Part shown: one piece after another, positions 1 to 42,061 of the stretch | Layout: the number at the start of each line of letters is the position of its first letter | How positions within the stretch are numbered: position 1 is the stretch's first letter | Position numbers and translations under genes: made by a program | Assembly: GCA_017470115.1 (NCBI GenBank) | Contig: JAFUEZ010000006.1 | Coordinates: 1 to 42,061 of the forward strand | Direction of reading: 5' to 3' | From: Bacilli bacterium | GTDB taxonomy: Bacteria; Bacillota_I; Bacilli_A; RFN20; CAG-826 | Length of the DNA: 42,061 nt | Notes under the pieces: model-generated | What the model saw: the letters and a program-made list of their open reading frames with translations, nothing else | The model's database searches: none | What the model was told of the DNA's origin: nothing

Positions 1-248
1 GGACCAGCAATTTCAACATTTGAGATTAATTCATTTTTTAAAAGATTAGCTTTGAGTGATTCAGCAATTTCTCTTGGTGCTTTATGCAATTCTCTTGCAA
101 GTTTCATTGCAATGTTTGTTGCATAGTCGCCATGTTCTTTTTCTTTAGGGATTTCAACCATAACAAAATCATCTTCAACATCAAGTGAATAGACTTCTTT
201 TAAACTGCTTTTAATAATTTCGATAATTTTTTTATTAATCTCACTCAT
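1..248 (-). CDS. argS: Arginyl-tRNA synthetase, N-terminal part (gene runs off the window)
   Basis: Reading the minus strand from an ATG at 248 gives about 82 residues before the window edge. They include HGDYATNIAMKLARE and end in NVEIAGP. These match the N-terminal additional domain of class I arginyl-tRNA synthetases (usual forms HGDxATNIAM and xEIAGPGFIN), which contacts the tRNA-Arg D-loop. The catalytic HIGH and KMSKS regions lie outside the window. The enzyme charges tRNA-Arg in the cytoplasm. A tRNA-Arg gene lies 150 bp away, divergently transcribed, which is a fitting but possibly accidental pairing. The motif match is strong; everything beyond residue 82 is unseen. Confidence 0.88.
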   Translation of the reverse strand, partial: MSEINKKIIEIIKSSLKEVYSLDVEDDFVMVEIPKEKEHGDYATNIAMKLARELHKAPREIAESLKANLLKNELISNVEIAG

Positions 249-356
249 AATCTAGCCTCAACTGAATTGAAATTTTATCATTTATTAGTATTTTATACAA
301 TAAATGAAAGTGTTAGTTTCTTTCTTTGTGATAATTTAAAATTCCAAAATTAATAT

Positions 357-385
357 TTGATTGATAAGACTACGTATGATAAAAT
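357..385 (+). promoter_or_regulatory. Promoter of tRNA-Arg
   Basis: TTGATT at 357-362 and TAAAAT at 380-385 are separated by exactly 17 bp. The predicted transcription start is about 7 nt upstream of the mature tRNA. Only sequence match supports this. Confidence 0.6.
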
Positions 386-398
386 ACTAAACGCAAAT

Positions 399-475
399 GG
401 CCTTGTAGCTCAGTTGGATAGAGCAACAGCCTTCTAAGCTGTGGGTCAGGCGTTCGAGTCGCCTCAAGGTCACCA
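399..475 (+). tRNA. tRNA-Arg (anticodon TCT)
   Basis: This is a full cloverleaf. The 7-bp acceptor stem pairs 399-405 with 465-471 and has one G-U pair. The anticodon stem ACAGC/GCTGT encloses loop CTTCTAA, giving anticodon TCT at 433-435. The T-loop GTTCGAG(T)C is standard and CCA is encoded at 473-475. It reads AGA (and AGG by wobble), the main Arg codons in AT-rich genomes. It is followed directly by a terminator, so it is a single-gene transcript. Confidence 0.96.
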
Positions 476-486
476 ACTTAAAAATC

Positions 487-516
487 ACGAGATAATTTAT
501 GTATCTCGTTTTTTTA
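487..516 (+). terminator. Intrinsic terminator of tRNA-Arg
   Basis: An 8-bp perfect stem (ACGAGATA / TATCTCGT) with a 7-nt loop is followed by seven T residues. It lies 11 nt after the tRNA CCA. Confidence 0.88.
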
Positions 517-543
517 TTGTTAATTATTAAAAATACGTAATTC

Positions 544-646
544 AATTGTATACAATTAAATTTATTTAGTTAGATAAATTGATTTATATTTATTAAAATA
601 TTAGATTTTTGCAGGGTTTTTCACAAAAAATCAATTGTGTACAATT
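544..646. promoter_or_regulatory. Pair of operator-like palindromes
   Basis: A perfect 14-bp palindrome AATTGTATACAATT lies at 544-557. A near-identical copy, AATTGTGTACAATT, lies at 633-646 and overlaps the stop of the HAD gene. The copies start 89 bp apart. The spacing and symmetry suggest protein binding, but the site is downstream of the minus-strand gene rather than at an obvious promoter, so its role is unclear. Confidence 0.35.
592..621 (-). repeat. Intergenic repeat, copy a
   Basis: On the minus strand this reads AAAAACCCTGCAAAAATC and then TAATATTTTAAT. It belongs to the six-copy intergenic family described in the findings (copies b-f at 12745, 14579, 17501, 29890 and 41750). It lies just past the 3' end of the HAD gene. 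Confidence 0.5.
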
Positions 647-1275
647 AAATTTTCAACTTCTGAAGTCGAATGAGCAACCATGCCAGGATTCATTTCCTCT
701 ATGTTATCATGAGGTGCAAAATTATCATAAACGACAGAAATAATATCGACTCCAATGCTTCTGCATTGAATTATATCTTCTTGTGTATCACCTACATAGA
801 TGACTTCATTTTTACAAATTTTCAAATCTTCAAAAGCTTTTAACATAACTTTATCTTTGACCATCCCTTTTGTTGATCCCCAAAAATAATCTTCAAAATA
901 TTTAAAGCCATCTAATTTTTCTAGAGAGATAAATAATGTTTCTTTTGATCTTCCTGTTAAAACAAAAATTCGATATCCTTTTGACTTTAAAGAAACGAGT
1001 AAATCTCTAATTCCAGGTATAAAATCTTTAAGATATTCATCATGCATTCTTTCATAGTCTCTTACATATTCTTTAAAAGCTTCTACTGCTTCTTTTTTAT
1101 CAGGAACAAGACGTTCAATGATACCTTCTTCATTTGGACCACTTACTTTTCCCCAATCTTCGTTAGTGAATTTTCTATGCATATATTTATCTTCAACAAC
1201 GCCAAAAGCTTTGCTAACAATATCAAATGTGCTAGCAAGGGTTCCATCAAAATCAAAAAAGACAACTTTTTTCAT
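631..1275 (-). CDS. HAD-superfamily phosphatase (phosphoglycolate phosphatase / PpaX-like)
   Basis: This is a 214-aa cytosolic haloacid dehalogenase-type hydrolase. Motif I is FFDFDGTLA (nucleophile Asp8, acid Asp10), motif II is VLTGRS, a Lys lies in GMVKDKVM, and motif III/IV is IYVGDTQEDI. The insert between motifs I and II is a helical C1 cap, as in Gph/PpaX enzymes that dephosphorylate small phosphoesters or pyrophosphate. The substrate cannot be read from sequence. I chose the start giving MKKVVFFDFDG at 1275, which places motif I at the usual position; an upstream in-frame ATG at 1287 would add MILI and lies only 3 nt after an AGG. It is monocistronic, convergent with the tRNA-Arg unit, and no clear terminator was seen. 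Confidence 0.82.
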   Translation of the reverse strand: MKKVVFFDFDGTLASTFDIVSKAFGVVEDKYMHRKFTNEDWGKVSGPNEEGIIERLVPDKKEAVEAFKEYVRDYERMHDEYLKDFIPGIRDLLVSLKSKGYRIFVLTGRSKETLFISLEKLDGFKYFEDYFWGSTKGMVKDKVMLKAFEDLKICKNEVIYVGDTQEDIIQCRSIGVDIISVVYDNFAPHDNIEEMNPGMVAHSTSEVENLIVHN

Positions 1276-1378
1276 AATTAAAATCATAAACCTAGAGCTG
1301 AAAAGTAATCAAGATAAACAATAAAAATTTACAAAACTATCAGAAAACTGTTTTATTTTTAAATAAAATAAAAAATTA

Positions 1379-1411
1379 TTGAATTTTCTACGCTTATAAG
1401 TAAAATATAAT
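1379..1411 (+). promoter_or_regulatory. Promoter of the small membrane protein gene
   Basis: TTGAAT at 1379-1384 pairs with TAAAAT at 1401-1406 at a 16-bp spacer. An overlapping perfect TATAAT lies at 1406-1411. An AGGAG ribosome binding site follows just before the ATG at 1434. Confidence 0.5.
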
Positions 1412-1433
1412 ATGCAGTTATAGGAGTAAAATT

Positions 1434-1871
1434 ATGAATATTTCAAAGAAAAAATTGATAATCATTGCTTCTGTAGTCTTCGCTTTATTCAATATTCTCT
1501 TGCTCGGAACACCATGTTTGAAAGAATCAGCATATTCTTCAATTGGTAACGCAAGAACAGGTTATGATTTTACAAACATAACAAACACAACAATTTTGGC
1601 ATTGGATATAACACTCGTTAGTTCTATAGGTTTACTCCTTGTCATCAATTTCGTTGCTTTATTTATTGAAGCGTTAGATGAAAAGAAAATGTTTATCATT
1701 GATTTGGTAGGTTGGATTGTTGTATTGGCATTTGCTGTTACACTATGCTTTTCAAAATACATCAATATTAGCTGGAATCCATTTGGCACTTTTATTTTCA
1801 TTGCAATTGTCAGTGCTTTTGGTGCAGCATCTTCTTTATTCTTTTATCTTCATCAACAATATCAAGATTAG
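1434..1871 (+). CDS. Small four-helix membrane protein, unknown function
   Basis: I do not recognise this 145-aa protein. It has four hydrophobic segments, at about residues 8-26, 55-80, 88-107 and 118-140. A polar loop (about 28-54) lies between the first two, and a charged Glu/Asp/Lys stretch (LDEKK) lies before the third. The region LLLGTPCLK resembles a lipobox only superficially and lacks the needed small residues, so a lipoprotein is unlikely. AGGAG lies 8 nt before the ATG. The gene has its own promoter, and the infC promoter begins 14 bp after its stop. Nothing in the context assigns a role. Confidence 0.6.
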   Translation: MNISKKKLIIIASVVFALFNILLLGTPCLKESAYSSIGNARTGYDFTNITNTTILALDITLVSSIGLLLVINFVALFIEALDEKKMFIIDLVGWIVVLAFAVTLCFSKYINISWNPFGTFIFIAIVSAFGAASSLFFYLHQQYQD

Positions 1872-1884
1872 TTATTAATTATTA

Positions 1885-1913
1885 TTGATTTTTAAAATCT
1901 AATAATATATTAT
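1885..1913 (+). promoter_or_regulatory. Promoter of infC-rpmI-rplT
   Basis: TTGATT at 1885-1890 and TATTAT at 1908-1913 have a 17-bp spacer. Transcription would start near 1920, at the 5' edge of the structured leader. Confidence 0.65.
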
Positions 1914-1919
1914 ATACGC

Positions 1920-2050
1920 ACGTAGAAAGATAAGCGTCCGCTTCTCACCAGATTGATATATAAATCAATTGGTTCAAGGCTACAAAGGTTAAATAGAAAA
2001 CTTATGTAAATTATTGACGGACGCACTATGTATTTGCGCCCGTTTTATTT
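1920..2050 (+). promoter_or_regulatory. L20-type attenuator leader of infC-rpmI-rplT
   Basis: Two mutually exclusive pairings are visible. An antiterminator-like long-range stem pairs GCGTCCG (1934-1940) with CGGACGC (2018-2024) and encloses an ATTGAT/ATCAAT hairpin. A competing terminator pairs ACGGACGCA (2017-2025) with TGCGCCCGT (2035-2043), with one A-C mismatch, followed by TTTTATTTT. The shared segment 2017-2025 is the switch. In Firmicutes, excess ribosomal protein L20 is known to bind the infC leader and trigger premature termination. Position and structure fit that mechanism, but L20 binding here is inferred. Confidence 0.8.
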
Positions 2051-2065
2051 TAGGAGGAAAGAGTT

Positions 2066-2629
2066 ATAGCTACTAGTTTAAATCCACAACAAGGCAAAAA
2101 CTTTAAAAACAATCGCGATGCTGGCGATCTCGTTAATGAAAAAATCAGATTTCCTGAAGTTATGGTCATCGGACCTGAAGGAGAGAAATTAGGAGTATTA
2201 AAAAGATTTGACGCTTTTAAAAAAGCTGATGAATATGGTCTTGATTTACTCTGCGTCGCTCCTCAAGCAAACCCACCAGTTTGTAAAATCTTAAACTATG
2301 GAAAGTATCGTTTCGAAGCTCAAAAGAAAGCTAAAGAGGCCAAAAAGAATCAAAAGATAATTGAAATCAAAGAGATTCAATTAACACCTCAAATTGGAAT
2401 TCATGATATCGAAACCAAAGCTAAAAACGCCATTAAGTTTTTTGAAGAAGGAAACAAAGTTAAAGTTGTTGTTAGATTTAGAGGAAGACAACTCTCTCAC
2501 CCTGAAGTTGGCGAGGAGACACTTAATAGATTCTTAGATTACGTCAAAGATTACTCTACTATCGAAAAACCTGCAGTTTTAGATGGTAAGTTAATGACTT
2601 GCGTTCTTGCAAGCAAAACAAAAAAGTAG
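2066..2629 (+). CDS. infC: Translation initiation factor IF-3, probable AUA start
   Basis: IF-3 binds the 30S subunit, prevents premature 50S joining and proofreads the start codon. The 187-aa product has the N-terminal domain (VNEKIRFPEVMVIGPEGEKLG) and the C-terminal domain (KEIQLTPQIGIHDIETK, VVVRFRGRQLSHPE). The first in-frame ATG (2162) lies inside the conserved N-terminal domain and has no ribosome binding site, so it is not the start. An in-frame TAG lies at 2051-2053. AGGAGG at 2052-2057 precedes ATA at 2066 by 8 nt, and no ATG, GTG or TTG occurs in frame between 2054 and 2161. The start is therefore very probably AUA. Rare starts (AUU) on infC are known elsewhere to let IF-3 repress its own translation. 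It is the first gene of the operon with L35 and L20. Confidence 0.93.
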   Translation: MATSLNPQQGKNFKNNRDAGDLVNEKIRFPEVMVIGPEGEKLGVLKRFDAFKKADEYGLDLLCVAPQANPPVCKILNYGKYRFEAQKKAKEAKKNQKIIEIKEIQLTPQIGIHDIETKAKNAIKFFEEGNKVKVVVRFRGRQLSHPEVGEETLNRFLDYVKDYSTIEKPAVLDGKLMTCVLASKTKK

Positions 2630-2647
2630 AAAGAGAGGAAAACGTTC

Positions 2648-2842
2648 ATGCCAAAAATGAAGAGTAAAAAAGCCTTAACAAAGAGAATTAAAGTTACAGG
2701 CAGTGGTAAAGTCAGAAGACATCACGGATATGTCAGCCATTTAGCACCACACAAAACACACAAACAAAAGAGACACTTAAGAAAGGCTGCACTTGTTTCA
2801 AAGTCAGACTACAAGAGAATTAAGTATCTCATTCAACAATAG
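2648..2842 (+). CDS. rpmI: 50S ribosomal protein L35
   Basis: This is a 64-aa basic protein starting [22 protein letters not shown], with the [22 protein letters not shown] core typical of bL35. It is of full family length. It starts 18 nt after infC with GAGAGGAAAA upstream, and L20 follows 13 nt after its stop. It is co-regulated with infC and rplT through the leader at 1920-2050. Confidence 0.97.
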
Positions 2843-2855
2843 GAGGTAACCGTCA

Positions 2856-3206
2856 ATGAGAGTTAAAGGTGGAACAGTAACACATCAAAGAAGAAAAAAA
2901 GTTTTAAAACAAGCTAAAGGTTACTTCGGAAGTAAACACAGATTGTTTAAAACAGCTAACGAACAAGTTATGCGTTCAAAAAGATATGCATATATTGATC
3001 GTAGATTAATTAAAAGAGACTTTAGAAAACTTTGGATTAAGAGAATCAATGCTGCTTGCAGATTAAACGATATCTCATATTCAAAATTCATGCACGGATT
3101 AAAAGTTGCTAAGATTGACTTAAACAGAAAAATGCTTAGTGAAATCGCTATTCACGATGAAAAAGGTTTTGCTGAATTAGTCAAAATTGCTAAAAAAGCT
3201 TTCTAA
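2856..3206 (+). CDS. rplT: 50S ribosomal protein L20
   Basis: At 116 aa this is full length for bL20. It starts [20 protein letters not shown] and contains [29 protein letters not shown], the basic N-terminal rRNA-binding extension, followed by the globular C-terminal domain with [13 protein letters not shown]20 is needed early in 50S assembly and is the presumed feedback effector acting on the operon leader. AGGAGG lies 8 nt before the ATG. It is the last gene of the operon, and a terminator follows 21 nt later. Confidence 0.97.
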
Positions 3207-3220
3207 TCTCGTACTAAATT

Positions 3221-3252
3221 AAAAAATGCTCACTGATTAAGTGAGCTTTTTT
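3221..3252. terminator. Bidirectional terminator between rplT and thiI
   Basis: A perfect 7-bp stem GCTCACT (3228-3234) / AGTGAGC (3240-3246) with a 5-nt loop is flanked by six A on the left and six T on the right. It therefore serves both convergent operons. Its T tract reaches the thiI stop codon at 3251. Confidence 0.88.
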
Positions 3253-4420
3253 AATTCTCAAATTTAATATATTTAACTTCTAAATTGTCTAAGCATTCAT
3301 CAATTAATGGCGCAAAATCAAATTGATCTTCTATTCTTAAACACTCATCGAAATGAGGTGAAGTTTTAGGCCTTACTGGAGCAAAGATTGTACAGCAATC
3401 TTCGTAAGGTCGAATAGAAATTTCATATGTCTCAATTTTTTCACTAATCTTTATAATATCTACTTTGTCATAAGTACAAAGAGGTCTTAAAACAGGTAAA
3501 TTAGTAACGCTATTTATCACATTAAGCGAATCGATAGTTTGACTTGCAACTTGACCAACGCTTTCTCCTGTCGCTAAACATGGTAAATTCAATCTTTCAG
3601 CTAATCTAGAAGCGATTCTATACATCATTCTTCTCATTATAGTAATTGGATAGCCTTCAGATGAAATCTCATAAATTTTTTCTTGAATTTTAGTAAATGG
3701 AACTATAAATAATCTAATTTTTGGTTGATATTTTGTTAATTTCTTTAAAATGTCTTCAAGTTTATCAATTACACCACTATTTGTATATGGAGGTGCAGCA
3801 AAATGAATACAGGTAACTTCAACACCTCTTCTCATCAATAAATATGTAGCTACAGGTGAGTCAATACCACCAGATAACATCATCAAACATCTACCTATTG
3901 ACCCAGTTGGATAGCCTCCCATACCTTTTAATGTCTTTGTAAAGACATAGGCACCATCTTCTCTAATTTCAATGTCTAGAATAACATCTGGCTCATGAAC
4001 ATCAACTCTCCAAGGTGTATTTTTTAAGATAACAGTCGCAATTTCCCTATTAATTTCGTCGCTGATGTAAGGATATGATTTATCAATTCTTCTAGCTCTA
4101 ATTTTAAAAGTTTTTCCATTTTCTTCTGCAAAAACTTTTAAAGCGAGCTCTTTTAGATTATCTAAGTCAGGATCTTCAATTTTATAGGCAAGTGAAAAAG
4201 AATACATTCCACTAATTTCAGCCAAACACTTTTCTAAATTTGATATTTCGTTAATTATGTATAAATAAATATGGTCGTGTCTAATGACCATTTTATAGTC
4301 ATCTTCATTTTCTCTTAAAGCAATCCTAATCGATCTAGCAAGTTTAGCAACAAAATCTTTTTTGTTTTTCCCTTTTGTTGACATTTCACCAAACCTAACT
4401 ATAACTACATTGTACTTCAT
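3251..4420 (-). CDS. thiI: tRNA 4-thiouridine synthase ThiI
   Basis: ThiI adenylates U8 of tRNA and inserts sulfur; it can also feed thiamine thiazole synthesis. The 389-aa product has an N-terminal ferredoxin-like part, a THUMP domain (about 60-165) and a PP-loop ATPase domain with MLSGGIDSPVA (SGGIDS at 183-188). A Cys pair lies in PYEDCCTIFAP near the C-terminus. There is no C-terminal rhodanese domain, so it resembles the short Bacillus-type ThiI. Its ATG overlaps the TGA of the upstream cysteine desulfurase by 3 nt, which matches a dedicated sulfur donor. The operon order ezrA, desulfurase, thiI follows Bacillus. Confidence 0.96.
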   Translation of the reverse strand: MKYNVVIVRFGEMSTKGKNKKDFVAKLARSIRIALRENEDDYKMVIRHDHIYLYIINEISNLEKCLAEISGMYSFSLAYKIEDPDLDNLKELALKVFAEENGKTFKIRARRIDKSYPYISDEINREIATVILKNTPWRVDVHEPDVILDIEIREDGAYVFTKTLKGMGGYPTGSIGRCLMMLSGGIDSPVATYLLMRRGVEVTCIHFAAPPYTNSGVIDKLEDILKKLTKYQPKIRLFIVPFTKIQEKIYEISSEGYPITIMRRMMYRIASRLAERLNLPCLATGESVGQVASQTIDSLNVINSVTNLPVLRPLCTYDKVDIIKISEKIETYEISIRPYEDCCTIFAPVRPKTSPHFDECLRIEDQFDFAPLIDECLDNLEVKYIKFEN

Positions 4421-5553
4421 AACTTTCTTCCTTTGATATTCTCCAAAATCATATTGAATTTCTGAATAAATATTTTTGTTTCTTCTAATGTGTTGTTCTT
4501 GTTAAATGATAATCTAATGGCGTTTCTTGCTTCCTCATCGCTTTTCCCTAAAGCAAGCAAAACATGTGATGGTGCTTCTTTTTTAGAATTACACGCACTT
4601 ACGCTACTAACCATAATACCTTCATTTGATAAAGCTTCAACAACAACGCTAGCTTTCTTATTTAATAAATCCATATTCAATATATATGGTGTTTGATTCT
4701 TAAAAATATTCAATGAAATTTCATCATTATTTTTGAGATTTTCTACTAAATAACCCCGCAAAACCTCAATATTTTTATAATTTTCATTAAAACTATTCAT
4801 CGTAATTTTAAGAGCTTCATGAAGAGCAACAATCGCTGGATAATCAAGTGTTCCACTTCTTAATCCATTCTCTTGACCCCCTCCATAGAATAAAGGATTT
4901 AAATTGATCTTTTTTAATTTAATTAAAGCTCCGCATCCTTTTAAACCATTAATTTTGTGACCACTAATAGTTAGCATATCACCTAAACTATAATCAAATT
5001 TATACTTTCCAACTGTTTGAGCACAATCTAAATGTAGTGAACATTTTGGAAAAGTTCTAACTACTTTGCTAATTTCATCAATGTTTAAAGCAAAACCTAA
5101 TTCATTATTTACAGGCATTATGGATACAAGGATTGTATTTTTGTTAATCACTTTTTTAAATTGTTCAATATCAATTTCTCCATCTTTATTAACATCTAGA
5201 TAAGTGACAAGTGCTCCTTGAGATTCAAGAAATTTAAAAACGTCTAAAACAGATTCGTGCTCAACTTTTGTTGTAATGATATGATTACCTCTACTCTTAT
5301 TTTTATTATAATAGCCAATTATACCAAGGTTATTACTCTCGGTTGCTCCGCTAGTAAAAATAACTTCATATCGAGAATCCAAACCTAATAATTTTAAAAT
5401 TTTCTCCCTAATTCTATTAATCTCATTAAAATTTTTCATTCCCAGTTTGTGGATTGAATTTGGATTTTCATAATTATTTTCTGCAGCATTTAAGTATGCT
5501 TCAAGCACTTCTTTTGAAGGCTTGGTACTACTTGCGTTATCAAAATAAATCAT
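4417..5553 (-). CDS. nifZ: Cysteine desulfurase (NifS/IscS family, NifZ-like partner of ThiI)
   Basis: This PLP enzyme converts cysteine to alanine and holds the sulfur as a persulfide. The product is 378 aa. MIYFDNASST is the family N-terminus. FTSGATESNN forms the PLP phosphate cup. LHLDCAQTVGK holds the PLP-nitrogen Asp, and SGHKINGLKG carries the Schiff-base Lys (K200). The catalytic loop Cys is in SSVSACNSKK (C321); its short loop suggests a NifS-like group I enzyme. The start overlaps the last base of ezrA, and the end overlaps thiI, so the three genes are translationally coupled. Known biology of the Bacillus nifZ-thiI pair supports sulfur transfer straight to ThiI. It could equally be named iscS-like. 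Confidence 0.93.
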   Translation of the reverse strand: MIYFDNASSTKPSKEVLEAYLNAAENNYENPNSIHKLGMKNFNEINRIREKILKLLGLDSRYEVIFTSGATESNNLGIIGYYNKNKSRGNHIITTKVEHESVLDVFKFLESQGALVTYLDVNKDGEIDIEQFKKVINKNTILVSIMPVNNELGFALNIDEISKVVRTFPKCSLHLDCAQTVGKYKFDYSLGDMLTISGHKINGLKGCGALIKLKKINLNPLFYGGGQENGLRSGTLDYPAIVALHEALKITMNSFNENYKNIEVLRGYLVENLKNNDEISLNIFKNQTPYILNMDLLNKKASVVVEALSNEGIMVSSVSACNSKKEAPSHVLLALGKSDEEARNAIRLSFNKNNTLEETKIFIQKFNMILENIKGRKL

Positions 5554-7292
5554 TATTTAGTTTCTCTTTGATTCAATTTTTCTAAAACTTGCTCACTGAT
5601 TTCAAAAGCCGATTTAAAATCTCCAGCAAGATATAAAGTCTCTGCTTGTGAAACTAGATTATTAATCTCAGCAAACTTCATTCTATCTCTATTAGCGAGC
5701 AAAATTTGCTCTGAGGCCATATTTTTATAATTATCAATTTCATGTATTTCTTTAACTAAATTATTAGTTAACTCATTTAGTTTTAAACTTGCATCATTAA
5801 CTGAAGAAACATTAATAGGAACAGCTTTTAAATACTTACTGATACTATCAATTAGCGCATAACACTCATCAAATTTGCTCTTATATTTTTCTTCTAAATC
5901 AGCAATTTTGAATCTTACTACTAAGAATTCACTTTCTTTTAATTGACGGTATTTAGTAATTAAATTATTAAAAGCAACTTCACAATCATTCTTTAAACTT
6001 GAAAGATATGTTTCAAAAGAAACTACTTTTTCATTTAATTCATTGGTACCTTTTTCCAAAATCAACAATTTATCAATCAATAATGAATATGGATATGGAT
6101 CAACTGAATGGATGTATACATCCAATCTTCTTTTATCTTTCGATACTACATCTAAAAATTTTCCTAATTCTTCAAGCGTTCTCAAATGTTCTGAATCAAT
6201 AACATATACTTTTTTAAACCTAGAAATATTGTTTGTTATTTTGATGTATTCACCAGATAAATAATTATATTTATCTAAGATTTCTTGGTTCTTAGTGTCA
6301 AATTGAGAATGAGCATCTACTTCTTTATCAAAAGCAACGTATATTTCGTCGATTATTTTATTGATTCTTTCTTTGTTTTCTTTAAGACCATTAACCGATA
6401 ATTTCTTTAAAGCAAGAATTGAATTAGTACAACTATCTTGAATCTCAGATACTGCATCTTCAACTCTAAGTTGCTTTAATGGGATTCCACTTAAAACTAA
6501 AGAATTATATTTATCAGTAAGTTGATCAATACGTGATGGAATATTTGTAGAAAACTCTTCAAATAGTGGAGGAATCTCATCAATTAATGAATTTAATTCA
6601 CTTACTACAGTTTCAATTTTTGGGAGTAAAATATTAGCTTCATCATAATTGGCTTGTTCTACATCTGATTCAAATTCGTTAAATTTTTGGTCGATAGTAT
6701 CAAAAACTTTATCGAAACTTGAAACAACATCAACCAATTTGTTCTCGTTGCTATTATATTTAGATTTACAATCTCTATATTTTTCTTTAACTATTAATGC
6801 CGCTTGTCTGCAATCTTCCTCAGGTCTAATTACTTGAACTAAATCATTATTGAGTTGATTGACAGAATCCTCATATTGTTTCATGATTCCTTGATGTTCT
6901 TTTAAGTAGTTTTTGAAATCATTGATTCTTCTTTCTTCAAGATAGACTTGGAGTTCAGAAATAATTTCATAATATTGAAGATCAGTTGTATCACGAATCT
7001 CTTTGCTTCTTCTAAAATAATTAGAATGAATATCGCTATAGAGGAGGTTTGTTCTTGATATAATTTCGAGTCTTTGAATGTATTGGGCATCTTGACCAGT
7101 CAATAAAGCATGCAAATATTCGTATTTGCTTTGAATCTCTTTAAGTTGTTTCTTGCATCTATTTCTTTTTAAAACCAAATTATTCAGCAGAATAAAAGCC
7201 ACAATACCTGCAACAACAATAACACCTATTATTGACAATATAATTGCCAAAATTCCACCAACATCTGACTCAAGAATCACAAATCTTTCCAT
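5553..7292 (-). CDS. ezrA: EzrA-like septation ring regulator
   Basis: EzrA is a membrane-anchored division protein that restrains FtsZ ring formation and links the ring to wall synthesis. The 579-aa product (Bacillus EzrA is about 560) has one N-terminal membrane segment (about residues 12-37, GGILAIILSIIGVIVVAGIV), then a basic stretch (LKRNRCKKQ). About 530 residues of helical, coiled-coil-rich cytoplasmic sequence follow, in spectrin-like repeats. Sequence identity to EzrA is low and the call leans on topology, length and synteny with the desulfurase, thiI and rpsD. GAGG lies 8 nt before the ATG, inside the 3' arm of a perfect inverted repeat (7302-7331). It is the first gene of the operon. 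Confidence 0.8.
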   Translation of the reverse strand: MERFVILESDVGGILAIILSIIGVIVVAGIVAFILLNNLVLKRNRCKKQLKEIQSKYEYLHALLTGQDAQYIQRLEIISRTNLLYSDIHSNYFRRSKEIRDTTDLQYYEIISELQVYLEERRINDFKNYLKEHQGIMKQYEDSVNQLNNDLVQVIRPEEDCRQAALIVKEKYRDCKSKYNSNENKLVDVVSSFDKVFDTIDQKFNEFESDVEQANYDEANILLPKIETVVSELNSLIDEIPPLFEEFSTNIPSRIDQLTDKYNSLVLSGIPLKQLRVEDAVSEIQDSCTNSILALKKLSVNGLKENKERINKIIDEIYVAFDKEVDAHSQFDTKNQEILDKYNYLSGEYIKITNNISRFKKVYVIDSEHLRTLEELGKFLDVVSKDKRRLDVYIHSVDPYPYSLLIDKLLILEKGTNELNEKVVSFETYLSSLKNDCEVAFNNLITKYRQLKESEFLVVRFKIADLEEKYKSKFDECYALIDSISKYLKAVPINVSSVNDASLKLNELTNNLVKEIHEIDNYKNMASEQILLANRDRMKFAEINNLVSQAETLYLAGDFKSAFEISEQVLEKLNQRETK

Positions 7293-7301
7293 AGCAAAAA
7301 C

Positions 7302-7331
7302 CTCGTTATAGTTATTTTATACTATAACGAG
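7302..7331. promoter_or_regulatory. Perfect inverted repeat over the ezrA promoter / ribosome binding site
   Basis: The arms CTCGTTATAGT (7302-7312) and ACTATAACGAG (7321-7331) are perfectly complementary over 11 bp with an 8-bp spacer. On the minus strand the spacer holds TATAAA, a possible -10, and the downstream arm ends in the GAGG that serves the ezrA ATG at 7292. It could be a repressor operator or an RNA hairpin that masks the ribosome binding site. To its right, 7340-7555 is AT-rich and I see no gene there. Confidence 0.55.
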
Positions 7332-7555
7332 AAAAAATTAAACTCTTTAAAAATAAACTTGTATAATACGATATATGTAATAAATACATATTTCAGTTAT
7401 TAAAAAGTCTGCTAATCTTTAATTATTTTGAATTATAACGTAAAATTTAAATATTTTAGATACATGTTTATATTGATATGCTTTAAAAATTTTTTTGCTT
7501 TTTTCTCACTAAAATTCGACCATCTATCATGATCAAAAATTAACAAAGAAAACTA

Positions 7556-7585
7556 TTGACTTAGCTATGCTAAAAGTAGTATCTT
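7556..7585 (+). promoter_or_regulatory. Promoter of rpsD
   Basis: TTGACT (7556-7561) and TATCTT (7580-7585) are separated by 18 bp, just upstream of the structured leader. Confidence 0.55.
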
Positions 7586-7591
7586 ATTAAA

Positions 7592-7745
7592 GCATATTGC
7601 GAAGCAATTAAATACTTCTCGTCTAGTGAATTAAGGATCTTTGATCTTAAAGAAGTAACCACCGCTACATTGGCGAAACTGGCAATTAATTCACCGTAGG
7701 AGAATGGAATTTAATCCCTTGCTTTAAACATTATGTTTAAGAAAG
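7592..7745 (+). promoter_or_regulatory. Ribosomal protein S4 leader of rpsD
   Basis: About 150 nt of structured leader precede rpsD. A 9-bp stem GTGAATTAA (7626-7634) / TTAATTCAC (7686-7694) encloses smaller hairpins (GATC-TTT-GATC; TGGCGAAACTGGC region). A second hairpin (TTAAACAT / ATGTTTAA) sits just before the GAAAGGAG ribosome binding site. Firmicute rpsD is known to be repressed by its own product S4 binding the leader RNA. The layout agrees, and S4 binding is inferred. Confidence 0.7.
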
Positions 7746-7757
7746 GAGTCCAAAAAT

Positions 7758-8384
7758 ATGAGATACACTGGACCAAAATGGAAAAGAGCTAGAAGACTTG
7801 GCTATTCTTTATTAGGAACTGGCGAAGAATTCAATGGCCACACTCTTAAAAAGGGTGAAAAGAGAGAATATGCTCCTGGTCAACATGGCGCAGACAAGAA
7901 AAAACTTTCAGAATATGGAAGACAACTTGCTGAAAAACAAAAGTTAAGAGATACTTATGGAGTTAACGAAAGACAATTCCGTAAATTATTCATCTTAGCA
8001 ACAAAATCAAACGAAGTTACTGGTACAAAATTCATGACTTTACTTGAATCAAGACTTGATAACTTAGTTTACAGATTCGGTTTTGCTACAACTCGTAGAG
8101 CTGCTAGACAACTCGTAAGCCACAAACACATCTTAGTTAATGGAAAGAATATTAATATTCCTTCATACACATGTAATGTTGGTGATGTAATTACAGTTAA
8201 AGAAGCAAGCCAAAGCATGGTTGTCATCAAAGCTGCACTTGAAGCTCAATCAGTTACAGTTCCTTATGTCGAAGTAGAAAAAGAGAAATTCCAAGGAAAA
8301 TTCGTAAGACTTCCTGAAAGATCAGAACTTCCAAAAGACATTAACGAATCACTCATCGTTGAATACTACAACAGAATGTTATAG
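7758..8384 (+). CDS. rpsD: 30S ribosomal protein S4
   Basis: At 208 aa this is full length for uS4. It starts MRYTGPKWKRARRLGYSLLG. The S4 RNA-binding domain (ESRLDNLVYRFGFATTRRAARQLVSHKHILVNGKNINIPSY) lies at about residues 95-160. S4 is a primary 16S rRNA binder that nucleates 30S assembly. AAAGGAG lies 9 nt upstream of the ATG. The gene is monocistronic with its own leader and terminator. Its placement next to ezrA/desulfurase/thiI is conserved with Bacillus. Confidence 0.98.
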   Translation: MRYTGPKWKRARRLGYSLLGTGEEFNGHTLKKGEKREYAPGQHGADKKKLSEYGRQLAEKQKLRDTYGVNERQFRKLFILATKSNEVTGTKFMTLLESRLDNLVYRFGFATTRRAARQLVSHKHILVNGKNINIPSYTCNVGDVITVKEASQSMVVIKAALEAQSVTVPYVEVEKEKFQGKFVRLPERSELPKDINESLIVEYYNRML

Positions 8385-8410
8385 TTTCAACAAATATGTA
8401 GCATGTAAGA

Positions 8411-8434
8411 AACCTATCATTGATAGGTTTTTTT
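8411..8434 (+). terminator. Terminator of rpsD
   Basis: The stem AACCTATC / GATAGGTT has a 3-nt loop and is followed by a T tract. The next CDS starts 22 nt further on, so its promoter may overlap this hairpin (TATAGTTTA at 8444-8452). Confidence 0.85.
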
Positions 8435-8456
8435 ATTTATGCTATAGTTTACCCTT

Positions 8457-9569
8457 ATGAAAAAACTCACTTTAGACAAAGAAAATACATTAGTAAATGT
8501 ATCAAATTCAATCTTAAAATTCTTCGATGTTAATCTGCTAAATCAATCTTATAAACATCTTGATGAATTGTTAGAAAAGAGCAGAAAGGATAAGATTGCT
8601 TTGATCCTTTTTGATGGGGCTGGAAAAGTTGTTTTAGATTGTCATAAAGAATCTATTCCTTTTATATATAGTCATATCTTTAAAACAATTAATTCAGTTT
8701 ATCCTTCAACTACTGTTGCTGCTACAACATCAATTACAACCGGACTTTACCCAATTCAATCTGGTTATTTAGGTTGGACACAATACTTTGAAAGCAAAAA
8801 AGATTTTATAAATGTATTTCCATCACAAAGTAAATTTGATCATAATGTTAAATACAATCCACCAGTTCAAATAAGTGAATTAAAAGTCGATTATATTCGG
8901 GATTTAATTAACTCAACACACATTCATAATGCATATAGAATCTATACATTTGATTATCGTTGTGGGCCAAACTTCAAAACAGATTATGAGAAGTTTTTTG
9001 AAGATGCTGATAAATTAGTTAAAGCACATGATTTTGTTTATATTTATACAGAGAATCCTGATCATTTATTGCATGAATATGGAGTTGAGGACGACGTTAT
9101 AAAGAATAATTTAGTTTATCTAGAAAGCAAATTGAAAGAATTGGTTGAAAACAATACTGACACTTTATTTTTGCTTGTTGCCGATCATGGCTTCAAAAAT
9201 GTTAAAGAAATTAATATCAGAAATTATCCAGATTTTTTAGCTACTTTGAAATATCAAAATTTTTCACTTGAAGGGAGATTCGCAACGTTTTTTGTAAAAA
9301 ATGAGGAAAAATTTCTTGAATTAGCCAATAAGTATTTTGGTAAAAATTTTGATATATATTCGAAAAACCAATTGCTTGAAGACCATACATTTGGTTATGG
9401 GAATCCAAGAGAAAATGTTGAATATAATATAGGTGATTATACACTTGTTGCTACTGGAGACATTTCACTTTACGATTTAGAGGAGCCAAGAAGTTTTAAT
9501 TTTGTTGCTAACCATGCTGGAATCACAAGTGATGAAACAGATATATACCTTTGTGTCTTCAACGCTTAA
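8457..9569 (+). CDS. Alkaline-phosphatase-like protein, type I phosphodiesterase family
   Basis: This 370-aa cytosolic-looking protein has no signal peptide or membrane segment. It carries the two-metal phosphodiesterase / nucleotide pyrophosphatase fold. ILFDGAGK supplies the first metal Asp (D53). YPSTTVAATTSITTG supplies the Thr nucleophile (T85/T86) in the usual PSxT context. YTENPDHLLHEYG supplies Asp/His ligands, LVADHGF an Asp-His pair, and NHAG near the C-terminus a His. All metal ligands look present, so it should be active on a phosphodiester or phosphomonoester; the substrate is unknown. No clear ribosome binding site lies ahead of the start, whose leader is short. A tRNA-Thr follows. 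Confidence 0.8.
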   Translation: MKKLTLDKENTLVNVSNSILKFFDVNLLNQSYKHLDELLEKSRKDKIALILFDGAGKVVLDCHKESIPFIYSHIFKTINSVYPSTTVAATTSITTGLYPIQSGYLGWTQYFESKKDFINVFPSQSKFDHNVKYNPPVQISELKVDYIRDLINSTHIHNAYRIYTFDYRCGPNFKTDYEKFFEDADKLVKAHDFVYIYTENPDHLLHEYGVEDDVIKNNLVYLESKLKELVENNTDTLFLLVADHGFKNVKEINIRNYPDFLATLKYQNFSLEGRFATFFVKNEEKFLELANKYFGKNFDIYSKNQLLEDHTFGYGNPRENVEYNIGDYTLVATGDISLYDLEEPRSFNFVANHAGITSDETDIYLCVFNA

Positions 9570-9580
9570 AAGAATTTAAA

Positions 9581-9598
9581 TAATGATAATAATCATTA
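9581..9598. promoter_or_regulatory. Fur-like dyad at the tRNA-Thr promoter
   Basis: TAATGAT / ATCATTA arms flank AATA. The 15-mer TGATAATAATCATTA differs at 2 positions from the 7-1-7 Fur-box form TGATAATNATTATCA. It occupies the -35 position of the tRNA-Thr promoter, whose -10 is TATAAT at 9606-9611. In such AT-rich sequence it may be chance. Confidence 0.3.
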
Positions 9599-9620
9599 AA
9601 TAAAGTATAATTCTTTTATT

Positions 9621-9696
9621 GCCAACTTAGCTTAGTCGGTAGAGCAACTCATTCGTAATGAGTAGGTCGTTGGTTCGATTCCGACAGTTGGCACCA
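9621..9696 (+). tRNA. tRNA-Thr (anticodon CGT)
   Basis: This is a standard 76-nt cloverleaf with acceptor GCCAACT / AGTTGGC, anticodon stem ACTCA/TGAGT, loop TTCGTAA (anticodon CGT, reads ACG), GGTTCGATTCC T-arm and encoded CCA. TATAAT lies 10 nt upstream of the mature 5' end. Confidence 0.96.
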
Positions 9697-9705
9697 AACT
9701 GCAAA

Positions 9706-9731
9706 AAAAGATTGATGGTTATCAATCTTTT
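9706..9731. terminator. Terminator of tRNA-Thr, shared with the NUDIX operon
   Basis: An 11-bp stem AAAAGATTGAT / ATCAATCTTTT with loop GGTT is A-rich on the left and T-rich on the right. It can stop transcripts from both sides and overlaps the NUDIX stop codon at 9730. Confidence 0.8.
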
Positions 9732-10506
9732 ATTTTGCTTTTTTCTTGTTCATTTTTTTAATAAATCTATCTGCTTTAATTAAAATTGTTCGATCAGTAT
9801 CGTAAGTTAATATATCGAGCCCTTCTTCAAGTTTACACCATTTAAAGCCGACGACTTCATCATCATGATCATCTTTAGGTTCCTTGTCTTCACTAACTTC
9901 AGCAATATAAAAATAAACATCTTTCGATCTATTTTCACCTAAACTATAATTAATCATTTCATTAAAATCACTATTAATATTGACGTCATATCCCGTTTCT
10001 TCTTTGATTTCACGTTTTGCAGTTTCTTCATCGCTTTCTCCTTCAACTTGATGGCCTTTGCATAAGGAAATATGACCTTGAGCCATATAAAGCATCAAGT
10101 ATTTAATTGTTTCATCTTCAACTTTATAAAGGACAGCGCCACAACTTTTCTCTTTATGAAGGACTTTAAAGAAGAATCTATTCACTATGTATAAAACGTT
10201 AGTAATTACGATAGCCATCGATGTAAGTATGATTGAAATGAGTGAAACATAATAAAATGCGTAATAAAAACCACCATCTTTATATGTATTAATAAAACAT
10301 AAAAACTGGTCATAATTTGAACTGCTTTCATCGCAAATATCAGCAGGAAGATTGACAAGATCAATTCCAGCAACCATGCTAAAAGAAGTAATTGAATACC
10401 CTAAAATATAACTCAAAATAAGCATTAAAACGACATAGATTGCCAAACGATAATAGAAGTTTTTATCGATATATTTTTTCTCTTTAATCACTTTCTTCGT
10501 TTTCAT
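9730..10506 (-). CDS. Membrane-anchored NUDIX hydrolase
   Basis: This 258-aa protein has a C-terminal NUDIX domain fused to an N-terminal membrane part. The NUDIX box GHQVEGESDEETAKREIKEE followed by TGY fits Gx5Ex7REUxEExGU exactly, so the Mg-binding glutamates are present and pyrophosphohydrolase activity on a nucleoside-diphosphate-X compound is expected. Two hydrophobic segments (about 18-42 and 80-110) flank a loop with CDESSSNYDQFLC. That loop has two Cys and may be extracellular, leaving the NUDIX domain cytoplasmic. It overlaps plsC by 23 nt with GGAG upstream of the ATG. It is the third gene of the GT2-PlsC operon, suggesting turnover of an activated sugar or lipid precursor, though this is an inference. 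Confidence 0.82.
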   Translation of the reverse strand: MKTKKVIKEKKYIDKNFYYRLAIYVVLMLILSYILGYSITSFSMVAGIDLVNLPADICDESSSNYDQFLCFINTYKDGGFYYAFYYVSLISIILTSMAIVITNVLYIVNRFFFKVLHKEKSCGAVLYKVEDETIKYLMLYMAQGHISLCKGHQVEGESDEETAKREIKEETGYDVNINSDFNEMINYSLGENRSKDVYFYIAEVSEDKEPKDDHDDEVVGFKWCKLEEGLDILTYDTDRTILIKADRFIKKMNKKKAK

Positions 10507-11311
10507 TTGGAGCTTCTCCTTTAACGTATTTTACATATTCATAAATTGAATATTTCGCAGCAGTATCGCACATTTCTTGATAGCATGTATTTCTTAAATA
10601 TTCTTGATTTTCTTTAACGCTTAACTCGGCTTTAGGATAAATTGGCTTACCAATATAAAGAGTAATTTTTGCTCTTTTAGAAATTTTAGATTTTCTAATG
10701 CAATTGGTAATTGGGATTACAGGAGCATTAAGCTTAGCGGGATATTTAAATGAAGCAGATACATATGGTCTAATTTTTGTGTAATAAGGCCAAATATGTG
10801 CCTCTGGATAAATCAAAGTATTATGACCTTTTTTAGTTTCGATTTCCAAATCTTTCATGAAACTTTTATAAGTCTCAATAGATGAAGGAATTGGTTTATA
10901 TCCAATTAATGGCACAATTTTAGCAATTACTTTGTTTGATAATGCATCTGTATAACCTAAAATATTTGTTCTTTTAAATAAAAACACACATGCTTGTATA
11001 TCGAATACATCATAAAAAGATACATGATTTGCATAAACAAAACATCCTGTTTTTCTTAATCCCTTTATGTTCTTTCTGCCCTTAATTTTTACTCCTCCAA
11101 AAAAGCTATAAAGACCTAAAATCGGGAAAGCAAAAAAGTAATATAAAATCCAAGAAGCTAATTTAAAAAAGATGTTTCGATGTGTATATTTATAATCTTT
11201 TGGAAGTTCAATTCTTTTTAAATTAGTCTCTTCAAAATCATCATTTAACTCATCTTGATAATAAAAAACCTTGCCAAAATGAAGTTTTTCCTCTTTTTTA
11301 ACCTTAACCAT
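10484..11311 (-). CDS. PlsC-like 1-acyl-glycerol-3-phosphate acyltransferase
   Basis: This 275-aa protein belongs to the phospholipid/glycerol acyltransferase family. The catalytic HX4D motif is in YANHVSFYDVF. The substrate-binding block is YPEAHIWPYY (family form FPEGT, here EAH, which is unusual). A hydrophobic segment (WILYYFFAFPILGLYSFFGGV) precedes the catalytic domain. It should transfer an acyl chain to a lyso-lipid at the inner membrane. The start is taken at 11311, 6 nt after GAGGAG; an upstream TTG at 11338 would add nine residues but lacks a ribosome binding site. It overlaps the GT2 stop by 8 nt. Because of the variant motif and the GT2/NUDIX neighbours, it may acylate a glycolipid rather than lysophosphatidate. 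Confidence 0.83.
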   Translation of the reverse strand: MVKVKKEEKLHFGKVFYYQDELNDDFEETNLKRIELPKDYKYTHRNIFFKLASWILYYFFAFPILGLYSFFGGVKIKGRKNIKGLRKTGCFVYANHVSFYDVFDIQACVFLFKRTNILGYTDALSNKVIAKIVPLIGYKPIPSSIETYKSFMKDLEIETKKGHNTLIYPEAHIWPYYTKIRPYVSASFKYPAKLNAPVIPITNCIRKSKISKRAKITLYIGKPIYPKAELSVKENQEYLRNTCYQEMCDTAAKYSIYEYVKYVKGEAPNENEESD

Positions 11312-12611
11312 TTTTAGCTCCTCTTGCATCTTTATCAATAATTTTACCTTCGTGTTTTATCTCTTTCCATGTGCTACGTTTTGCTTTATGGAAAAAACCA
11401 TCTAAAAAAGCGAACAAGAAATCACCAAAGAAAATTAAATATGTGATGCAAACAATAATGCATAGTTTCCATTTAAATTTTAAATTGTTATTATCGATAG
11501 CCAAAGTAAAGGCTGAAACAAAAACAAAAACTAACCGCAATGCTACAAAAAAGAAAATAGCATGCGCAAATAAATATTCAACATTTGGTTGCCCGATTCC
11601 TAAAGCAACGAATGCAAAAATTAGTGAAGTTATTGAAGACAAAGCAAGTAAAATTGAAAAAACTGTAAATGGATAAATTGAAAAATTGTATTCAATTAAA
11701 GATAGATTTCTCACATATTTATTTTTAACTGGATAATATTTCCCTACTTCATTTTTAAATCTCTTTTTATTAGAGAAATAACCCCAAACCCAGCGCACAT
11801 GCTGATTATGAAGAGTTTTGAAATCAACTGGCTCTTCATCGTAATAAATTGCATAAGGATAATAAATCATTTTAATATTGTGATAATAACTATAGGCAGT
11901 CAATTCAACATCTTCAGTCATTCCGTTCCAATACCAATATCCAATATCATCAACAATTTCCTTAGCAATAAAATAGCCTGTTCCTGTCAATGTTGCTTTT
12001 TTAAAAAGCATTGATCTTCCTCTAGATGTAAACTGATTCATAAAAGAGAACAAAGTGGCGCTCGTTGCAGTAATCCAATTCTTAGAACTATTAGTAAAAG
12101 AGCGATAACCAACACCAATTTGATAACCATTTTGATATACATTATTCATATGTTTTAAATAATCTGAATTTACAATATTGTCAGCATCAAAAACTAAAAA
12201 TGCATCAAAATCTAGATTGTTTTTAACGATGTATTGGTACGCATCATCAAGAGCAAAACCTTTTGTTCTTCTGCCTTCAAGTTCGCCTCTAATAACCGTT
12301 TGAAAACCATATTCTTTCACTATCTCAAATGTAGGATCATTTTTTGTTTCAATAATGATGAAAACCTCAAATAATTCACGTGGGTAATCTAAATTTGCAA
12401 ATGATTCTAAGATATGTCTAATTACTTTTGATTCATTTCTTGCAGGAACTAATATAGCAAACTTTGTTTTTGATTCTTCTTCTTTGAATTTTTTTACCTT
12501 GATGCATGCAATAACAAAATAAGTCAAATAATACCAGAACATTAAAAATAGTAATCCTAAGGATATACCAACAGCTAAGTCGAACCAATTAATAATTTCT
12601 GATAAATACAT
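11304..12611 (-). CDS. Family 2 glycosyltransferase, integral membrane
   Basis: This 435-aa processive-type GT2 has a membrane helix at about 10-37, a cytoplasmic GT-A domain, then about three hydrophobic segments (about 310-415). FAILVPARNESKVI is the nucleotide-sugar start of the fold. FDADN is the DxD metal motif, MTEDVEL is the TED acid motif, and QHVRW is the (Q/R)xxRW acceptor motif. This set is typical of enzymes making glycolipids or exported polysaccharide from UDP- or GDP-sugars. It is the first gene of an operon with an acyltransferase and a NUDIX hydrolase, so a membrane glycolipid product is likely. No Shine-Dalgarno is obvious before the ATG. A 22-bp palindrome covers the presumed -35. 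Confidence 0.87.
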   Translation of the reverse strand: MYLSEIINWFDLAVGISLGLLFLMFWYYLTYFVIACIKVKKFKEEESKTKFAILVPARNESKVIRHILESFANLDYPRELFEVFIIIETKNDPTFEIVKEYGFQTVIRGELEGRRTKGFALDDAYQYIVKNNLDFDAFLVFDADNIVNSDYLKHMNNVYQNGYQIGVGYRSFTNSSKNWITATSATLFSFMNQFTSRGRSMLFKKATLTGTGYFIAKEIVDDIGYWYWNGMTEDVELTAYSYYHNIKMIYYPYAIYYDEEPVDFKTLHNQHVRWVWGYFSNKKRFKNEVGKYYPVKNKYVRNLSLIEYNFSIYPFTVFSILLALSSITSLIFAFVALGIGQPNVEYLFAHAIFFFVALRLVFVFVSAFTLAIDNNNLKFKWKLCIIVCITYLIFFGDFLFAFLDGFFHKAKRSTWKEIKHEGKIIDKDARGAKNG

Positions 12612-12645
12612 ACAATTTAATTAATAACTACATATAATAGTTTGA

Positions 12646-12667
12646 TTTTGTTTATACATAAACAAAA
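12646..12667. promoter_or_regulatory. Perfect palindrome upstream of the GT2 operon
   Basis: Arms TTTTGTTTAT (12646-12655) and ATAAACAAAA (12658-12667) are separated by AC. The minus-strand -10 TATTAT lies at 12634-12639, so the palindrome covers the -35 position at about 12657-12662. This is a good operator candidate. The rest of the 277-bp gap before 12889 is very AT-rich and holds repeat copy b and no gene. Confidence 0.5.
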
Positions 12668-12744
12668 CATGGCTATTATAAATAATATTCTATCAAGGAA
12701 GACATACAATTTCAATTTTTAATTTTATCTAGCGATTTTCTATT

Positions 12745-12774
12745 AAAAACCATGCAAAACCCAAATATTTTTTA
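12745..12774 (+). repeat. Intergenic repeat, copy b
   Basis: It reads AAAAACCATGCAAAACCC and then AAATATTTTTTA, closest to the consensus of the six-copy family. It lies in the divergent gap between the GT2 operon and the orphan nuclease-like gene. Confidence 0.55.
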
Positions 12775-12888
12775 TTTTTTTGCACTATAATAAAATGAAT
12801 ATTTGTATAAAAATTTGAATTTTTTTCAATTTTTTCGGAAAAAAAGCATTGTCAAACTCTTTATATTATATGAAAGGAGTATATTTCC

Positions 12889-13641
12889 ATGCATGAAAAC
12901 CCTGGTTTCTTAAACGAAAGGCAAATGATTGATAAGCTCAACAACACAAAATTTAAAGACTTAACAAATAACTTAAAATTTCTGATTCAAGAGATGTTTG
13001 GAATTTGTAATGAGGAAGATATTATTAAATCCGGATTAATTGAAAACTTCCAAAAACCAGACATCTATATTGAATTGAATGGGATTCGAAAATACGTTTC
13101 ACTTAAAAGTGGCCAAGCTACTACTATTGCCGAGGAGAACTTAAAGTTATTCATTAAATATTTAAGAAGTAAAAACATTTCGACTAAGTCTTTAAAAACA
13201 ATTCTTTACTATCATTTTGGTGATGGAACTCTTGATGGCTCAGGAGAAAAGAGAATGGAATACATTACTTTAAGAATTAAAACACAAAAGATTATTAAAG
13301 AATTAAATGAAGAGCTTAATAAGAATTTAGATTTCGTAATAGATTTCGTTATAAGATCTATGTTTAAAGGAACAAATGAAAATAACATAGAGGCAGATTA
13401 CATTTATTTTGGGAACGTTGAATATGGAATACTGGCATCAAAAAAGCAAGTGATTAAACACTTGCAAAGAAAATCATATAAGTTTTTAAATAATCCACAC
13501 ATTGGCCCGATTCAATTCAGGCCACACGCACGATATTTCAATAAAGAAATTAAAAGCGAAAAACGTCGATGGACAGTTGATTTTTACTGGCCTAATCTAT
13601 CTGGAGAATTGAGCTACATTTCTAATCGTTATGATGGCTAA
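12889..13641 (+). CDS. Orphan protein with PD-(D/E)XK nuclease-like motif
   Basis: This is a 250-aa soluble protein of uncertain function. KPDIYIELNGIRKYVSLKSG (residues 57-76) fits a PD-(D/E)XK-type core: Asp58, a beta hairpin, then a SxK with Lys73. It is followed by a helix with AEENL. GDGTLDGSGEKR near residue 112 looks like a conserved block, and from memory the pairing of SLKSG with GDGTxDGxG occurs in uncharacterised Firmicute proteins. Restriction or repair nuclease activity is inference, and no methyltransferase lies nearby. AAGGAG precedes the ATG by 10 nt. It converges on the DUF1848 gene with a 4-nt overlap and no terminator. Confidence 0.5.
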   Translation: MHENPGFLNERQMIDKLNNTKFKDLTNNLKFLIQEMFGICNEEDIIKSGLIENFQKPDIYIELNGIRKYVSLKSGQATTIAEENLKLFIKYLRSKNISTKSLKTILYYHFGDGTLDGSGEKRMEYITLRIKTQKIIKELNEELNKNLDFVIDFVIRSMFKGTNENNIEADYIYFGNVEYGILASKKQVIKHLQRKSYKFLNNPHIGPIQFRPHARYFNKEIKSEKRRWTVDFYWPNLSGELSYISNRYDG

Positions 13642-14567
13642 AATAATGTTATTTGTTTCGTCAAATAAGATTCTTGATTTGCTTCTTTAATCTTATCGCC
13701 TTCTTTAAATCCACCAATTAAGAAAGGAGAGTGATCGTCATGTTTTTTAAAATTTAAAAATATTTCATCTTTATTACCATTAGCATAGCAATAAGTACAT
13801 AAATGCATACATGAACTATAAGCGCCAATATCATTAGATAAATAGCAAGTACAATAAGATTTTCTAGCTTGCATCTTCTGCTTAATATGGAGTTTTTCTT
13901 GAGCCGCTCTTTCATAATCTTCAATTCTCATGCAACCATCAACATCAATTCCATACTGCTTTAGCCGTTTCTCTTTTGAACAAAGCCTTAGCTCAAGACC
14001 ATATTTTGTTGCTATTTCTTTAAAAGCTTTTGCTAATATAATTTTATCTTCGTCACTGCAATCTTTAAGTTCTGGATGAATTCTTTGAAGTTTGTCATAT
14101 AAATCAAGAAAACCAAAAGCTACTAGAGAGGTATAATTAGATAACTCTTTTGCAATTCTTTCAAAAGTTTTAATGTGATGTTCAACGGTATATTTCTTAT
14201 TAATTATGATAGGTGTATAACGCCACCCCATAGCATTTTTTCCAATTTTATTTGATAAATATTTAAAACTTTCAATAGTTTCTTCAATAGGGGGAACATT
14301 AGGTTCAAGATCTTTATCAAAACCAGTTATAGTTACATACCAAAATTGTTTGTAGCAACTTAATTCATCAAGGTATTGAAACATTGGTTTTGGATTTTTG
14401 GTACAAAATCCAATAATATCAACCACATCGGGATTAAGTGAAAATTTTGTAACTATATTTGGAAAATACGGATTTCTAACCATAACAAAACCTTCTCTAA
14501 TTCGATTAATAAACCATTTAGAGTAAAAAGCAGGAATATCAGTTCTTTGGCCAGTATTAATAATCAT
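13638..14567 (-). CDS. DUF1848 family protein
   Basis: This 309-aa protein starts MIINTGQRTDIPAFYSKWF and contains VRNPYFPNIVTKFSLNPDVVDIIGFCTKNP, the hallmark of DUF1848. A Cys cluster (CTCYLSNDIGAYSSC, then CTYCYANG, about residues 243-270) lies near the C-terminus. Such clusters can bind an Fe-S cluster or zinc. The TIM-barrel-like body with a late CxxCY recalls radical-SAM relatives, but the canonical CX3CX2C is not clear. Function is unknown. No Shine-Dalgarno is visible before the ATG, and repeat copy c lies just upstream. It follows the lipoprotein gene on the same strand after 51 bp. Confidence 0.78.
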   Translation of the reverse strand: MIINTGQRTDIPAFYSKWFINRIREGFVMVRNPYFPNIVTKFSLNPDVVDIIGFCTKNPKPMFQYLDELSCYKQFWYVTITGFDKDLEPNVPPIEETIESFKYLSNKIGKNAMGWRYTPIIINKKYTVEHHIKTFERIAKELSNYTSLVAFGFLDLYDKLQRIHPELKDCSDEDKIILAKAFKEIATKYGLELRLCSKEKRLKQYGIDVDGCMRIEDYERAAQEKLHIKQKMQARKSYCTCYLSNDIGAYSSCMHLCTYCYANGNKDEIFLNFKKHDDHSPFLIGGFKEGDKIKEANQESYLTKQITLF

Positions 14568-14578
14568 ATTTAAATATT

Positions 14579-14608
14579 AATAAAAAACTGGTTTTTTGCA
14601 AGGTTTTT
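14579..14608 (-). repeat. Intergenic repeat, copy c
   Basis: On the minus strand it reads AAAAACCTTGCAAAAAAC and then CAGTTTTTTATT. It occupies the gap between the beta-helix lipoprotein stop and the DUF1848 start. Confidence 0.45.
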
Positions 14609-14618
14609 GCTTAAAAAT

Positions 14619-16691
14619 CTATTCAGGAAATTTAGTAATTGTTGCTGTAGTTTGCCCTCCACTGCCAACAGCATTTCCTAACTCATTAATTACATGTTTA
14701 ATTCCGCCATTAGTATTTCCAGAAAAAGTTGTAGTAACTAAATGATACATATTAATATTTTCGTTATTTGGAGCTTCCATTGCACTATCTAAATAATCAA
14801 CCATTCTGTGAACCCAATAAACACCTATACCAAGTGCATCGTGTTTCAATACACCATCATCAACTTTATATGATGCGTAGCCATTTTTTTCGCCATCATG
14901 TGACATCCAAGAATCTTGTCCAAATGTTGTGTATGGCACTTCAGATTGATACATAATTGTTTTGCCTCTTTCGCCATTCCATATTGTCTGATATTCTTCA
15001 AAATGTTCGACCATTAAGGCATAAATAGTTACATCATCACCATTAACAATTAGACCGTTTTTACAAGGGTTACCATAAGTAATTGAACCGTCTTCATTCT
15101 CGTAATCATTCCAAGCAACACCTCTAGAATGATCCGCTCTCCAAAGCCAAAAATTATCTCCAATTGTATTATTTGCGTTAATTACTAATGCAGACTCTGA
15201 TTCGGTATGAATATTCGCATATCCACCAATTCGCAAATATAAATCGGATAAAACTATTGGATTATCCTTGTGCGAAACATTAGACTTTTCTTTCCCGACT
15301 ACAACCATATGTTTTGAGGATTTACCAGCATCAATCAGCAAATTACCTACACGAACTCCATCAACATCATCAATTAATAAAGCGCCTCTTTTATTAGTAT
15401 CGCTTATTCTTAAAGTTGAATATCCGATACCAAGAATTATTGTATCTTCTTGCTTAACTTCTAAAGGTTCATCTAACGTATAAATTCCAGGAGTAAAAAA
15501 TAAATGTTTTCCCTCATTTAAAGCGCTATTTAGTGTCGATGAATTATCAATATCAGCATTTGCTATATAAAAATCATCTAGTGAAATGTATTCTCCGCTT
15601 TCATTATTGATATTTTCCCAACTAATGCCATAAGTATTTTCTCTTACACTAGGCACAAATACGACGTAACCTTCATCATCTAAATATGTTAAAAATGGTT
15701 TTTCGGCAATAACTGGACTTTTATCTACTACTGTATAACGAGCACCATCTCTCCACGAATCAGTAAGAGGACTCTTCATTTCACACCCAGAAAAAACATA
15801 GTTGAAGGAACTGCCCACCCATGAATCAAATTTATCATTACGAGACATCCATTGTTGTTGAGTTCTCGCTTCAATTCTTCCATTTACTTTTGTATTTGCT
15901 AAAAAGCCACCACTTGACCATCCACTAGGGTGAGATAAAGCTAAAGAACCATTGATGTTGCATCTTCTCATTGACGTTGCTTGCGAAACTGCAAACTGAG
16001 TACTTTGATTTATAGAAAGATTTTCTACATTTCTCCAAAATGTGCAAGTTGCGTTATTATTGCTAAGTACATTTGTTGAAACATATAATCCTTTAATTGT
16101 TGTGTTAATAGGTGACTCGCCTAATCCAATTGCTGTTGTGTAATATCCTAATCTCATAGTAACATCACTATAATTACCAGGCATAAACATTACTGCGAAT
16201 CTATCAGATGAAAATTGACCTACAGATCCACTTTCAAGTCGATCGTGCTTTTCATCAATAACATTTTGGATTAATGAAAAATCATCATCTTCAGAGCAAA
16301 TCAAAGTATTTTTGCCAAAGACAGAAACAGCTTCTGAAAATTCCTCTTCTTCTCCATCGATAATTCCTTTTACAAGATAATAATCATAATCTTTAGAGTT
16401 CACCTTATATATAAAATCATGGATTCGTTTGGAATTTGCTTTTTGGTAATATCCAAATTTGGTTGGAGATTTATAAATATTATATCCATCATATTTTTTA
16501 TCTGAGTTCCACCTAATATAAGTGTCATTTTTATAAAAAGAAACTCTAGTTTCATTATTATTCAAAACTTCATTGGCAAAATAATCATCTCCTTTTTGAT
16601 TATCATTTCCTTTATTATCGTTAGCGCATGATGAAAAAGAAAGTAGCGAAGCCAAAGCAATAAATATCAAGAGTTTTGCCCTTTTTATCAT
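14619..16691 (-). CDS. Secreted beta-helix lipoprotein, GH55/pectate-lyase-like fold
   Basis: This 690-aa exported protein has a type II signal peptide (IKRAKLLIFIALASLLSFSSC, lipid Cys22). Its body looks like paired right-handed beta-helices. Landmarks are FWRNVENLSINQ, GWSSGGFLANTKVNGRI, QQQWMSRNDKFDSWVGSSFN, FTPGIYTLDEPL, GVRVGNLLIDAG, NFWLWRADHSRG, VNGDDVTIYALMVEHFEEYQ and WNGERGKT. From memory these blocks closely resemble large secreted actinomycete proteins related to GH55 beta-1,3-glucanases; the substrate is uncertain. The start at 16691 is chosen because GGAGGG ends 7 nt before it. The ATG at 16706 overlaps that site. A signal-less tail is retained on the cell surface by the lipid. 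Confidence 0.72.
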   Translation of the reverse strand: MIKRAKLLIFIALASLLSFSSCANDNKGNDNQKGDDYFANEVLNNNETRVSFYKNDTYIRWNSDKKYDGYNIYKSPTKFGYYQKANSKRIHDFIYKVNSKDYDYYLVKGIIDGEEEEFSEAVSVFGKNTLICSEDDDFSLIQNVIDEKHDRLESGSVGQFSSDRFAVMFMPGNYSDVTMRLGYYTTAIGLGESPINTTIKGLYVSTNVLSNNNATCTFWRNVENLSINQSTQFAVSQATSMRRCNINGSLALSHPSGWSSGGFLANTKVNGRIEARTQQQWMSRNDKFDSWVGSSFNYVFSGCEMKSPLTDSWRDGARYTVVDKSPVIAEKPFLTYLDDEGYVVFVPSVRENTYGISWENINNESGEYISLDDFYIANADIDNSSTLNSALNEGKHLFFTPGIYTLDEPLEVKQEDTIILGIGYSTLRISDTNKRGALLIDDVDGVRVGNLLIDAGKSSKHMVVVGKEKSNVSHKDNPIVLSDLYLRIGGYANIHTESESALVINANNTIGDNFWLWRADHSRGVAWNDYENEDGSITYGNPCKNGLIVNGDDVTIYALMVEHFEEYQTIWNGERGKTIMYQSEVPYTTFGQDSWMSHDGEKNGYASYKVDDGVLKHDALGIGVYWVHRMVDYLDSAMEAPNNENINMYHLVTTTFSGNTNGGIKHVINELGNAVGSGGQTTATITKFPE

Positions 16692-16708
16692 AAATGAACC
16701 CTCCATTG

Positions 16709-16737
16709 ATAAAATGATAACACGAGTAAGCTGACAA
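16709..16737 (-). promoter_or_regulatory. Promoter of the beta-helix lipoprotein gene
   Basis: On the minus strand TTGTCA (16732-16737) and TTTTAT (16709-16714) are spaced 17 bp apart, just upstream of the GGAGGG ribosome binding site. Confidence 0.45.
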
Positions 16738-16824
16738 AATTAAAAATAGCAGTTTATAACACCAATAAAGCAGAATTTTCATTAAAAACTATTTAATATT
16801 TGAAAAAATAATAAGAAGTCTATC

Positions 16825-17433
16825 TTAAATATTGATTGTTTGAGGACGTGGGTTGTATGCATATAAGCCAGCGACATAAAAAGGGCACTCTTCACATAAA
16901 GCACCTTCTGGACAAGTGCATAATTCGATCGCTTTTCTTCTGTTCTCACTTAAAAATAAATCATGTCCATCATATTTATCCAGTGTTGTATATCTACCAT
17001 CCTCATCAAGGATGACATATTCATTATCTAAAAGATAACCTCTTCTAATGTCATCAGCTGTTTCACCTATTGTTGTATCATCTACATGCACACCTATTAC
17101 ATGAGTCTCTAAAAGAGAATAATTAATAATATCCCCTTCCACTCTACAATTAGCAGGATATGTTTCTTGGCATTCACAATCATAGTCACCATTAAATACT
17201 ATTCTTAGTTGATCGCCCGCAACAATAGGTTTATCAATTTTAAGTTCACTAGAAAAAGAATAGTAACTATCATTAAATAGCAAAGTTGCTGTTCCATTGC
17301 TTTCATCAGTTTGATCACGCTCGAAAACAAAAGCAGCATCTAACAATAAAACTTTATTCTCATCATTGCTTGTATCAACACAACTCGAGAGTCCAAAAGA
17401 AAGAATTGCGATTAAAATTAATTTGCATTTCAT
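16825..17433 (-). CDS. Cys-rich lipoprotein, unknown function
   Basis: This 202-aa exported protein has a clear lipobox (signal MKCKLILIAILSFGLSSC, lipid Cys18). The mature part is acidic with two Cys clusters: YDCECQETYPANC in the middle and CTCPEGALCEEC near the C-terminus. These suggest disulfides or metal binding outside the cell. I recognise no domain. An extended -10 (TGATATGAT, 17440-17448) ends 6 nt before the ATG and no Shine-Dalgarno is present, so the mRNA may be leaderless. It lies between the beta-helix lipoprotein and the PII/DUF1538 operon, on the same strand as both. Confidence 0.65.
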   Translation of the reverse strand: MKCKLILIAILSFGLSSCVDTSNDENKVLLLDAAFVFERDQTDESNGTATLLFNDSYYSFSSELKIDKPIVAGDQLRIVFNGDYDCECQETYPANCRVEGDIINYSLLETHVIGVHVDDTTIGETADDIRRGYLLDNEYVILDEDGRYTTLDKYDGHDLFLSENRRKAIELCTCPEGALCEECPFYVAGLYAYNPRPQTINI

Positions 17434-17500
17434 ACAAAAATCATATCATATGAATTAAAAGAGCAGTATCGAAATCAAATAATACAACGCGACACTTTTT

Positions 17501-17530
17501 AAAAACACCAGGACAAAATCCCAAATAGTG
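17501..17530 (+). repeat. Intergenic repeat, copy f (divergent)
   Basis: AAAAACACCAGGACAAAATC then CCAAATAGTG keeps the AAAAAC and CAAAAnCCCAAATA parts of the family with small insertions. It is the least similar copy. Confidence 0.35.
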
Positions 17531-17550
17531 GAAAAGGAAACATTTCAATG

Positions 17551-17576
17551 AAAAAGGCTACTATTTTAAGCAGCCT
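17551..17576 (-). terminator. Terminator of the PII/DUF1538 operon
   Basis: On the minus strand AGGCT (17572-17576) pairs with AGCCT (17555-17559), followed by TTTT. It lies 19 bp after the last PII-like stop. Confidence 0.65.
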
Positions 17577-17594
17577 CTATTTTTAGTTAATTCT

Positions 17595-17909
17595 TTAAAT
17601 TTTAATTCCAACAACATCGTTAACAGGAAGGGCAAAAGCAATGCCTTGTCCATCTGTCCCTAAACCAGCAGCTTTATAAATTGCCGCAAGCATTTGGTCT
17701 CTGATGCTTTCTTTTACTAGAATCAAAATCATTTCTTTATCAGGTGTGATAATTATGTTATATCTTTTTTCCATGTCTTTTGTACCAGTTCCTCTAGCAC
17801 GAATGATTGTACCGCCTCTAGCACCTGTTTCTCTTGCAACATCCATGACCGCATCAGAAAAACCAGTATTAACTAATACAACAATTAATTCAAATTTAAC
17901 TTCATCCAT
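17595..17909 (-). CDS. PII-like signal protein, second paralogue
   Basis: This 104-aa protein has the ferredoxin-like PII fold: FELIVVLVNTGFSDAVMDVARETGARGGTIIRARGTG, then KRYNIIITPDKEMILILV and a C-terminal GLGTDGQGIAFALPV. The ARETGARGGT(I/V)xxARGTG block is typical of PII homologues encoded beside DUF1538 proteins. The T-loop is short and lacks the Tyr51 uridylylation context of GlnB. It probably senses a nucleotide or metabolite and acts on the neighbouring membrane protein, but this is inference. AGGAGG precedes the ATG. It follows the other paralogue after 12 nt. Confidence 0.8.
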   Translation of the reverse strand: MDEVKFELIVVLVNTGFSDAVMDVARETGARGGTIIRARGTGTKDMEKRYNIIITPDKEMILILVKESIRDQMLAAIYKAAGLGTDGQGIAFALPVNDVVGIKI

Positions 17910-17921
17910 TGTTTGTGCCTC

Positions 17922-18317
17922 CTATAATGTGTCAATGAGGAATTGATAGAATTTCATTCCAATTAAACTAGTCATTGGGATAGAAAAACCAATACCACGA
18001 TTTCTTTTGCTAACTTTAAAAAATGCTTCGAGCTCTCTTTTAGCACTATCGATTTTATCTTGGCTAATGAGCGAAATAATAATTTCCTTAGAGTTGTCTT
18101 CAATACCTAAAATATCTCTAATTTCTTTTTGCGCTGTTCCTTCACCATATTGAACAAATTGTGCATTTGCTCCTTCGCTTTCAAAAAGTTTTAAAACAAA
18201 ATTACCTTGTCCTCTGTTAACAATGGTAATGAACATAAAAAGTTTTTTAATATCAGTTTTACTAACATTACTTTTAAATTCTGTATTCTCTTTTTTCGCT
18301 TTCTTAAATAGACCCAT
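17922..18317 (-). CDS. PII-like signal protein, first paralogue
   Basis: This 131-aa protein has a basic N-terminal extension (GLFKKAKKENTEFKSNVSKT) and then a PII-like core. KKLFMFITIVNRGQGNFVLKLFESEGA forms beta1-alpha1, YGEGTAQKEIRDILG the T-loop region, and GIGFSIPMTSLIG the final strand. It is more divergent than its neighbour: the ARGTG block is replaced by YGEGTA. Two unequal paralogues together suggest a heterotrimer or two separate inputs. GGAG lies ahead of the ATG, and DUF1538 is 8 nt upstream. Confidence 0.75.
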   Translation of the reverse strand: MGLFKKAKKENTEFKSNVSKTDIKKLFMFITIVNRGQGNFVLKLFESEGANAQFVQYGEGTAQKEIRDILGIEDNSKEIIISLISQDKIDSAKRELEAFFKVSKRNRGIGFSIPMTSLIGMKFYQFLIDTL

Positions 18318-18325
18318 ACTAACTC

Positions 18326-19915
18326 CTAATTAAAATGGATAATTTGCGCATCTTCTGCATTGTAAACGTGTTTTCGCATAGAGTATTGTGCTTTAATATC
18401 TTTAATTTTTTCAATAACACCCAAGACTTGAATGGCGATGATTGGAGTCAAAGCAATTAAAGCGATTACACCAAAAGATTGTTCAAAATAATTAGCATTT
18501 TCTGCATAAATAGCCGTTGTTAATCCAACAATCATCGGCAAGACAAAAGATGATGCCATTGGTCCACTAGCGGTGCCACCAGAGTCAAACGCCATAGCGG
18601 TAAAAATATCCGGACACAAAAACATTAATGTTAAAGAAATGATGTATCCAGGGACCATATAGTATAGGATTGAAAAATTAAATATTGTTCTTATAACCGC
18701 CAATGCAATAGCCAACCCTACACCAATTGATAAAGTAAGTAAAACTGTTAATCTACGTACTCTACCATCGGAGACTTCTTCAATTTGAACAGTTAAAACA
18801 TGGACAGCTGGTTCACAAACAATAGTTACTAAACCTATTAATAAAGCGATAATAACAATTAATGCCTTAGATTTTAATCCTAGCATTGTGCCAACGTAAT
18901 AGCCAATTGGTGTCATGGCAGCACCAGTTCCACATAAGAAGATACTTAAGCCAATATAGGCAAATAAGAAGCCTATCAATAATTTAAAAATCTTATGCTT
19001 TGGCAGTTTGATAAAAATCACATTATAAATTAAGAAAATAATAAGTGTTGGAGCCATGGCAATAAGAACTTCAATAGATGTTCCTAAAGAAAAACTATCA
19101 CTAGTTATATATGGGAATAATGTATTAATAAACATCATAAAAATGTTTTCACTGCCTAATTCAGTATAAGAAGGAACAAAGTTAGGGGAAAGCGTCGATG
19201 AAAATATAATTAATAAAGTGACACTAATGATTGGACCAATTGAAGCCATTCCAACAAGACCAAAACTATTGTTTTTAGCATTTTTCCCACCTCTGACTGT
19301 TGCAACACCGGTACCTAACGACAAAATAAATGGAACAGTGGCAGATCCAGTCGTCACACCACCAGAATCAAAAATAAATGGTAAAAAGACACTTTTATCA
19401 TTCTTGTCTCTAACAGTTAGAACGACAAAAATAAGAATCATAAAGGTTAAGGCGTAGAAAAATAAGTACCAAAGTTTTAAAGATTTTTGAAAAATAATTC
19501 TTAATACGCCAATGACAACAAATAAGCCAACCCCAACTGCAATACCAATAGTTAATATGTATGCAAAAACCGTTGAATCTGTTACTTGTTTAGTGACAAT
19601 CATGATGCTTGGTTCGGCAACAGTAATTAAAGCTCCTAATGCAAATGAAAATGCAATAACAATAAATAAGTTCTTCTGCTTAGAAAGTGAAGAACCCATA
19701 TATTCGCCAACCTTGCTTAAAGAAGATGAGGCTCCAATAGAAAATGTTCCTAATCCAGTGATAAGAACAATCATTCCTATAAGAAGCAACCAATAATCTC
19801 CTCTTGCAAAATTTAAAGGCGCCACATTTGTCCAAGACAAAATTAAAATAATAAATATCATCGGAATGATACTTAATGAGGCGCTAATGAATGCTTGCAG
19901 ATATCTATTTTTCAT
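18326..19915 (-). CDS. DUF1538 membrane protein, tandem duplicated
   Basis: This 529-aa integral membrane protein has about 12-14 hydrophobic segments and consists of two homologous halves. The first half has TVAEPSIMIVTKQV and FDSGGVTTGSATVPFILSLGTGVA. The second repeats them as TIVCEPAVHVLTVQIEEV and FDSGGTASGPMASSFVLPMIVGLTTA. Duplicated halves with conserved EP and DSGG motifs inside membrane segments suggest an inverted-repeat transporter or channel. Family members are uncharacterised but co-occur with PII-like genes, as here. It is the first gene of a three-gene operon. AAAGGTAG precedes the ATG. The cargo is unknown. Confidence 0.82.
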   Translation of the reverse strand: MKNRYLQAFISASLSIIPMIFIILILSWTNVAPLNFARGDYWLLLIGMIVLITGLGTFSIGASSSLSKVGEYMGSSLSKQKNLFIVIAFSFALGALITVAEPSIMIVTKQVTDSTVFAYILTIGIAVGVGLFVVIGVLRIIFQKSLKLWYLFFYALTFMILIFVVLTVRDKNDKSVFLPFIFDSGGVTTGSATVPFILSLGTGVATVRGGKNAKNNSFGLVGMASIGPIISVTLLIIFSSTLSPNFVPSYTELGSENIFMMFINTLFPYITSDSFSLGTSIEVLIAMAPTLIIFLIYNVIFIKLPKHKIFKLLIGFLFAYIGLSIFLCGTGAAMTPIGYYVGTMLGLKSKALIVIIALLIGLVTIVCEPAVHVLTVQIEEVSDGRVRRLTVLLTLSIGVGLAIALAVIRTIFNFSILYYMVPGYIISLTLMFLCPDIFTAMAFDSGGTASGPMASSFVLPMIVGLTTAIYAENANYFEQSFGVIALIALTPIIAIQVLGVIEKIKDIKAQYSMRKHVYNAEDAQIIHFN

Positions 19916-19937
19916 TTAAACTACCTTTAATGTTTAT

Positions 19938-19966
19938 ATTTTACAACCTTATAAGTCTATATGTAA
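19938..19966 (-). promoter_or_regulatory. Promoter of the DUF1538-PII operon
   Basis: On the minus strand TTACAT (19961-19966) and TAAAAT (19938-19943) are exactly 17 bp apart, with a start about 10 nt upstream of the ribosome binding site. Confidence 0.5.
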
Positions 19967-19970
19967 TATA

Positions 19971-20004
19971 AAAAAACAAAAAAGTATCGATTTATATCGA
20001 TACT
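19971..20004 (-). terminator. Terminator downstream of the orphan ORF
   Basis: The 9-bp perfect stem AGTATCGAT / ATCGATACT has a 4-nt loop. On the minus strand a T tract follows. The flank at 19994-20022 is related to the flank of the tRNA-cluster terminator (21126-21160). Confidence 0.75.
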
Positions 20005-20041
20005 GTAATATGTAATTGGATGTTCAAGCTGGAAACAATAC

Positions 20042-20090
20042 AAACCGACAAAGTTTTTTCAATTTTCGACACCGGTCTGAAAAACCGACA
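20042..20090. repeat. Short direct repeat AAACCGACA
   Basis: Two identical 9-mers AAACCGACA lie at 20042-20050 and 20082-20090. A partial relative, TTTCGACACCGG, lies between them. This block is GC-richer than its surroundings and could be a scar of an inserted element. Confidence 0.35.
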
Positions 20091-20131
20091 CTCAATAAGG
20101 AATGTGCAATAAATATGCGTTAAATAGGTAG

Positions 20132-21097
20132 TTATGAATTAAATTCACTTTCGACAATTCGCACATCATTTTTTTCAAGATAAAATGTTTTTTCGAACTC
20201 GTGATTACTATTAGTTTTATATCGCCACACTATTTTGTCTGCAATGCCAATGATGATATAGTTTCGTGAGTGTTCGCAAGCTTGAGGATTATAAACATCA
20301 ATAGAACACTTGTTCCCGCTAGAATCCTCAAAAAAGTACTTATTGATTAAACTTTCCTTCTCCAAACCTAGAAAAGAATACAAAATATCTCCTAGTTCAC
20401 CTTGCGGTTTTTTTCCATACACTTCTATGGTTTTGTTATTTTTATTAATTAAAAGAGCAACTTTAAGAATGAGATTTTCGCGCTTATAAATTAATGTTTT
20501 GTTGTCAAAAATCATAAGAACTTTGTTGTTTTTTGTTAAACCATCGATATTGGCGTTATCTCTATCATATACTCTAATATGACTCTTTTTGAAAAGACTA
20601 TATTTTTGTGAAAACAATACATAAATAACTTCATTATCAACAACAAAATCAGTTAATAAGCTTTCAATATCTTGTTCTTCACACAAGCAAAAATACTCTC
20701 CATTGATAAACACCTTTCCAGAAGAATCAAATCTAACTATAAAGTAATCATGAATGGTTAAACACAAGTCATCATCCATATTCTTTAAAGCGGGGTTTTT
20801 TCTAAGTTCTTCAGCAAAAGAACGGGTTGATAATTTTGCAACGATTTCACAAGAAATCTTTCTACACACTTGTTTTTTAACATCTATCTGAAGTTGTTTT
20901 AACAAAACATCATGAATGTTTTTCCAAAAATGAATGAAATTAACTTTTTCTTCTAAAATAATGGCTAGTAATTTTGCTTCAGAAATATAATTATCATTTT
21001 GATTGCCACGAACACATAGACCGACAGGATCAAATTTGCATAGTATTGAAGCAATTATTTTAATCGTTTGCTCTTTTGAAATATTCTTATAAACCAT
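20132..21097 (-). CDS. Orphan protein of unknown function between two related terminators
   Basis: I do not recognise this 321-aa soluble protein. Residues 1-45 (IIASILCKFDPVGLCVRGNQ, then NDNYISEAKLLAIIL) loosely recall the DP(I/V)G(L)...YxxEA pattern of small DUF1871-like domains. The rest is beta-rich with many Lys, Asn and Asp and has no clear catalytic motif. No Shine-Dalgarno precedes the ATG. An extended -10 (TGCTAAAAT, ending 9 nt before the ATG) suggests a leaderless or nearly leaderless mRNA. The tRNA-cluster terminator lies 28 bp upstream and a related terminator lies 128 bp downstream, so the gene looks like a self-contained insertion. Being an accessory or defence-type gene is only a guess. 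Confidence 0.5.
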   Translation of the reverse strand: MVYKNISKEQTIKIIASILCKFDPVGLCVRGNQNDNYISEAKLLAIILEEKVNFIHFWKNIHDVLLKQLQIDVKKQVCRKISCEIVAKLSTRSFAEELRKNPALKNMDDDLCLTIHDYFIVRFDSSGKVFINGEYFCLCEEQDIESLLTDFVVDNEVIYVLFSQKYSLFKKSHIRVYDRDNANIDGLTKNNKVLMIFDNKTLIYKRENLILKVALLINKNNKTIEVYGKKPQGELGDILYSFLGLEKESLINKYFFEDSSGNKCSIDVYNPQACEHSRNYIIIGIADKIVWRYKTNSNHEFEKTFYLEKNDVRIVESEFNS

Positions 21098-21125
21098 ATC
21101 TTTGTTATTTTAGCACAAAGACAAT

Positions 21126-21160
21126 AAAAAACGGTACTGATAACGTAGTATCAATACCGT
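21126..21160 (-). terminator. Terminator of the five-tRNA operon
   Basis: On the minus strand ACGGTATTGATA pairs with TATCAGTACCGT (12 bp, one G-U) with a 6-nt loop, followed by six T. It lies 10 bp after the CCA of tRNA-fMet. Confidence 0.88.
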
Positions 21161-21170
21161 AGTATGTGAT

Positions 21171-21247
21171 TGGTTGCGGGGGAAAGATTTGAACTTCCGA
21201 CCTCCGGGTTATGGGCCCGACGAGCTACCAGACTGCTCTACCCCGCG
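21171..21247 (-). tRNA. Initiator tRNA-fMet (CAT)
   Basis: This is a 77-nt tRNA. The 5' CGCGGGG and 3' CCCCGCA leave the first pair as a C-A mismatch, the bacterial initiator hallmark. The anticodon stem carries consecutive GGG / CCC pairs around CCCATAA. CCA is encoded. It is the last gene of the tRNA operon. Confidence 0.95.
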
Positions 21248-21267
21248 ATAGGACATGTTTATTAAGA

Positions 21268-21358
21268 TGGCGGAGAAAGAGGGATTCGAACCCTCGCTAG
21301 GCTTGCACCTACTATCGGTTTTCAAGACCGACCCCTTCAACCGCTTGGGTATTTCTCC
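21268..21358 (-). tRNA. tRNA-Ser (TGA)
   Basis: This is a 91-nt tRNA with a long variable arm, acceptor GGAGAAA / TTTCTCC, discriminator G, anticodon TGA in loop TCTTGAAAA, and encoded CCA. It reads UCN codons by wobble. Confidence 0.95.
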
Positions 21359-21360
21359 GT

Positions 21361-21436
21361 TGGTGGACTCTACAGGACTCGAACCTGTAACCGATCGGTT
21401 ATGGGCCGATAGCTCTAACCATTGCGCTAAGAGTCC
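21361..21436 (-). tRNA. CAT-anticodon tRNA, probable tRNA-Ile2 (lysidine-modified)
   Basis: This is a 76-nt tRNA with acceptor GGACTCT / AGAGTCC and loop CCCATAA. The body (GGAC...TTAGC, CATAACCG, CAGGTTCGAGTCCTG) resembles Bacillus tRNA-Ile(CAT), not elongator Met. It would need TilS to convert C34 to lysidine and then read AUA. Identity between Ile2 and Met is judged by eye. Confidence 0.75.
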
Positions 21437-21470
21437 TTAAGAATCGTATTTAACAAACATTTATAATAAG

Positions 21471-21547
21471 TGGTAGCAGCGAAGGGATTCGAACCCCCGA
21501 CATACCGGGTATGAGCCGATCGCTCTAACCAACTGAGCTACGCTGCC
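21471..21547 (-). tRNA. Elongator tRNA-Met (CAT)
   Basis: This is a 77-nt tRNA. The acceptor GGCAGCG / CGCTGCT has a terminal G-U, the anticodon loop is CTCATAC, and the T-arm is GGGGGTTCGAATCCC(T). The loop context TCATACCC matches Bacillus elongator Met. CCA is encoded. Confidence 0.85.
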
Positions 21548-21552
21548 ATAAT

Positions 21553-21626
21553 TGGTGGACCCTAGGAGAATCGAACTCCTAACTGAAGCTTGCAAAGCTA
21601 CCGTTATCCCATTTAACTAAGGGCCC
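21553..21626 (-). tRNA. tRNA-Ala (TGC)
   Basis: This is a 74-nt tRNA. The acceptor GGGCCCT / AGGGTCC contains the G3-U70 pair that marks alanine tRNAs. The anticodon is TGC in loop TTTGCAA, with one T-T mismatch in the anticodon stem. CCA is encoded. It is the first gene of the operon. Confidence 0.92.
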
Positions 21627-21655
21627 GAAACGAGCATTTCAAAAAATGCTTTAAT

Positions 21656-21685
21656 AATATACCACACAGTCAAATCATAAGGCAA
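21656..21685 (-). promoter_or_regulatory. Promoter of the five-tRNA operon
   Basis: On the minus strand TTGCCT (21680-21685) and TATATT (21656-21661) are spaced 18 bp, about 30 nt before tRNA-Ala. Confidence 0.55.
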
Positions 21686-21765
21686 GGACTTTTTGATGCT
21701 AAGGCATATAAAAATACTTTATTATCATATTTAATTCTTAAAAACTTTAATTGAAATTTATCGCT

Positions 21766-21774
21766 TGTTATAAT
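21766..21774 (+). promoter_or_regulatory. Extended -10 promoter of the DJ-1/PfpI gene
   Basis: A TG one base before TATAAT (21769-21774) makes an extended -10. The transcript would start near 21781, at the GAGG ribosome binding site. The longer ORF starting at 21751 would include the promoter, so that start is rejected. Confidence 0.55.
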
Positions 21775-21792
21775 TCAACTGAGGTTTATTTT

Positions 21793-22335
21793 ATGAAAGT
21801 ATTATGCATTTTAACAAATGGGTTTGAAGAAATCGAAGCAATTGGCTCAATTGCCATCTTAAGAAGAGGAGGTATTAATTTAGATATCTTTAGTCTACAC
21901 AATACTTCATCTACTGGAAGATATGGGGTCACAATCACAGACCTAAATAATATAAATAATCTTTTATTAGATAAATATGATGCTCTACTGATTCCAGGTG
22001 GACCACAATATGCTGAATTAGAAGCAAACGAATACTTTTTAAATATAATTAAAGAATTTAATAAGCAACAAAAATTAATTGCGGCAATTTGTGCAGGCCC
22101 AACAATTCTTGGCCATTTAGGATTATTAAAAAATAAACAATATACATGTTTTACTTCTATGAACGAAGATTTTGGTGGTGAATATATAAACACATATGCA
22201 GTAAAAAGCGGCAACATAATTACGGGAATCAGTGCTGCCGCTACAATAGATTTTGCATTCATGTTTTTAGAAGCTTTAACTTCTAAAGAACATGCTGAAC
22301 GAATTAAAAATCAAATATATTATTATTCAAAATAG
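21793..22335 (+). CDS. DJ-1/PfpI family protein (YajL/ThiJ-like)
   Basis: This is a 180-aa cytosolic protein of the DJ-1/ThiJ/PfpI superfamily. NGFEEIEAIGSIAILRRGGI carries the conserved Glu, and LIPGGPQYAEL follows. AAICAGPTILGHLGLL bears the nucleophilic-elbow Cys, and SGNIITGISAAATIDFAF is the typical C-terminal block. Homologues act as chaperones, glyoxalases or deglycases, and which applies here is not visible. The start MKVLCILTNGFEE is set by GAGG 8 nt upstream. It converges on tyrS with only 6 bp between stops and no terminator. Confidence 0.9.
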   Translation: MKVLCILTNGFEEIEAIGSIAILRRGGINLDIFSLHNTSSTGRYGVTITDLNNINNLLLDKYDALLIPGGPQYAELEANEYFLNIIKEFNKQQKLIAAICAGPTILGHLGLLKNKQYTCFTSMNEDFGGEYINTYAVKSGNIITGISAAATIDFAFMFLEALTSKEHAERIKNQIYYYSK

Positions 22336-22341
22336 TGAAGA

Positions 22342-23598
22342 TTAGAAGGTTAATTCAGCTAAATAGTAGTTTTTCTTCCCTCTTCTTACAATTACATATT
22401 TATTATAAAGTGAGCAGTCTTTGTTAATTAAAGCTTGTGCATCATTTACCTTTTCTCCATTTAACGAGATAGCTCCATTTTTGATGAAATCACGTGCTTC
22501 ACGTTTGCTACTTGCAGCTTTTAAACTAATAAGTAGATCTTCCAAGATTTGTGGTTCAGAAATCTTTGTTTTGATTGAACCAAATAACTCTTCAATTGAA
22601 CTTTCCTTTAAGCTCTTAAAATCATTCGAGAATAAAGATTCACTCATCTTTTTAGCTTCTTTTGCTGCTTCTTCGCCATGAATAGTTTTCGTTACTTCAA
22701 AAGCTAAAACTTTTTGGGCTACTCTTTGACCTAAATTATCAAAATGCTCTTTAGCTATCTCATTAATCTCTTCCTTAGAAAGGAACGTAAAAACTTTTAA
22801 ATACTTAACACTATCTTCGTCTGTTTGATTAATAAAGAATTGATAAAGCTTGTATGGTGAAGTGAGTTTTGGATCCAAAAATAAAGCACCGTCTTCACTC
22901 TTTCCAAATTTTTTACCATCACTTCTGGTGATAAGATGTGCTGTCATACATTCAACATCTTGATCTTCGCCTTCTGTCTTTCTAATAAAATCTAAACCAG
23001 CGGTTAAATTACCCCATTGATCATTACCACCAATTTGGATTGATGCACCATATTTATCATGTAGAAGTTTAAAATCATATGATTGAAGAGTCATGTAGCA
23101 AAATTCTGTAAGCGAAATGCCTGCCTCAAGTCTTGATTTAACAATATCTTTACTTAACATGTAATTAATAGGGAAATATTTAGCGGTATCACGTAAATAT
23201 TCAAGCAAAGACATTTTGCTTAACCAATCATAGTTATTTAAAATCATTCCTTTTTCTGGGTCAGTTAAATCAATAAATCTTTCAAGTTGTTCTTTAATTG
23301 AATTTGTATTTTCCAATACTTTTTCTTTTGTCAAAAAACTTCTTTCTTTAGACTTTCCACTTGGATCTCCAATCATTCCGGTTCCACCACCAACAATGGC
23401 AATAATTTTGTGTCCTGCCTGTTGAAGTCTCATCAAAATTGAAATCATTACAAAATTACCAATATGCATACTAGATGCACTTGGATCAAAACCACAATAG
23501 ATTGTTTGCTTTGTTTCAAAAAGCTTTTTTACATTTTCTTCATTGGAATAAGCTTGAATCAAGCCTCTCCAATTCAATTCATCAATAACGTTACTCAT
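22342..23598 (-). CDS. tyrS: Tyrosyl-tRNA synthetase
   Basis: This is a 418-aa class I synthetase that charges tRNA-Tyr. HIGN (45-48) is the HIGH motif, GGGTGMIGDPSGKSKER is the TyrRS signature, and KFGKS (230-234) is the KMSKS motif, followed by a C-terminal S4 RNA-binding domain (about 350-415). It is full length. It starts 2 bp after the apt stop and so lies in a lacI-apt-tyrS operon. Unlike many Firmicute tyrS genes it has no T-box of its own, because there is no room upstream. Confidence 0.97.
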   Translation of the reverse strand: MSNVIDELNWRGLIQAYSNEENVKKLFETKQTIYCGFDPSASSMHIGNFVMISILMRLQQAGHKIIAIVGGGTGMIGDPSGKSKERSFLTKEKVLENTNSIKEQLERFIDLTDPEKGMILNNYDWLSKMSLLEYLRDTAKYFPINYMLSKDIVKSRLEAGISLTEFCYMTLQSYDFKLLHDKYGASIQIGGNDQWGNLTAGLDFIRKTEGEDQDVECMTAHLITRSDGKKFGKSEDGALFLDPKLTSPYKLYQFFINQTDEDSVKYLKVFTFLSKEEINEIAKEHFDNLGQRVAQKVLAFEVTKTIHGEEAAKEAKKMSESLFSNDFKSLKESSIEELFGSIKTKISEPQILEDLLISLKAASSKREARDFIKNGAISLNGEKVNDAQALINKDCSLYNKYVIVRRGKKNYYLAELTF

Positions 23599-23600
23599 AA

Positions 23601-24311
23601 TTAATCCCTATATTTAATATATGTTTGTCTACCATTCTTCTCAATTTGAACAATAGAAATAATTTTTGCTTTGCTTAAAGCCTCTTTTTGACCATTTTCA
23701 AATTCGACTTCAATATTATCATCATCAATTTTGCTGACGAACTTAGCAAATGAACCATTATGGCTTTCTACTTGTAACAAATCGCCTGTATGTAATCCAT
23801 AATTAACAATTGAAACAGTAGGTATTCCTAATTTTTTATAGCCTTCCATACTTCTAAGCTCGATTAAGAAAAGAGCCATAATAGGAATACCACCAGCTTT
23901 TTTGACCAAATTAACCATAGCTTTTGCACTTCCGCCAGTAGCAATTAAATCATCTAAAATGATGACTTTATCACCTGGATTAATTGCACCATCAGGAATT
24001 TCAATTGTAGCCTCTCCATATTCAAGAGCATAGGATTCTTTAAAGCCGACTTTTGGTAATTTTCCTTTTTTACGAGCTAAAACTAAACCCTTATTATTGA
24101 TAGCGGCCAAAGGTGAAGCAAAAACAAATCCTCTACTTTCAGCAGCAATGATTTTATCCCGGTTTTCATAACTTGGTAATTCTTTATTTAAATCCATGAT
24201 TACTTGATGAAACGCTTCACCATTAGAAAGCAAAGGTGTAATGTCTCTAAACTTAATTCCTTCAATAGGAAAATCAACTATTGTTCTAATAAATTTGTCG
24301 TAAATATCCAT
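23601..24311 (-). CDS. apt: Adenine phosphoribosyltransferase with C-terminal extension
   Basis: Apt converts adenine and PRPP to AMP. The first 171 residues are a normal Apt: FPIEGIKFRDITPLL, AAESRGFVFASPLA, LARKKGKLP, ESYALEYGEATIEI and the PRPP loop VIILDDLIATGGSA (117-130). Apt proteins are usually about 170-180 aa, while this one is 236. The extra tail (172-236: GDLLQVESHNGSFAKFV, then DDDNIEVEFENGQKEALSKA) looks like a small beta-rich module and is of unknown function. The gene lies 17 bp after lacI and 2 bp before tyrS. Confidence 0.93.
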   Translation of the reverse strand: MDIYDKFIRTIVDFPIEGIKFRDITPLLSNGEAFHQVIMDLNKELPSYENRDKIIAAESRGFVFASPLAAINNKGLVLARKKGKLPKVGFKESYALEYGEATIEIPDGAINPGDKVIILDDLIATGGSAKAMVNLVKKAGGIPIMALFLIELRSMEGYKKLGIPTVSIVNYGLHTGDLLQVESHNGSFAKFVSKIDDDNIEVEFENGQKEALSKAKIISIVQIEKNGRQTYIKYRD

Positions 24312-24328
24312 AAAAAGCCTCCCAAACC

Positions 24329-25327
24329 CTAATATTTTGTTGAATATTTCTTAATATAAACACTTTCAAATTTATATTCTTTTTCTGTCAATCTATCATT
24401 GATTAAATCAATTAACATGTACATTGAGCATTTCCCAACTTCTTGGAAATCAATATATAAATTTGAAATTGATGGTCTAATAATTGAAGAATACTTTGTT
24501 CCTATAATAGATAGAACTTCAATATCATCAGGGACTGTCAATCCACTATCTGTTGCAGCATTTATAATTGCAGCTGCAATCGAATCTCTATAAGCAATAA
24601 AATATCCTTTTCTATCTTTTTTAAATCTTTCGATAAAATCTTGATATGTTCTATGATATGAATCATCACAATTTACAATATTATATTCACGATCATTTTC
24701 TTTATGAACTTTTATGAATTGATTTTCAATTCTTGAAAGCAATCTACCAGAATTATGAACGTGGACAAATGTCATCTTCTTATCGCCTCTAACAAAATTA
24801 TCTTCGATAATCTTTTTAATTAAATGCTCATAACCAAATGGGATACATCCAATTTTCGATTCACAAATTTTGTTATTGATGTTAATAACTGGTACTGAAT
24901 AATTGTTTAAAAACTCTAAGTCAGGTGCATCAAGTTCATCATCAAATACAATAACGCCATCAACTCTAGACTTAATAACCCTTTCAAGAGAACTTAAGGC
25001 GTCTTCTCTACTATGTGATGTTGTGTATAAATTTAAAGTAAATCCTTTATCTCTGCAAACTTCCGTCACACCATTTAACATATTTGAAATATAAACGTAG
25101 TTAGCGCTTGGAATAATAACACCTATTGAAGTCGACTTGTTTGTTGCTAAAGCTTGTGCAAGTCCACTTGGTTTATATCCGAGTTCTTTAATAACACGTA
25201 AAACTTTCTCTTTTGTGTCTGGTCTTACAGTGCCTGAATTATTGATAACTCTAGAAACTGTAGCTAAAGAAACATTTGCAGCTTTTGCGACTTCATATAT
25301 CGTTACATGGTCTTTTAAATTTTCCAT
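24329..25327 (-). CDS. LacI-family transcriptional regulator
   Basis: This 332-aa protein has an N-terminal helix-turn-helix plus hinge helix (VTIYEVAKAANVSLATVSRV then YKPSGLAQALATNKS, residues 7-64). A periplasmic-binding-protein-like effector domain follows (IGVIIPSANYVYISNMLNGV, DGVIVFDDELD, IRPSISNLYIDFQEVG). It represses or activates genes in response to a small ligand, whose identity cannot be read; it is not clearly CcpA. GGAG lies before the ATG. A symmetric dyad (25342-25363) sits in its own promoter region, suggesting autoregulation. It is the first gene of an operon with apt and tyrS, an unexpected pairing. Confidence 0.92.
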   Translation of the reverse strand: MENLKDHVTIYEVAKAANVSLATVSRVINNSGTVRPDTKEKVLRVIKELGYKPSGLAQALATNKSTSIGVIIPSANYVYISNMLNGVTEVCRDKGFTLNLYTTSHSREDALSSLERVIKSRVDGVIVFDDELDAPDLEFLNNYSVPVININNKICESKIGCIPFGYEHLIKKIIEDNFVRGDKKMTFVHVHNSGRLLSRIENQFIKVHKENDREYNIVNCDDSYHRTYQDFIERFKKDRKGYFIAYRDSIAAAIINAATDSGLTVPDDIEVLSIIGTKYSSIIRPSISNLYIDFQEVGKCSMYMLIDLINDRLTEKEYKFESVYIKKYSTKY

Positions 25328-25341
25328 AATTTTCTCCTGCC

Positions 25342-25363
25342 TTTAAATATTAACATATTTAAA
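25342..25363. promoter_or_regulatory. Dyad upstream of lacI-apt-tyrS
   Basis: Perfect 9-bp arms TTTAAATAT and ATATTTAAA flank TAAC, 15 bp upstream of the lacI start. It is a candidate operator, although it lacks the central CG common to LacI-family sites, so another regulator is possible. Confidence 0.4.
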
Positions 25364-25432
25364 AACTAATGTAAGCAAGTTTGAAAGAATTTTCATTAAA
25401 TACTATAAATTCTAATTTAAGAGATTTTAAAA

Positions 25433-25455
25433 ACACGATAATCATCGTGTCTTTT
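25433..25455 (-). terminator. Terminator of pepV-trmB-ytpR
   Basis: A perfect 7-bp stem ACACGAT / ATCGTGT with loop AATC is flanked by A-rich and T-rich tracts. It lies 26 bp past the ytpR stop. Confidence 0.75.
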
Positions 25456-25480
25456 AAAATGTAACTAAAATGTAATTAAA

Positions 25481-26089
25481 TTAATATTTCCAAAAATCTT
25501 CTCCAACAGAATATGCTTCATCGAGTTCAAAAACTTTATTTTCCGAATCAGGAATTCTTAATTGAAGATCTTTTGGAGTGCAAATTAAGCCAAAACTATT
25601 AACTCCATCTACACTTTGAGGAACAACTTGTGTTCTATCTGATAAAAAAGCAAATGGAAGAGCACAAACACAAAGTAAATTTTCACGAATATTCTCAGCG
25701 TTACTAACAACTTGTAAAAGAACAGAATCTCCATAATTTACCTTACAAACTTTATAACTTTTGTTTGTTGGATGTTCTTCGACTTCTTCAATTCTTGAGA
25801 CAATATAACTTGAAGTTGTTAATGGCTCTAAAGGATCTAAACCTGCATTAATTAAAATTGTATTGATAACATCAAGGACTTTTTCATTTATAAATGGAAT
25901 ATATCCTTTAGCTTTTATCTTGATAATTTTAGAAATTTCATAAATACGAATACTCAATAATTTATCGCCATTAAACAAAGAAACGATATTACCAATTCGT
26001 TTTTCATGATCACTTTCTAAAATGCCATCAAATTGGATTATTAAGACGTCACCAACTTTTTTATAATCATAATATAATCCGTAAGTCAT
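25481..26089 (-). CDS. ytpR: YtpR-family tRNA-binding-domain protein
   Basis: This 202-aa protein has an N-terminal DUF4479-like part (residues 1-85) and a C-terminal OB-fold tRNA-binding domain (about 90-200). Marker blocks are IVSRIEEVEEHPTNKSYKVCKVNYGD, QVVSNAENIREN and NSFGLICTPKDL. The same OB fold occurs in the PheRS beta subunit and Arc1p. Its cellular role is unknown. The ATG at 26089 overlaps the trmB TGA by one base; the longer reading from a TTG at 26092 is less likely. It is the last gene of the pepV-trmB-ytpR operon, a neighbourhood familiar from Bacilli. Confidence 0.87.
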   Translation of the reverse strand: MTYGLYYDYKKVGDVLIIQFDGILESDHEKRIGNIVSLFNGDKLLSIRIYEISKIIKIKAKGYIPFINEKVLDVINTILINAGLDPLEPLTTSSYIVSRIEEVEEHPTNKSYKVCKVNYGDSVLLQVVSNAENIRENLLCVCALPFAFLSDRTQVVPQSVDGVNSFGLICTPKDLQLRIPDSENKVFELDEAYSVGEDFWKY

Positions 26090-26763
26090 CAATCTTTTTC
26101 CTCTTCGATAACATTATTAATTGTATCAATCGTCTTTTCAAGAATTAATCGCTTGATTTTAATTCCTTCTTCTTTAAATTTTGACTCAAATTCAGTTTCA
26201 GCATCAAAGTTAGCTAAATCTTTATAATCTTCATTTATATATACAATTTTCCAATTATATTGCTCAAATTTTTCTTTAGAATATTCATAGAATTTATCAT
26301 TATCACTCTTGAAATAAATATAATGGTTTAACTTCAAAATCTTTGCATACTCAACTAAAAAATTATCACTTGTTAATCTTCTATTTGTATGTCTTTTTTT
26401 AGGCCAAGGGTCAGAAAAATTGAGAAAAAGCCCGCAGAACTGAACTTTTTTTAATAAATCTCTTAATTTATAGAAATCGCACGAAATCAATTTTACATTT
26501 CTTAGTCCACTATCATCTATCTTTTTAAGACAAATCCCACTAATAGTTTTATTAAGTTCACAAACTAAAAAATTAATATCTGGATATCGGCTTGCAAGGC
26601 TTAAAATGAATTGCCCTTTTCCTGGACCAATTTCTAAATACGTATCTTTTTCATTAACAAAACTTACCAAATTATTAGCAAGTTCTTCATTCTCTAAAGT
26701 AAATTGGTTTTCAAAATGTTCCGAAAGATATTGAACAGCCCAAGGTTTATACTTTGTTCTCAT
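26089..26763 (-). CDS. trmB: tRNA (guanine-N7-)-methyltransferase
   Basis: TrmB methylates G46 in the variable loop of tRNAs using SAM. The 224-aa protein has the SAM-binding motif YLEIGPGKGQF (about 58-68), FLVCELNKT, and the family signature LNFSDPWPKKRHTNRRLT with the catalytic Asp. It is full length. The ATG shares one base with the pepV stop and its own stop touches the ytpR start, so translation of the three genes is coupled. Confidence 0.95.
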   Translation of the reverse strand: MRTKYKPWAVQYLSEHFENQFTLENEELANNLVSFVNEKDTYLEIGPGKGQFILSLASRYPDINFLVCELNKTISGICLKKIDDSGLRNVKLISCDFYKLRDLLKKVQFCGLFLNFSDPWPKKRHTNRRLTSDNFLVEYAKILKLNHYIYFKSDNDKFYEYSKEKFEQYNWKIVYINEDYKDLANFDAETEFESKFKEEGIKIKRLILEKTIDTINNVIEEEKD

Positions 26764-28121
26764 TATTTAAGATTACCTAATGCATAAATTGCATGTGCAT
26801 AAATTGGAATTGAATTAAAGAAATCCTCTAAATCAATTTTCTCATCTATTTCATGAATATGATCAACTTTCCCTGGGAAACAACTACCAAAAGCAATAGT
26901 ATTTTTGGCTTCCTTAGCGTATGTACCTCCGCCTATTGCCATAGGTTTATGAACAGTATCACCTGTTTCTTCGACATAAACCTTATATAATTCTTTAATA
27001 AATTCTGTTGTTTCAGGATTGTAATAAAGGTATGGGCTCTTCGACATTACATAAACAGGTAAGGGTGATACTTTTTGAACTTTTTCAACAGCTTCATCAG
27101 GATTGCAAGTTTCTGGATGTCTAAAGTTAACAACCATTTCAAATTTTCCATTTTCATAAGAAATAACACCGACATTATAAGTTGTTTCACCCATATCTTT
27201 TGACCAATATCTGGCGTTCATATTCTCACCATTTGGCTTTTCATATTCTTTAGCGAGCAAGCTAAGAGAAGGATTATTATAAACTTTGCCTAAAACATCT
27301 AGCGCTTGAACTCCACTATTGAATCCAAGTTCAGGAGTTGAACCGTGCGCAGCTTTACCGATGAACTCAAATTCATCATTGCTTAATCTTTTATAATTAA
27401 TTTCTTTATGTTCGATCAAATAGTTTTCTAACTTTTCAGGTTGTTCTACTTTTACAATTGCGCTATCGATTACAACATTAAAAACTGTTCCAGCTTTAAT
27501 CGAAATAACATTATTAAGTGGTAAATTACCTGAATACTTATAATTAACAATTCCTTTTTCACCATAAATCAAAGGGAAATCAGCATCAGGTGTAAATCCA
27601 TAAGTTGGATCTTCTTTTTTGAGCGTTCCAAAATAATACTCTAAACAAGAGGAGCCTCTTTCTTCATCCCCACCAAAAACAAGTTTGACTCTATAATCTT
27701 TAACTAATCCATTATCTTTTAAAGCCTTTAATGCAAAATAAGCAGCAATGCCAGGGCCTTTGTCATCACTTGTTCCTCTTGAATACATTCTATTCTCGTT
27801 TTCATCTATATATCCGCTAAATGGGTCGTGTTTCCATCCTGGAGTAACTGGCACAACATCTTGGTGAGCAAAAATACCAATTAATTTTTCTCCTTCACCA
27901 CAAGAAATTTCAATACAATGGCCATCACAAAGGTCAACATTGAATCCATCTTTTAAAGCTATCTTTTTTAAAAATTCGAAACAATCATGAACGCCTTTTC
28001 CATATGGCATGTCTTTAGTGATGGTTTTAGGATCATAAACACTGTTGATTTGAACATCTCTTTGAAGCGTATTTAATGCTTCTTTTTCATATGGCTTACA
28101 CATTTCTTTAAAATTAATCAT
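26763..28121 (-). CDS. pepV: Dipeptidase PepV (M20 family)
   Basis: This is a 452-aa zinc aminopeptidase cleaving dipeptides in the cytosol. Metal and catalytic residues are visible: FAHQDVVPV (His, Asp), RGTSDDKGPG (bridging Asp), GGDEERGSS (catalytic Glu and Glu ligand), FTPDADFP (Asp) and a late His in PGKVDHIHE. A lid domain sits in the middle (about 190-370). AGAGG lies 8 nt before the ATG. A perfect 18-bp palindrome overlaps the leader (28134-28151). It is the first gene of pepV-trmB-ytpR. Confidence 0.95.
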   Translation of the reverse strand: MINFKEMCKPYEKEALNTLQRDVQINSVYDPKTITKDMPYGKGVHDCFEFLKKIALKDGFNVDLCDGHCIEISCGEGEKLIGIFAHQDVVPVTPGWKHDPFSGYIDENENRMYSRGTSDDKGPGIAAYFALKALKDNGLVKDYRVKLVFGGDEERGSSCLEYYFGTLKKEDPTYGFTPDADFPLIYGEKGIVNYKYSGNLPLNNVISIKAGTVFNVVIDSAIVKVEQPEKLENYLIEHKEINYKRLSNDEFEFIGKAAHGSTPELGFNSGVQALDVLGKVYNNPSLSLLAKEYEKPNGENMNARYWSKDMGETTYNVGVISYENGKFEMVVNFRHPETCNPDEAVEKVQKVSPLPVYVMSKSPYLYYNPETTEFIKELYKVYVEETGDTVHKPMAIGGGTYAKEAKNTIAFGSCFPGKVDHIHEIDEKIDLEDFFNSIPIYAHAIYALGNLK

Positions 28122-28133
28122 AAATTGAACCTC

Positions 28134-28151
28134 TTACTTGTTAACAAGTAA
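28134..28151. promoter_or_regulatory. Perfect 18-bp palindrome in the pepV leader
   Basis: TTACTTGTTAACAAGTAA is its own reverse complement. It lies between a minus-strand TATATT -10 (about 28154-28160) and the pepV ribosome binding site, i.e. at about +1. This is an ideal place for a repressor. Confidence 0.5.
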
Positions 28152-28194
28152 ATAATATAAGATAATTTCGAAAATTATCAAACAAAACGATAAA

Positions 28195-28977
28195 TTAAGA
28201 TATCGCTCCAATTGTATATAAAACAACTAATCCAGCTAAATACCCTAACAAAACAATTAATAAAACTATAAAAATTATTATTAAGTTTGATTTTGAAAAA
28301 GTTGTTTCATCATTGGCTTCTTTTATAATTCCCATCTTCACAAAATTCATATTCTTCTTAAAAGAAAGCATTACAACCCCTCCAGCAGAAGGAACAATAA
28401 ATGTTGCAGCAAGAACTTCAGCTAAACATCCAAAACTAACAAATCCTAAAATGAAAACACCAAAATTATCAAATCCATAAGATTTCAAAGTTTCTAAAAT
28501 CTCGCTTAATCCTAACGCTTGACTAATTTTGAAAATATCTAAAATTCCAAAAATATATAAACAAGTCAAAGTAATTAAAGTATGAAATAATGTCAATAAC
28601 CCTGCAGAAATGGCACTAATTCCTATAAATTGCTTAGAATTTGTTCTCTTTCTTAAAAAGTCAAACACTAATCCAGAAACACAACCAAATATGACTCTAG
28701 GCAAGATGCTTACAAAAGGATTAACAAATAAATAATTAACTGTTCCAGCAGTACTCAAGGCTTGAATAAATGAGAATAACCCAAAGAAAAATCCATAGAT
28801 TAAACCATGTTTCCATCCCATAAGCATTGCACCAATTAGGACAATTATATGAACAGTTGTAAACGAAATTGGACCTATAGTTATAAAACCAACATATGGC
28901 ACAAAAGAAAATACAGCTAAAAGCGCAATAAACATTGCACTAATTGTGATGTTTAATATAATTTTTCTATTTTGCAT
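28195..28977 (-). CDS. panT: ECF transporter S component, probably for pantothenate
   Basis: This 260-aa integral membrane protein has about six hydrophobic segments. ITISAMFIALLAVFSFVPYV is the usual S-component N-terminus, with the small-residue pattern that contacts EcfT. A TTVHIIVLIGAMLMGWKHGL block follows. A central loop carries basic RKRTNSK residues. The start at 28977 is preceded by AGGTG at a 5-6 nt spacing; an upstream GTG (28986) overlaps that site. It overlaps coaX by 11 bp, so pantothenate is the likely substrate by context only. The EcfA/EcfT module is not in this window. Confidence 0.75.
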   Translation of the reverse strand: MQNRKIILNITISAMFIALLAVFSFVPYVGFITIGPISFTTVHIIVLIGAMLMGWKHGLIYGFFFGLFSFIQALSTAGTVNYLFVNPFVSILPRVIFGCVSGLVFDFLRKRTNSKQFIGISAISAGLLTLFHTLITLTCLYIFGILDIFKISQALGLSEILETLKSYGFDNFGVFILGFVSFGCLAEVLAATFIVPSAGGVVMLSFKKNMNFVKMGIIKEANDETTFSKSNLIIIFIVLLIVLLGYLAGLVVLYTIGAIS

Positions 28978-29731
28978 AAAAATCACCTGAACTATTTATT
29001 TGATAAATGTAATTGAGCCCTCTTAAAACTAAATAAGGGTCATAGTTATAGCAAACAATTTCGTCCTTAATTCTATCTGCAAATCCACCAGTCAAAACGC
29101 GATTTAGTTCATAACCAAGCTCTTTTTCTATTCTACGAGCAAATTCACTTACCATATATGCTTGGCCGTAAACTATGCCAGATTGAATTGAATCTTTTGT
29201 ATTCTTTCCAATAATTCTTGATGGTGCTTCAATTGGTGTTTCAAGCAATTGACTTGTATTTTGAACAAGTGCCTTTAAAGAAACTTCCATTCCAGCTGTA
29301 ATAATTGCTCCAATAAAAGCTCCGTTTTTATCGATCACATATAGTTTGGTGGCTGTTCCTAAATCTGCAACGATAAATGGCAATGGAGTTGATAGTCTTG
29401 CACCAATTGCCCCCGCGATTAATTCACTCCCTACTTCGACAGGATTATCAGTTTTTATTGGCAATTTTGTCTTTAATTTCTTCGAAACAACCAATGCATT
29501 AACGTTAAAAGCAGTTTTTAATGCATAAAAAATAGTGTCTGTTAATAAAGGCACTACACTGCTAATTATTGCACCAGTTACTTCTTGTTTAATTAGTGAT
29601 GAAAAAGAAATTGCATATTCATCACTTGACCTTGTTCGATCAGTTTTAATTGATAGAGATTTTTTTAATTCGTTCCCTTCAAAAAGACCGATTTTAATTC
29701 TTGTGTTTCCACAATCTAAACATAAAATCAT
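28967..29731 (-). CDS. coaX: Type III pantothenate kinase
   Basis: CoaX phosphorylates pantothenate, the first step of coenzyme A synthesis; it needs a monovalent cation and resists CoA feedback. The 254-aa protein has the ASKHA-fold start MILCLDCGNTRIKIGLFEG, VADLGTATKLYVID (catalytic Asp), GAIITAGMEVSLKAL and LTGGFAD. It is of normal length. Its 3' end overlaps the S component gene, coupling import and phosphorylation. Confidence 0.95.
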   Translation of the reverse strand: MILCLDCGNTRIKIGLFEGNELKKSLSIKTDRTRSSDEYAISFSSLIKQEVTGAIISSVVPLLTDTIFYALKTAFNVNALVVSKKLKTKLPIKTDNPVEVGSELIAGAIGARLSTPLPFIVADLGTATKLYVIDKNGAFIGAIITAGMEVSLKALVQNTSQLLETPIEAPSRIIGKNTKDSIQSGIVYGQAYMVSEFARRIEKELGYELNRVLTGGFADRIKDEIVCYNYDPYLVLRGLNYIYQINSSGDFYAK

Positions 29732-29790
29732 AAACGCTCCTTCTACAGTCTTAAATAAGTACCGTGAAATACCAATATATTAAAGCACTT

Positions 29791-29817
29791 AAAAAAGCCT
29801 AATTCAAGAATTAGGCT
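29791..29817 (-). terminator. Terminator of leuS
   Basis: A 10-bp perfect stem AGCCTAATTC / GAATTAGGCT has a 2-nt loop as drawn. On the minus strand a run of T follows. It lies between the leuS stop and coaX. Confidence 0.85.
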
Positions 29818-29889
29818 ATAAAATATAAATTCCATAAAAAATTAATACATTATTTTCGACTAAAAAACTACTAAATATATACTAATTTT

Positions 29890-29919
29890 TAAAAAATATT
29901 TGTGTTTTGAAGGGTTTTT
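29890..29919 (-). repeat. Intergenic repeat, copy d
   Basis: On the minus strand it reads AAAAACCCTTCAAAACAC and then AAATATTTTTTA. It begins at the leuS stop codon, so the gene end contributes its first bases. Confidence 0.55.
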
Positions 29920-32323
29920 ACTTTACAACAATAGAAACAATCTTGTTTTTAACAACAATTACTTTAATAACAGTTTTGCCTTCGATGTTACGCTTAACAT
30001 TCTCTGAGCTTAAAGCTTTTTCTTTCACTATTTCATCGTCGCTATCTTTTTCAATTTCAATTGTGTCTCTCAATTTTCCGTTTACTTGTACACCAATTTT
30101 GATTGTTGAAAGTACAGTCTTACTCTCATCATAAGTTGGCCATGGAGCATAAGTAATCATTTCTTTATGACCCAAACATTCATGCCATATCTCTTCTCCA
30201 ATAAATGGACATATACAATCAAACATCTTAATGAAGTTTTCTAAATATGGTCTGAAAATTATTTTTGCTTTATATAATTCATTAACAAAAATCATCATTT
30301 GAGAAATTGCAGTATTAAATTGAAGATTTTCAAAATCATTAGTAACTTTCTTGACTGTATAGTTATAAATGTAATCGAGAGAGCCATCATTTATTTCTAC
30401 AATTCTTGCATTATATTCTTTATCTTCAAAAAGTCTGTAAACTCGATCAATAAACTTTCTTGAACCTTCTAAACCGTTTGCATTCCATGGCAAACTAGCT
30501 TCTAATGGTCCCATAAACATTTCATAAAGTCTTAGTGTATCAGCACCATATTGTTCAACAACTAAATCTGGATTAATTACATTACCTCTAGATTTAGACA
30601 TCTTCTCTCCGTTTTCACCCAAAATAATTCCTTGGTGGAACAATTTTTTAAATGGTTCATTACAAGAAACAACGCCTTCATCATAAAGGAACTTATGCCA
30701 AAATCTTGCATAAAGCAAATGTAAGACTGCGTGCTCTTGCCCGCCAATATATAAATCAACAGGTAGCCAGTGATTTAATAGCTCTTTATCAGCAATAGCT
30801 TTGTCATTATGTGGGTCAATATAACGAATATAATACCAACAACTTCCAGCCCATTGTGGCATTGTATTTGTTTCTAAAGTTACTGGTTTACCATCAATTT
30901 CTCTATGTAACCAATTTTTTGCATGAACAAGTGGTGATTCCCCTGTACCAGAAGGTTTATATTCATCAAGTTCAGGCAAAACTAATGGTAATTCAATGTC
31001 AGGGAGTCTAATCATTGTATCCTCTCCATCCACTGTTGCAACAGGAATTGGTTCACCCCAATATCTTTGACGTGAGAATAACCAATCTCTCAACTTATAA
31101 TTAACTTTATAATTGCCTGCTCCAAGTTGAATTAATCTATCAGTAATAGCTTTTTTAGCTTCTTCATTATTTAACCCGTTAGCAAAATCTGAATTTATAT
31201 GTTTTCCATTTCCAGTAAATGCTGCCTCGCTAATATCAGCATCAATTACAGGGATAATTGGTAAATTATATTTTTTAGCAAAAGCATAATCTCTTTCGTC
31301 ATGAGAAGGAACAGCCATAACAGCGCCACTTCCATAACTTGCTAAAACATAATCGCCGATATAAATTGGCACTTCCTTATTATTAATAGGATTAATAGCA
31401 TACCTTCCAATAAATACACCTGTTTTATCCTTGTTTAATTCGGTCCTATCTAAATCTGACTTATGAGAAACTTCTTCAATATATTTATTAACTTGAATTT
31501 CACACTCTTTTGTAACTAATTCTTTTACAAGTGGATGTTCAGGAGCTAAAACGCAATAAGAACAGCCAAATAAAGTATCAGCTCTTGTGGTAAAAACTTT
31601 AAAAGTTTTCTCGCTCCCTGCTACTTTAAATACAACTTCAGTTCCTTTTGATTTGCCTATCCAATTCTTTTGAAGCTCGATTGTTGATTGTGGCCAATCT
31701 AAACCATCTAAATCATTTGCCAATCTATCAGCATAAGCAGTAATTTTGAGCATCCATTGTCTCATTGGTTTTCTAATAACTGGGAATCCGCCTCTTTCGC
31801 TTTTTCCATCAATTACTTCTTCATTAGCTAAGACGGTACCAAGTTCAGGGCACCAGTTAACAGGTCTATAATCAACAAAAGCTAATCCTTTATCAAACAT
31901 GTGAGCAAAAATCCATTGTGTCCACTTATAATAATTTGGATCACATGTCATAATTTCACGATCATAATCGTAAGAAAAACCTAACGATTGAATTTGTCTT
32001 CTGAAATTATTGATATTCTTAATTGTGAATCCTTCAGGATGTTCATTCATTTTCATTGCATATTGCTCTGCAGGAAGACCAAAAGCATCCCATCCAATTG
32101 GATGCAAAACATTAAATCCTTGCATACGTTTCATTCTTGAAACTATATCTGTTGCTGTATAACCTTCTGGATGACCAACATGTAATCCTTGTCCGCTTGG
32201 ATAAGGAAACATATCAAGAGCATAATATTTTGGTTTTGAAAAATCATGAGTATCACATGCATACTCTTTATTATCTAACCAAACTTTCAACCATTTACTT
32301 TCAACTACTTTATGATCATACAT
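29918..32323 (-). CDS. leuS: Leucyl-tRNA synthetase
   Basis: This is an 801-aa class I synthetase with the usual bacterial layout. It has [18 protein letters not shown] (HIGH motif as HVGH), a large CP1 editing domain (about 220-420, including [10 protein letters not shown] and [19 protein letters not shown]), the KMSKS motif in [11 protein letters not shown], an anticodon-binding domain and a C-terminal domain. The start at 32323 follows AGGAGGT by 7 nt. An N-terminal extension up to 32392 would translate the T-box terminator and is rejected. Expression is governed by the T-box upstream. Confidence 0.97.
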
Positions 32324-32342
32324 AATTATGACCTCCTTTAAA

Positions 32343-32519
32343 TAAAAAACGTCCTTAAACAATTCTAAGGACGTAAATTTACGCGGTACCACCTTAGTTC
32401 ATCTAAATTAGATGCACTTATTTAAATTTTTAATTAATGTGATGTGAGATTTTAAAGGAACTTTGTTGATTTCCACCAACCATCAACTCTCTAGATAACT
32501 CCCTTTAAATTAGTCATCG
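32343..32519 (-). promoter_or_regulatory. T-box riboswitch of leuS (Leu specifier CTC)
   Basis: Minus-strand landmarks are the AGAGAG bulge and the GATGGTTGGTGGAAATC terminal loop of Stem I. The specifier is probably CTC at 32446-32448, in an internal loop closed by GATG/CATC. The T-box sequence AAGGTGGTACCGCG lies at 32382-32395. The terminator stem ACGTCCTTA / TAAGGACGT (32349-32374) is followed by a T run. Uncharged tRNA-Leu would pair with the specifier and the TGGT bulge to prevent termination. A TATAAT -10 lies at 32526-32531, over the glgA stop. Confidence 0.95.
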
Positions 32520-32526
32520 CGACATA

Positions 32527-33963
32527 TTATATCAAACTTTTATAAAGTTCGATATATTCTTGACAAGATTTCTTCCAAGTATGATCAACTTTTAATGCGT
32601 TTTTCATTAACTTGTTCATTATTACCTTACTTCCGTTATAAACCATTAATGCTTGAGCAACTGACGTCATTGCATCAAGAGTTGAATAATTTGTAAATCC
32701 AAATCCATCAGCAACATCTTCATTTTTCTTGTTCATGTCATATGGAATGACTGAATCGTATAAACCACCAGTTCTTCTAACAATTGGTAAAGCTCCATAA
32801 CGTTGAGCAATCATTTGACCTAAACCACAAGGTTCAAAAGCACTAGGCATGATGAAGAAATCGCTAGCTGCATAAATCTTATGAGCAAGCTCATTATTAT
32901 ATCCAATATAAACCATTACTGATTCAGGATATTGTCTATAAAGATTATTGAAGAATTCTTCAGCATAAGCATCACCACTTCCTAAAACAGCAAATTGACC
33001 TCCACTCTTAACAGCAAAATTAGCCATTGCAAGAATAAGATCAATACCTTTTTGATCGGTCAATCTTGAGACAACTGAGAATAGTGGTTTTTTAGGATTT
33101 AGATTAAATTCCTTGCAGAAAGCCTCTTTATTTGCAGCTTTTCCATTTTTATATTCGTTAGATTTCCAATTTTTATAAATGAAAGGATCTCTTAAAGGAT
33201 TGAATTCTTTATAATCCATACCATTCAAAATTCCAACAAAATCGCCTGAACGTAATTGCAAATCGTAGTTAAGACCTTTTGAACCTTCAGGTGTCAAAAG
33301 CTCATTTTTATGAGTTGGTGAAACTGTTGTAATTTTATCTGCAAAATATATAGCAGCTTTTAATGTAGAAACTTGATTATCAAGTCTAACTTTGCCTTCT
33401 GTATAAAGTGAATAATCGAGTTCATATAAATCCCATAAACTTGAAGCATTAAAATAGCCTTTAAATAATGGATTATGAATTGTTAGAACCGATTTAATTT
33501 TACCTAAAACTGGATGATCTTTATATTTTGTTTTAAGCAAACATGGAATCATACCAACTTGCCAATCATGGACATGAACAATATCCATTTTAATGCTTAT
33601 TTTCTTTAAAAATTCAATGACTGCAAGTGAGAAAAACGCATAACGCTCGCCATCATCAAAATAGCCATATAATCCATTATTTCTTTTGAAATAACCTTCA
33701 TGATCAACAAAATAGTAATGAATTCCATCATAATAAGTATGAATGACGTTAAATGGGATGTTTCTCCAGTTCATCTTCACGCTTAAAGAATAAAGTTTTT
33801 TGGCTTTATATTTTTTAGGATCTAAATCTTTATAATAAGGAACAATGATCGATACATTATTATCTTCTCTAACTAATTCCTTACTTAAAGCATAAGCAAC
33901 ATCTGCCAAACCACCAGTTTTAGAAAAAGGTAAACTTTCAGCAGTAGCCATTAAAATATTCAT
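32527..33963 (-). CDS. glgA: Glycogen synthase
   Basis: GlgA (GT5) extends alpha-1,4-glucan from ADP-glucose. At 478 aa it is full length. SKTGGLADVAYAL (KTGGL motif, about 15-20) binds ADP-glucose; HDWQVGMIPCLL, GILNGMDYKEFNP, VSRLTDQKGIDLI and PSAFEPCGLGQMIAQRYG (catalytic Glu region) follow. It is the third gene of glgCDA, 3 bp after glgD. No branching enzyme or phosphorylase gene is in the window, so those must lie elsewhere. Confidence 0.96.
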   Translation of the reverse strand: MNILMATAESLPFSKTGGLADVAYALSKELVREDNNVSIIVPYYKDLDPKKYKAKKLYSLSVKMNWRNIPFNVIHTYYDGIHYYFVDHEGYFKRNNGLYGYFDDGERYAFFSLAVIEFLKKISIKMDIVHVHDWQVGMIPCLLKTKYKDHPVLGKIKSVLTIHNPLFKGYFNASSLWDLYELDYSLYTEGKVRLDNQVSTLKAAIYFADKITTVSPTHKNELLTPEGSKGLNYDLQLRSGDFVGILNGMDYKEFNPLRDPFIYKNWKSNEYKNGKAANKEAFCKEFNLNPKKPLFSVVSRLTDQKGIDLILAMANFAVKSGGQFAVLGSGDAYAEEFFNNLYRQYPESVMVYIGYNNELAHKIYAASDFFIMPSAFEPCGLGQMIAQRYGALPIVRRTGGLYDSVIPYDMNKKNEDVADGFGFTNYSTLDAMTSVAQALMVYNGSKVIMNKLMKNALKVDHTWKKSCQEYIELYKSLI

Positions 33964-33966
33964 ACT

Positions 33967-35073
33967 TTAAATTTTAACTCCTCTTGGGAAATATAGTGGC
34001 TCTTCTTCTGTGCCTTGAACTTCTTTTCTATTTTGGAAGAGAACACGTTTATCTGAAACAACATTCTTTAAATGAACTCCACGTTTAACAATTGTGTGAG
34101 TGAAAATGATACAATTTTCAACACTTGCACCTTCTTCAATTACAACGTCTCTTGAAATAATAGAATTTTTGACTTTTCCATTAATTGTTGAGCCGTTAGC
34201 AATCAAAGAATTAGTAACTTTTGCTGACTTGCCATATAAAACAGGTCTTGAGTTATGAGTTGTTGTATAAATTGTGCTTCCTGAAAAAACAAGTTCGTTT
34301 AAAAGATTATGATCATTTAAGATTTCCATACTATATTTGTAATAATCTTCAAATGATTCGAATCTCCTCATGAAGCCATCAAATCTAATTGCGTGAACTT
34401 GGCAAGCAAATTTAATTGCGTAATCAAATAAATCGGTAATTGTATTTAATTTTGAAAGATTAGAAACTGTTTCAAGTAATTCTTTTAACAATTCACGTTC
34501 AACAATGATAATACCTGTACCGATATCACATGGTTTATTTTCATCTGAAAGATAAGTTTTTTGAACATCTCCAAGTGAATTTATTACAAACTTTTTAGTT
34601 GTTTTAAAATCAGAACCATCACTAATATGGGTATAAACAGCAGACATTCTACGTCCACTCTTGATGTGCTCATCAATAAACTGATTGTAATCAGCTTTGA
34701 AAATATATGAAGGATCACAAATCATAATGTATTGATATTTTTCTTCAAATAAGAATGGGTCATTGCTTCTAATACATTGAATATCTGTGTTAAAAACATG
34801 ATTGTTACCAGTTTTTAAGAAGTAACTTAAAGAACCAGTACGTGGATTTGCTAAATAAGTATTTTGGTTTTTAACATGCTTTGAAATGCTATTTAATCTA
34901 TTTTTAACTAAAATAGCGATATTATCGATTCCACTATTTGTTAAGTTAGAAAGTGTAATATCAATAAATGCGTAGCGGGCTAAAAATGTAGTTGAAGCAA
35001 GTGGTCTATCATCAGTTAATTCGCCTAAACCTGGTGCTTCAAAACAATTTACTAATGCATATGTTTTATTCAT
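33967..35073 (-). CDS. glgD: GlgD, regulatory subunit of glucose-1-phosphate adenylyltransferase
   Basis: This 368-aa homologue of GlgC is typical of Firmicutes. It keeps the fold and the C-terminal left-handed beta-helix repeats (VTNSLIANGSTINGKVKNSII) but lacks the N-terminal GGxGxRL nucleotide-binding loop, having GELTDDRPLASTTFLARYA instead. It is probably not catalytic alone. In known systems GlgC/GlgD heteromers are more active than GlgC. The start touches the glgC stop. Confidence 0.94.
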   Translation of the reverse strand: MNKTYALVNCFEAPGLGELTDDRPLASTTFLARYAFIDITLSNLTNSGIDNIAILVKNRLNSISKHVKNQNTYLANPRTGSLSYFLKTGNNHVFNTDIQCIRSNDPFLFEEKYQYIMICDPSYIFKADYNQFIDEHIKSGRRMSAVYTHISDGSDFKTTKKFVINSLGDVQKTYLSDENKPCDIGTGIIIVERELLKELLETVSNLSKLNTITDLFDYAIKFACQVHAIRFDGFMRRFESFEDYYKYSMEILNDHNLLNELVFSGSTIYTTTHNSRPVLYGKSAKVTNSLIANGSTINGKVKNSIISRDVVIEEGASVENCIIFTHTIVKRGVHLKNVVSDKRVLFQNRKEVQGTEEEPLYFPRGVKI

Positions 35074-36206
35074 TATTGAAGACTCCTTTCATAATCGATT
35101 AAAACGACTTTATCACCATCTTTATTTATAACTTCATTATCTTTAATCTGTGTTTTTGGACCAATAATTGCGTTATTAACAATGGCATTTTTACCAATTC
35201 TAACTCCTGGCATGACAACAGATTTTGTAACTTGAGCTCCTTCTTCAATTATTACTTCATTTGAAATAACTGAATTTGAAACTTTACCAAAAATTTGAGC
35301 TCCTTGGTTGATTAAACAATCTGATACAACTGCTTTTTTACCCATAAATGTTGGGGTTGAGTGTGTATCTTCAGTATAAATTATTGGCTCTATATCAAAA
35401 TTGATTGTTTCGCTAGATCTTTGTGAAGGCAAAAGTTCCATATTTGCTTGATGCAAAGAATCAAGTGTACCAACATCTCTCCAATAACCCTTAAATTTAT
35501 ATGCGTATAACTTTTTACCAGAATTAAGTAAATAAGGAATAATATCTTTACCAAAATCGTGCTCAGTACCTTCGATTTTTCTATCTTTAATTAAAGCGCT
35601 TCTTAATTCTTTATATGTGAAAATATAAACGCCCATTGAAGCTAAATTGCTCTTAGGAACTTTTGGTTTTTCGACAAACTTTTGGATTCTTAAGTTTTCA
35701 TCACACTCTAAAATTCCAAATCTTGATGCTTCTTTCCAATCAACTTCAATAACTGAAATTGTACAAGCAGCACCAGTTGCAATATGTTGCTCTAACATTT
35801 GATCATATGTTGTCTTATAAATGTGATCGCCACTTAAAATAAGAACATAATCTGGTTCCTCTTCATCTAAGAAGTCTAAATTTTGATAAATTGCATCTGC
35901 AGTACCATCATACCAAGATAAACCTTCTTCAGTTTGACGTGGAGCAAGTGTGAGACATTTTCCGTTAACTCCATCAAATCCCCAAACTGAGCCATTACCA
36001 ATATATTTGTTCAAAGCAACAGATTCATATTGAGTTAAAACTCCACAACTCTGAATGTCACTGTTAGCAACATTTGAGAGCGAGAAGTCAATGATACGAT
36101 ATTTTCCTCCGAAATATACCGCTGGCTTAGCAATTTTTTTGGTCAAGGCTTGTAATCTTGTACCTTTACCGCCCGCAAGAATCATTGCAACGACTTTCCT
36201 TACCAT
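35073..36206 (-). CDS. glgC: Glucose-1-phosphate adenylyltransferase
   Basis: GlgC makes ADP-glucose from glucose-1-phosphate and ATP, the committed step of bacterial glycogen synthesis. The 377-aa protein has AMILAGGKGTRLQALTKKIAKPAVYFGGKYRIIDF (nucleotide and effector site), GLSWYDGTADAIYQN, LSGDHIY, FVEKPKVP and a C-terminal beta-helix. AGGAGG lies 8 nt before the ATG. It starts 49 bp after the jetC stop with no terminator between, though a TATAAT -10 is present in the gap. Confidence 0.97.
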   Translation of the reverse strand: MVRKVVAMILAGGKGTRLQALTKKIAKPAVYFGGKYRIIDFSLSNVANSDIQSCGVLTQYESVALNKYIGNGSVWGFDGVNGKCLTLAPRQTEEGLSWYDGTADAIYQNLDFLDEEEPDYVLILSGDHIYKTTYDQMLEQHIATGAACTISVIEVDWKEASRFGILECDENLRIQKFVEKPKVPKSNLASMGVYIFTYKELRSALIKDRKIEGTEHDFGKDIIPYLLNSGKKLYAYKFKGYWRDVGTLDSLHQANMELLPSQRSSETINFDIEPIIYTEDTHSTPTFMGKKAVVSDCLINQGAQIFGKVSNSVISNEVIIEEGAQVTKSVVMPGVRIGKNAIVNNAIIGPKTQIKDNEVINKDGDKVVLIDYERSLQ

Positions 36207-36242
36207 CTTTAAACCTCCTAAATTATGTTTATGTAAGTATTA

Positions 36243-36271
36243 ATTATATTTTTAGTTATTCTTTTTCAAAA
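36243..36271 (-). promoter_or_regulatory. Promoter of glgCDA
   Basis: On the minus strand TTTTGA (36266-36271) and TATAAT (36243-36248) are 17 bp apart. The -35 lies inside the end of jetC, so the glycogen operon could also receive read-through from the jet operon. Confidence 0.4.
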
Positions 36272-39200
36272 AGTCTAACTGTACTTCTATTTTTATCTCT
36301 TAAAACAATGAGTGTTTCATCAACAAGTGGTGAAATATCTGGAATCTTATCATATGGAGCAGATAAGATGACTTGAAGTTTGAAATCGTTTAAGAGTTTT
36401 ACTGCTTGAGTCATTCTAGTTTTATCCATCTTTGAGAATGCTTCATCAAAGATGATAAGTCTAGTTGTATTGCCCATTTCGCCTTCATCATTTGTGTGAT
36501 AAAGTTGAGCAAATGAAGCTAAAACTGCAATGTAGAATGGTGTTTGAGTTTCACCACCAGATTTTTTCTTAATCATCTTTGAAAGACGTTGTTCATCGCC
36601 GGTTTCCTTATTATAAACGATGAGGTCAAATTCAAGATATGAACGATAATCTGTGAATTTTGCAACGTTTTCAAGAAGTAAGGCATTCTTTTCACCTTCT
36701 CCGACATCAACAATTTGTCTAAAGAGTTCTTCCATAACATCTTTGTATTTTTCAACAAATGCACTATCATCTTTTCCTGTTTCTAAGATGAGATCATCTT
36801 TTAACATATCGTAATATCTCTTATAAACAGTTGATGGTTTGACTGTAAATCTATATAAATCCTTACCGAATGCAGATTGACGAAGAGCAACATTTAAATT
36901 ATCAATTTGATCTTCAACATCTTCAATTGCTCCACGTAATTTGAAGATGAAATCATCTTTAAATTGCTTAGTTGCTTTGTTATAAGAATCTTGGATTTTT
37001 TCTCTATATTCAGGGAGTTTAACATCTCTAAATTCTACAAGTTCATCATCGAAAGCCTTATTATCATCTGCTTCTGCATCATAACTAAGGTGATAATCTT
37101 GTAAATAATCCCTTCTTAATTTAATAACTTGGTTTCTGATGTTATTAACAAGATAAGTCAAACGAGCATATTCAACGTTTGTATCTTGATAAATTTCAAA
37201 GACTGTTTTTCCTTCAGCAAGTTTTGCTTGATATGCAGGAAGAGCAATTTCATCAACTAAAAATGGATCATAACTTGAATTAATTGAATCTTCTTTTTCT
37301 TTTATAGCTTGTTGTTCAGCAATAATCTTTTCTGATTTAATTGTCTCGATATCAGCAGTTAAATTACCTTTTTCAAGAACAATTCTATCTCTAGATTCGT
37401 GAATATCCTTAATATCTTGCTCGATATCTCTGATTCTGTTGTCGATTGATTCGCTTAATGGTGTATCAGAACCTTGAAGTTCTTTATTTATGTAAGCTAA
37501 ATTTGCTTCATAACCAGCTAAATCAGCAACGTGAGCTAAAAGAACAAAATAGTTATCAATTTCTGATTTTGTGAAAACTTCAAGTGAGTTAGCTTCATCG
37601 ATTACAGCCTTAATTTTTCTAAAATAATTCAAATTTTCGCTATATTCACTGATTTGTTTGCTCTTTTCTTTAAGGAATCTTTCATTAATTCCTCTTCCAA
37701 TAAATGATTCGTGATATAAACGAGGATTGATTTTAGCAAGAGAATAATTACGATAGAGATCGCATTCTTTTGTGATTCCATTTCCTGATTCACGAGCTTC
37801 TTCAATATTTTTAGATTTATGTAATCTACCAATCAAGAAGTTTGTATAAGCTTTTGCTCCTTCATGATCTGTGATAATTTCTTCAGCAAGTGAGCCAGAT
37901 TCAGCAACAAATCCTCTTTCGATAATTTTTTCTTCATCAACAAGAGCTGTTCCATAGAATTTATATTCATCAAGTAATCTTCTTAAAATTTTATAGGTTG
38001 AAGCATAATATTTTGGAGCAACAAATAAGTTGAATTTTTGTCCTGAAAGGAAACCTTCAATCGCATTTGACCAACTCAAATCATCGATATCAACAAGATC
38101 TGCATAAATTGCGACTTCGATTTTGTGGCCAAATTGAATTTGAAGTTCTTGCTCAAGACGTGCTTTAACCATAACAAGTCTAGAGTCGTAAGCTTTTGAG
38201 CCGCTCTTCATCTCGTTTTCTTGCTCGCGAATACCCCTAATGCTCTTTTCAAGATTTTGAATTGTTCTAGCAAGGGAAACAGCAAGTGAAGAAATTTTAT
38301 TTTTATAAAGCATCAATGCATCTCTAAAATCATTTAAAGCACCTTTATCAAGTTCAATGATATTTGAAAGATAATTTTGCTTAAATGAAGCAGTAACTTG
38401 TTTTATATCTTTAGAAGCTTCTTTAATCTCTTCAATCTCTTCTGCTCTATCTTCACCTAAAATATCAATATTTAATTTTTCTAAATTTTGAATTAATGCA
38501 TCACCACAATTTGCAAAATTATTTGCATATCCATAAAGTGATGTTTTAACTGTTGAAATATTGTTTTGAATAGCTGAAATTTTATCTTTAACATCTTTTC
38601 TTTGACGTTTTAAATCTTCAGAAATTCTGACTGTATCATTGGATGCTTTGTCCATAATAAGTCTATTTTTTCTATCTTCGAGTTCAGATAAATTGTTTTG
38701 GAATTCTAAAAGTTCTTCATCAATTTCAGCAATTCTTTTTTTGTTACTTTCGATTTGCTTATTAAATTTTCTTAATTTATCGTAACTTTGCTCTAATTGG
38801 CATCTTTCTAAAATGTATTGAGCAATTGTTAAATTCTCTTTGTGTTTTTTATAAGTTGCATAAATATCATTGACTTCTTCAAGACGTTTTACACGTTTTT
38901 CAATATTTAAAGCTTCATTTTCGAGTCTCTTATATTGAAGAATATTATCTTGAAGAGCATCAAGTTCAATATTTGCTTGAGGATCACAAACATATTCTGT
39001 AATAAATGTAGCAATATCAGTAATTGGCGAGAATGAAGTTGCCTTCTTTAAAAGACTGAAATATTTATCTTTTAATCCACCAAATTTCTTCTTCATAAAA
39101 TCTTGATATTGACGATTACTATCGAAGAATTGGAATTGCAATGGATAATTTTCTTCACAATATTTTCCTAAAGTTTTAATATCCATTGGAACATTATTTA

Positions 39201-39621
39201 CTACAAATTCATTTTCAGGAATCTTATTATCGAGGAAGAAAAATTTATGTTCAATTGTTCCTTCGCTAAAGACGTCAAAAACAACACCCATTGTAAAATA
39301 TGAATTGTGTAAAGTATCAAAATATTCAAGAGCGACATAACTTGTAAATCTGCCATTTCTTAAATATTTAAAACCACCATCAACAGTATCACCAAGTTCG
39401 CCTCTTAAATAGCCAACTAGAGTACGTGATGATTTGTCCATAGCTGCTTTATTAAAATATTTTCCAGTTGTATCACCAAGTAAAACAAGTTGAATAGCAT
39501 CAATTAATGTTGATTTACCAGAACCATTAACACCAGTAAGGAAGACGATTGGTCTAATGTCGATTGTTTCGTTCCAAAAATAGTGCCAATTTATAATTTT
39601 AACTTTATTTAATTGCTTCAT
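36256..39621 (-). CDS. jetC: JetC-like SMC/MukB-type ATPase
   Basis: This 1121-aa protein is the motor of a Wadjet/Mks-type condensin. The N-terminus has INWHYFWNETIDIRPIVFLTG and the Walker A GVNGSGKST (30-38). Long coiled coils span about 230-430 and 740-930 around a central hinge-like region. The C-terminus has the ABC signature KKKSGGETQTPF (SGGE at 1021) and Walker B RLIIFDEAFSKMD. All ATPase motifs are intact, so it should be active. It shares one base with the jetB stop. JetC hydrolyses ATP to extrude DNA loops together with JetA and JetB. Here no jetD follows: glgC does. Confidence 0.92.
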   Translation of the reverse strand: MKQLNKVKIINWHYFWNETIDIRPIVFLTGVNGSGKSTLIDAIQLVLLGDTTGKYFNKAAMDKSSRTLVGYLRGELGDTVDGGFKYLRNGRFTSYVALEYFDTLHNSYFTMGVVFDVFSEGTIEHKFFFLDNKIPENEFVVNNVPMDIKTLGKYCEENYPLQFQFFDSNRQYQDFMKKKFGGLKDKYFSLLKKATSFSPITDIATFITEYVCDPQANIELDALQDNILQYKRLENEALNIEKRVKRLEEVNDIYATYKKHKENLTIAQYILERCQLEQSYDKLRKFNKQIESNKKRIAEIDEELLEFQNNLSELEDRKNRLIMDKASNDTVRISEDLKRQRKDVKDKISAIQNNISTVKTSLYGYANNFANCGDALIQNLEKLNIDILGEDRAEEIEEIKEASKDIKQVTASFKQNYLSNIIELDKGALNDFRDALMLYKNKISSLAVSLARTIQNLEKSIRGIREQENEMKSGSKAYDSRLVMVKARLEQELQIQFGHKIEVAIYADLVDIDDLSWSNAIEGFLSGQKFNLFVAPKYYASTYKILRRLLDEYKFYGTALVDEEKIIERGFVAESGSLAEEIITDHEGAKAYTNFLIGRLHKSKNIEEARESGNGITKECDLYRNYSLAKINPRLYHESFIGRGINERFLKEKSKQISEYSENLNYFRKIKAVIDEANSLEVFTKSEIDNYFVLLAHVADLAGYEANLAYINKELQGSDTPLSESIDNRIRDIEQDIKDIHESRDRIVLEKGNLTADIETIKSEKIIAEQQAIKEKEDSINSSYDPFLVDEIALPAYQAKLAEGKTVFEIYQDTNVEYARLTYLVNNIRNQVIKLRRDYLQDYHLSYDAEADDNKAFDDELVEFRDVKLPEYREKIQDSYNKATKQFKDDFIFKLRGAIEDVEDQIDNLNVALRQSAFGKDLYRFTVKPSTVYKRYYDMLKDDLILETGKDDSAFVEKYKDVMEELFRQIVDVGEGEKNALLLENVAKFTDYRSYLEFDLIVYNKETGDEQRLSKMIKKKSGGETQTPFYIAVLASFAQLYHTNDEGEMGNTTRLIIFDEAFSKMDKTRMTQAVKLLNDFKLQVILSAPYDKIPDISPLVDETLIVLRDKNRSTVRLFEKE

Positions 39622-40253
39622 TAAAATGCCTCCTCTCCTTGATTACGTGAGTTGAGTTCATCTAAAGCGTTGCTCATTGCAACAATCTTTTCATTATCAA
39701 GCGCGTAAACAATACTTGGAAGAATATAGAAAGAAACATTTCCTTCATCATAATTTCCACTAACTTTGGAAATAATATTGTGATTTGCTAAAAATCTTAA
39801 TGAGCGAGAAATTGATCTTCCGTTTAATCTTTTTCCTGGCATAGTAATTCCATCATCAATCATCGTCTTAAGTAGACCTGGAGTGGTCAAATAGATGGCT
39901 TGATTAGTGGAATTTGATTCATTTTTATAATTTTCAAAAATTAATCTTAAAGCAAAAAGAATCAAAGATGTTTCTCTATCCATTCTGATTCTATTTTCAC
40001 CATAAAGATTTGTTAATGCGACAACTCCTAAAACTACATCTTTTTCAACGTTCCAACCAGCATATTTGAGATAATCATTAACAATCTCAAAATATCTTTC
40101 TAAAAATCTATAATCAGGATTTATACGAATAACTTTTTCTCTTGTGTCAAAAATATCACGAACAATAAATCCTTTTAAAAGTAATTTGTTGACTACAGTA
40201 GAAAACTCATTTTGATCACTGCTTGGCATCTTTAAATAATCTTCAGTAAACAT
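39621..40253 (-). CDS. jetB: JetB-like (MukE-like, DUF4194) subunit
   Basis: This 210-aa protein is probably two winged-helix domains, the MukE-type KITE subunit of the complex. FSTVVNKLLLKGFIVRDIFDTREKVIRINPDYRFLERYFEIVNDYL and the GENRIRMDRETSLILFALRLIFENY block (about 84-110) are characteristic of DUF4194. It bridges the JetA kleisin to DNA. It lies 6 bp after jetA and overlaps jetC by one base. The call rests on motif plus gene order. Confidence 0.87.
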   Translation of the reverse strand: MFTEDYLKMPSSDQNEFSTVVNKLLLKGFIVRDIFDTREKVIRINPDYRFLERYFEIVNDYLKYAGWNVEKDVVLGVVALTNLYGENRIRMDRETSLILFALRLIFENYKNESNSTNQAIYLTTPGLLKTMIDDGITMPGKRLNGRSISRSLRFLANHNIISKVSGNYDEGNVSFYILPSIVYALDNEKIVAMSNALDELNSRNQGEEAF

Positions 40254-40259
40254 ATTTTT

Positions 40260-41678
40260 CTACTCCTTTCTTATAAATTTGAAATTTGGAACGATGTATC
40301 CATATGAATGGATCTTTGTTTTATCAACTTCTTCTACCCAATAGAAGCAATTTTCATCATCTTTCTTAATAACTGCTAAGATTAAACAGATAAATGCATC
40401 GGTATCAACTATTGGAATTTCTGAAATGTTGATTTCTTGTTTATCTCCAAATGCAAGTTCCATAAATCCATAAACTTTTTCATCTGTGAAGATAAGTCTT
40501 GTTTCTTCAATGAAATCACTCATCAAGAAGTCGGCTGCATCATCAAATGAAACGAGTTCCATTGGCAAGTCATCTTCTCTTATCTTTCTTAAAATTGGAA
40601 GAGTCAATGAGTCACCATTAATATAACCTTGCTCGTAGAAGTAAATACTATCTTGCATCTTGGTCAAAATTTTTCTTAATCTACGAGGATCATTTGTACT
40701 CTTTGCATATTCTTTAAGAATATTTTCTAAGTGACCCTTAATAGTTTTATCGTTGTTATTAAGGTATAAAATCTTGTTAGCACTACTTTTGGTGTAAGCG
40801 TTATTTTCTTTATCGATACTTGAAATGGTTGCGTTAAGTTTTTCATAAGTATCAGTAATGTAATTGATTTTTTCAATAACATCAGCTTCCATTGCCTCAC
40901 GAGTTTCTGTAGGATTCGAAAGAACTGCTTGTTTTGTTATTTTTTCTCTTAAATTTCTATCGTTAATCCACTTATCTAAAATTCTAATGATTGGTCGTTT
41001 AAATTTAGCAACGCTATCAAAAGTTTTGAGTGGATGGTAATATCTATCAACAATTTTGTTTTTATAAATATCAAAATAATCATGTAAAACACGATTAGTA
41101 TCGAATAATTTGGATAATCTATTTTGGAAGATTCTAATAGAATGGTTGATTGTAATAAGTTCAACTTTTAATCTCTTTGTGTTGTCATAGCATCTTGAAA
41201 GTGTGGCATACATCAATTCATCTTGTTCCTCATCTTCAAGTTTAAGTTCACTATAAGTTGCATGAACAAGTGCCATATATGGACTTTCTTCATCACTAAT
41301 TATGTCTTTAAAAGCTTTCAAAATTAAAATTGAATATTGTGGCATGATGATGCTTTCTTCAAAAGTATCAGGATCCATCATGACATCAATCCAACCAGTT
41401 TCTTCTAAACGTTTAACAATGTAACCTGCTTTACCACTTGCAGTTTCAGCTAAAAGCGAATTATCTTGAGTTGCATCAAATTCTTCATCTTCGTATGTGA
41501 AAGATTCAAGTTCTTTTCCTCTTTCTCTTAAAGTCTTAACAAAATCGCTTTTTTTGATAAAAGCTTCATCAGATTCAAGCAAGTTATAGAGAACCATCAA
41601 ACTATCTAGGTAGATTGCTTTGTTCTTCCCACCAAATAATCCAAAGTAATTTTCAGGTATAATATCAAATAAGTTCAT
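40260..41678 (-). CDS. jetA: JetA-like kleisin subunit (DUF5716 type)
   Basis: This 472-aa protein starts MNLFDIIPENYFGLFGGKNKAIYLDSLMVLY, the N-terminus I associate with DUF5716 JetA proteins of Clostridia and relatives. It has an N-terminal winged-helix region, a long helical middle (about 150-330) and a C-terminal winged helix, the layout of MukF/kleisin. It would hold the JetC head pair and bind JetB. It is the first gene of the operon. AAGG lies 4 nt before ATG inside the arm of a perfect inverted repeat. A TGATATAAT extended -10 ends 11 nt before the ATG, so the leader may be only about 5 nt. Confidence 0.87.
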   Translation of the reverse strand: MNLFDIIPENYFGLFGGKNKAIYLDSLMVLYNLLESDEAFIKKSDFVKTLRERGKELESFTYEDEEFDATQDNSLLAETASGKAGYIVKRLEETGWIDVMMDPDTFEESIIMPQYSILILKAFKDIISDEESPYMALVHATYSELKLEDEEQDELMYATLSRCYDNTKRLKVELITINHSIRIFQNRLSKLFDTNRVLHDYFDIYKNKIVDRYYHPLKTFDSVAKFKRPIIRILDKWINDRNLREKITKQAVLSNPTETREAMEADVIEKINYITDTYEKLNATISSIDKENNAYTKSSANKILYLNNNDKTIKGHLENILKEYAKSTNDPRRLRKILTKMQDSIYFYEQGYINGDSLTLPILRKIREDDLPMELVSFDDAADFLMSDFIEETRLIFTDEKVYGFMELAFGDKQEINISEIPIVDTDAFICLILAVIKKDDENCFYWVEEVDKTKIHSYGYIVPNFKFIRKE

Positions 41679-41680
41679 AC

Positions 41681-41708
41681 TACCTTAAAATTATATCATT
41701 TTAAGGTA
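41681..41708. promoter_or_regulatory. Inverted repeat enclosing the jetABC -10
   Basis: Perfect 11-bp arms TACCTTAAAAT (41681-41691) and ATTTTAAGGTA (41698-41708) are separated by 6 bp. On the minus strand the repeat contains the extended -10 TGATATAAT (TATAAT at 41690-41695) and, in the downstream arm, the AAGG ribosome binding site. A protein binding here would shut the promoter. If transcription starts further upstream, the RNA hairpin would hide the ribosome binding site. Confidence 0.6.
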
Positions 41709-41749
41709 ATCGATAAAACAGAAAATATACCAATTTAACAAAAATTTTT

Positions 41750-41779
41750 GCTTTTTATTTGTGTTTTGCATGTATTTTG
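41750..41779 (-). repeat. Intergenic repeat, copy e
   Basis: On the minus strand it reads CAAAATACATGCAAAACAC and then AAATAAAAAGC. It matches copies b and d across TGCAAAACnCAAATA and lies 70 bp upstream of jetA. Confidence 0.5.
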
Positions 41780-42061
41780 AGAGTTTTAATCATTTTGAAT
41801 GGTTTTGTAATTTACTTTTTTTACTATGTTAAAATTTGAAACTAAAATAATCATTTTTAATTTAATTATTCACTAGATTATTTTGCTCATTTTTTATTAT
41901 AAATTCTCAAAACTTCATGGCTGTAACTTAAAAAACTAAATTCCGTTTTTAGAATTAAAATTTTGTCTGAAAGATTAAATTCTATTTAATGGAGTTTTTC
42001 TTTATGTAAATAGGAATTTAGTATTTCAAACTCTTGCAAAGTAATAAAAATAGCGATAAAA
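41780..42061. other. AT-rich non-coding stretch upstream of the jet operon
   Basis: I see no ORF with a ribosome binding site, no tRNA and no clear terminator in this stretch. It contains several runs of A and T. The neighbouring gene on the far side lies outside the window, so a jetD beyond it cannot be excluded. Confidence 0.6.

Follow-up and report, generated by a model that had tools for sequence, protein, structure and literature searches.

The operon described here, a widespread one carried by a gut bacterium, encodes a membrane protein with two DUF1538 domains together with two unequal proteins of the PII type, and on balance we favour the reading that it specifies an UmpAB-like (DUF1538) antiporter of monovalent cations and H+ and, as a control module dedicated to it, the two PIIs, in the manner of AmtB-GlnK or SbtA-SbtB. 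PII proteins are well known as sensors of nitrogen and carbon, and this operon is a sign of a large branch of them, apparently undescribed, that is linked to cation/H+ exchange and occurs in bacteria which may lack any nitrogen circuit. The window, that is, the whole stretch of DNA that was analysed, is an entire contig of 42,061 bases from a 1.41-Mb genome that is 96% complete. The features of the operon within it are as follows.

18326..19915, minus strand: DUF1538 x2 membrane protein of 529 aa (PF07556 twice), with two predicted inverted 7-TM repeats
18326..18412, minus strand: cytoplasmic end of the last helix of the DUF1538 protein and its C-terminal tail DAQIIHF(N), a candidate PII docking site
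17922..18317, minus strand: PII-A, 131 aa, a diverged PII paralogue with a basic N-terminal extension and YGEGTA at the base of the T-loop
17595..17909, minus strand: PII-B, 104 aa, a member of the PII family (PF00543) with a shortened T-loop and an altered B-loop

An earlier note on this DNA had described a three-gene operon at 17595-19915, and this is borne out: the three ORFs are adjacent on the minus strand, the coordinates were right, the intergenic gaps from DUF1538 to PII-A and from PII-A to PII-B are 8 and 12 nt, and Shine-Dalgarno-like sequences stand ahead of the starts of both PII-A and PII-B. A scan for promoters and terminators gave 20 against 13.9 (sd 3.4) in shuffled sequences for the former and 1 against 1.7 for the latter, which is not convincingly higher. 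The operon is flanked by ORFs of 202 aa (16825-17433) and 321 aa (20132-21097), both on the minus strand and without a Pfam match. The 202-aa ORF has a lipoprotein-like N terminus; the 321-aa ORF precedes the operon and has a cluster of five tRNA genes upstream of it (21174-21626, minus strand).

The same gene order is conserved in distant bacteria, which excludes a chance origin of the three-gene arrangement. DUF1538 is present in 51 of 59 genomes of the nearest relatives, and two PII domains lie downstream of it in all 21 distinct loci examined from this group. At the 80 named loci, chosen as the 80 best among 571 confirmed stretches, a PII-type ORF follows DUF1538 directly and on the same strand in every case, and 79 of these 80 best loci carry two PII domains (in separate genes at 74 loci, fused at 5); at the remaining one, L060, the contig ends before a second PII domain. 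Of 245 sampled genomes, all at least 90% complete, 46 have DUF1538, and a PII match was adjacent in 45 of these, as counted by eye from coordinates; the sole non-adjacent genome, G224, contains a 105-aa DUF1538 remnant and no PII. Co-occurrence across genomes, on which the earlier note had made its proposal depend, is near-universal where DUF1538 occurs, both at the named loci and in the sampled genomes. Plasmids of Paraclostridium and Peptoclostridium (Peptostreptococcales) carry DUF1538x2 with tandem PII. Proteobacterial plasmids, represented by three records from two genera of which two loci were examined, carry umpA-umpB with a single B-type PII; those of Methylocystis and Chelativorans each have two split DUF1538 genes and one PII, and the first DUF1538 gene of the latter is short.

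RefSeq-type annotation already displays DUF1538 and PII genes as neighbours, and PII-controlled transport is likewise known. The DUF1538-PII linkage as such, the two paralogues and the fusions are apparently undescribed, no description of them having been found in a literature search that had most subscription journals and all preprints beyond its reach. At locus L138 (G064:C31), DUF1538 is followed by three consecutive PII genes in the order B, A, B, and contig C6 of the same genome carries another DUF1538-PII operon. Four unannotated faecal contigs entered as 'Bacteriophage sp.' (MT835548, MT837261, MT839021 and MT835770) also encode DUF1538 and are possibly bacterial DNA filed as phage.

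The history of the pair was followed in a tree of 97 PII domains and GlnK, drawn from 49 loci that were hand-picked for spread. All 47 first-position PIIs, a number that includes the middle PII of the three-PII locus, fall in one clade, and the second-position PIIs and proteobacterial singles all lie outside it. The node joining the 47 has a support of 0.23, and of 0.96 when L137 and L141 are left out (45 sequences). Judged from this tree, PII-A and PII-B stem from one old duplication. About six changes between the tandem and the separate state map to the PII-A clade, and the repeated fusion in the same A-B order suggests that PII-A and PII-B work side by side; the two probably act together, and the repeated fusions are in line with the idea of a mixed PII-A/PII-B complex.

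PII-B is a member of PF00543 (37.6 bits, cut-off 25). PII-A gave no match to PF00543, and the profiles of the two proteins align with one another (98.7%, E 2.5e-16, 106 columns). The description of the pair as two unequal PII paralogues is therefore upheld, by family membership for PII-B and by profile comparison for PII-A. Two further statements about PII-A need to be qualified. The ARGTG block, which PII-A had been said to lack, is not simply missing, as the aligned site reads YGEGTA and the conserved PII-A form is GxGTA. The basic N-terminal extension is real in the window and is not general, since 27 of 105 PII-A ORFs from non-fused layouts have fewer than 12 residues there.

Compared with E. 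coli GlnK, PII-B has a T-loop that is 6 residues shorter, with no aligned Tyr, GQGI in the place of the B-loop GDGK, and VGI in the place of the C-terminal RIR. We take the T-loop Tyr, the GDGK of the B-loop and the C-terminal RIR to be features of the classical GlnB/GlnK motif, and from its sequence PII-B is not a classical GlnB/GlnK. Both the phosphate-site Lys/Arg and the GlnK T-loop Tyr are missing from PII-B, which makes different ligands plausible for these PIIs. The lysine at the end of the T-loop is conserved in both paralogues, at 90% or more in PII-A (K77) and without variation in PII-B (K58). The best solved relatives of the PII-B profile are P-II proteins (best E 7.9e-8). Matches of the PII-A profile were weak only, to YaaQ/PstA-type and P-II (5d4l) entries at E 0.15-1.1, and PF06153 (PstA/DarA) matches neither PII. 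The loss of the classical ATP/2-oxoglutarate residues from PII-B would suit PIIs that serve as constitutive assembly or structural subunits with no sensing role; we regard this as very unlikely, because the conserved T-loop-end lysine, like the Gly positions conserved around the B-loop, suggests that a site has been retained.

The 529-aa protein is matched twice by PF07556 (197.8 and 175 bits, cut-off 22.6), and its halves, which had been called homologous on account of repeated EP and DSGG motifs, are confirmed as such by hhalign (99.9%, E 1.4e-31). AEP/CEP occurs in both halves (E101-P102 and E368-P369), as does DSGG (from D183 and D444), and both motifs are near-invariant. Counts of Lys and Arg in the loops of 41 relatives alternate in a way that places half 1 N-in/C-out and half 2 N-out/C-in, the least charged loops being ambiguous; this alternation indicates inverted 7-TM repeats, with both ends of the protein cytoplasmic. 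An AlphaFold2 model of the protein is confident (pLDDT 91.7, pTM 0.91), and in it the invariant E101 and E368 are at helix breaks and D183 and D444 are near the DSGG breaks. Foldseek searches with the full model and with repeat 2 alone returned no match at E 0.001 or better, and no sequence match of DUF1538 to solved structures was found. Comparison of the model with the CLC and NCX folds gave at best Z 5.7 (rmsd 5.0, 142 aligned) and Z 4.3 (rmsd 5.2, 174 aligned), respectively, which is below the level that the tool states to be meaningful; with Z so low, a relationship to the CLC, NCX or MgtE folds is not claimed. The lack of a clear structural match does not prove that the DUF1538 fold is new. 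A 1596-aa ORF in locus L099, considered as a possible DUF1538 fusion, was judged to be a non-coding extension into upstream sequence.

That the cargo of DUF1538 is unknown, as had been stated, is too strong. The DUF1538 pair UmpAB of Halomonas zhaodongensis has been shown to be a heterodimeric Na+(Li+,K+)/H+ antiporter (PMC5484666). Its antiport activity was measured in E. coli vesicles; no PII is among the ORFs described for the clone used (PMC5484666), and the main text of the paper does not mention PII. The composition of the clone suggests that PII is likely regulatory and not catalytic; activity without a cloned PII is, however, no proof of a regulatory role, since E. coli has PII proteins of its own, such as GlnK. 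UmpAB and the window protein belong to the same Pfam family and have two homologous halves, which in UmpAB are needed together; in both, the second half ends in a hydrophilic C terminus, to which the UmpAB authors attached importance (PMC5484666). In UmpAB, however, the halves are on separate chains, whereas in the window protein they are fused into one. The window protein scores far below the cut-off of the NCBIfam equivalogs for UmpA and UmpB (NF041627 and NF041628; 129.6 of 490 and 132.7 of 500), and by sequence comparison it is a relative of UmpA/UmpB and not the same equivalog. It is probably a monovalent cation/H+ antiporter related to UmpAB.

The low similarity to UmpAB, together with the lack of a clear fold match and of an ion-specific riboswitch upstream of DUF1538 in the window and at 45 loci, could also mean that the transporter is gated by PII but in this case carries a substrate other than Na+, Li+ or K+. 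We consider this unlikely, because the invariant Glu/Asp at or beside the helix breaks of both repeats fit a cation/H+ exchanger and the sole characterised member of the family that was found is a cation antiporter. The use of a riboswitch as a clue to the cargo was dropped, as an Rfam scan of the window and 45 loci (44 of the 80 named loci and the plasmid locus L129) detected no cis-regulatory RNA ahead of DUF1538; the matches obtained were tRNAs, two T-boxes, glycine and purine riboswitches and Gut-1, all of them distant or on the opposite strand.

If the operon specifies a PII-controlled cation antiporter, both half-transporters would be carried in one chain as inverted repeats and would exchange Na+ or K+ for H+. 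PII-A and PII-B would form one complex on the cytoplasmic face of DUF1538, probably in contact with its conserved C-terminal tail, and this complex would slow or block cation/H+ exchange depending on the small molecule that it has bound, with an adenine nucleotide or c-di-AMP as a likelier ligand than 2-oxoglutarate. Restraint of the antiporter would last until the small ligand changes. Direct gating of DUF1538 by the PIIs is inferred. Concrete tests are possible of the signal to which the two PIIs respond, of a mixed complex between them and of the way in which the DUF1538 antiporter is gated.

The C terminus of DUF1538 consists of a variable stretch and then a conserved acidic-hydrophobic motif, DAQIIHF in the window, in which I525, I526 and F528 are conserved at 90% or more (41 aligned rows). 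The tail pattern was present in 105 of 126 loci, which differ from one another within the 200 C-terminal residues of DUF1538, mix nested samples and include the window operon. By layout, it occurred in 99 of 105 loci with separate PIIs, in 5 of 17 with fused PIIs, in 1 of 3 where a single PII was seen, and not in the one locus without PII (0/1). Since it lies on the cytoplasmic side, the conserved tail is a natural candidate for the PII docking site. A pairing of the basic extension of PII-A with the acidic tail was rejected as a general rule, because many PII-A proteins have no extension and the tail pattern is kept in their DUF1538. Only tentatively, and with more doubt than confidence, do we suggest a widespread control unit of monovalent-cation homeostasis in gut Bacillota, in which PII-A and PII-B form a hetero-complex that binds the conserved D-x-Q-I-I-x-F tail of an antiporter with a new inverted-repeat structure and, in response to a nucleotide second messenger, possibly c-di-AMP, gates this antiporter. 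If so, this would be, to our knowledge, the first Na+/K+-H+ antiporter under the control of PII and also the first PII system to require two paralogues.

PII pairs are also found without DUF1538. In one genus DUF1538 is missing from all four genomes and the PII-B gene is kept in all four; a weaker second PII match adjoins PII-B in each, and in three it was confirmed as PII-A. These orphan PIIs adjoin an RluA-type gene, which in relatives lies upstream of DUF1538, so the DUF1538 gene that once separated RluA from PII-A was apparently lost. A further genome of the 245-genome sample, G233, has PIIs and no DUF1538. For the closest orphan pair, dN/dS was 0.039 for PII-A and 0.005 for PII-B; this purifying selection argues for some role that does not need DUF1538, and gating a DUF1538 transporter is not the sole possible role of these PIIs. 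Selection on PII pairs where DUF1538 has apparently been lost would fit a signal that runs in the reverse direction, in which DUF1538, as a platform in the membrane or a sensor of ions, would bind the PII pair and set it free to act on another cytoplasmic target, and the sequestration of GlnK by AmtB in other bacteria counts for this as well. We think a reverse signal rather unlikely, given that the PIIs remain beside DUF1538 in 45 of 46 genomes and that no conserved second partner was seen, the orphan pairs either adjoining RluA or lying past a GNAT-like gene. At the orphan loci L133, L134, L135 and L136 (G076, G233, G245 and G247), whose genomes give no DUF1538 match, PII-A/PII-B lie close to a gene for a pseudouridine synthase of the RluA type. 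At L137 (G160:C11), a second PII pair lies away from DUF1538; next come genes for an ABC ATPase and for a membrane protein of 259 aa that looks like an exporter of the FetAB type, and in these exporter-like proteins this PII branch may have a further transporter partner.

Returning to the operon as a PII-controlled antiporter, three known systems can be compared with it. As in GlnK-AmtB, a PII-type gene stands beside the gene for a membrane transporter; the transporter, however, is a different one, there are two PIIs here in place of one, the host is without Amt, and the T-loop Tyr and B-loop Lys of GlnK are lacking in PII-B. SbtB is a non-canonical PII dedicated to a cation-coupled transporter (SbtA, for bicarbonate), and the window operon would likewise tie a non-canonical PII to a cation-coupled transporter. 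It differs in the transporter family and in having two PII paralogues, and SbtB matches the PII-B profile at E 0.28-0.3 only. PstA/DarA shares the PII-like fold; PF06153, however, is without a match in the host genome, and PII-A resembles PstA at E 0.15-0.22 only.

Amt (PF00909) was not found in the host genome (0/1, with the control giving a match in 14/14), the assembly of which is 96% complete, and glutamine synthetase gave no match there either. A nitrogen role is therefore unlikely, and annotation of these PIIs as nitrogen regulators probably misleads. The host genome does encode a c-di-AMP synthase, and PstA (PF06153), a known c-di-AMP receptor, has no match in it. In the 245-genome sample the synthase was present in 46 of 46 DUF1538 genomes against 149 of 199 others, an association that is confounded by ancestry, as the synthase-less genomes displayed all belong to one family; PstA is also present in 15 of the 46 DUF1538 genomes. 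c-di-AMP has been described as a signal of potassium availability (PMC8822347). As the signal for the PII pair, it is a lead and not a result.

Elsewhere in the window, the minus strand at 36256-41678 carries Wadjet-like genes for JetA (PF18982), a DUF4194 protein that is probably JetB, and an SbcC/MukB-like ATPase that is probably JetC. Directly after these genes stand two nucleotidyltransferase genes that resemble GlgC/GlgD and not a recognisable JetD.

What the first reader, a model, noticed from the sequence alone, without database searches (positions are those of the whole stretch)
36256..41678. Wadjet-like jetA-jetB-jetC operon without the JetD nuclease
JetA (DUF5716 type), JetB (DUF4194 type) and JetC (SMC/MukB-like, intact Walker A, SGGE and Walker B) form a tight operon. 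In described Wadjet systems, JetD (Toprim-like DUF2220 nuclease) is encoded with them and cuts plasmid DNA. Here jetC is followed 49 bp later by glgC, and 383 bp upstream of jetA are non-coding. The complex may therefore be a chromosomal condensin (MksBEF-like without MksG), or may use a distant or non-homologous nuclease. Base composition matches the rest of the window and the neighbour is a housekeeping glycogen operon, which argues for a resident, domesticated role rather than a recent defence island.
Basis: partly seen in the sequence, partly recalled or inferred. Interest (0 to 1): 0.75.

Follow-up and report, generated by a model that had tools for sequence, protein, structure and literature searches.

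The report
Nuclease-free Wadjet as sole chromosome condensin
An anti-plasmid defence machine that has lost its DNA-cutting subunit appears to have become the standing chromosome-organising complex of a whole order of small-genome Bacilli that no longer have the usual SMC-ScpAB condensin, and the same thing seems to have happened a second time in a group that includes Acholeplasma.

Summary
The operon is real: jetA 40260-41678, jetB 39621-40253 and jetC 36256-39621 (minus strand) are type I Wadjet genes with intact ATPase motifs, followed 49 bp later by glgC. No JetD is found anywhere in the genome.

The absence of jetD is ancestral to the lineage, not a contig artefact. Orthologous jetABC without jetD occurs in 24 of 25 other genomes of the genus and in nearly all families of the order. 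A separate, sporadic jetABCD copy is present in about one genome in ten.

The order has no SMC hinge protein and no ScpA. On an rpoB tree SMC was lost exactly twice in the class. Both SMC-less clades carry nuclease-free jetABC. The JetC tree rejects a single origin (AU p = 0.0008). The order's copies sit beside Clostridia jetABCD. The second clade includes Acholeplasma laidlawii PG-8A.

Best reading: a Wadjet whose nuclease was lost and which was domesticated as the resident, presumably loop-extruding condensin that replaced SMC-ScpAB. Function is inferred, not shown. Main counter-evidence: several genera of the same family lost jetABC too and appear to have no condensin at all.

Verdict: new variant of a known kind, interest about 0.72.

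The parts
40260..41678 (-). jetA: Wadjet type I kleisin-like subunit (DUF5716 / PF18982), 472 aa
   Evidence: PADLOC JetA1 5e-117, Pfam JetA 1.5e-87; dN/dS 0.048 against closest relative
39621..40253 (-). jetB: MukE/KITE-like subunit (DUF4194), 210 aa
   Evidence: PADLOC JetB1 1.7e-65, Pfam DUF4194 1.2e-15; dN/dS 0.054
36256..39621 (-). jetC: SMC/MukB-like ATPase, 1121 aa; Walker A G30..G35-K36..T38, signature S1021-G-G-E1024, Walker B/D-loop D1059-E1060..K1064-M-D1066, all invariant in 17 orthologues
   Evidence: PADLOC JetC1 E=0, 1091 bits; invariant columns in alignment A1; closest solved structures JetC 8dk1/8dk2; dN/dS 0.098
36207..36255 (-). jetC-glgC intergenic gap of 49 bp: no jetD remnant and no terminator-like site; glgC has its own AGGAGG
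   Evidence: same junction without jetD in genus relatives L052-L062
35073..36206 (-). glgC, first gene of the glgC-glgD-glgA run that commonly follows jetC across families f1, f3 and f5 (neighbour, not part of the complex)
41679..42061 (.). non-coding stretch upstream of jetA up to the contig end; the relative L143 continues with three housekeeping-type ORFs, no jetD

Best explanation
jetABC is a type I Wadjet SMC motor that has lost its JetD nuclease and serves as the resident chromosome condensin of this order, in place of SMC-ScpAB. An ancestor of the order held a Wadjet related to Clostridia jetABCD, lost jetD, and lost smc-scpAB (order of events unknown). JetC dimers with the JetA kleisin and JetB KITE-like subunits would bind chromosomal DNA and extrude loops with ATP, as Wadjet and MukBEF do, so compacting and separating sister chromosomes without cutting. 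Shown here: gene content, motif conservation, absence of JetD, SMC and ScpA, mainly vertical inheritance, purifying selection, and separate origins of the nuclease-free JetC of the two SMC-less clades. Inferred: complex formation, loop extrusion, role in chromosome segregation.
For: (1) No JetD_C in the genome although the family model detects JetD of the sister Clostridia systems at E 6e-19 to 5e-27. (2) JetC orthologue, normally one per genome, in 24/25 other genus members and all but two of the order-level genomes G086-G140, with identity falling by rank (52-91% genus, about 50-55% family, 33-43% order). (3) About 40 order-level loci: jetABC never followed by jetD; the 11 second copies examined are all jetABCD. 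(4) ScpA absent from the whole order, present in outgroup genomes; SMC hinge absent, the few weak hits lie inside JetC. (5) Across 296 class genomes JetA in 81, ScpA in 135, both in 10; of the 71 JetA+/ScpA- genomes only 4 have JetD, three of them outside the orphan operon. (6) rpoB tree: SMC lost in two clades only. (7) JetC tree: order copies plus Clostridia jetABCD form one clade (100*); one origin within the order not rejected (AU p 0.60), one origin for both SMC-less clades rejected (p 0.0008). (8) dN/dS 0.05-0.10, like adjacent glg genes; ATPase motifs invariant. (9) Housekeeping neighbours: glgCDA, rpe, Ser/Thr kinase and phosphatase, rlmN.
Against: No experiment. Only two independent SMC losses, so the association cannot reach significance by independent contrasts. 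Several genera of the same family lack JetA/JetC as well as SMC (e.g. G042 and G043, estimated 100% complete), so no condensin is strictly required there. In family f14 nuclease-free jetABC coexists with SMC-ScpAB, so losing JetD does not by itself mean replacement. f21 (G263) has no SMC but an intact jetABCD.
Confidence: 0.75

Rival explanations
1. Still an anti-plasmid defence system: JetABC works with a distant or non-homologous nuclease, or silences plasmids by compaction without cutting.
For: Components are classed as Wadjet type I; non-cutting compaction is proposed for other SMC complexes (PMC10586767).
Against: No JetD in the genome or in most of the order (17/144, in separate jetABCD copies where examined). 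Near-universal, orthologous, housekeeping neighbourhood, purifying selection: unlike the sporadic second jetABCD copies in the same genomes. It is the only SMC complex found in most of these genomes.
Confidence: 0.1
2. Accessory SMC complex (repair, replication restart or partial redundancy, like P. aeruginosa MksBEF) rather than the main chromosome organiser; the lineage needs no dedicated condensin.
For: Family members that also lost jetABC still live; f14 keeps both complexes.
Against: Retention across the order, and in both SMC-less clades, with strong purifying selection.
Confidence: 0.14
3. Artefact: jetD lies beyond the contig end, or was lost only in this assembly.
For: The window is a whole contig ending 383 bp upstream of jetA.
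Against: jetD is normally 3' of jetC, where glgC sits; the closest relative continues upstream without jetD; dozens of relatives on long contigs agree.
Confidence: 0.01

Closest known systems
Wadjet type I (JetABCD), closest here: Clostridia systems such as Thermoclostridium caenicola (L194) and Lucifera butyrica (L222)
   Same: JetA1, JetB1, JetC1 homology and gene order; JetC in one supported clade with these systems
   Different: No JetD; orthologous and near-universal in the order; glycogen/housekeeping neighbourhood
MksBEF of Pseudomonas aeruginosa (no nuclease; chromosome organisation)
   Different: P. aeruginosa also keeps SMC-ScpAB, and MksBEF typically occurs in combination with another condensin (PMC7485682); here no SMC-ScpAB is found
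MukBEF of enterobacteria
   Same: An SMC complex that replaced SMC-ScpAB in a whole lineage (PMC10586767)
   Different: Sequence family is Wadjet type I, not MukBEF; different bacterial lineage, independent event

Membership tests
Wadjet type I defence system | jetA, jetB, jetC of type I in one operon | tested here: met
Wadjet type I defence system | JetD Toprim nuclease (PF09983) encoded with jetABC | tested here: not met
   absent next to jetC and from the genome; model sensitivity shown on sister JetD
Wadjet type I defence system | restricts and cleaves small circular plasmids | not testable with these tools
   needs experiment; cleavage by JetD not possible as JetD is absent
Nuclease-free Muk/Mks-type bacterial condensin | SMC ATPase plus kleisin plus KITE subunits with intact ATPase motifs and no nuclease | tested here: met
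Nuclease-free Muk/Mks-type bacterial condensin | organises or segregates the chromosome in vivo | not testable with these tools
   inferred from distribution only
Nuclease-free Muk/Mks-type bacterial condensin | sequence membership in MukB/MksB rather than JetC family | tested here: not met
   JetC1 1091 bits; Pfam MukB only 24.5 bits over 55 residues
SMC-ScpAB | SMC hinge (PF06470) and ScpA (PF02616) | tested here: not met
   both absent from own genome and order; ScpB not searched

The most novel reading that the evidence does not exclude
A defence system was converted to the only chromosome condensin at least twice independently in one bacterial class: in this uncultured order from a Clostridia-like Wadjet, and in a second clade including Acholeplasma laidlawii. 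Each time SMC-ScpAB was lost; in this order ParB often degenerates or disappears too, and some descendants later dropped condensins altogether.
Probability: 0.6. Interest if true: 0.85.

Novelty: new variant of a known kind. Interest (0 to 1): 0.72.

Why it matters
It has been proposed that Wadjet gave rise to MukBEF and MksBEF by losing JetD, turning immunity into chromosome segregation, but the history is unresolved (PMC10586767). Here nuclease-bearing close relatives, nuclease-free descendants and loss of SMC-ScpAB can be seen on trees of one class, twice, with a cultured laboratory organism (A. laidlawii) in one of the clades, so the idea becomes testable. It also warns that defence finders which score jetABC may count a probable housekeeping condensin as a defence system in these genomes, and it points to apparently condensin-free relatives.

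Tried and rejected
JetB N-terminal IFDR motif reported to contact JetD: not recognisable in the aligned JetB N-termini here, with or without JetD, so it could not tell them apart (inconclusive). Phylogenetic contrasts: only two SMC losses, no significance possible. PDB search with JetB: no hit. Missing jetD as a contig-end artefact: rejected by relatives. Recent acquisition or defence island: rejected by orthology, neighbourhood and GC. Literature: MksBEF described as sporadic and typically together with SMC-ScpAB or MukBEF; searches for Wadjet with Mollicutes, and Acholeplasma with condensin or SMC, found no report of this replacement in the held library; subscription papers are not covered. 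No structure prediction was made; sequence evidence sufficed for assignment.

Full report
OBSERVATION. PADLOC assigns all three to Wadjet type I (JetA1 5e-117, JetB1 1.7e-65, JetC1 1091 bits) and Pfam agrees. The window is an entire contig of a 1.41 Mb, 96%-complete assembly, so the 383 bp upstream of jetA is the contig end. The closest relative (JetC 91% identical) continues upstream with ORFs of 226, 219 and 309 aa and no jetD. In other genus members the upstream genes include ribulose-phosphate 3-epimerase, a Ser/Thr kinase, a PP2C phosphatase and RlmN.

NO NUCLEASE. JetD_C (PF09983) is absent from the genome. Among 144 relatives it occurs in 17 (16 above cut-off). All 11 JetD loci whose neighbourhood was fetched belong to a complete jetABCD copy distinct from the orphan operon. 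The model is sensitive enough: JetD of the closest Clostridia systems scores 6e-19 to 5e-27. About 40 orphan loci from seven families (f1-f6, f8) show jetABC followed by glgCDA or other non-jet genes, never jetD.

VERTICAL INHERITANCE. A JetC orthologue is found in 24 of 25 other genus members (the miss is 52% complete) and in all but two of the order-level genomes G086-G140, with identity decreasing by rank. dN/dS between the window and its closest relative is 0.048, 0.054 and 0.098 for jetA, jetB and jetC, against 0.057-0.096 for glgC, glgD and glgA. Walker A, signature and Walker B residues are invariant in 17 diverse JetC.

NO SMC-ScpAB. ScpA is absent from the order (one sub-threshold hit) but present in the two same-class outgroups that carry SMC. 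The SMC hinge model finds only outgroups plus weak hits inside JetC itself. In 296 genomes of the class, JetA is in 81, ScpA in 135 and both in 10. Those 10 belong to families f14 and f20, and seven of them have a JetD match over the cut-off. Of the 71 JetA-positive, ScpA-negative genomes only four have JetD: G025, G281 and G383, where it is not in the orphan operon (a separate contig; for G281 a second jetABCD copy), and G263, whose only copy is jetABCD.

HISTORY. An rpoB tree of 75 genomes needs only two changes for SMC: one in the window's order (99*) and one in a clade of f10, f12, f16, f19, f21, f23, f26, f27 and f28 (100*). The second clade includes a genome whose single contig is 1,496,992 bp (G226), the published chromosome size of Acholeplasma laidlawii PG-8A (PMC3322544). 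In the JetC tree (87 sequences) the order's copies and Clostridia jetABCD form one clade (100*). One origin for the order's copies is not rejected (AU p 0.60), but one origin for the nuclease-free JetC of both SMC-less clades is (p 0.0008). So JetD was lost, and jetABC retained, separately in the two SMC-less clades.

MECHANISM. Most likely JetABC acts as a resident, nuclease-free, presumably loop-extruding condensin. The Wadjet motor is known to sense DNA shape, with JetD as executor, and the total-extrusion model implies that JetABC can act on chromosomes (PMC10586767). Without JetD it could only compact. ParB supports a change in the loading system in part: ParB_N scores fall from above 100 bits in most SMC-bearing families to 42-73 bits or nothing in most of f1 and f3. 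In these proteins the GERRxRA and ENxQRE motifs, which I recall as the CTP-binding motifs of ParB, are altered. Basal families (f2, one of two f4 and f8 genomes, f10, most f16, f28) keep canonical ParB, so ParB decay probably followed rather than accompanied SMC loss.

LIMITS. Several f1 genera lack JetA, JetC, SMC and ScpA; if assemblies are right they live without a known condensin. f14 keeps SMC-ScpAB together with nuclease-free jetABC. With two SMC losses, no statistical test of association is possible. ScpB was not searched; most genomes are MAGs; the rpoB and JetC trees are quick single-gene trees. The contig-length match is the only evidence for naming A. laidlawii.

COMPARISON. It works most like MksBEF/MukBEF and belongs by sequence to Wadjet type I JetABC, but it fails the defining JetD criterion of Wadjet. 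The step from JetABCD to a condensin has been proposed for MksBEF and MukBEF. What is new here, as far as the held literature shows, is JetABC as the only SMC complex across an order, with a second independent case.

Noticed in passing
L374-L381, L390-L392 (ParB loci of f1, f3, f6): ParB-like proteins in the SMC-less families f1, f3 and f6 have altered GERRxRA and ENxQRE motifs, while basal SMC-less families keep canonical ones; ParB_N was not detected in the window's own genome.
   Followed up: partly
G042, G043, G047, G051, G055, G057, G293, G300 (family f1): Near-complete genomes without SMC, ScpA or JetA/JetC; AAA_23 search shows no SMC-like ORF among its hits (RecF/RecN/UvrA/transporter-sized ORFs): apparently condensin-free. 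G144, G151 and G166 (f12, f19, f23) also lack SMC hinge and JetA.
   Followed up: partly
L270 (G263, f21): SMC-less genome whose only SMC-like system found is a complete jetABCD with JetD: possible intermediate state.
   Followed up: no
L273, L286, L288, L289, L291 (f14): Nuclease-free jetABC coexisting with SMC-ScpAB; four of the five form one JetC clade (100*).
   Followed up: partly
L042, L043, L044, L046: JetD of the second copy carries an internal TAA in four genus members: these JetD genes may be decaying or frameshifted.
   Followed up: no
L274-L278 (G049, G071, G355, G362, G325; f1 genus g25): A second kind of nuclease-free jetABC that groups with the jetABCD second copies rather than with the order's orphan copy: possible replacement by a different Wadjet.
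   Followed up: partly
window 14619-16706: 695-aa ORF on the minus strand without any Pfam match at 1e-5.
   Followed up: no
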